Under the pieces are notes generated by a model, which saw only the letters and a list, made by a program, of their open reading frames with translations, was not told the origin of the DNA and ran no database searches. Positions 1 through 30,584 of a stretch of 30,584 bases of DNA are shown here, piece after piece. Made by a program: the position numbers and the translations under genes. Where the stretch lies: the IMG/VR virus record IMGVR_UViG_3300025030_000332, positions 1 to 30,584 of that record; one strand, written 5' to 3'. Every line of letters begins with the position of its first letter. Within the stretch, counting starts at the first letter, position 1. The DNA comes from a virus.

Positions 1-190
1 GGTATTCTTGCGCAGGAGGAAATACGATTATGTTGCCCGTTAGATTGTCGCCAATTTTGCCTTCCAGCCCATAGCTTGTAAGGAGAGATGCGATAGCATC
101 TTCCAATTTTTCTAACAATTCCCCACACCTTTGTTTCTCACGGAAACATTTCTGTGTAAGGTATATTTTAAAACCCAACTTATTCTTCAC
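1..190 (-). CDS. Partial small hypothetical protein, runs off the left edge
   Basis: An open frame of 63 codons starts at a GTG (190-188) and continues past the window edge without a stop. It begins VKNKLGFKIYLTQK and is basic at the N-terminus, with a helical Cys/Leu/Glu-rich stretch (RCGELLEKLEDAIASLL). The start was chosen because a purine-rich AAGGAAAGGACAAG lies just upstream, inside the end of the preceding gene, whose stop is 3 bases away. It therefore looks like the last visible gene of the operon that includes the retron reverse transcriptase. I do not recognise the family. The missing C-terminus prevents a functional call. Confidence 0.5.
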   Translation of the reverse strand, partial: MKNKLGFKIYLTQKCFREKQRCGELLEKLEDAIASLLTSYGLEGKIGDNLTGNIIVFPPAQEY

Positions 191-193
191 TGT

Positions 194-787
194 TTACTTG
201 TCCTTTCCTTTTTCAATTTCATATTTTTGAACGCCCCATGACAAAGCGTGGCATGACCATATAAAATGATAGGTATATTCGTGTAGGTTGACTTCCCAGA
301 AGTCTGAGAACGTAAACTCATCATGCTTAAAGTTGTCAACCGCACAGCGCACCCCTTGCTCTCCATCGTTTGCATGCGAAAGCACCTCATCGTTTATCGC
401 TTGGCGCAGTTCGGGGGTGGCTCCAGCATCATCCAGTCGTTCTGCTAAATATCTTCTGAGTGTATCCTGGCTATATTCCGTTATGCCATGATTGTGGTCA
501 ATTGCTACGCACTTCTCGCCCCAGTATGTTGGGTTAATATACAGGCCGCCAGTTTTGGTTGGTTTTGTATGGAAAAACTCGAACATATCGTGTAAACGTG
601 TAAACACATAGCTACCCATGTCGCCTGTATAACATAGATAGCCAGGCCATGTCACCAAGTCGAATCCAAAGCAGTTGGTGTCTGGCTTACGGAAGTGTAT
701 GTGTCGGTAAACGTCATCGTCGCGCACGATGGTCATCTGGTGTTCTGATACATCCTCCAAGAAGCGCTGTTCTGTACATTTGGTCAT
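194..787 (-). CDS. Conserved phage hypothetical protein (197 aa)
   Basis: The start ATG is preceded by GAGGTGA with good spacing. The N-terminal half (FLEDVSEHQMTIVRDDDVYRHIHF, then FDLVTWPGYLCYTGDMGSYVF and RLHDMFEFF) matches from memory a hypothetical protein common in enterobacterial phages and prophages. That family has a conserved TGDMGTYVFSR-like core. No catalytic motif or membrane segment is visible, and its biochemical role is unknown to me. It starts 8 bases after the 88-residue gene at 796-1062, which itself overlaps the reverse transcriptase, so all three are probably co-transcribed. It could be an ordinary phage gene that happens to lie downstream of the retron, or a retron partner. 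The first is more likely because relatives occur without a reverse transcriptase. Confidence 0.7.
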   Translation of the reverse strand: MTKCTEQRFLEDVSEHQMTIVRDDDVYRHIHFRKPDTNCFGFDLVTWPGYLCYTGDMGSYVFTRLHDMFEFFHTKPTKTGGLYINPTYWGEKCVAIDHNHGITEYSQDTLRRYLAERLDDAGATPELRQAINDEVLSHANDGEQGVRCAVDNFKHDEFTFSDFWEVNLHEYTYHFIWSCHALSWGVQKYEIEKGKDK

Positions 788-795
788 TAGTCACC

Positions 796-1062
796 TCATT
801 CATCAGTTAAAAATGTTTTTGTTTTGTAAAACCTGTCACCACCTTCGTTGCCAGGGTCGTACTCCCAGATCGCGTAGGTGTGTTTACGGCTAATGGAAAG
901 CCCGCTTTCAAGCGTATCCCCAGCCAAATCTCCGTGATCCCTTGCGGCTTGTTCCAAGAAATCCCTGGCGTCTTTCCAGGCTACGAATCCGACAATCTCG
1001 TCTATATTGCCTATATTTACATTTGCTATGTCCGTTATAACTGCCAAATATTTCAAATTCAT
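796..1062 (-). CDS. Small hypothetical protein translationally coupled to the retron RT
   Basis: This 88-residue ORF begins MNLKYLAVITDIANVNIGNIDEIVGFVAW and ends in a charged tail. Its ATG overlaps the TGA of the reverse transcriptase as ATGA, and AAGGAGG lies 8-9 bases upstream. Translation is therefore probably coupled to the RT. The composition is acidic with several aromatic residues (AIWEYDPGNEGGDRFYKTKTF). I see no membrane segment, nuclease motif or zinc ligands, and I do not recognise the family. Retrons normally carry an effector gene adjacent to the RT, so this protein is the closest positional candidate. That role is inference from position only, and a small phage accessory protein is an equally valid reading. 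Confidence 0.6.
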   Translation of the reverse strand: MNLKYLAVITDIANVNIGNIDEIVGFVAWKDARDFLEQAARDHGDLAGDTLESGLSISRKHTYAIWEYDPGNEGGDRFYKTKTFLTDE

Positions 1063-1985
1063 AGTACTATCCTCCTTAACTTTCTTGTTGATTTGTTACT
1101 GATATTTGTAGCAGATGCGATTTTCCTGGCTTTCGCCTTCGTTTCTAAATATACCCTCGCTACATGCGCGAGCTTCCTTGCGGCATCCTTGTGTGTTTTT
1201 ACTGGCAGCAGCATCCCGCGGTACTTCTTCGCCTCCCCTGGATGACACAGTGCTATATGCGATATCATTCCCAATAAGCTTTCCATTTGTTTGTGTGTGA
1301 TAAGCCAGCCATTAGACGCTCTGTGCACCAACGCTCGTACCCTGTGTCTGTATTTCTTGGGGACGGTAGGTCGCCCTGAATTAATATTCAGCCCGGTAAT
1401 TTCTTGTCTCTGCCCACATCCCATAAGCCTTGTTTTGTCTGTGTTGAGTTCCAGCCCCATCGATCTTAGTTTTGGCGCTATTATAGGTAAAACGTTCTCC
1501 ATTGAGTGTGAATTGCTCGAAAAAGTCAGGTCGTCTGCATACCGCGTGTACTCAATATCGTCTGAAACAAGCTTCTTCAGGAGATTGGGTATCTGTGTGT
1601 CGAATTCCCTCATACAATAATTCGACAGAAAAGGGCTTGTTGGCGCTCCCTGCGGGAGCGACCCGTTATAAAGCACCAGTGTTGGGTTGAAATTAATTCC
1701 AACATCCCAAGCCGTTTGCGCGACTCTTCTGATTGTTGTTCCCGTTATACACGGAAAGAAATCTCGTATATCGAGATTCAGTATCCATTTTTTCCCCAGA
1801 TGCATTTTTGCGTTTGTAAGGATATTGCGTTTCCTGGTAAAGCCATGAGCGCGCTTCGATATCCAGAGTTTGTTTTGCATATCTCTTAGGAATTCCCTTT
1901 GTTTCTTTTTTAATTCTTCGTCGGGGGCAGTTATCGCCCTGACACCACCAGATTTTTTTGGAATAGTAAATGTGTAATAACCCAT
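1059..1985 (-). CDS. Retron-type reverse transcriptase
   Basis: The 308-residue protein has the reverse transcriptase core in order: motif A LDIRDFF (residues 71-77), QGAPTSP (112-118), YTRYADDLTFS with the catalytic YADD (149-152), and a downstream ITGLNIN (196-202). The retron hallmark NAxxH (NAKMH, 58-62) lies just before motif A, and ITGL takes the place of the retron VTG motif. The RT should copy the msd part of its own upstream RNA into branched msDNA in the cytoplasm. Length is at the short end for retron RTs, and no C-terminal effector domain, maturase X domain or endonuclease is fused. The start ATG has GGGAGG 4 bases upstream. The upstream 700 bases hold msr-msd-like RNA structures, as expected for a retron. 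It lacks the Avd gene and template/variable repeats of a diversity-generating retroelement. Confidence 0.93.
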   Translation of the reverse strand: MGYYTFTIPKKSGGVRAITAPDEELKKKQREFLRDMQNKLWISKRAHGFTRKRNILTNAKMHLGKKWILNLDIRDFFPCITGTTIRRVAQTAWDVGINFNPTLVLYNGSLPQGAPTSPFLSNYCMREFDTQIPNLLKKLVSDDIEYTRYADDLTFSSNSHSMENVLPIIAPKLRSMGLELNTDKTRLMGCGQRQEITGLNINSGRPTVPKKYRHRVRALVHRASNGWLITHKQMESLLGMISHIALCHPGEAKKYRGMLLPVKTHKDAARKLAHVARVYLETKAKARKIASATNISNKSTRKLRRIVL

Positions 1986-2064
1986 ATTCCTCCCTTATAC
2001 TCAAATTTATGTTTTAAACAAAACACAATCATTCACCTTGTCCGCCGGGTGATCGTGCCACCAT

Positions 2065-2126
2065 AATTACCTTTTGTGTAATCGAAACACCTACATGGTG
2101 GTGTTTTCTTTACCCAAAAGGTAATT
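2065..2126 (-). ncRNA. Long hairpin between retron RNA and RT start
   Basis: Arms 2065-2076 and 2115-2126 are a perfect 12-base inverted repeat. Nested inside is a second stem (GAAACACC at 2084-2091 against GGTGTTTTC at 2100-2108, with one bulged base). On the - strand this hairpin sits 14 bases beyond the 3' end of the proximal retron RNA and about 80 bases before the RT start. It could protect or define the 3' end of the retron RNA, or modulate RT translation. No U-run follows it, so a simple terminator is unlikely. Confidence 0.5.
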
Positions 2127-2139
2127 GCCGTGTTACTAC

Positions 2140-2318
2140 CCCCCCCCAGTATCTTTTTCTCTCTTCCATGGAGTGAGGCGCGATGTTGTGTTGAGCGCCG
2201 AACGGAGATGGGAAGAGAGAAAACGTGATTCTGGATGTAGTAGTCATTACAAATTGCCAGGCGAAACGCCTGGCAACGGTTCACAAATTAACTGTGTCCG
2301 CAGTCATACTGGGGGGGG
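2140..2318 (-). ncRNA. Retron msr-msd RNA, RT-proximal copy
   Basis: Read on the - strand, the element starts with a1 (2318-2306, eight C then AGTAT) and ends with a2 (2152-2140, ATACT then G-run). Together they form a 13-base perfect inverted repeat. The msr part carries two hairpins: 2296-2282 (5 bp, loop TTAAT) and 2276-2254 (10 bp, loop TTT), the TTT loop being typical of msr stems. The msd part is one long hairpin with 13 perfect pairs (2223-2211 with 2167-2155), a GGCGC/GCGCC inner stem and an A/C-rich apex around ACACAAC. A G directly after a1 (2305) is the best candidate branch guanosine. The order a1-msr-msd-a2-RT is the canonical retron layout. A weak TATAAA (2338-2333) lies just upstream as a possible promoter -10. 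Confidence 0.85.
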
Positions 2319-2326
2319 ATTTCTTC

Positions 2327-2355
2327 TTGACATTTATACGAAATTATGGTTTTAT
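2327..2355 (+). promoter_or_regulatory. Possible rightward promoter before the middle structured RNA
   Basis: TTGACA at 2327-2332 is followed after 17 bases by TTTTAT (2350-2355). Initiation would then fall near 2361, the first base of the closed structured element. The same segment on the - strand holds TATAAA (2338-2333), which could serve the RT-proximal retron RNA. The -10 matches are poor on both strands, so only the TTGACA match is strong. Confidence 0.3.
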
Positions 2356-2360
2356 GCTGA

Positions 2361-2500
2361 AGGAGCCGTGGGTGCCTATAAGGAATTGAAATTGAAACTT
2401 GATATTGAGACGTATAAATCCTGGAGACGTCCAGGTCGGTCCTGAAAGGCATCAGGGTAACGTCATTGAGCGGGTAGCTGACCCGACACTCACGGCTCCT
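2361..2500. ncRNA. Structured RNA element between the two retron RNAs, orientation unresolved
   Basis: Ends 2361-2370 and 2491-2500 form a perfect 10-base inverted repeat (AGGAGCCGTG with CACGGCTCCT). Inside are three compact hairpins: 2420-2435 (6 bp, CCTGGA/TCCAGG), 2440-2455 (CCTGA/TCAGG) and 2470-2485 (CGGGT/ACCCG). The pairing GACGT (2409-2413) with ACGTC (2460-2464) can enclose the first two hairpins. No protein-coding frame is convincing here. On the + strand a TTGACA box lies about 30 bases upstream, so an RNA could start right at the closing stem. On the - strand the element would be transcribed with the retron. It does not align with the two flanking msr-msd copies, and I do not recognise it as a known riboswitch or ribozyme. 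Confidence 0.55.
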
Positions 2501-2525
2501 AGAAATTCCATCCAACACTTACCAA

Positions 2526-2674
2526 CAGGAAGCTTTTCTTACTGTTTACCAAGGAGCGGAGGATTGTTGTGTATCCGTAGCGACGCCTAAACAGTAAGAA
2601 GTGGGGGTGTGGTATTACATTTGATATGTCAGGCGAAGCGCCCGGCAGGATTATGATAATCCAGTTCCTTCCTG
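2526..2674 (-). ncRNA. Second, RT-distal msr-msd-like RNA
   Basis: Read on the - strand, CAGGAAG (2674-2668) and CTTCCTG (2532-2526) form a 7-base a1/a2 pair. Two hairpins follow as in the proximal copy: 2662-2648 (GGATTA/TAATCC) and 2646-2628 (GCCGGGCG-CTT-CGCCTGAC). A GTAAT-containing linker leads to a long hairpin with 13 perfect pairs (2600-2588 with 2548-2536). The apex ACACAACA and the following CTCCxCTCCxTGG are shared with the proximal copy, but the long stem has a different sequence that still pairs perfectly. This is what two diverged functional copies of one RNA family should look like. The shorter a1/a2 could mean lower activity or decay. Confidence 0.72.
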
Positions 2675-2704
2675 AAATGTGATCTTAGAGATTGTTGTTC
2701 ACTT

Positions 2705-2908
2705 TCATGCCAAAACAAAACTCCTTTTGTGCTTACGCATAAACAGACGGCCAGGGCCGTTGCCTTCTGCATCCCTGCTTGGATATAATAATGTATTGTC
2801 TTCTAAAACCAGTACGAGACATGGCGCATCCCATCCTTCTAGGTCTAGCTCTTTGTCTGTCAAATACCGGGCTTCCTTAATTTTTTTACCAACTATTTCT
2901 CCTAACAT
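2705..2908 (-). CDS. Small conserved hypothetical protein (67 aa)
   Basis: The ATG follows AGGAGGATTT. The protein begins MLGEIVGKKIKEARYLTDKELDLEGWD and contains LVLEDNTLLYPSRDAEGNGPGRLF. The pattern TLLYPSRDxEGNGPGxLF matches from memory a small protein family seen in phages, bacteria and archaea with no assigned function. It looks like a compact beta-rich domain with no membrane segment and no cysteines. It is the last gene before the structured RNA region, so its transcript may read into the retron RNAs. Confidence 0.7.
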   Translation of the reverse strand: MLGEIVGKKIKEARYLTDKELDLEGWDAPCLVLVLEDNTLLYPSRDAEGNGPGRLFMRKHKRSFVLA

Positions 2909-2959
2909 AAATCCTCCTGTTGTCGTGTAACTGTGTACATTACTTGTCCTCCCTGGAAT

Positions 2960-2991
2960 ACCGCCTAAACCGTTTAAACGGTTTAGGCGGT
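2960..2991. repeat. Perfect 32-base palindrome centred on GTTTAAAC
   Basis: Bases 2960-2975 are the exact reverse complement of 2976-2991. The palindrome contains the stop codon of the leftward gene 2983-3714. No U-run follows on either strand, which argues against an ordinary intrinsic terminator. The right half plus flank (2972-2993) matches 19 of 22 bases of 12565-12586, which also sits at the 3' end of a leftward gene. It could be a binding site for a dimeric protein, or a cruciform/transcript-end structure. Confidence 0.85.
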
Positions 2992-3714
2992 TCGGTTTGT
3001 TTCAAAACGGTTTCCCTGCCCGAAAGGTGGGGCGAAAACATCTGTATTCCTTTCCGTGTTTACTGACGACTTGCTCGACTGTTCAATCCCAACGCCAAAA
3101 AGCAGTGCGCAATTTACCAGCGCATCTTGTGCGGAGCCGGTTCGCGCCCCGGCCATCCCATCCGATTGCTCGCCGTCGACGCATTGGCAGTACCCCACAT
3201 TCTCCTTCCATGCCTTGACTCCCCCAATCACAACCTCCAGCCTCCCCGCACACGTAAATGAGTCGCCATTATCCACCGGCTCCTCGTGCGAGAACGACCA
3301 AAATATGGCGCTGAACGCCTCGTTCAGCCTTTTTACAATCTCCTCAAACTTGACCTTCTTACCTCTATATGGGTCACTGATAAGTTGGTTATCGCTGAAA
3401 TGCCTTAACAGTATCCCTTCTACCTCCTTTACTGATTTACCTTCAGCTTCCTGCGGGCGGTTTTTTACAGCGTTTATGTGTATACAGCGGTATCCGTTGC
3501 CGCGCTGGTTGAAATCTGCACAGGTACATTGTCCGTTTGTTCCATCCCAAAATACCCTGAAAGCCATTTTTTTATCTTCGGATTCTACGAAATAATGATG
3601 TTGCTTGCCGGGTATAGCGCACACCGCAGCCGATTGGGTTATGGGTGGTTGTGTCGCTATTTGTTGTGTATTACCCGGTGGTCTAACTAATGGCATATCT
3701 CTTACGTCTGGCAT
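2983..3714 (-). CDS. SWIM zinc finger protein with Rad52/Rad22-like annealing domain
   Basis: Residues 50-85 hold a SWIM-type CxC...CxH finger: C63, C65, C77 and H79 in QCTCADFNQRGNGYRCIHI. Residues about 113-212 resemble the Rad52/Rad22 single-strand annealing family: a KFEEIVKRLNEAF start, WSFSHEE and CAGRLEVVIGGVKAWKENVGYCQC, ending in SAQDALVNCALLFGVG, which corresponds to the family's A-x-K-R-A-A-x-x-F-G-x-G end. Such phage proteins anneal complementary single strands during recombination and replication. The 3' end is low-complexity and polar. The start ATG has GGAGG at 5 bases. It lies directly upstream (in genome order, downstream in transcription) of the sliding clamp gene, consistent with a replication-recombination module. 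The Rad52 assignment rests on pattern and would be settled by a profile search. Confidence 0.72.
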   Translation of the reverse strand: MPDVRDMPLVRPPGNTQQIATQPPITQSAAVCAIPGKQHHYFVESEDKKMAFRVFWDGTNGQCTCADFNQRGNGYRCIHINAVKNRPQEAEGKSVKEVEGILLRHFSDNQLISDPYRGKKVKFEEIVKRLNEAFSAIFWSFSHEEPVDNGDSFTCAGRLEVVIGGVKAWKENVGYCQCVDGEQSDGMAGARTGSAQDALVNCALLFGVGIEQSSKSSVNTERNTDVFAPPFGQGNRFETNRTA

Positions 3715-3749
3715 ATTATCCTCCGTTTTTCTATTAAGTTTTCAGTGGT

Positions 3750-5057
3750 CTAATTCCTGATTTCTACCGGCATTATCACGACTGTAAAACCCTGCCGTCC
3801 CTTGATTAACCATCCTTTTCCGTTTTCTGCTTCGTCTGCAAGATCAATTTCAATCTCTCCGGTCGGCAATGCTTGCACACAATCGAGGAGATAATCCGGA
3901 TTGACTGATTCCTTGTATGGAACGCCGGTGTAGTTTCCCTTGATGATGGCACTGTAGGCCGTTGCGTTTTTACTGGTTGCGCTGTAAGTTTTCGAGCTTA
4001 TCCTTGTTTCGGCGCCGAATTCAATTGATACAACCCGATAATTATCGCCTACGTACGCCTGCGCCTTTCTAATGCAAGCCATGATGTCGTCAGTTCTTGT
4101 TATAAACTTGTTTTTATATCCCACGGGGATCACATCGGGATAATTGGGATATGTTCCTTCGATGCTTTGAGATGTTACGTGGCATTGGATACACCCTGGA
4201 ACGTCGAGTTCGAACACGGTATATTGATCCTCTTTTTTTTCATCTTCGACCAATTCTATGTTCCCGTTCAGGTATCTACTGACGGTTAAAATATTTGGCG
4301 GAGCAATGGTACGCGCAGCTACTTTTTTCTGTTTTGAGCCTTCGTTGAGCGGCACAATATGCAGCCTGTTGCCGTCTGCGCCAACCAGATTGTTATTCTT
4401 AAAATCAAAGTAAATACCGCATAAAGACGACCTGGCCTTCACCGTAGACAAAGCCCGTCCCACGAAATTCAGCTTATTTACAATGTTTGTGACACAGAAC
4501 GACCTCCCTTTCTTTTTCAACATCATGGGAAAACTGTCCGCGCTCTCTCCTTCCAAAAAGAACTCTCCGATTCTCACGCCGAGCATATCCTCCTTTTTCT
4601 GGATATGGATATCAATAATTCCTTCTGTGAGCGGCAGCAACTTCTTGAGTTTTTCCAGGCTTACACATATGGAGTCAATACCCTCATCGTGGGAGAACCT
4701 GTATTTATTACCAGCTTCGATGTGCCCGGAGAAGTAAGATACAATATCCGTCGCATCTACATACAATTTTGCATCATGGATTGTTAATAAGATATTTGCT
4801 ATGATATGTTGTTTGTTTCCGGTGAATTTACCCGCCATATCTACTATGTTCTTAAGTGCGTTAACTTTTGGCTGTGCGACCGGCTTGTTCGATATGCCCG
4901 CCGGTTTTTTACCTGGCGTTAATTCTAAAATCGCCGGTCTATTGCGTATGACCTTGGCGGCGCGTGTATTAACAAGTTCCCTTGCGACTCCAACAGGAAC
5001 CTTTCCGACTCTGCGTTTGTCCTGGTTAACGATCAGGACATTTGTTTTAAATAACAT
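3750..5057 (-). CDS. dnaN: DNA polymerase III beta sliding clamp with N-terminal RRXRR-like domain
   Basis: Residues about 60-435 read as a DnaN clamp: FVGRALSTVKARSSLCGIYFDF...GADGNRLHIV (domain 2 ATDGHRLA-like), SIEGTYPNYPDVIP (the IEGxFPDYxxVIP motif), and the terminal YLLDCVQAL...GFTVVIMPVEIRN (VMPVRL-like end). The clamp encircles DNA and tethers the replicative polymerase. Residues 5-48 (VLIVNQDKRRVGKVPVGVARELVNTRAAKVIRNRPAILEL) resemble the RRXRR domain best known from the N-terminus of IscB-type nucleases, which is unusual for a clamp. A basic linker joins the two. Length 435 exceeds the roughly 370 of bacterial DnaN by about the extra domain. AAGGAG precedes the ATG. The gene sits between the DUF3560 protein and the Rad52-like gene in a leftward operon. 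Confidence 0.85.
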   Translation of the reverse strand: MLFKTNVLIVNQDKRRVGKVPVGVARELVNTRAAKVIRNRPAILELTPGKKPAGISNKPVAQPKVNALKNIVDMAGKFTGNKQHIIANILLTIHDAKLYVDATDIVSYFSGHIEAGNKYRFSHDEGIDSICVSLEKLKKLLPLTEGIIDIHIQKKEDMLGVRIGEFFLEGESADSFPMMLKKKGRSFCVTNIVNKLNFVGRALSTVKARSSLCGIYFDFKNNNLVGADGNRLHIVPLNEGSKQKKVAARTIAPPNILTVSRYLNGNIELVEDEKKEDQYTVFELDVPGCIQCHVTSQSIEGTYPNYPDVIPVGYKNKFITRTDDIMACIRKAQAYVGDNYRVVSIEFGAETRISSKTYSATSKNATAYSAIIKGNYTGVPYKESVNPDYLLDCVQALPTGEIEIDLADEAENGKGWLIKGRQGFTVVIMPVEIRN

Positions 5058-5166
5058 TGTTTTTACTCCTTCGTAATGGGCTTAATTTTATAGGTAAATT
5101 ATGGATTAATCCTTTTTGCTTGATTCAATGCCTTGCGATCTGTTGTACATCAGAGATTGCAGACCT

Positions 5167-5940
5167 TCATGTTTGAGCCTCCAATTTTAAAACATAATTA
5201 AGGCTACCCCTTGCGCCTGGGCCTCTGTGTCTCTGCCAGCATCCATTGGTAGTAGACCACCGGAATCCACCTTGCTTTAATTTTTTCCTTATCTCCCCGT
5301 CCGGTTTTGACGGAAAAAAGACCTGTAAGCGATTTTCTTCAACGCTATCAACTATCTCAATATCTCCTATCATCTCAGTAGTCGTAATATCATCCTTGGT
5401 CTTTTCTAATTGTTCAATCCTTGTTTTTATTCTTCGGATATTAGCGCTGTTGTTGGTTAAGACATAACCGCCAATCCCAACCCTACTAGCAAAATCAGGT
5501 TTTTTAAGTTCGATTATTTGATTCTCGCTCAATCCTAGATTTTTCAACGCTTCATCGTCATTCTTTTTTATAGCCTTGTTGATGGCTTTGAATTTCTCTT
5601 GCATTGATTCTAACTTCGCAAGTTTTTCTTTCAGCTTAACAACCGCTTCAGGATCGTCTGAACTTATTCCGCTGGTGCCTATGCTTTCGGCCTTTTCCTT
5701 ATAGTGCTTTGCTTTTTTATCGGCCTCGATAGATTTATCGAAATTATTCTGTATCCTATTCCGGTAATTTCTATCGGACTTTTCCGAGTGATGACCTATA
5801 AGGATGGGCTGCCCGAACGGAATAGAATCAGCCATTTTGCGCGCAGCGCTATAACATGCATCGCTCGCTTGTCTATTCTTCTCTGCAAGTTTTAGATATC
5901 TTTCTTTCTTTGCTACGATCCTTTGTTCGTATGCGTTCAC
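5167..5940 (-). CDS. DUF3560-type protein
   Basis: This 257-residue protein starts at GTG (5940-5938). The N-terminal region is coiled-coil rich and contains the diagnostic SIPFGQPILIGHHSEKSDRNYRNRI (residues 40-64) followed by DKSIEADKKAKHYKEKAE, as in DUF3560 proteins of phages, plasmids and mobile elements. The C-terminus (KLKQGGFRWSTTNGCWQRHRGPGARGSLNYVL) matches the companion GFRWSxxxGxWQR motif usual for this family. Function is not established; the family commonly accompanies DNA-processing genes on mobile elements. It ends 110 bases before the clamp gene start and lies 10 bases after the gene at 5950-6999. Confidence 0.8.
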   Translation of the reverse strand: MNAYEQRIVAKKERYLKLAEKNRQASDACYSAARKMADSIPFGQPILIGHHSEKSDRNYRNRIQNNFDKSIEADKKAKHYKEKAESIGTSGISSDDPEAVVKLKEKLAKLESMQEKFKAINKAIKKNDDEALKNLGLSENQIIELKKPDFASRVGIGGYVLTNNSANIRRIKTRIEQLEKTKDDITTTEMIGDIEIVDSVEENRLQVFFPSKPDGEIRKKLKQGGFRWSTTNGCWQRHRGPGARGSLNYVLKLEAQT

Positions 5941-5949
5941 AAAACAACC

Positions 5950-6999
5950 CTACCTTTCTTCTGGATATAAAATTGTTATAAGCCACCCGTCTGGATAGCG
6001 TTCAGACATAGCCCATATTTCTCCCGACGGGTCATAGATTTTAATAATTCCCGTTGTGCCTTTATTGAATTCTGTAATAGCGGTCTGTAAAATACTGTCT
6101 TTGTTTGGCAGCGCATCAACAGTTGCCGTCATACAGAACCTTGCTTCCCTTGGAATGGGTTTAAAATCTTCACACTCGGGCGGGATGGGGCAACCAATGA
6201 GCTTTAAAAACCTCAACACGAACTCAACCGAACAATCGCCACAGTTTCCGCAGAAGGCATGGCCTGATACGCTTTCGCACGAAGCGACATATTCTCGCGC
6301 ATCTTCAATATCCTTTGGATCTTTAGTGAACATATTAGTGCATACAGGACAAATTGGATGCTCGCATGCGGGGCAGGTTAATACTTCTTGTTTGGGTATC
6401 GATTCTTTGTATTCGGCATTACCTTCGTGAATGTCGCAATAGAACCCTTCTACCAAGATGAGTTTTTCACATGCCTTTCTTTCAAGCCTGCTTGAAAAAT
6501 CCCTCAATTTGATTGATACCTCGCTGTGTTTTTCGTCGTATTTTCTTGCGCGATCACACAGGAAATTTATTTTGCGCTGTACGTCCTGCGGCAGATCTGT
6601 GAATTTGATAAGACCGAAAGTATACGCAATCTCGATATCGTCGTCTCCGCACTCCCTGGCTACATCGTATGCTAAACCAGACGTGTATTCCGTGGAGTAT
6701 TTTTCCCTAAGCTCCAATTCGCCTTCGTCGTTTTGTAATTCATTTGTCATAAGATGGTCGCTTAATTTTTCGCAGGACACATCGGCCTTTTTTGAGTAAT
6801 CTGCCCATCTTAGATAGGAGAGCGTGGCTTCCAGCCACGAAATAAAGTACTCGCGTCTGTCGCCCCCGATCTTCGACTCTTCGAGTAGATACTCTGCTTC
6901 ACGGGCATCGTAATTATAAAAATCCTGTTCCCGCAGGGCTTCGTGGAGACTTACACCATATTTACCGGCAAGATTATATTTGAATTTGGTTTTTGACAT
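5950..6999 (-). CDS. Hypothetical protein with Cys-rich zinc-binding region
   Basis: I chose the ATG at 6999 (MSKTKFKYNLAGKYG), giving 349 residues. AAAGGAG lies 10 bases upstream of it, and it clears the stop of the upstream gene at 7019. A start at 7047 would overlap that gene by 29 bases. The middle of the protein is helical and acidic. A Cys-rich block (LTCPACEHPICPVCTNMF, then CESVSGHAFCGNCGDCSVEF) has at least four CxxC-type ligand pairs and probably binds two zinc ions. The C-terminus (GIIKIYDPSGEIWAMSERYPDGWLITILYPEER) is beta-rich. I do not recognise the family. Zinc ribbons of this kind often bind nucleic acid or protein, but nothing here shows which. Confidence 0.75.
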   Translation of the reverse strand: MSKTKFKYNLAGKYGVSLHEALREQDFYNYDAREAEYLLEESKIGGDRREYFISWLEATLSYLRWADYSKKADVSCEKLSDHLMTNELQNDEGELELREKYSTEYTSGLAYDVARECGDDDIEIAYTFGLIKFTDLPQDVQRKINFLCDRARKYDEKHSEVSIKLRDFSSRLERKACEKLILVEGFYCDIHEGNAEYKESIPKQEVLTCPACEHPICPVCTNMFTKDPKDIEDAREYVASCESVSGHAFCGNCGDCSVEFVLRFLKLIGCPIPPECEDFKPIPREARFCMTATVDALPNKDSILQTAITEFNKGTTGIIKIYDPSGEIWAMSERYPDGWLITILYPEER

Positions 7000-7018
7000 A
7001 ATGTCTCTGCTCCTTTGT

Positions 7019-7561
7019 TTATTTTCCATACCAGAAAACGACATCACCTATTTCTCCTTCTGCATTGTTGTGAGCTTCTAAAATAAATTTGCGTGCGTCA
7101 GGACTAAGGGTGTCGGTGCCTTTGTCGTCTATGTATGACGTCAGTTCTTCCCAGGCGATACACAGATTGTCGTTGCCTTGGGCATAAAATGAATATAATT
7201 CATTAGCAATACTATCAAACATATCTCTGTCTGTTACTCGCACGTACATGGTTCTGTTGTATGTAATCTCAGATTTACTGTTATCATTAGACATCCCCAA
7301 AATAGCATGTGTTATTTCTTCCGGCGTCTCATATGTCACCGTATCGTACTCTCCTGGTTTTTCTCCAATGTCTACCAAGATGGCATGTACCTCTTCGGCG
7401 TACTCGCCTTTCCCTGACTTTGCTAATTCGTAGAGATTGTTTTCTTCCACAATCTTTTTAACTATTTCTGCTATCGGCAATGGCTCGTCAAAAGAGAATG
7501 GCAGGTCGTACCGAACTTCTAAATACAACCTCACCAGCCCTTTTTTCGCTAATTTATGCAT
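7019..7561 (-). CDS. Hypothetical protein (180 aa)
   Basis: The ATG follows AGAAGGGAG at good spacing. The protein is acidic and starts MHKLAKKGLVRLYLEVRYDLPFSFDEPLPIAEIVKKIVEENNLYELA, which looks like a mixed alpha/beta fold. There are no cysteines, no membrane segment and no motif I recognise. It ends 20 bases before the start chosen for the zinc-binding protein and is part of the same leftward operon. Confidence 0.65.
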   Translation of the reverse strand: MHKLAKKGLVRLYLEVRYDLPFSFDEPLPIAEIVKKIVEENNLYELAKSGKGEYAEEVHAILVDIGEKPGEYDTVTYETPEEITHAILGMSNDNSKSEITYNRTMYVRVTDRDMFDSIANELYSFYAQGNDNLCIAWEELTSYIDDKGTDTLSPDARKFILEAHNNAEGEIGDVVFWYGK

Positions 7562-7590
7562 GGTTTACTCCCTTCTTTCTTTCAAAAGTT

Positions 7591-7956
7591 TCACTTTTTG
7601 TTCCTACCACTTAACCAATGGAAAAACAACCCTACGCCATTTGCCAATAATGCAAAGCCGGAAACAATACAGCTTGGATGTATGCAATGCTCACCGCTTT
7701 TGGTCGTTACCGATAGGTGTGAGCCGGTAACCTCGCTTCCACAGAATAAGCATGTGTCAGGTTCTTGTGGAATTGGAATACTTGCTGCTGGCGCTGCTGT
7801 ATTTTCCTGTTCGAAGCCTTGTCTGAATGATTGACCAAATAGCTCTGTTCCGAAACCCTGTTCGAAGGACTCCACGTGTGGCCATTCTGAAGGAGGGGGT
7901 GAAACAGGGACTGCTTCAGCTAATGGTTTCTTTTTTTTAAATTGAATCTTTAGCAT
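7591..7956 (-). CDS. Hypothetical protein with zinc-knuckle-like motif and C-terminal hydrophobic helix
   Basis: AAGGAG precedes the ATG by 10 bases. The 121 residues have a basic start (MLKIQFKKKKP), a proline/glutamine-rich linker, then CLFCGSEV...EHCIHPSCIV (a CxxC...CxxHxxC arrangement likely to bind zinc), and a hydrophobic stretch SGFALLANGVGLFFHWLSG ending in basic residues. It could be a tail-anchored or peripheral membrane protein facing the cytoplasm. No family is recognised. It is the first gene after the candidate promoter at 8071-8099. Confidence 0.6.
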   Translation of the reverse strand: MLKIQFKKKKPLAEAVPVSPPPSEWPHVESFEQGFGTELFGQSFRQGFEQENTAAPAASIPIPQEPDTCLFCGSEVTGSHLSVTTKSGEHCIHPSCIVSGFALLANGVGLFFHWLSGRNKK

Positions 7957-7994
7957 AACGTGCTTGTCTCCTTGTATTCTAATCGTATCTTAAA

Positions 7995-8035
7995 CACCCA
8001 ACGACATTCCCCTTTCAGGGTGGAAACGTTGGGTG
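7995..8035 (-). promoter_or_regulatory. Hairpin in the 5' leader of the 7591-7956 gene
   Basis: CACCCAACG (7995-8003) and CGTTGGGTG (8027-8035) pair perfectly over 9 bases. A nested CCCT-TTC-AGGG stem lies in the loop. On the - strand the hairpin falls between the candidate promoter at 8071-8099 and the gene start at 7956, so it would be an untranslated-leader structure. No strong U-run follows. A regulatory or RNA-stabilising role is possible but unproven. Confidence 0.45.
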
Positions 8036-8070
8036 GCGCCGAGTCGTGGTGGTGCTTACTGATAATTCCC

Positions 8071-8099
8071 AATATTTTCTCTCTTTTCTTTTTTGTCAA
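8071..8099 (-). promoter_or_regulatory. Candidate leftward promoter
   Basis: On the - strand, TTGACA (8099-8094) is followed after 17 bases by AATATT (8076-8071), in the 200-base gap between two leftward genes. The -35 is perfect and the -10 is moderate. It would drive the leftward genes from 7956 downwards. It lacks the YCGAA extension seen in the rightward promoters, so it may be read by the host polymerase. Confidence 0.5.
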
Positions 8100-8156
8100 A
8101 CAGATTAAATCCAAATTTTCTACGCTGTATATTATAGTGATAAATAAACATCTTCC

Positions 8157-8606
8157 TTATAGCAATATCTCCTGATCTCCTTCGATAAGAATGATATGTC
8201 CGCGGTTTTTGAAATAGAGATTGAGATTTAGAGAAATGTAATCTCTTATTGCGGCGGCCCGCAATCCTGTAGTGCTAGGCAACGATACCACAGAAGCCAC
8301 ATATGACGTCAGGTTTGGGTTGCCGATGAAATTCAAGCATGCATTGCCCCGGAATTTTCCAACCTCAGTATCCACCTTGAAAGGCAAATCCCAGCCGGCG
8401 AGAATAATCGTGTCTTTGTCGGTGAGAAACGGAAGTTTGACAAGTTTCCGTTTGCCACGGTAAACAAAAACGGGCGTGTCGGAATCCCCTTTAACGCCTC
8501 TGGATTCAACCTCGATCCGTCTGGTTGTCGCCAGTATGGGTTCTATAAAAACAATGGTTAGTTTTGAGCCTTTTCGGAGTATGTATGGATGTACTTTATT
8601 CTTCAT
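8157..8606 (-). CDS. Hypothetical protein (149 aa)
   Basis: GAAGGAG lies 3 bases before the ATG, which overlaps the TGA of the upstream gene (ATGA). The protein (MKNKVHPYILRKGSKLTIVFIEPILATTRRIEVESRG) is beta-rich, with alternating hydrophobic residues and a helix near the C-terminus (TTGLRAAAIRDYISLNLNLYFKNRG). No known motif or membrane segment is seen. The operon coupling with 8603-8986 is clear; the function is not. Confidence 0.65.
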   Translation of the reverse strand: MKNKVHPYILRKGSKLTIVFIEPILATTRRIEVESRGVKGDSDTPVFVYRGKRKLVKLPFLTDKDTIILAGWDLPFKVDTEVGKFRGNACLNFIGNPNLTSYVASVVSLPSTTGLRAAAIRDYISLNLNLYFKNRGHIILIEGDQEILL

Positions 8607-8986
8607 GACTCTCCTTCGAGCAAAAGACTATAAACAACGATATTTGTGTTTTGGCTATATGGTTTGAAACTATTCTTAAAAAAATCTTCACCGAGATAAT
8701 CCTCCCAGTATCTATCGATGGTTATAAGAAGATTGATTTTGTCTTGTCCTATGATTTCTTTCTCATAGGTATTGTCCAGCGCGCAAATAACATCCTGTGC
8801 TAACTTCCCTCCGTATTCGTCCCCGAATAAATCCACCATCTCACTGACGAAGGGTTTGTCGCCCTGGATATAATGTGGCGATATGTTAAACGGCTCGTCC
8901 CAGAAGTTCCACAACTCATCCCTTCCGTTCTCCCATCGGCTGCCGACTACATACCAATCTGATTTCGTACGTGTGTTACTTGCCAT
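8603..8986 (-). CDS. Hypothetical protein (127 aa)
   Basis: The start ATG overlaps the stop of the HNH endonuclease gene as TAATG. The protein is acidic and Trp/Tyr-rich (SDWYVVGSRWENGRDELWNFWDEPFN) with a helical centre (VSEMVDLFGDEYGGKLAQDVICALDN). I do not recognise a family. It is coupled on both sides (TAATG upstream, ATGA downstream), so it is expressed with its neighbours. Confidence 0.6.
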   Translation of the reverse strand: MASNTRTKSDWYVVGSRWENGRDELWNFWDEPFNISPHYIQGDKPFVSEMVDLFGDEYGGKLAQDVICALDNTYEKEIIGQDKINLLITIDRYWEDYLGEDFFKNSFKPYSQNTNIVVYSLLLEGES

Positions 8987-9462
8987 TAATTATTACCTCG
9001 TGCAAAATTTCCAAAATATGTGACTTCGGCGTCGCGATATGCCTTGTCGGCATCCGACAGTGATGTAAAATATCCAATATAAATTCTCTTGTTGTTGAAG
9101 CCGATGGTGACTTGGTATTTTTTGTATCGTTTATACCAATAAACACCTTTTATTCCGAGTTTGTTGTTCTTGTTAGGACCTATATGGTTGCGCCGATTTT
9201 GGTGCGCCGTTGCCAGTCTGAGATTTGTTCTCCGGTTATCGAGTGGATTCCCATTAATATGATCGACTTCCATGCCAGCAGGAGCGTTAAGAATGATCCG
9301 ATGCATAAGCAATGTCTTTCTCTTATTACCACAAGTCACGCTCCTGCCTGCACGGAATTTTCTCCCTTCTTTTTGCGCATGCCATTTGAACCGATTCAGC
9401 TTCTCAAACTCTTCATCATCAACAATTGTTACTTGTCCTTGAGTTAATTTGATTTCTTTCAT
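8986..9462 (-). CDS. HNH homing endonuclease with AP2 DNA-binding domain
   Basis: Residues about 50-95 form an HNH nuclease: LLMHRIIL, GMEVDHINGNPLDNRRTNLRLATAHQNRRN, with the DH, N and terminal N/H positions of the motif. The C-terminal part (GIKGVYWYKRYKKYQVTIGFNNKRIYIGYFTSLSDADKAYRDAEVTYFG) is an AP2/ERF-like domain, the usual DNA-binding partner of phage HNH enzymes. Such proteins nick or cut DNA to spread themselves, often between phage genomes. It is free-standing, not inside an intron, and its stop overlaps the next gene by one base. Length 158 is normal for the family. Confidence 0.92.
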   Translation of the reverse strand: MKEIKLTQGQVTIVDDEEFEKLNRFKWHAQKEGRKFRAGRSVTCGNKRKTLLMHRIILNAPAGMEVDHINGNPLDNRRTNLRLATAHQNRRNHIGPNKNNKLGIKGVYWYKRYKKYQVTIGFNNKRIYIGYFTSLSDADKAYRDAEVTYFGNFARGNN

Positions 9463-9507
9463 AAATGCTGTCCTTCGATCTATTGTGTTTTGTTTTTGGT
9501 TGCATAA

Positions 9508-10293
9508 TCATTTCGCAATATCTCCAACCAGCGCCGCAATGGCTCGCGCTGTCCTTTTCATGCTATCTGTCTCTTGGGGATTTTTACGTTCAAGGCCTGC
9601 TTCCAGGCGCTCGAATTCCTGATTTTTCGAAATCGCGCTTTCGAGTTTTACGTCTTTGTTAGATTCCCCGAGGGCGTCTTTTAGCGCTCCGCTAAATGCG
9701 GCAATAAATTCATTCCACTCTCCTATTTCATTTACCAGCGCCGCCAGATCCCTCTTTTCCCAATAATGGCTTTCGTCACTTGCAGACCCTAAAATTCCCA
9801 ATGATTTGGCGTAGTCCAGTAGTGAGATTACAGCGAGGTGGCATTTTAAGAAGTTTTTCACTCCTCCGCATGCTGGATCGCTGGCATATTGTGTCTTACA
9901 GAAACTTCCCCAGTAAAAACCGGTTCCGAATCCCGTTGGGAGTTTTTTTCCATTTATTTCAATACTTTCTGGGTAAAGACATAATCCGAAATTGGCCTGT
10001 TCGCAACCCTCTCCCGGCTGGGTAGAAAATGCAATAATATGCGAGGGCGTGACTCTGGCACTACGGTGCCGTTCTATATCGATATGTCGTTGAGATTGAA
10101 TCTTTAGCCATCTATACTCATCGCTATTTGTTTTTGAGTTGAAATCACATTCTTCCTCGCCTTTGAATTCTACAATATCGCCTACTTCGAATGGCAACTT
10201 AAGGGCGCATTCTCTTAATTTCTCTACAAGTCCGCGAGCTTCGTCTGTCGATTTTACGTCAGATTTAAGTTTATAATGAATTGTTAATCCCAT
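9508..10293 (-). CDS. Conserved hypothetical protein (261 aa)
   Basis: AAGGAG lies before the ATG. The protein starts MGLTIHYKLKSDVKSTDEARGLVEKLRECALKLPFEVGDIVEF and contains FCKTQYASDPACGGVKNFLKCHLAVISLLDYAKSLG and SDESHYWEKRDLAALVNEIGEWNEFIAAF. These segments match from memory a hypothetical family with the MGLTIHY start found in diverse bacteria and phages. Its activity is unknown to me. The C-terminal tail (KNPQETDSMKRTARAIAALVGDIAK) is basic. Confidence 0.75.
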   Translation of the reverse strand: MGLTIHYKLKSDVKSTDEARGLVEKLRECALKLPFEVGDIVEFKGEEECDFNSKTNSDEYRWLKIQSQRHIDIERHRSARVTPSHIIAFSTQPGEGCEQANFGLCLYPESIEINGKKLPTGFGTGFYWGSFCKTQYASDPACGGVKNFLKCHLAVISLLDYAKSLGILGSASDESHYWEKRDLAALVNEIGEWNEFIAAFSGALKDALGESNKDVKLESAISKNQEFERLEAGLERKNPQETDSMKRTARAIAALVGDIAK

Positions 10294-10325
10294 AGCGATT
10301 TCTCCTTAGTAAATTTCTATATAGG

Positions 10326-10607
10326 TTAATTAGTAAGCCGTTCTGCTGTCTTCCGCTTACCGTTCGTGTCTTCGTCTTTTGATTTATGGAAAATGCCTAA
10401 GAAATTGCATTCTGGACTCTTTCCGGTTACCTTGGTGTATTCAAGTAGCGCTCGAAATCCCGCTATTTTTGTTCTGGCGATGGATACTATTGCCTTAGCC
10501 TCCGAAACGGTAATTTCCCCCGCGATTAACTTAGAAGTTTCGCGGGACAATACATTGTCCAGCTCTTCAAAGCTGTCCATGGTGTGTTGTTCTTTGTGTT
10601 TTATCAT
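10326..10607 (-). CDS. Small helical hypothetical protein (93 aa)
   Basis: AAAAGGAG lies 4 bases before the ATG, which overlaps the TGA of the sigma-like gene upstream. The protein (MIKHKEQHTMDSFEELDNVLSRETSKLIAGEITVSEAKAIVSIARTKIAGF) is predicted to be mostly helical with a basic C-terminus. The pattern LIAGEITVSEAKAI resembles small phage proteins thought to bind nucleic acid or proteins, but no family is certain. Coupling to the sigma-4-like gene suggests a linked regulatory role; that is inference. Confidence 0.6.
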   Translation of the reverse strand: MIKHKEQHTMDSFEELDNVLSRETSKLIAGEITVSEAKAIVSIARTKIAGFRALLEYTKVTGKSPECNFLGIFHKSKDEDTNGKRKTAERLTN

Positions 10608-11296
10608 GATTCTCCTTTTCGCTCTATAAAGCGACTTAGTATTAATTCTTTTCGTTTTAATATAATCAGCTTGTGTGGTATGTCTTGTTTGGTCAGGTCG
10701 GTACCTGCGATTATCTTCTCCGCGACGAAAGCATCACCAAGGTTTTCGCTGCGCTGTTTGTGGTATTGTTGTTGATATACTTTCCATGCTTCGGCATTTT
10801 TCTGCTGCCATCTGGCAGATCTCCAGTGGTGGTATGCCTTGTCTTCGTTATATTTACGTTTGTTTTCCAGCAACTTTTCTAGATACCACTGGTGTTTCTG
10901 TTGCCGTGCTCTTTCCTTTCGCTGTGACGGAGTCATAGTGACATCCTGGAAGATATATTGGCGTTTAGCCCTGACTGGCTGTATCCTTTTTGATATATCG
11001 GGCATGTTGGGGGAATCGTAATCTTCGGCAAGGAAGCTGAGTATCTCCCGGAGTTTATTCAACCCCTTGGACTTCAACTTTCGTACATGCTCATATGAAC
11101 AACCCCGCTCCCTTCCTATTACCCTGTAAGATTTTGAGTCCCACAAATACTCCACAATAAAGAGCCTTTGTTTTGACGGCAATCTCTTTAGTCCCTGTGC
11201 GAGTATAACCCGGAGTTCGTTATTGATGGCACAATCGAGGGCGTCGGGATAGCGAGACTCTGCGTCCTCGCGAAGCGTTTCCGTTTCTATTTTCAC
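10604..11296 (-). CDS. Sigma-70 region-4-like regulator with basic C-terminal extension
   Basis: The start GTG (11296-11294) has GGGAGG 10 bases upstream, inside the end of the preceding gene. Residues about 25-85 (LRVILAQGLKRLPSKQRLFIVEYLWDSKSYRVIGRERGCSYEHVRKLKSKGLNKLREIL) match a sigma-70 region 4 helix-turn-helix, which reads the -35 box. Region 2 is missing, so it is not a complete sigma factor. The remaining 140 residues are strongly basic, with a Gln/Lys/Trp-rich helical segment (QQKHQWYLEKLLENKRKYNEDKAYHHWRSARWQQKN). The recognition helix CSYEHVRKLK resembles CSYEQVRKLK of the phage sigma at 26654-27481. It could be an anti- or co-activator, or a DNA-binding late regulator. Confidence 0.72.
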   Translation of the reverse strand: MKIETETLREDAESRYPDALDCAINNELRVILAQGLKRLPSKQRLFIVEYLWDSKSYRVIGRERGCSYEHVRKLKSKGLNKLREILSFLAEDYDSPNMPDISKRIQPVRAKRQYIFQDVTMTPSQRKERARQQKHQWYLEKLLENKRKYNEDKAYHHWRSARWQQKNAEAWKVYQQQYHKQRSENLGDAFVAEKIIAGTDLTKQDIPHKLIILKRKELILSRFIERKGES

Positions 11297-11299
11297 GTT

Positions 11300-11590
11300 T
11301 TAACTACCTCCCGTTAAACACTCTTGCATCTTTTCACAGATAACCCTTTTTTCTTTCCATGTCGGGACTAACAAGCCATCTTCTAATTCAAGAGGCTTAT
11401 TCGTCACGAGCGTACCTAAAAAATTAACAAAAACAAATCCTTCGATTCCTATGGGTTGTGTCCAGTCCGATTCGCTATGCCTCATCTCATAATAATGCAA
11501 TTTTGGATCGCGGTCTTTTATGGGAATTCTCGTGTTCTCTTCCGCTGCCACTATGTCTTCTGGCTGAATTCTTTTTCTTTTCTTACTCAA
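11300..11590 (-). CDS. Small hypothetical protein, TTG start
   Basis: I chose a TTG at 11590-11588 because AAGGAG lies 5 bases upstream. A longer GTG-initiated frame from 11620 would lack a ribosome binding site. The 96-residue product starts MSKKRKRIQPEDIVAAEENTRIP, with a basic patch, and continues HYYEMRHSESDWTQPIGIEGFVFVNFLGTLVTNKPLEL. No family is recognised. Its stop lies 3 bases from the sigma-like gene start. It is the first gene downstream of the terminator at 11664-11712, so a promoter should lie in 11600-11660, though none is obvious. Confidence 0.6.
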   Translation of the reverse strand: MSKKRKRIQPEDIVAAEENTRIPIKDRDPKLHYYEMRHSESDWTQPIGIEGFVFVNFLGTLVTNKPLELEDGLLVPTWKEKRVICEKMQECLTGGS

Positions 11591-11663
11591 GTTTTCTCCT
11601 TGAAATAGTTTTTGTAACACCGATCCCCGTTTTCACGAGGACAAGCCCATCAAACAGATTAAT

Positions 11664-11712
11664 AAAAAAAAGGCTACGGGTGGTAGCACAATCAATCACC
11701 ACCCGTAGCCTT
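11664..11712 (-). terminator. Strong rho-independent terminator, leftward
   Basis: Arms 11670-11684 and 11698-11712 form 15 perfect base pairs with a 13-base loop. On the - strand the stem runs directly into eight T residues (11671-11664). On the + strand no T-run follows, so it acts leftward only. It ends the transcript of the 12009-13001 genes and insulates the long leftward operon that starts at 11590. Confidence 0.92.
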
Positions 11713-11841
11713 CGTAACCGATATACGTAATTAGCATCTCCCTATCTCATGAGGACAAGTTTGGTGCACACATCATCCATTTAGGTAATGGCAGGGCTTT
11801 TTGTGTGCCGGGAACACCCTGGTATTTAGATATAAGGCGGA

Positions 11842-12009
11842 TTAATAATCTATTTCCACGCCTTCTACTACCTCCTTCAGTTCCCTGCTTTCGTTGGTAA
11901 TTGCCTCGATCTGAAGATTGCAGTCGCGGATTAGATATTCCAGGCGTTTGATCTTTGTGTCATCTCCGGCGATATCTGGATCCTCGAATTCGTTTGCACG
12001 TGCAGGCAT
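11842..12009 (-). CDS. 55-residue coiled-coil hypothetical protein
   Basis: GGAGG lies 6 bases before the ATG (12009-12007) and the frame closes at TAA (11844-11842). The product (MPARANEFEDPDIAGDDTKIKRLEYLIRDC, then NLQIEAITNESRELKEVVEG and VEIDY) is acidic, and residues 19-50 show a heptad-like hydrophobic pattern typical of a short coiled coil. No family is recognised. It is the last gene before the terminator at 11664-11712. The 130-base gap up to the terminator holds an imperfect inverted repeat with GCACACA/TGTGTGC, but nothing firm. Confidence 0.65.
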   Translation of the reverse strand: MPARANEFEDPDIAGDDTKIKRLEYLIRDCNLQIEAITNESRELKEVVEGVEIDY

Positions 12010-12031
12010 AAAAAACCTCCATAAAAATGAT

Positions 12032-12111
12032 GTAACCCTGCACCCGACAGGTTTGATATTGCCACGTTTGGGCTTCTTCGATAAAAACCTTTTTCGTGGG
12101 TGCAGGGTTAC
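12032..12111 (-). ncRNA. 80-base intergenic stem-loop between two leftward genes
   Basis: GTAACCCTGCACCC (12032-12045) and its exact complement (12098-12111) form a 14-bp stem. An inner AGGTTT/AAACCT pairing (12048-12053 with 12085-12090) leaves a 31-base loop. It fills the space between the stop of 12121-12342 and the ribosome binding site of the 55-residue gene. Only a weak TTTTT follows on the - strand, so it may be a leaky terminator, an RNA-processing site or a leader element controlling the 55-residue gene. Confidence 0.55.
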
Positions 12112-12120
12112 TATGTCGAC

Positions 12121-12342
12121 TTAGGCCTTTGCAGGTGCTACTTTAACTTGTTCGACTTTGAGGGGGCCCCGAGCACCATGACCTTCCAATCTCGTGATTC
12201 TTTCGTCAAATTCCTTGTTAAGGCATACCCTTGAAATAAACCATCCCGCCACTATACCACCCAATGCCGCCCCCGCCACTATGATGGCACCGAGCACACT
12301 ACTATCTCCCCCAAAATTCACATCCGACAATGTATTATCCAT
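12121..12342 (-). CDS. One-TM small membrane protein, possible holin
   Basis: TTGGAGG precedes the ATG. The 73-residue product has an acidic N-terminus, one hydrophobic helix (VLGAIIVAGAALGGIVAGWFISRVCL, residues 16-41, Gly/Ala-rich) and a charged C-terminal tail (DERITRLEGHGARGPLKVEQVKVAPAKA). Size and layout fit a class III-type holin or another small phage membrane protein. It lies next to a secreted 3D-domain cell-wall protein, which suggests a lysis pair; that is inference. A single-helix structural or superinfection protein is possible too. Confidence 0.6.
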   Translation of the reverse strand: MDNTLSDVNFGGDSSVLGAIIVAGAALGGIVAGWFISRVCLNKEFDERITRLEGHGARGPLKVEQVKVAPAKA

Positions 12343-12371
12343 ATCAAATTTCCTCCAAAATCAAATTCTTC

Positions 12372-12399
12372 AAAAAAGTATCCGTGCGCGCGCACGGAT
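12372..12399 (-). terminator. Palindromic hairpin with U-run, candidate terminator or attenuator
   Basis: Bases 12380-12399 are a perfect 20-base palindrome (ATCCGTGCGC and its complement). On the - strand AC followed by TTTTTT (12377-12372) comes next. This is a compact intrinsic terminator located after the 3D-domain gene and 29 bases before the one-TM gene. It may end the upstream transcript or attenuate read-through into the one-TM gene. Confidence 0.7.
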
Positions 12400-12536
12400 T
12401 TCTCCCTATATACTACAAACCATTTTTTTACCTCTTTATCTCATGCGCTTTCTCCTTCAAAAAACAGACAAAGGTATAAGGAATACATTTGCTTCTTCAA
12501 TTATATTATTACAGGATTTGTGTGGATTTGACGGTC

Positions 12537-12590
12537 GGTTTGAGCGGTTCGCGTAGTTTGAGCTGTTTAAACGGTTTGAACGGTTCAATT
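12537..12590 (+). repeat. Three tandem 18-base direct repeats
   Basis: Units start at 12537, 12555 and 12573, exactly 18 bases apart. Their cores are GGTTTGAGCGGTTC, AGTTTGAGCTGTTT and GGTTTGAACGGTTC. The array abuts the stop of the 3D-domain gene and is followed by an AT-rich stretch. Its last unit with its flank (12565-12586) matches the palindrome flank at 2972-2993 in 19 of 22 bases. Iteron-like or regulator-binding arrays have this form. Confidence 0.75.
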
Positions 12591-13001
12591 CGTTAATAGC
12601 GCAACCCGCCGTATCTGCTTCCCAAGTTTCCGCGCTTCAGTATGGGACGCAACCCACACATCAATGCGTTTAATGGGTTTCTTGGGCGTTCCAAAGAGGC
12701 TTTTTGCTCCTCTGTCTTTAACAGTGAACACGCCGAGTCCTTCAACTTCCAGCACGGTGCCGAATGGTAGCCAGTTACACGCTGCGTGTCCCCGCCTGGC
12801 CCGTTCTCCGCTTGCGGTAATGCCGTAGGCTGGGTGTGATTCGTCTTTCCCACAACATACCTTGCAATTGCAGAAAAATGTAACAACGAACTCTCCCATG
12901 CCCTTCCCGCGTAAACCCTTCTGTCTCATGTTGGACGAACATTCCCGCAGGAAGAACAACTGAGAAATAACTATCAAACATATCAAGATTATTCTTCGCA
13001 T
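12585..13001 (-). CDS. Secreted 3D-domain cell-wall protein
   Basis: AGGAG lies before the ATG. Residues 1-20 (MRRIILICLIVISQLFFLRE) look like a signal peptide or N-terminal anchor. The rest fits the 3D domain, a double-psi beta barrel named for three aspartates: VVTFFCNCKVCCGK, then HPAYGITASGERARRGHAACNW, PFGTVLEVEGLGVFTVKDRG and KRIDVWVASHTEARKLGKQ. Relatives include MltA-like lytic transglycosylase and YabE/YocH-type proteins that act on peptidoglycan. In a phage this suggests a role in lysis or cell-wall remodelling outside the inner membrane. The typical size and intact aspartates support function. It is the first leftward gene from the divergent region at 13001-13130. Confidence 0.85.
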   Translation of the reverse strand: MRRIILICLIVISQLFFLRECSSNMRQKGLRGKGMGEFVVTFFCNCKVCCGKDESHPAYGITASGERARRGHAACNWLPFGTVLEVEGLGVFTVKDRGAKSLFGTPKKPIKRIDVWVASHTEARKLGKQIRRVALLTN

Positions 13002-13092
13002 AAAATATCTCCTATTTAGAATTTAACCCTACCCCACTCCCCTTGTAGTACGTAGTGAATTGCCACCTGAAAATCTAGTCGGTTACGTGATT

Positions 13093-13120
13093 TTGACAAC
13101 AAGACACAGCCGAATAGATT
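13093..13120 (+). promoter_or_regulatory. Rightward promoter of shared phage type, before TerL
   Basis: TTGACA (13093-13098), a 16-base spacer ending in CCGAA, then TAGATT (13115-13120). The same architecture recurs at 15408 and 27478. Transcription would start about 13127, only 3 bases before the TerL ATG, so the message would be nearly leaderless. Confidence 0.7.
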
Positions 13121-13129
13121 TATAGGTAT

Positions 13130-14653
13130 ATGTTTAAAATATTAAGGTCTCAATTTGCAGAGAAATTCATACGGTTAAAAGGTAAGCCCTTTTCACTGGA
13201 TAACTACCCTTGTCTGAGACGTCCTTACGATGAATGCGCAAGGGAGGTGCTGCTGAAGGCTGGCCGCCAGGTTGCAAAAAGCACGACGTTGTGTAACACA
13301 TTGGCCGCTGAAATGGGGTGTATTCCATATTTCCAGAGTCTTTATGTGTCGCCAACCCTTTTACAGACCAGGCGATTTTCCAACCAGAGATTCAACCCTA
13401 CGATAAAACATTCTCCCCTGATAAGGGAATACTTTGTTGATTCTTCCGTAACACAGAACGTGTTCGAGAAGTCATTTAAGAACGGCTCGTTTATCAACTT
13501 TTCCCATGCCTTTGAAGATGCAGATACAATCCGTGGCATCAGCGCCGACAGGGTATGTGTTGACGAGGTGCAGGATATTCTTTGGGAGACGATGCCCGTC
13601 GTTATCGAAACATTGCATGCGTCTAAATATAAATGGAAGATGTTTGCAGGCACGCCGAAGACGTTCGACAATACTATCGAGAACCTATGGAAACGATCCA
13701 CGCAGTGTGAATGGTGTGTGCGGTGTCCTGGATGCAGACACGTAAACATCCCGGGTATGGATAATATTGGCCGGCTTGGCTATATATGTTCAAAATGCGA
13801 AAAACTTTTAGATGTATCGACCGGTGAATGGGTTGCCCTGATAGCCGACGCTGCGAGAATTGGATTTAGAATACCGCAGATCATCATGCCTGATATAAAC
13901 TGGCAAGATCTGCTGGAAAAGATAGATGGTGGCGAGTACTCAGAAGGAAGGATACGAAACGAAATACTGGGAGAGCCTTTCGATATCGGCGTTAAGCCGA
14001 TTACCATGACGGAACTCATGGCATGTTGCAGGGATTACATTCCCACAGACACTAAGAAGTCCGAATATGGCATACCCCACATGTTTGGCGGCCTGGATTG
14101 GGCTATCACATCGGGCACTTCCGTGTTCACTGCCGGTGGAATGGATAGTAATAATAAATTCAAGACTGTTTATGCAAAGAAATACACCGGCATGGATCCG
14201 AGGGTGGTAATTGATGATGTGATAAGGCTGTGTGGCAAGTTAAATATAGAATATCTTGGGGCTGATAGAGGTGCGGGGCATACAAACAATTTACTTCTGA
14301 TGGACCGGCTTACATGGACAAAGGTAATGGAATTTGCCTATGTGCCTACCCAGAAAGAAGGGATGAAATGGGATGCAAAAAGCCAATGCTTCATTTTGGA
14401 CAGGACGTTTGCGTTAGACTCAACGCTTTACAAGCTCAAAAATCAGCGAACTGTTTTTCCCACATATGATAGTTTTGGAAAAACCTTCTTTCCGGACATT
14501 GTTGGTGTGTATACCGAATATAACGACTATCTCAAGAAGATTGAATATAAACACCCCCCGGAAATTCCGGATGACTTCTTCCATGCGCTAACATATATGC
14601 TACTGGCGCATCAGATCAATACGAAATATGCGGGGGGGAGGTATGGGGTGTGA
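13130..14653 (+). CDS. terL: Terminase large subunit
   Basis: The 507-residue protein has the packaging ATPase motifs: Walker A KAGRQVAKSTTL (residues 43-54), Walker B VCVDEVQD (142-149) and a GTPK coupling motif. A CxxC...CxxC zinc knuckle follows (CVRCPGCRHVN...YICSKCEKL). The nuclease half shows GGLDWA, GADRGAG and PDDFFHALTYML, with the acidic residues of the RNase H-like fold. It pumps DNA into the prohead through the portal and cuts the concatemer. The start ATG has only a weak ribosome site and sits about 3 bases from the predicted transcription start. No small terminase gene is recognised beside it. Confidence 0.93.
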   Translation: MFKILRSQFAEKFIRLKGKPFSLDNYPCLRRPYDECAREVLLKAGRQVAKSTTLCNTLAAEMGCIPYFQSLYVSPTLLQTRRFSNQRFNPTIKHSPLIREYFVDSSVTQNVFEKSFKNGSFINFSHAFEDADTIRGISADRVCVDEVQDILWETMPVVIETLHASKYKWKMFAGTPKTFDNTIENLWKRSTQCEWCVRCPGCRHVNIPGMDNIGRLGYICSKCEKLLDVSTGEWVALIADAARIGFRIPQIIMPDINWQDLLEKIDGGEYSEGRIRNEILGEPFDIGVKPITMTELMACCRDYIPTDTKKSEYGIPHMFGGLDWAITSGTSVFTAGGMDSNNKFKTVYAKKYTGMDPRVVIDDVIRLCGKLNIEYLGADRGAGHTNNLLLMDRLTWTKVMEFAYVPTQKEGMKWDAKSQCFILDRTFALDSTLYKLKNQRTVFPTYDSFGKTFFPDIVGVYTEYNDYLKKIEYKHPPEIPDDFFHALTYMLLAHQINTKYAGGRYGV

Positions 14654-14680
14654 TTTTTATCAAAAAACCGCCGTAATACT

Positions 14681-14738
14681 TCAGGCCGGGCAGTCCTGTC
14701 AGGCGTTAACCAGCGATAAGTTAGAGTTGGTAGCCTGA
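14681..14738. other. Short structured intergenic element between convergent genes
   Basis: The 118-base gap between TerL and the leftward 14772-15092 gene holds a closing pair TCAGGC/GCCTGA (14681-14686 with 14733-14738). Inside is a CCAGC/GTTGG stem (14710-14714 with 14726-14730). Nine C residues follow (14742-14750). No T-run is present. It may be a transcript-end structure; no known ribozyme core is visible. Confidence 0.3.
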
Positions 14739-14771
14739 GAACCCCCCCCCTGTCTTTAGTTATGGGCAGTG

Positions 14772-15092
14772 TCAATAATTACTATTTCTCGTCCTCATAA
14801 TCAATCTATCAATTTTCTGCCAAAATGTTAAGCCTTTTTTCTTTGTCGCCGCTTCTGTGGTTTTCGTTCCACCTGCCGCTTCTTTTATATTTCCAGGGAT
14901 CGTCTTTGCTGAACCATAGACATCACCGAATTGCGACAGACGATCCGACGCCTTGTTAATAGTAGTGCTTGAAACCGTCTTGTTGACTACATCGTCCACT
15001 ACCCCTGAAATAACAGGCTCGAAGCCTGAACCTGCAATGGTCGTATTTGCGATGCACAGTATTACAAGTATTGCGAGTATTGAGTATCTCAT
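14772..15092 (-). CDS. Small secreted hypothetical protein (106 aa)
   Basis: The N-terminus MRYSILAILVILCIANTTIAGSG is a good signal peptide with cleavage likely after TIA. The mature part is Ser/Thr/Ala-rich and ends basic (KIDRLIMRTRNSNY). The ATG overlaps the stop of the 50-residue gene as ATGA, with GGAGG 9 bases upstream. No family is recognised. A periplasmic or cell-envelope role fits the signal. Its leftward orientation inside the rightward block suggests separate regulation. Confidence 0.65.
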   Translation of the reverse strand: MRYSILAILVILCIANTTIAGSGFEPVISGVVDDVVNKTVSSTTINKASDRLSQFGDVYGSAKTIPGNIKEAAGGTKTTEAATKKKGLTFWQKIDRLIMRTRNSNY

Positions 15093-15241
15093 CTAGTTAC
15101 CCTCCTCCAAAAATGCAAATTCCCACAGGCAGGGGTTGTTAATTTACCAGCAACTGAATAAATCTTCCCACTGCCCAAATATTCGTATATTTTTGGATTA
15201 TTTATGCCACCTCTCTGTGCATCACATGCATCATATTCCAT
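15089..15241 (-). CDS. 50-residue Cys-containing hypothetical protein
   Basis: The start ATG (15241-15239) has AGAGGA 8-9 bases upstream and the frame ends at a TGA overlapping the next ATG. The product starts MEYDACDAQRGGINNPKIYEY and ends HFWRRVTR, with two cysteines. The frame stays open upstream for about 45 codons (reading ...DEYQYENKACCKLEDGTI before the ATG) but has no standard start codon there. The protein may therefore be longer, with a lost start or a frameshift near the GGGGG run at about 15301-15306. No family is recognised. Confidence 0.5.
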   Translation of the reverse strand: MEYDACDAQRGGINNPKIYEYLGSGKIYSVAGKLTTPACGNLHFWRRVTR

Positions 15242-15346
15242 GATCGTTCCGTCCTCTAATTTGCAACATGCTTTATTTTCATATTGGTATTCATCAGATA
15301 TCCCCCTTCTTGTAAAGTTAAAAACATAAGGATTGAACCTATTCTC

Positions 15347-15393
15347 TCTAGAAAGCCTATTGGCCTTTCTAGATTACCATATATATTATTACA
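15347..15393 (-). promoter_or_regulatory. Possible leftward promoter plus leader hairpin
   Basis: On the - strand TGTAATAAT (15393-15385) resembles an extended -10. Downstream, TCTAGAAAG (15347-15355) and CTTTCTAGA (15365-15373) form a 9-bp hairpin, before the small leftward genes at 15241. The 13-base string TATATTATTACAG recurs at 12502-12514 upstream of another small leftward gene. No -35 is visible. Beyond these elements and the rightward promoter at 15408, I see nothing else in the 15242-15487 gap. Confidence 0.35.
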
Positions 15394-15407
15394 GAATCCA
15401 GTCCGGG

Positions 15408-15435
15408 TTGACACTCCTACCAAATCGAATATATT
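15408..15435 (+). promoter_or_regulatory. Rightward promoter of shared phage type
   Basis: TTGACA (15408-15413), a 16-base spacer ending in TCGAA, then TATATT (15430-15435). This is the best match of the three shared promoters. It lies 52 bases before the ATG of 15488-16576, whose AGGAG ribosome site is 8 bases upstream. Confidence 0.8.
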
Positions 15436-15487
15436 TTACAAGAGGTTGTAACCGTTTCTGGCTAAATCCATTATAGGAGTTTTTTTT

Positions 15488-16576
15488 ATGATAGACATTC
15501 ACAATGACGATAATTTAGAGGTATTAAACAAGATCGCGGCGGAAGAACAATTGCCGGATTTTGTAAAACAGGCAGAGGCTTCCCTGTTGGCAAGCCCCTC
15601 CGAATTACCCAAAGAGGCTTTTGCCCTGGAATCGAAAAGATTATACCCGATGTTTGATAAGGCGAGCGCATGGTTATCATCCAGATATTTTACCAAATTC
15701 GCAAGAGAAATTCCAGAGCCTACAAGATACATGGTGGAAGGCAAGTTGAAAAAGGCATGCGTCCTCTTTGGAGTTGAATGGCCCAAAGAAGCGAAGAAGC
15801 CGGAGATGGCCAAGCTGGCCGAGTCGGATTACGCCATGGTGGAGAAATTTGAAGACAAGTCGGTTATGAAGTACCCGGTAAACACCAAAGAAAGCACGGA
15901 GCGCAGCATAGAACAGTTCGGCAGCGAGTGCGCCCTATATCCTCCAAAATGGAGACGGGCGGCGGCGGAAAAATTACTAAAAAAAGCCGGTGAATTCAAA
16001 ATCAACATCCACCCATCCAGTCCGGTGCATAAATATACATGCCACACAAAGTCGCCAGATACCATTAAGATGGCGATGAGCCTGCGTGCCAGATACACCA
16101 AGAGCCCTGAATTTTCAACACTCTACGGGGATTTGATTGAGAAATCCGCACGGGAACATCCGGATACGGTTGTAGATGTTATAGAGCTGCTGGATAAGTC
16201 GTCCGGTTTGTCAAGATACTGGGACAACGGCATACCCGATCCATATCTTTCTGTTTATAAAAAGGCAGAAGAGAAGAAAGAGGATATGGATAAGGATTTG
16301 AAAATAGAGGCGGTAAAAGGCAGATGTGAAGAAGACGAAGAGGATGACGAAACAGAAACTAAGCACGCCAGCCAGTCCATAACGCTCGCAGAAAGAAATG
16401 TTCCTCTGTCGCAGCTAACCCAAATGCCTTTGGAATGGTACGGGGACCTCCTGGGCGAGGACATAGCGAAGGAAATTGCAGACGGCAACGAGATCGACGA
16501 GGAGAAATTAAAGATTATTCTGACTTCGCTTCCGAGGCCGAGTCAGTTATTGATTGTTAATAATTTACCAATATGA
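15488..16576 (+). CDS. Probable virion-associated protein, family not recognised (362 aa)
   Basis: AGGAG plus an eight-T spacer precedes the ATG. The protein is helical, with a repeated Lys/Glu-rich character: KKACVLFGVEWPKEAKKPEMAKLAESDYAMVEKFEDKSVMKYPVN, then ECALYPPKWRRAAAEKLLKKAGE. A highly acidic run (CEEDEEDDETETK, residues 280-292) precedes a C-terminal domain. No enzymatic motif or transmembrane helix is visible. Position between TerL and portal, and the next gene coupled by ATGA, suggest a head or packaging-associated role. That is inference from order. Confidence 0.65.
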   Translation: MIDIHNDDNLEVLNKIAAEEQLPDFVKQAEASLLASPSELPKEAFALESKRLYPMFDKASAWLSSRYFTKFAREIPEPTRYMVEGKLKKACVLFGVEWPKEAKKPEMAKLAESDYAMVEKFEDKSVMKYPVNTKESTERSIEQFGSECALYPPKWRRAAAEKLLKKAGEFKINIHPSSPVHKYTCHTKSPDTIKMAMSLRARYTKSPEFSTLYGDLIEKSAREHPDTVVDVIELLDKSSGLSRYWDNGIPDPYLSVYKKAEEKKEDMDKDLKIEAVKGRCEEDEEDDETETKHASQSITLAERNVPLSQLTQMPLEWYGDLLGEDIAKEIADGNEIDEEKLKIILTSLPRPSQLLIVNNLPI

Positions 16577-17142
16577 TGGATAAAAAAGACATCGTTGAAG
16601 CGCTCAACAAAAACCCGCACGTATACACCTGCTTACATCTCGTAGAAAAGCTATACGGCAAGGATTATCTGGAGTTCGAGCCGGAAACCTTTAAACAAGA
16701 CCTCGGCATTTCAGATGAAGTGCTAGGGAAAATTATGGCCGGCATCGTTCTTAAGACAACGTCACGGTTCTGGAATGATATTGTGCCGTTTGAGAAGATT
16801 GCCCTGGCGCTGAACGACCGGTCGGTGTCGTTTACTGAGTATCAAGAACTAAGCCCTGCCGAGATTGCATGGGCGGTGACAGAGGCGGGTTTTATAACAC
16901 ATCCCGAACCATTTGGCGATGACGTAAAGATTTACATCGCCAAGATACTCCACGACGAAGGTTATGATTTGGCACCATTTCCGCTCGGAGAAACGCAGGA
17001 ACAATTAAACAGCATAAACAAAACCCGCAGGGAGTATTTTCAGGATTCCAGCCTGAGTGATGAGAGGCAATTAGTTCAGCGAACAAAACATGATTCAGTG
17101 AATGATTATGTTATGTCCCAATTAACAGATATGCTATCTTGA
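16573..17142 (+). CDS. Hypothetical protein (189 aa) coupled to the preceding gene
   Basis: The ATG overlaps the upstream TGA, and a second in-frame ATG follows directly. There is no good ribosome site, so translation is probably by re-initiation. The sequence (MMDKKDIVEALNKNPHVYTCLHLVEKLYGKDYLEFEPETF, then VSFTEYQELSPAEIAWAVTEAGFI) is compact and helical. I have an impression of similar proteins in other large phages near the portal gene but cannot name a family. The C-terminus is polar. Confidence 0.65.
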   Translation: MMDKKDIVEALNKNPHVYTCLHLVEKLYGKDYLEFEPETFKQDLGISDEVLGKIMAGIVLKTTSRFWNDIVPFEKIALALNDRSVSFTEYQELSPAEIAWAVTEAGFITHPEPFGDDVKIYIAKILHDEGYDLAPFPLGETQEQLNSINKTRREYFQDSSLSDERQLVQRTKHDSVNDYVMSQLTDMLS

Positions 17143-17185
17143 TGTTTCAGTGGTACTATCTATTGTATTATCGTAGGAGATATCA

Positions 17186-17458
17186 GTGGTAGACTTAAGA
17201 AACAAAATGTTTGGTTTTGGAAACAAAGGGCCGAAACGCAAGATTTGCCCGGTAATACCTCCTACGGTTCGCATAAAGATGGTCGGCGAGGGCGATAAAA
17301 TGGCAACCATATCAGAAATAGCGCCTATTGTTTGTTTCGGGGAAGATTGCGAATTCTTTTGTGAAACGCATGAGATGTGCATGCACAAGTGCGAGCATCT
17401 GGAAATAGTGCATGGCTTTGGAGTGATAGAAGAAGACGACGAGGAGGAGGGTGGATAG
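17186..17458 (+). CDS. Small Cys-rich hypothetical protein, GTG start
   Basis: AGGAG lies 6 bases before GTG. The 90 residues begin MVDLRNKMFGFGNKGPKRK (basic) and end IEEDDEEEGG (acidic). Between them are five cysteines (VCFGEDCEFFCETHEMCMHKCEH), plus His ligands, suggesting a small metal-binding domain. It ends 3 bases before the portal start codon. Its function is unknown; the metal cluster might be structural. Confidence 0.65.
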   Translation: MVDLRNKMFGFGNKGPKRKICPVIPPTVRIKMVGEGDKMATISEIAPIVCFGEDCEFFCETHEMCMHKCEHLEIVHGFGVIEEDDEEEGG

Positions 17459-17461
17459 TCA

Positions 17462-19117
17462 TTGGATAATTCATTTCAATTTCTCACTGCCATGCATAGC
17501 CTACAGCAGCGCGCATTCTATCCATCGCCTTTCTTTGATGTGGCCAGATTGTACATGCCAAACAACGTCAAGGAAATGTTCAAGTGGTGCCGGTTTTATT
17601 TTTATACCCACCCGGTTGTTTCGCAGGTAATAACAAGACTCGCCGAATATCCTATCACCGATTTTGTCGTTGATACATCCGACAAAACGTTGAAAGAAAA
17701 ATATCTTGATATGTTCAGGGTTATGAAGATGAGGGCTTTTCTTGTTAAATTTGCCCTTGATTACTTCGTGTATGGAAATTGTTTTGCATCAATCCACTTC
17801 CCGTTCTCCCGGTTCCTTGTCTGTAAATTGTGCGGACAAAAAGTAAATATCAAAGACATGCAGTACAAGATTTACAATTACACGCCGAAGGGGGTTTGTA
17901 AAAAATGTTGCAGGGAAACCGAATTTGACATTCACGACGTGAGGCTGGAAAATACGGCAGGGATACGACTAAGGACGTGGAATCCGCTTAATATCGACAT
18001 AGAGTATAATGAAATCTCAGGGGAGAAGTATTATTACTATTTGGTTTCCGGAAGGGTAAGACGCGGCATTATGGCCGGCAGCCCTGTTTATTGGGAATCG
18101 ACTCCTATGTGGGTAATGGAGGCAATAAAAGAAAATAAGGTGGCAAGGTTTGCAGACGGGAAAATATTCCACTTTGCAAGGCCATCTGTCACTGACGAGA
18201 TGGATGAGTGGGGTAAGTCGATTATCCTTCCCGTCTTGAGGGAGATATTTCATTTCTACACGCTGCGCAAGGCACAAGAATCAATCTGTATAGACCGGAT
18301 AATTCCCCTGCGCTATTTATACCCGGAAACACAGGCGGGCAATATCGAACCTTTGTATACCAAGGCGGATCTCGGTGAATGGAAAGAGAGGATCGAAGAA
18401 GAGATGAAGAAGTGGAAGGCGGATCCGCTCTATATTTCAATCATGCCTTTCCCGGTCGGTTTGGGGACCATTGGTGGAGAGGCAAAGGCGCTCATGGTAT
18501 TTCCAGAAATGGAGGCCACTAATGATATGATCGAGAACGGGTTGGGAATGCCTTCGGGATTTATGAGGGGGCAAATAACGTACAGCGGCGGGAATGTTGT
18601 CCTCCGCATGATGGAAAACTCCTTCATTACCGATCGCGACCAGCGCGAGGAATTTCTGCAATGGGCGACGAACGAAATCGCTTCTTATCTTAAGACTGAT
18701 AAACCCACCGTTAAAATGAAAGATTTCAGAATGGCAGAGGAGATGGAAAAGAAACGTTTATTAGCAGACCTTAATGCCTCCGGGAAGTTGTCAGACGACA
18801 CGTACCTTTCGGAATTCGACCTATCAGCAAAGAAGGAGATGGGGAAGGTAATGCAGGAATCGGCTGACAAACAAGAGAAATATCTCGAAGTTAATGTCAG
18901 GCTAAGCGATACAATTCGTGGCTGGATCAACCAGATCAAGGAGATGGATGAGGAGCAGCGCAATATGGTTATGTCGAGGATGGCCCAGGAAATGCCGAAT
19001 GCATATAGCATGATAGCGCCGAAGATTATGCCTCCCGCTTCCAACAGAATACTCAATGATGCGACCGGGGAGAATCCCGTGATGCCGCCGGAGGCTGGCG
19101 GAGCATCTGCGAATTAA
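17462..19117 (+). CDS. Portal protein, probable
   Basis: The start is a TTG (17462-17464), with GGAGGG 10-11 bases upstream inside the previous gene. The 551-residue protein sits downstream of TerL and has the composition and layout of a phage portal. An N-terminal region (PVVSQVITRLAEYPITDFVVD) is followed by FALDYFVYGNCFASI and PLNIDIEYNEISGEKYYYYLV. A helical stem region (EMEATNDMIENGLGMPSGFMRGQITYSGGNVVLRMMENSFITDRDQREEFL) comes before a helical tail. An unusual CxxC...CxxC insertion (C121, C124, C146, C149) looks like a zinc ribbon. A ring of 12 such subunits would form the DNA entry channel. Confidence 0.72.
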   Translation: MDNSFQFLTAMHSLQQRAFYPSPFFDVARLYMPNNVKEMFKWCRFYFYTHPVVSQVITRLAEYPITDFVVDTSDKTLKEKYLDMFRVMKMRAFLVKFALDYFVYGNCFASIHFPFSRFLVCKLCGQKVNIKDMQYKIYNYTPKGVCKKCCRETEFDIHDVRLENTAGIRLRTWNPLNIDIEYNEISGEKYYYYLVSGRVRRGIMAGSPVYWESTPMWVMEAIKENKVARFADGKIFHFARPSVTDEMDEWGKSIILPVLREIFHFYTLRKAQESICIDRIIPLRYLYPETQAGNIEPLYTKADLGEWKERIEEEMKKWKADPLYISIMPFPVGLGTIGGEAKALMVFPEMEATNDMIENGLGMPSGFMRGQITYSGGNVVLRMMENSFITDRDQREEFLQWATNEIASYLKTDKPTVKMKDFRMAEEMEKKRLLADLNASGKLSDDTYLSEFDLSAKKEMGKVMQESADKQEKYLEVNVRLSDTIRGWINQIKEMDEEQRNMVMSRMAQEMPNAYSMIAPKIMPPASNRILNDATGENPVMPPEAGGASAN

Positions 19118-19149
19118 TGTAATAGAAAAGGAGGATTGGTATCGGTATT

Positions 19150-22100
19150 ATGCCTGATAATACAACCTGGGAAAGCATCAAAACTAATCTCGCAGACGGG
19201 TTGAGGCAAGTCTTCCCTATCATCGGTAAAGAACGAGACCTGCACCTCGAAGACATCGATATTAAAGACAATAAAGATGCCGGCGACTACGCCTCCCAAA
19301 AACAAGCCATCCTGAATAAGACTAATTGGACGGTACCTGTATACGGCAACCTGGTTCTAAAAGACAAGGAAGGGAAGGCGCTGGAGAAATCCAAGACACG
19401 TCTGCTATCTATCCCGAAGCTCACCAATAGAAACACCCTTATTTATAACGGAAACGAATACAGTATCGCAAACCAAATACGGCTCAAGCCCGGGGTATAC
19501 ACAAACACCGGCGACGACGGAGTAACGCGCTCACAGTTCAATGTGGGCAAGGGGGCCAATTTCTCCCTCTGGCAGGAACCAACTAAAGGCATTTTTTATA
19601 TCCAATTCAATCAGGCGTCCATCCCGTTGTACCCCATCCTGAAAGAGATTGGTGTGAGCGACGAAGATCTCGCCTCCCGATGGGGCAAGGAGGTACTGGA
19701 TAGCAATAAAAACATTAGCGATGTAAAATACAAAAATGCCGTAATAAAAGTCTACAACAAATTGACTTACAACAAAGACGAAGAAAAGGAAACGCCATAC
19801 GACACCGCTAGGTCGGAACTGAAGAATGTGCTGAGTGCGGCCACGCTCGACCCGCTTGTTACCAAGGCAACATTGAAAAAAGAATACAGCTCTGTCACGC
19901 CCGACGCAATAATGGACGCGTCGAGGAAGATTCTCAGGATAAACAGAGGCGAGGAGCAGCCCGATGACCGCGAATCTCTTATCTATAAATCTGTTCATGG
20001 CGCTGACGATTTTATACGCGAAAGCATCACAAAGGGTGCAAGGCCGGTATTGTGGAAAGTGAAAAACAGGCTCAACAGTATGTATGGAAAGCAGGACGGC
20101 GCTATTATAAAAAATGTGTTCGCGCCTGGCACGTTATCATCTCCCATTTACACAAATATCAACATTTCCCCACTAACCAGCGTTGCACAGGACGCCAATC
20201 CGCTTAAATTTATCGAGGCCTCTAATAGGGTTACAGCATTCGGCCCCGGTGGTATAGGGATCACGTTCGCAGTGCCGGAGGCGGTCAGGAATGTCCATCC
20301 TTCGCACATCGGATTTATCGATACCGTTAGGACGCAGGAGTCTGATAAGGCCGGAATAGATTTACAATTAGCAATAGGGACAAAAAAGACAGGCAACACC
20401 TTAACGATTAAATTACTTGACCGCGACGGGAAAAAAGTGCGCCAAACCCTGCAAGAGCTTCAAGGGAAAACGCTGGCATTGCCAGGACAACAGAACAACG
20501 GTAAGATCGAAGCCGTTAGGGACGGAAAGCTGGTTACCGTAAGCCCGTCGGATGTTGATTATACAATCTATGGCCCCAACAGGATGTTCTCCGACTCTAC
20601 TGTCCTTGTCCCGTTTTTGAGCAATAACGCCGGGGCGCGTGCCAACCTCGGGGGAAAGATGGGCGCACAGGCGCTTCCCTTAAAATACCGGGAAAAGCCC
20701 CTGGTGCAAACGGCAGCCAACAAAGAAGGGCTGACCAACGAGGCTATTATCGGGCGTAAAATATCGGCGCAGAGTCCGGTTGACGGCAGGATAACCAGGG
20801 TAACCGATAGTGAAATTGAGATTGCCGACGGTTCCGGCAAGAAGCATAGCGTTAGTCTCTATGATAACTACATTGTAGGGAATAAGACATACCTTAATCA
20901 CGAGCCGGTGGTAAAAGAAGGAGATTCTGTAAAGGCCGGGCAACTCCTGGCTGACAGCAATTATAGTAAAGATGGCATCCTTGCTATGGGTACGAATCTA
21001 AGGACAATCTATGTCCCATACAAGGGGTTGAGTGTTAGCGGGGATACTATGGTTCTATGGGTGGGCGAAGATGGTATTGGACACTTTACTTCTATACGTG
21101 AAGTCCCTCCCGTGAAAGGTATAAGGGCAAACGCTTTAAAAACAGAGGATCTCGTAGTCAAACTACATGACATACATTCTTTTATTGGGCACTACGCCGA
21201 TGAGGAGATGGTGGAAGTGCTTACGATGGACGGTACTGCTGTTAAGGCTACCAAATCGCATAGCTTCATTTCCATCGACGATGACGGTGTGCTGCACGAA
21301 ATTGCTCCAGGAGATATGATTGCAGGTAAAACCCTCCTGCCAGTGGCCCGACCGCAACTGCCTTTAAGGGATTCGGTACAAACAATCACATTGAAGACTT
21401 GGACGAAAAACGGCAGAGAAATATCACTGCCGGTATCCGAAGATGTTGGATTTTTGTTTGGGATGTATGTGTCGGAAGGAAGTGTTCTGGGCGGGAAAAA
21501 ACCAAAAGGAATATGTATTGCTGTAACCGAGGAAGAATTATTAACCAAGGTCGTACAAATATTAGATTCCTTGAGTATTCCATCTGCATATTACAAACGT
21601 GTACGTGAAGATGGGGCTGTTAGTGGCGCCCTGCATTTCCACAGCGCCTCCCTTACCAGATTTATAGTTGAGAATTGTGGGCGTGGCGCAGCAAAGAAAA
21701 GAATCCCCCAGATTTTATGGAGTTCGAATCCCGCATTTGTTAATGGCTTTATCTCCGGATACTGGAGTGGTGACGGGACCGTTGGGAAGCTCGTGGCGGC
21801 AACAACAGTATCTAAAGAACTAGCAGAGGGTATTTGTTTCCTCCTGGCCTCTATTGGAGTTAGGGCTACGTATCGTACTTACAAGTCACTGGGGATAGGG
21901 TTCCGGCGCCGGCCAAAGGCGCCAATGAAGGATCAACATCTTATATCGGTTTTTTCCCACAGCCTGTCAATGTTTCCCGATATCTTTCTTAGTCGAAAGA
22001 ACGAGGCGCTGTTGGAGCTAAAGGCCAAATTCAGATCTTGCGGTAGGGATAGGGTTCCGGTGCCGGCCAAAGACAAGAAAGCTGTTGTGGCAGCGCTAGG

Positions 22101-25100
22101 GAAGCGTGCTATTTCTAACAACGGATATATGAGTAGGGGGTTACTACTTGAAGCGTTAGAAAAAGGTGTGGATGTATCGCCCAGACTCATTCAGCTAATA
22201 CATAGCCATGTTTGGTGGGATGTGGTAAAAAGTGTCAAAGAGATAGCGTTTGAGGATTATGTTTACGATTTAGACATGAGACCCATAGGGAACTTCATGG
22301 TAGGGCATGGACTCATTGTTCACAACACCCACGAGGATGCCATTGTCGTCTCTGATTCTGCGGCGCAGAAATTCACGTCGCAGCACATGTCGCGCTTCGA
22401 CCTGCCCGTTGACGACACTACCGTACTTAACAAGAATAAATGGCTCGCCTATTTCGACAATAAAGTAACTCCGGCGCAGACTGATAAGCTCGATGCTAGC
22501 GGCATTGTAAAACCGGGAATGGAGGTTGGCAGCGGTGATTATCTGATAGCCGCCATGAGGGAGAATGTGATTAACCCTGAAGATGCGATGCTTGGTAAAC
22601 TCTCTAAAAAACTGGTAAAGCCATATCGGGATGTTTCTGTGCTTTGGGAGAAGGCAACTGCCGGACGCGTTGTGGACGTGGTGGTGAATCCGAAGTCGGT
22701 GACGATAACCGTTCGCACGGATGCGCCGCTGGTTATAGGAGATAAAATTACTAATCGCGAGGGAGGTAAGGGCGTGGTGGCCTCAATCTTGCCGGATGCC
22801 GAAATGCCGAAAGATAAGGATGGGAATCCTTATGAGGTCATTCTTAACCCTGCCACTGTGATGTCTCGTATGAACATAGGACAATTATTAGAAACTGCCG
22901 TTTCTAAGACAGCCACTCCCGACAAACCATACGTAGCGCCTCTGTTCCCTATCGGGAAAGAAGGTAATATTTCTAAAGAAGTAAAAAAGATACTTGATAA
23001 ACACGGCGTTAAAGAGACGGATGAAGTATACGACGCGTCCGGTAAGCGGGTGGGAGATATATTTGCCGGCAAGCAATACTTTTACAAGCTCGGAAAAACT
23101 ACCGACACAAACTATTCAGCCAGGGCGTTCCAGGGCAAATACGATGCCGATATGATGCCTGTGCGCGGCGGAGAAGAAGGGGCAAAAGGTATTGGTCTGC
23201 TCGATATATACGCCCTGTTGTCCCATAATGCGCGCAATATATTACGAGAGTCCGTTACGAGTAAGGCAGAATATAACCCTGAATATTTCAAAGCGATACA
23301 GATGGGCATGCCGTTGCCGCCTCCCAAGCCAACGTTCGCTTTTGAAAAATTTGTCAACTACCTTAAGGGTGCCGGGGTAAACGTCGAAAAAACCGGCGAC
23401 CGGTTAAAACTCTTGCCGTTCATAGATAAAGATGTCCTCCGGCTGTCATCCGGGAAGATAGATAATGCTAAGATGCTGAGGACAAAGGACCTGTCAGAAG
23501 AACAGGGGGGATTGTTTGATTTCAACAAGACCGGCGGAAAGACAGGGAATAAGTGGTCTCACATAGAACTGTCGGAACCGGTATTGAATCCACTCTTCGC
23601 CGAGCCTGCCAGGCGGCTACTTGGGTTGAGGGAGAAAGATTTGATCAACCTCCAAAACAACTCCGGCGGGAAAGTAGTTAAAGAAATGCTCTCTAAGATC
23701 GACGTAAACAAACGGCTTGAAGATCTGACAGGCGCCGTGGGAAATTTAAGCGGCGTCAAGAAAGACGATGCCGTTAAACAGATTAAATATCTGAAGGTTT
23801 TAAAGGAATCCAATATTACCCCCGCGGAAGCGTACACCATACAACACCTGCCAGTAATACCCCCCATCTTCCGCCCTATATATCCAACAGGAGATAATGG
23901 CAACATGAGGGTGGGCGATATAAATAATTTGTACAAACAGGTATTGTTGGTAAGTGGAGGGCTAGGCGATAAGACACTCGACGCCATGCCGGAGGAAGAA
24001 AAGAAATCGCTGAGACGCGAACTCTTTGGTTCTGTGAAGGCCTTACAGGGATTAGATAAACCTGTTTCAGGGAAAGATCTCAAGGGATTTATTGCAGCAA
24101 TCAAAGGCGATGTCCCCAAGGGGGGTTTCTTTCAATCTAAGCTGCTTAAGAAACAACAAGACATTGCCGGTAGGGCAACGATTGGGGGCGATCCATCACT
24201 GGGACTCGACGAGATTAAAATGCCCGAAGATATGGCTTGGACGCTATACGGGCCATTTGTTATCGGCGAACTGGTGAAGTCTGGCATGAAGATTATTGAC
24301 GCAGAGACTGAACTAAACAATAGAACAGACAAGGCGAAGTCGGTCTTGCTTATGATTATGAAGGATCGTCCTGTGCTATTGAACCGCGCGCCTACATTAC
24401 ACAAGTTTAACATCATGGCATTTAAACCGTCCATGCATCAGGGCAAGACGCTTCTGATACCGCCAATGGTAATGAAGCCTTACGGGGCAGATGTCGACGG
24501 AGATAGTATGCAAGTGCATGTGCCTGTTGGAGACATGGCTCGCCGTGAGGCGTTAAACAAAATGCTTCCCTCGCAAAACTTGTTTTCCATACTGGACAAG
24601 TCGCCACATTACGCGCCGTCAAATGAGGCGGTTTTTGGACTGTACCTTGGAACGAAGGAGAGAAAAGGTTCTTCGTTAAAAACCTATCAAAACACAGAGG
24701 ATGTCCTCAAGGATATAAACTCGAACCGCATACAGGTGACAGACCCGATACTCCTACAAAATATCAGAACTACGGCAGGAAACGTTAAGGTGAACACGGT
24801 GCTGCCGCCCGAGTTTAGAGATTACAACCGTATTATTACGAAGAAGACGCTGTCTGAGATATTAAAGCAGGTAGGACAAAAATATCCATCCGACTATGCG
24901 CGTATAGCAAAAGAGCTGAAAGACCTGGGCGATACATGGGCATTCAGCCCGGAAGCATCCTTATCATTTAAAGATTTTGAAGTGCCGGAGGTGCGCGACA
25001 GGATTCTATCTGATGCCGGTCGGATACTTGCAGGCAGGAAAATGAAAAAGGATGTAGACGTTATAGACGTATATACCAGCGCCCAGGATAAGTTGATCCC

Positions 25101-26601
25101 TGCCTTGATGGAGGAAGGAAAACAGAAGGAAAATAAGTTTTACGAATGGGCAGTGTCAGGGTCAAGGGGTAATCCTGTCCAATTCTCGTCTATTTGGGGC
25201 GCTCCTGTGCTGGTCACCGACCTTCAGGACAGGGTCATTCCGAGTCCGATAAAACGCAACTTCATAGAGGGCTTGCCGCCCGGTGAATACTTTACAAGCC
25301 TGTACGGCACGCGCAAGGGTATTACTGCAACAAAGACTGAGGTGCAGTTGCCAGGGGCGCTTGCTAAAGAATTGACGGCGTCTAATGTAGACCTGATTGT
25401 AACAATGCTTGATTGTGGAACGAGGAAAGGAATCGATCTTGATATATCAGACAGGGATGCCCTCGATAGATTGGCGGCTGTGGATATTCAGGGTTCATCT
25501 GGCGATATATTAATCAGAAGAAATACAATTATTACTTCCAGGGTTATCGATTCTCTGCGAAAGGGAGGTGTCCAGACGATAAAGGTCAGATCGGTTACTA
25601 CTTGTGAAGCCCCGAAGGGTGTATGCGCATCGTGCGCCGGCGTTCAGGAGGATGGTAAGCTCCCTGGTATAGGTGAGAATATCGGAGTAAAGCACTCCAT
25701 GTCCCTCGCCGAACCATTGACGCAAATGGCATTGAGCACGAAACACACCGCCGGTATTGGTTCTAAGGGAACGGGGATATCGGCAATAAAAACTATTCTC
25801 GAAATGCCGGCATCGGTGTACACAAAAGAAATTCTGGCGCAACAAGACGGCGTGGTTAGCGAAGTAAAGAAACTTCCAACGGGCGGACACATCGTCACGA
25901 TAACTGCAAATCCGAAATCTATAGAGGATTATTTGATACCTCCTGGTCATAGACTACTAAAAACTACCGGTTCTATCTCGCAGGGCGAACCCCTTACGGA
26001 TGGGACCCCAAACATTCAGGACTATGTTGCAATAAAAGGTATTGAAGCAGGACGTAACAAATTAACGGAAACGATCAGGGATTTCTACCACAGTGGCGGA
26101 AGACGCATTGACAGGAGGGTGCCTGAAACGGTTGCCCGCGGAATACTGAATTATGCAAAGGTGGTTTCCCCGGGTGATTTCGATTTGGTCGAAGGCGATG
26201 TAGTGGAATACAACCAGGCAGCACCCATGCAAACCAGGAAGGTTGTTTCGTTACCGCCTAGCCAGACGGTTGGATACAGACTCGCAGATTCGCATGGTAG
26301 GTTTTCCAAAGACACAAGAATAGATCGTGATATTGCCAAGTCATTGATCCGTTCTTCTAAATTTAAGAAGATCGGTGTTTATAAAGAGCCTGCTAAGCTG
26401 GAACCGGTAGCCTTTGGCATTAACAAAATACCTGTTATGAAGAAGGACTGGTTATCGAGGCTTGGGTTTAGGTATCTGTCCAACACTATTACTGAAGGGG
26501 CAGCAACCGGCATGGAATCTAATATCCATAGTATGAATCCGATACCTGCGCTGGCCTATGGCGCCGAGTTTGGGCAAGGAAAGGAATTTGACGTCTATTA
26601 A
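19150..26601 (+). CDS. Single-chain beta-beta' DNA-directed RNA polymerase with intein
   Basis: The 2483-residue ORF carries the beta subunit first: NGNEYSIANQIRLKPGVY, ANPLKFIEASNRVTAFGPGGIG, NVHPSHIGFIDTVRTQESD, VPFLSNNAGARANLGGKMGAQ, and REGGKGVVASILPDAEMP...NPATVMSRMNIGQ. The beta' part starts near residue 1430: GGLFDF...SHIELSEPVLNPLF, DRPVLLNRAPTLHKFNIMAFKP, and the catalytic GADVDGDSMQVHVP (Asp 1781, 1783, 1785). Later come SPIKRNFIEGLPPGEYFTSLYGTRKGI (trigger loop region) and a zinc site C2089, C2152, C2159, C2162. The N-terminal beta' zinc domain is absent. Residues 628-1059 are an intein, so the spliced enzyme is about 2051 residues. It should synthesise phage RNA, and sits between portal and sigma genes. 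AAAGGAGG precedes the ATG by 14 bases. Confidence 0.96.
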   Translation: MPDNTTWESIKTNLADGLRQVFPIIGKERDLHLEDIDIKDNKDAGDYASQKQAILNKTNWTVPVYGNLVLKDKEGKALEKSKTRLLSIPKLTNRNTLIYNGNEYSIANQIRLKPGVYTNTGDDGVTRSQFNVGKGANFSLWQEPTKGIFYIQFNQASIPLYPILKEIGVSDEDLASRWGKEVLDSNKNISDVKYKNAVIKVYNKLTYNKDEEKETPYDTARSELKNVLSAATLDPLVTKATLKKEYSSVTPDAIMDASRKILRINRGEEQPDDRESLIYKSVHGADDFIRESITKGARPVLWKVKNRLNSMYGKQDGAIIKNVFAPGTLSSPIYTNINISPLTSVAQDANPLKFIEASNRVTAFGPGGIGITFAVPEAVRNVHPSHIGFIDTVRTQESDKAGIDLQLAIGTKKTGNTLTIKLLDRDGKKVRQTLQELQGKTLALPGQQNNGKIEAVRDGKLVTVSPSDVDYTIYGPNRMFSDSTVLVPFLSNNAGARANLGGKMGAQALPLKYREKPLVQTAANKEGLTNEAIIGRKISAQSPVDGRITRVTDSEIEIADGSGKKHSVSLYDNYIVGNKTYLNHEPVVKEGDSVKAGQLLADSNYSKDGILAMGTNLRTIYVPYKGLSVSGDTMVLWVGEDGIGHFTSIREVPPVKGIRANALKTEDLVVKLHDIHSFIGHYADEEMVEVLTMDGTAVKATKSHSFISIDDDGVLHEIAPGDMIAGKTLLPVARPQLPLRDSVQTITLKTWTKNGREISLPVSEDVGFLFGMYVSEGSVLGGKKPKGICIAVTEEELLTKVVQILDSLSIPSAYYKRVREDGAVSGALHFHSASLTRFIVENCGRGAAKKRIPQILWSSNPAFVNGFISGYWSGDGTVGKLVAATTVSKELAEGICFLLASIGVRATYRTYKSLGIGFRRRPKAPMKDQHLISVFSHSLSMFPDIFLSRKNEALLELKAKFRSCGRDRVPVPAKDKKAVVAALGKRAISNNGYMSRGLLLEALEKGVDVSPRLIQLIHSHVWWDVVKSVKEIAFEDYVYDLDMRPIGNFMVGHGLIVHNTHEDAIVVSDSAAQKFTSQHMSRFDLPVDDTTVLNKNKWLAYFDNKVTPAQTDKLDASGIVKPGMEVGSGDYLIAAMRENVINPEDAMLGKLSKKLVKPYRDVSVLWEKATAGRVVDVVVNPKSVTITVRTDAPLVIGDKITNREGGKGVVASILPDAEMPKDKDGNPYEVILNPATVMSRMNIGQLLETAVSKTATPDKPYVAPLFPIGKEGNISKEVKKILDKHGVKETDEVYDASGKRVGDIFAGKQYFYKLGKTTDTNYSARAFQGKYDADMMPVRGGEEGAKGIGLLDIYALLSHNARNILRESVTSKAEYNPEYFKAIQMGMPLPPPKPTFAFEKFVNYLKGAGVNVEKTGDRLKLLPFIDKDVLRLSSGKIDNAKMLRTKDLSEEQGGLFDFNKTGGKTGNKWSHIELSEPVLNPLFAEPARRLLGLREKDLINLQNNSGGKVVKEMLSKIDVNKRLEDLTGAVGNLSGVKKDDAVKQIKYLKVLKESNITPAEAYTIQHLPVIPPIFRPIYPTGDNGNMRVGDINNLYKQVLLVSGGLGDKTLDAMPEEEKKSLRRELFGSVKALQGLDKPVSGKDLKGFIAAIKGDVPKGGFFQSKLLKKQQDIAGRATIGGDPSLGLDEIKMPEDMAWTLYGPFVIGELVKSGMKIIDAETELNNRTDKAKSVLLMIMKDRPVLLNRAPTLHKFNIMAFKPSMHQGKTLLIPPMVMKPYGADVDGDSMQVHVPVGDMARREALNKMLPSQNLFSILDKSPHYAPSNEAVFGLYLGTKERKGSSLKTYQNTEDVLKDINSNRIQVTDPILLQNIRTTAGNVKVNTVLPPEFRDYNRIITKKTLSEILKQVGQKYPSDYARIAKELKDLGDTWAFSPEASLSFKDFEVPEVRDRILSDAGRILAGRKMKKDVDVIDVYTSAQDKLIPALMEEGKQKENKFYEWAVSGSRGNPVQFSSIWGAPVLVTDLQDRVIPSPIKRNFIEGLPPGEYFTSLYGTRKGITATKTEVQLPGALAKELTASNVDLIVTMLDCGTRKGIDLDISDRDALDRLAAVDIQGSSGDILIRRNTIITSRVIDSLRKGGVQTIKVRSVTTCEAPKGVCASCAGVQEDGKLPGIGENIGVKHSMSLAEPLTQMALSTKHTAGIGSKGTGISAIKTILEMPASVYTKEILAQQDGVVSEVKKLPTGGHIVTITANPKSIEDYLIPPGHRLLKTTGSISQGEPLTDGTPNIQDYVAIKGIEAGRNKLTETIRDFYHSGGRRIDRRVPETVARGILNYAKVVSPGDFDLVEGDVVEYNQAAPMQTRKVVSLPPSQTVGYRLADSHGRFSKDTRIDRDIAKSLIRSSKFKKIGVYKEPAKLEPVAFGINKIPVMKKDWLSRLGFRYLSNTITEGAATGMESNIHSMNPIPALAYGAEFGQGKEFDVY
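21031..22326 (+). mobile_element. Intein with LAGLIDADG endonuclease, inside the beta region
   Basis: The intein runs 432 residues (628-1059 of the ORF). It starts SVSGDTMVLWV (block A with Ser1, not Cys1), has a TKSHSF block B, two LAGLIDADG helices (LFGMYVSEGS and FISGYWSGDGT) and ends YDLDMRPIGNFMVGHGLIVHN with the terminal His-Asn. The first residue after it is Thr. Removing it joins YVPYKGL to THEDAIVVSD, which aligns exactly with the invariant beta motif WEGYNYEDAI. Insertion in such an essential site is typical of inteins, because imprecise loss is lethal. Confidence 0.95.
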
Positions 26602-26653
26602 TCGTAGCGAACGGAATAACTCAACACAACTCTATTGTTAGGAGACTTGGAAA

Positions 26654-27481
26654 ATGTCAAAGAAGGCGTTGGATCCCAGCATTGTTTCGTTTTTTGGCGA
26701 GTTATCAAAACCCGAATATGATCCCATAAGAGACAGAGATACAGAAGCAGAGATCATAAAAAACTATCAAAGCAGAGACGATAAGGAGTTATTTCAAACG
26801 CTTATCAAAAAGAACCTGAGATATGTCGCCTCTATATCCAGAAAATACATGGACGGAGACGATCATGATATCGATATTTTTCACGCAGGCGTGCTTGGCT
26901 TAATAACAGCCATTCATAAGTACGACATAAACTCCCATTGCAAACTGATAACTTACGCCAGGGATTGGATTAAATACGAGATTGATAAATACAGGAGAGG
27001 CAAGTCAATCGTAGGATTAACGCATTATATGTGTTGGCATTTGCGGAAAATTGATGCCGCGATAGACGACCTAATGAAGGTGGGGATATCGTACGCAGAC
27101 GAAGCTGTCTCGTCCATTACCGGACTTCCCAGAAAAATGATTAATGCCGTGCAAAAAGCAAGGAAGACACAGTGTGTAATCGACTACCCATTAGACTGCA
27201 AAGAGGCCAATAGCGTTGGGTATTTCAGCCATAGAGACGAAGAATCTGAACCTATCGACTTTATGGTTAAAGGCGAGGATAGCGAGCGTCTGCACAATGC
27301 GATCAACGAATTACCCTCCGATGAGGCGCTCGTAATTCAAAAGCTGTATTTCGACGACGACAGCACTCGTGAATCATATAGAAGTGTAGCCAAAAAACTA
27401 GGCTGTTCGTATGAGCAGGTACGAAAGCTTAAAGTAAGCGCATTTGACAAAATAGCCCTTGCCTTCGCATCGAATAATTGA
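26654..27481 (+). CDS. Phage sigma-70 family factor
   Basis: AGGAG lies 9 bases before the ATG, and the gene starts 52 bases after the RNA polymerase. Residues about 42-115 match sigma region 2: DKELFQTLIKKNLRYVASISRKYM, DIFHAGVLGLITAIHKYD and KLITYARDWIKYEIDKY, the -10-binding and core-binding part. The C-terminal region 4 (INELPSDEALVIQKLYFDDDSTRESYRSVAKKLGCSYEQVRKLKVSAFDKIALAF) is a -35-reading helix-turn-helix. Region 1.1 is absent. It likely gives promoter specificity to the adjacent phage polymerase, or redirects the host core; the adjacency favours the first. Confidence 0.9.
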   Translation: MSKKALDPSIVSFFGELSKPEYDPIRDRDTEAEIIKNYQSRDDKELFQTLIKKNLRYVASISRKYMDGDDHDIDIFHAGVLGLITAIHKYDINSHCKLITYARDWIKYEIDKYRRGKSIVGLTHYMCWHLRKIDAAIDDLMKVGISYADEAVSSITGLPRKMINAVQKARKTQCVIDYPLDCKEANSVGYFSHRDEESEPIDFMVKGEDSERLHNAINELPSDEALVIQKLYFDDDSTRESYRSVAKKLGCSYEQVRKLKVSAFDKIALAFASNN

Positions 27482-27505
27482 CAAAGTCCTTAAGTCGAAT
27501 ACATT
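27478..27505 (+). promoter_or_regulatory. Rightward promoter of shared phage type
   Basis: TTGACA (27478-27483) overlaps the end of the sigma gene. A 16-base spacer ends in TCGAA, then TACATT (27500-27505). It would drive the structural-type genes from 27545. Confidence 0.75.
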
Positions 27506-27544
27506 TAAAGAAAATATTCTGATTAGAGAGAGAAAAAAATTTCT

Positions 27545-29536
27545 ATGGAAAATTTAGGTGTAAAACTACCAAACGACCCGTCTTTTTGGGACGAGATTAT
27601 TTTAAATGAGTTAGGGAGGAAGAGCCCGGAACTTGCCGCCGCTGTTGTGGCAACGGACATCAAAGAGTCTGATTATCCAAACGGTGATCTGACAGGCTTG
27701 ATTGTTGCCGCCAACGGAAGAGTGCTAATACCTCTTGTTGTGCGTGGGTTCCGATTAAAACCTCTCGATGTAATTATTTATGGTGATAAAATTATGGCGC
27801 TGTCTGAGAGGACAGCCAGTGACGCCATTTTCTCCCCATCGGTTTCGGGCGGCAAGCTCGTTAATCCACAGGATCTGCAAAGAAGCACTGATATTTCACG
27901 GCTGGTATCTCCGCCAGATTCTACTTCGGGCGGTTTTGCAACCCCATATAATTATAGCAATAAAATGGCGGGTTCGGGAATGTCGGTATTGGAAGCCCTG
28001 AAGATGGCAAGTGATTCAACTAAGGGCAGATTTGCCGCTGACTTGTCCAGTAATAGATTATTACTCACAAAGGTTGCCGAGTTGCTACCTTTTAAAGAAA
28101 TACTAGCCGAGATTACAAAAACTACTATAGAAAAATCAGCCTCGTGTGAAAAGCAGGATGTATTTTACATCAGGGATGTAGGCGGTACATATTATGTAAA
28201 TGGCATTGCAAAGAAGGCTGAAGAATTGACCGAACTGCCTGAAGATATAAATGCTTCGCTATTGTTGGCAGGCGAGGCGCTTATCGCGCCGGAAGACTCA
28301 AAGATAGACATGACGATCCTCACCAGGAAGGGCCTAAAACCTTTAAAAGACACAACCCTGGCAGACGTTGTATGTCGGGAAGGCGACTCAGTAAGCGGGG
28401 TCTTCCTGTCGAACGTTATATCGTTTGACCACAACCCTACCCATAAAGGGCTATTTTTGTCTAGAGACAGACAGTGGATATACCAGGAACATCTCACTGG
28501 CAGCTTCATCGAAGCATCCCTAATGTCAGAGAGTGATATCTATCAATACTGGAAGGAGAAATTGGGAGAGGTTGATGACGTTCCAAAGATAGGCGAATAC
28601 GGTACGTTTATCCTCGGTAGAAAAGCAATAGAACCATTCAAGGTAGTAAGTCTGTATAACGTATCAGGCTCAATCATAATGTCAGTTGCGGCATCGTCTG
28701 GGCAAAGATTGGTGGTGGAATATCGGAAGGAAGATGTTGATACCATTCCCAACCAACAGCCATTGATGGTGGCATCCGGTAATTTAGTATCAAAATATTT
28801 CCCAACAGACAGGGTCTATATAGTCAACCAACCTTATCGCTATGTATCCCTAAAGGCGCAAAGACATGGGGCGCGCACGCCGGAAGAGGCATTGACTGTC
28901 CCTTTAGATAGAGGAGACGGATGCGTTGTAACGATCAAGAAGGCGTCTGGCGGATACGTCGTTAGTAAAGATAGTAAATTTGAACGACAGCGTACCTCAG
29001 ACCTCTTACCATCAAAACTTGCCTGTCAATATGAACTGGCTATGTATGGAGTGGGAAGGAAACAGGCAGAAGTTTTAACAAATATATCTCCGGTGTCTTT
29101 CGTTATTAAAAAAGCTGCCGGTGAATTACCAACGAGACATAGCGGCGCCAAGCTTCCGGAGCCTGTGCCACAATCATATCCACGGCTTTTGACAAATAAT
29201 ACAGAACAGGGGCAGTTTATCGATCAGGGCACGTTGAATACGACCGCTATGCTGGACGATCCAGAAACATTAAACCTCCTGCTCACTATAGGTATGGGCA
29301 AGATGGACGATAAGGTACGGCAGTATGTCATATCGAACACCGGCGACATCCACGACCTGATTGACAAGTTGGGCAGGCTGCTCCTGATTGTAAGGACGTC
29401 TGAGAACACGGGGATATCAGAAAACGCCCTGAGCGATCTTGTCCGAAAACTGGACAGAACCGCTTGGGAATTGACTGATTTTAGCGGCAGGAAACAGACT
29501 GCTGAAAACAGAAAGGACGAGATTTTGGATGAATGA
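27545..29536 (+). CDS. Large hypothetical protein, possibly virion protein (663 aa)
   Basis: The ATG follows a purine-rich but weak ribosome site (AGAGAGAGA). The protein starts MENLGVKLPNDPSFWDEIILNELGRKSPELAAAVVATDI and is beta-rich through its middle (GLIVAANGRVLIPLVVRGFRLKPLDVIIYGDKIMAL), with a helical C-terminus (LDDPETLNLLLTIGMGKMDDKVRQYVI...LSDLVRKLDRTAWELTDF). No catalytic or membrane motif is recognised. Its own promoter, late position and size suggest a structural or virion-internal protein. Its stop overlaps the next ATG. Confidence 0.6.
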   Translation: MENLGVKLPNDPSFWDEIILNELGRKSPELAAAVVATDIKESDYPNGDLTGLIVAANGRVLIPLVVRGFRLKPLDVIIYGDKIMALSERTASDAIFSPSVSGGKLVNPQDLQRSTDISRLVSPPDSTSGGFATPYNYSNKMAGSGMSVLEALKMASDSTKGRFAADLSSNRLLLTKVAELLPFKEILAEITKTTIEKSASCEKQDVFYIRDVGGTYYVNGIAKKAEELTELPEDINASLLLAGEALIAPEDSKIDMTILTRKGLKPLKDTTLADVVCREGDSVSGVFLSNVISFDHNPTHKGLFLSRDRQWIYQEHLTGSFIEASLMSESDIYQYWKEKLGEVDDVPKIGEYGTFILGRKAIEPFKVVSLYNVSGSIIMSVAASSGQRLVVEYRKEDVDTIPNQQPLMVASGNLVSKYFPTDRVYIVNQPYRYVSLKAQRHGARTPEEALTVPLDRGDGCVVTIKKASGGYVVSKDSKFERQRTSDLLPSKLACQYELAMYGVGRKQAEVLTNISPVSFVIKKAAGELPTRHSGAKLPEPVPQSYPRLLTNNTEQGQFIDQGTLNTTAMLDDPETLNLLLTIGMGKMDDKVRQYVISNTGDIHDLIDKLGRLLLIVRTSENTGISENALSDLVRKLDRTAWELTDFSGRKQTAENRKDEILDE

Positions 29537-30246
29537 ATATCTTACATCCTGCGTGGCGCTTTATTTTGGCGCTGAGGGCAGTCGAAATAGACCCGCACAC
29601 AGAAGGTCTGCCACAGGACGGCGGATGTTGGACGTGGAATAAAACATCTAAACTACTTAGCGATATTATCTATGAAGATTGCGAATACGGTCGGGTCGGG
29701 TCGTTGGGTAATAATCTGGAATATAAGTATTTAGTCAGCGCTTACCGTTTTTTTAAACTTAAGACGCATAGGGTATATGCCGAGACGTATTTACTTGCTG
29801 GCGGAGACGAGATATGGCTTGCCTCTGCCCTCAATATAGAGCGTGGAGTATTAGACGCATACAAAAATGCGTTCTTTGATGTGTCTGTTTTTGAGAACGG
29901 AATAGACAAGCTGTCGTATATAAACACCATCAGCGATTACAGGGAGAGAGAAACCAAGAAGGAATGGACAAGAGGCGCTGATTATATTAAATGGCAGATG
30001 GGATTTAAGGTTGGCGTTGATGTTAAAAGCGTCCTGACTTCCTTACTGGCCGATGTGTACTATAAGCACAAGCAGTCGCCCGGCGACAAGGATTCTGCAA
30101 AGCTGTGCGACGTTGCATCCAAGATAGGCAAAGAGCTTATGGGCAACAAAGATGCTGACGATCTTAAAACTAAGATAGAGCAAATCTTGGCATTAGACGT
30201 AAAGCAGTTTAAATATAAAACCTTGGAAGAATTTAATAACGAGTAA
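29533..30246 (+). CDS. Hypothetical protein (237 aa)
   Basis: The ATG overlaps the upstream TGA (ATGA). The sequence opens MNILHPAWRFILALRAVEIDPHTEGL and includes helix-rich KYLVSAYRFFKLKTHRVYAETYLLAGGDEIWLASALNIERGVLDAYKNAFFDVSVF. The ALNIERGVLDAYKNAFFDV stretch resembles a helix-turn-helix followed by an alpha-helical region. The C-terminus is charged. I do not recognise the family; coupled translation implies it acts with the 663-residue protein. Confidence 0.62.
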   Translation: MNILHPAWRFILALRAVEIDPHTEGLPQDGGCWTWNKTSKLLSDIIYEDCEYGRVGSLGNNLEYKYLVSAYRFFKLKTHRVYAETYLLAGGDEIWLASALNIERGVLDAYKNAFFDVSVFENGIDKLSYINTISDYRERETKKEWTRGADYIKWQMGFKVGVDVKSVLTSLLADVYYKHKQSPGDKDSAKLCDVASKIGKELMGNKDADDLKTKIEQILALDVKQFKYKTLEEFNNE

Positions 30247-30247
30247 G

Positions 30248-30584
30248 ATGCCACCAGTAATTGACATTAGTATAGATACGGATAAGGCAGCCAGGAGAAA
30301 GAAGGCATTTCTTAACAGGCAGCGCGCCGCGCGAGAGAATTGTAAAAAGTCTACAGGGCCGAAAGACTGCTCGCTTGTTAAGTTTAACTCTCTCAAGCAT
30401 GGCCTTAAATCGAAGATGCCGGTTATTCCGGGCGAGGATCCGTTAGAACTGGAACGGCTGCGGGAATCAATATACGATAAGCTGAAACCGCAAAACGATA
30501 TAGAGGTACAGCTTGCGGAGCAGGTGGCGTTCGGATTTTGGAGGCTGCAACGCGGCTTACGCGCCGAACACTCTATATTGGAAA
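30248..30584 (+). CDS. Partial phage-associated protein with KSTGPK...LKHGL motif
   Basis: The ATG (30248-30250) is one base past the upstream stop, and the frame stays open to the window end (112 codons). It reads RRKKAFLNRQRAARENCKKSTGPKDCSLVKFNSLKHGLKSKMPVIPGEDPLELERLRESI, then EQVAFGFWRLQRGLRAEHSILE. The order NxxKSTGPKT, NxLKHGL, VxPGEDPxEFxxL, AxxxWRLxRxxR matches from memory a widespread family of unknown function in bacteria and phages. The C-terminus lies outside the window. Confidence 0.75.
   Translation, partial: MPPVIDISIDTDKAARRKKAFLNRQRAARENCKKSTGPKDCSLVKFNSLKHGLKSKMPVIPGEDPLELERLRESIYDKLKPQNDIEVQLAEQVAFGFWRLQRGLRAEHSILE

What the first reader, a model, noticed from the sequence alone, without database searches (positions are those of the whole stretch)
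2140..2674. Phage retron with two diverged msr-msd RNAs that keep the same fold
Upstream of one retron-type RT lie two RNA elements in the same order and orientation: 2674-2526 and 2318-2140 on the - strand. Each has a1/a2 ends, two msr hairpins (the second near-identical: GCCAGGCG-TTT-CGCCTGGC and GCCGGGCG-CTT-CGCCTGAC), a GTAAT linker and one long msd hairpin with an ACACAACA apex. The outer msd stems share little sequence (CTCTCTTCC-type versus TTACTGTTTA-type), yet both have 13 perfect pairs. Paired compensatory change is strong evidence that the structure is selected. Two templates for one RT would be an unusual retron arrangement, and retrons carried by phages are rare in what I know.
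Basis: partly seen in the sequence, partly recalled or inferred. Interest (0 to 1): 0.9.

Follow-up and report, generated by a model that had tools for sequence, protein, structure and literature searches.

The report
Phage retron with two RNA templates
A large phage carries one retron-type reverse transcriptase preceded by two differently sequenced but same-shaped template RNAs, so one enzyme probably makes two different small DNAs, and the same multi-template layout turns up in other phages and in a fifth of the bacterial type XIII retrons checked, where it seems not to have been described.

Summary
Upstream of one retron-type RT (1059-1985, minus strand) lie two msr-msd-like RNAs in the same orientation. 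They share an msr hairpin, a TGTAAT linker and an ACACAACA apex. Their msd stems differ in sequence, yet both have 13 perfect pairs; none of 200 shuffles of the region exceeded 10. Copy B has a 15-bp a1/a2. Copy A's a1/a2 (7 bp) is no better than chance on its own. The RT is a retron RT by motifs, profiles and nearest solved structures. Its best profile is PADLOC type XIII, but far weaker than true members. No known effector lies beside it. The contig is from a large phage with a fused beta-beta' RNA polymerase.

The arrangement recurs. Other phage contigs carry two or three such modules before one RT (L046, L083, L107, L060, L055). Among 27 bacterial loci with type-XIII-like ncRNA, six carry two or three tandem ncRNAs. 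Within those six, the core is about 81-87% identical but the msd stem arms only about 40%, with pairing mostly kept. The window thus looks like a divergent, effector-less phage version of a multi-template retron. msDNA production and function are untested; novelty was checked only in the held literature.

The parts
1059..1985 (-). Retron-type reverse transcriptase, 308 aa, short N-terminus; motifs NAKMH (NAxxH), QGAPTSP, YADD, ITG (VTG-like)
   Evidence: RVT_1 7.6e-22; PADLOC RT_XIII 1e-68 best, III-A 3.7e-59; NCBIfam retron St85 RT 1.4e-61 against group II intron RT 5.5e-18; nearest solved structures are retron Ec67 and Ec86 RTs
2526..2674 (-). ncRNA copy A (msr-msd-like): a1/a2 7 bp, two msr hairpins, TGTAAT linker, one msd hairpin
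   Evidence: a1/a2 weak
2138..2320 (-). ncRNA copy B (msr-msd-like): a1/a2 15 bp, two msr hairpins, TGTAAT linker, one msd hairpin
   Evidence: a1/a2 0/200 shuffles; z -8.7
2628..2646 (-). Shared msr hairpin 2, copy A: GCCGGGCG-CTT-CGCCTGAC
   Evidence: 21-nt direct repeat, 86%; 0/100 shuffles
2255..2275 (-). Shared msr hairpin 2, copy B: TGCCAGGCG-TTT-CGCCTGGCA
2536..2600 (-). msd hairpin A: 13-bp stem TTCTTACTGTTTA, apex ACACAACA (2565-2572)
2155..2223 (-). msd hairpin B: 13-bp stem TTTTCTCTCTTCC, apex TCAACACAACAT (2183-2194)
   Evidence: same 12-mer in the ncRNA region of relative L022
2361..2500 (-). Element C: structured RNA between the copies, 14-nt arms 93% complementary, no long msd hairpin; role unknown
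   Evidence: z -4.6
2066..2125 (-). Element D: long hairpin between copy B and the RT start; role unknown
   Evidence: z -3.8
796..1062 (-). 88-aa ORF overlapping the RT stop codon (translational coupling possible); only candidate for a private partner
   Evidence: no family, no phage relative
2983..3714 (-). SWIM zinc-finger protein, 243 aa, upstream of the ncRNAs
   Evidence: Pfam SWIM 1.8e-4; no PADLOC hit; no similarity to SWIM_XIII beyond the zinc finger

Best explanation
This is a phage-borne retron in which one RT has two template RNAs. Inferred working, by analogy with studied retrons: the RT recognises features common to both RNAs (the GGCG-NNN-CGCC msr hairpin and TGTAAT linker), primes from a guanosine next to the a1/a2 duplex (in both copies the base after a1 is G), and copies each msd hairpin. 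The result would be two msDNAs of about 70 nt with different but fully paired stems and a shared apex loop (TGTTGTGT in the DNA). Shown: the RT, the two RNA elements, their shared parts and compensated stems, and recurrence of tandem modules before one RT in other phages and in bacterial type XIII retrons. Not shown: transcription, priming site, msDNA. On function my best guess, at about 0.35, is phage counter-defence or competition: effector-less msDNA-RT complexes acting as decoys for host sensors or effectors that bind msDNA, or, with a private partner such as the coupled 88-aa protein, a minimal exclusion system. Two stems would widen the range of baits while one RT serves both.
For: Retron RT identity and retron motifs NAxxH, YADD, xTG. 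Two 13-bp stems beyond all shuffles, and B z -8.7. Similar hairpin pair 0/100 shuffles. G follows a1 in both copies and in both L107 modules. Relatives with repeated modules: L107 (2), L046 (3), L083 (3), L060 (3), L055 (2). Bacterial type XIII: alignment of 14 modules has 30 of 37 pairs with compensatory changes; 6 of 27 loci carry 2-3 modules; SWIM_XIII, WGR_XIII and RT_XIII genes beside tandem ncRNAs; msd stem arms 39-40% identical against 81-87% in the flanks, with 43 both-side and 6 one-side changes. No known retron effector next to the window RT.
Against: Copy A's a1/a2 is short and not significant, so A could be inactive. The window ncRNAs match neither Rfam nor the bacterial type XIII model R1, and their own model R2 finds no relative. 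The priming G is not in the usual TAGC/CAGC context. The nearest phage relative contig (86% terminase) ends before the site, so conservation within close relatives is untested. Relatives Arash and D181 (complete genomes) gave no RT match: the element is accessory. Counter-defence is a guess from the missing effector.
Confidence: 0.72

Rival explanations
1. Only copy B is a working template; copy A is a decaying duplicate or serves another purpose such as regulation.
For: A's a1/a2 (7 bp) is no better than chance; A's z is -2.6 against B's -8.7.
Against: A keeps a perfect 13-bp msd stem, both hairpins, the linker and the apex motif, which decay would erode; a perfect 13-bp stem was never seen in 200 shuffles.
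Confidence: 0.2
2. The RNAs are templates of an ordinary defence retron carried by the phage against competing phages, with a not yet recognised effector (the coupled 88-aa protein or the SWIM protein).
For: Bacterial type XIII retrons have a SWIM protein immediately upstream of the ncRNA, and the window also has a SWIM protein there. The 88-aa ORF overlaps the RT stop. Phages carrying retrons with effectors exist (Vibrio phage locus).
Against: The window SWIM protein shares only the zinc finger with SWIM_XIII and hits no PADLOC model. The SWIM gene was not found in the L011 and L022 records, and the genes next to the RT in L011, L022 and L096 are of other kinds.
Confidence: 0.3
3. The structured region is not a retron template at all but a set of terminators, a replication origin or a recombination site near an unrelated RT (for example DGR or group II type).
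For: Elements C and D show that the region holds other structures; one of the seven terminator-like sites found lies just upstream of the RNAs.
Against: The RT is retron-type by all profiles. The ordered a1 - msr hairpins - msd - a2 anatomy recurs upstream of related RTs and of true type XIII retrons.
Confidence: 0.06

Closest known systems
Type XIII retrons (PADLOC WGR_XIII / SWIM_XIII / RT_XIII)
   Same: Best RT profile; ncRNA upstream of the RT on the same strand; tandem ncRNAs with variable paired msd stems occur in 6 of 27 loci
   Different: Window RT scores 1e-68 against 1e-187 to 1e-201 for true members, lacks their N-terminal extension, has no WGR or SWIM_XIII gene, and its ncRNAs do not match the type XIII ncRNA model
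Retron-Nex1 (Ne160) of Nannocystis (PMC6868368)
   Same: Several duplicated msr/msd sequences
   Different: According to the review these lie without an RT within a kilobase; here one RT directly follows two diverged templates
Retronphage phiR73 / Retron-Eco3 (Ec73) and other prophage retrons (PMC6868368)
   Same: Retron on a phage element
   Different: Per the review, an ordinary retron on a P4-like temperate element; here a large phage with its own RNA polymerase, two templates, no recognised effector
Retron-like RTs of Staphylococcus jumbo phages (S6, MarsHill, PALS_2, DC4; PMC10638138)
   Same: RT in a large phage; long non-coding stretch with an exactly repeated hairpin upstream (L005)
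   Different: RT only about 28% identical with a long N-terminal part; ncRNA not analysed in detail here

Membership tests
Retron | Retron-type RT (NAxxH in region X, YxDD, VTG-like motif) | tested here: met
   NAKMH, YADD, ITG in the sequence; profiles and PDB matches are retron RTs
Retron | msr-msd RNA upstream with a1/a2 inverted repeats | tested here: met
   Copy B clear (15 bp, 0/200 shuffles); copy A only 7 bp and not significant
Retron | msr hairpins followed by a long msd hairpin | tested here: met
   Both copies
Retron | Conserved priming guanosine (TAGC, CAGC and similar) at the end of a1 | tested here: inconclusive
   A G follows a1 in both copies, but the context is TAT-GAC and AAG-GAA, not AGC (contexts from PMC6868368)
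Retron | Branched msDNA with 2'-5' linkage | not testable with these tools
   Needs nucleic acid from infected or expressing cells
Retron (tripartite defence form) | Effector gene beside the RT | tested here: not met
   No known effector among neighbours; the 88-aa and SWIM ORFs remain candidates
Type XIII retron | RT_XIII profile | tested here: inconclusive
   Best model but 1e-68, against 1e-187 to 1e-201 in true members
Type XIII retron | SWIM_XIII and WGR_XIII genes | tested here: not met
   SWIM protein has no PADLOC hit and no similarity beyond the zinc finger; no WGR_XIII found among the neighbours scanned
Type XIII retron | Type XIII ncRNA (model R1) | tested here: not met
   R1 gives no match in 1986-2720
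Diversity-generating retroelement or group II intron | RT of that class | tested here: not met
   Group II intron maturase model 5.5e-18 against retron 1.4e-61; a DGR template/variable repeat pair was not searched for separately

The most novel reading that the evidence does not exclude
Multi-template retrons are a distinct, widespread design: one RT makes a set of msDNAs that share a conserved recognition core but carry different, rapidly changing base-paired stems. In bacteria (type XIII) the set widens the range of triggers; in large phages the effector has been dropped and the set works as a battery of decoys against host defences.
Probability: 0.25. Interest if true: 0.88.

Novelty: new variant of a known kind. 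Interest (0 to 1): 0.72.

Why it matters
Retrons are normally treated as one RT, one ncRNA, one msDNA. If one RT serves two or three templates, ncRNA-prediction pipelines that keep one ncRNA per RT miss part of the system, and the natural copies show which RNA parts an RT needs (conserved) and which may be changed (the msd stem), which bears directly on how msDNA senses phage and on retron engineering. An effector-less version in a large phage makes the idea of phage counter-defence by msDNA directly testable. The stem divergence (37-50% identity beside 98-99% identical 5' cores in L168 and L127) poses a sharp question: free drift under a pairing constraint, or selection for diversity.

Tried and rejected
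Rfam search of the region: only chance-level matches far below gathering scores. RT used as a single query against viral contigs: nothing; alignments were needed. Covariance model from the two window copies: MAFFT misaligned the msd stems, so R2 models mainly hairpin 2; it finds only the two copies. A first module scanner based on a1/a2 plus folding missed true modules and gave false ones and was replaced by the repeated-hairpin test with shuffles and self-alignment. Downstream control regions also gave some hits (8 of 249 against 25 of 255 upstream), several of them RT loci whose structured RNA may lie downstream; some upstream hits are duplicates of one contig, and L011/L103 are palindromes rather than module repeats. 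Idea that the msd is a recombineering donor for the phage genome: no match above 11 nt within the 30.6 kb held. Idea that the SWIM protein is SWIM_XIII: rejected. RTs found in four other contigs of the same terminase group (L304-L307) are not shown to be retrons of this kind; their upstream stretches lack obvious repeated modules. Structure prediction of the SWIM protein did not finish in time. Literature: no held paper combines retron with two, tandem or multiple ncRNA terms, but Mestre 2020 is not held, so novelty is judged on a partial library and my own knowledge.

Full report
What was checked. The window is a complete IMG/VR record of 30,584 bases, probably a fragment of a larger phage genome. 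The finding lies in 2140-2674 on the minus strand, directly upstream of an RT gene (1059-1985).

Observation. Both elements exist as described. In 200 dinucleotide shuffles of the 735-nt region the longest perfect stem with a 20-60 nt loop was 10 bp; the region has two of 13. Copy B folds with z = -8.7, copy A with z = -2.6. The second msr hairpin is a 21-nt direct repeat, 86% identical, 372 nt apart, and a repeated-hairpin score this high was not reached in 100 shuffles. The msd stems agree at 7 of 13 positions of the 5' arm, and all six differing positions are compensated on the other arm (read from the sequence). The weak point is copy A's a1/a2: 7 bp, equalled or beaten in 66 of 200 shuffles; 6 more pairs can form across a bulge.

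The RT. It is a retron RT: NAKMH, YADD and ITG motifs in the sequence; RVT_1 7.6e-22; PADLOC retron RT models up to 1e-68, the best being type XIII; NCBIfam retron models far above group II intron; nearest solved chains are Ec67 and Ec86 retron RTs. It is short at the N-terminus, like RTs of other large phages (L011, L022, L096, L107). Every relative found is at most about 37% identical.

The phage. The contig encodes a terminase (phrog_675, 5e-69), a sliding-clamp-like protein, two sigma-like proteins and a 2,483-aa fused beta-beta' RNA polymerase with an intein. G001, a 189-kb contig that also has a short retron-like RT with a structured upstream region (L011), carries a related fused polymerase (35%) and terminase (34%). 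Related phages Arash and D181 are complete genomes without an RT match, and 5 of 15 contigs of the terminase group have some RT, so the element is accessory. The closest relative, 86% in terminase, is a contig that ends before the site.

Neighbours. Downstream, an 88-aa ORF overlaps the RT stop and has no relative in the collections searched; then a common phage protein of unknown function (phrog_4657). Upstream, a 67-aa ORF, then a 243-aa SWIM zinc-finger protein. No recognised retron effector was found.

Recurrence in phages. The 1000 nt upstream of 255 RT genes were scanned for pairs of similar hairpins at least 90 nt apart, each scored against 100 shuffles (first pass). Besides the window, the clear cases are L107 (GTGCGCCG-TGAT-CGGCGCAG and GTGTGCTG-TGAT-CGGCACAG), L060, L046, L083 and L055. 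Inspection shows three such hairpins in L046, three in L083 and three in L060, two in L107 and L055, most followed by a long msd-like hairpin. a1/a2 flanks are significant for window B, L107 module 2 and both L055 modules, and not for several others. Among 11 within-locus hairpin pairs compared, 17 base pairs differ on both sides, 6 on one side and 4 are unpaired in one copy; these hairpins were chosen because they pair, so this count leans towards structure.

Recurrence in bacteria. Self-alignment of upstream regions showed tandem repeats of about 200 nt in L184, L168, L127, L163, L143 and L154. These are bona fide type XIII retrons where tested: L154 and L163 carry WGR_XIII and SWIM_XIII with E-values from 1e-107 to 1e-238, and the tested RT genes of L154, L184 and L143 match RT_XIII at 1e-187 to 1e-201. 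Their 14 modules align over about 190 nt; 30 of 37 predicted pairs show changes on both sides. With the resulting model, 35 modules were found in 27 loci, and 6 loci hold two or three. All 14 modules keep a TTGC/TAGC motif like the known retron priming site (context from PMC6868368).

A pattern in the copies. Within these six loci the copies are 81% identical in the 5' core, 84% in the apical part and 87% in the 3' core, but 39-40% in the msd stem arms; where both copies pair, changes are 43 on both sides and 6 on one side (53 further cells are unpaired in one copy or both, in loci where the stem is misaligned or shorter as well as where it is broken). In L168 and L127 the 5' core is 98-99% identical while the stem arms are 37-50%. 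Single-copy orthologues behave alike (Chitinophaga L139 against L145: core 96%, stem arms 31-52%). The window copies fit this mode: shared hairpin, linker and apex, different but fully paired stems. The 12-mer TCAACACAACAT of copy B's apex also occurs in the ncRNA region of L022. Free drift under a pairing constraint and selection for diversity both remain possible.

Membership. By RT and anatomy the window element is a retron. It should not be filed as a type XIII retron: the RT match is far weaker than in true members, the type XIII genes are absent and the type XIII ncRNA model does not match.

Mechanism. See the best explanation. The step from anatomy to msDNA is inference from studied retrons; the counter-defence role is a guess from the missing effector and the phage setting. 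The rival of a phage-borne exclusion system with an unrecognised partner is almost as likely.

Novelty. In the held library no paper combines retron with two, tandem, multiple or duplicated ncRNA; the review PMC6868368 reports duplicated msr/msd copies without a nearby RT for Retron-Nex1 and retrons on prophages. The type catalogue (Mestre 2020) is not held. I therefore call it a new variant of a known kind, with the general multi-template design as the part most worth following.

Noticed in passing
window 19150-26601: A single 2,483-aa ORF fuses RNA polymerase beta and beta' parts and carries an intein with a LAGLIDADG endonuclease; a related fused polymerase (open frame 2,052 aa) is in the 189-kb contig G001.
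   Followed up: partly
window 26654-27481 and 10604-11296: Two sigma-factor-like proteins (sigma-70 regions 2 and 4; region 4 alone), suggesting that the phage polymerase has its own promoters.
   Followed up: no
window 2361-2500 and 2066-2125: Two further significant RNA structures (C and D) between and after the retron RNAs, with no family match; their role is unexplained.
   Followed up: partly
window 2983-3714: SWIM zinc-finger protein whose C-terminal half looks Rad52-like to the eye; no profile confirms it and the structure prediction did not finish.
   Followed up: partly
L168, L127, L163, L184, L143, L154 (bacterial type XIII loci): Tandem ncRNA copies far more alike in the core than in the msd stems, which are replaced but mostly still paired; the same stem variability is seen between single-copy orthologues.
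   Followed up: yes
L005 (Staphylococcus phage S6) 2114-3392: About 1.28 kb without annotated genes upstream of the jumbo-phage RT holds an exactly repeated 24-nt hairpin and other repeats; possible multi-template RNA in Staphylococcus jumbo phages.
   Followed up: no
L110, L112, L045, downstream of the RT: Repeated hairpins lie downstream rather than upstream of the RT, hinting at retron RNAs placed after the RT gene in other phage lineages.
   Followed up: no
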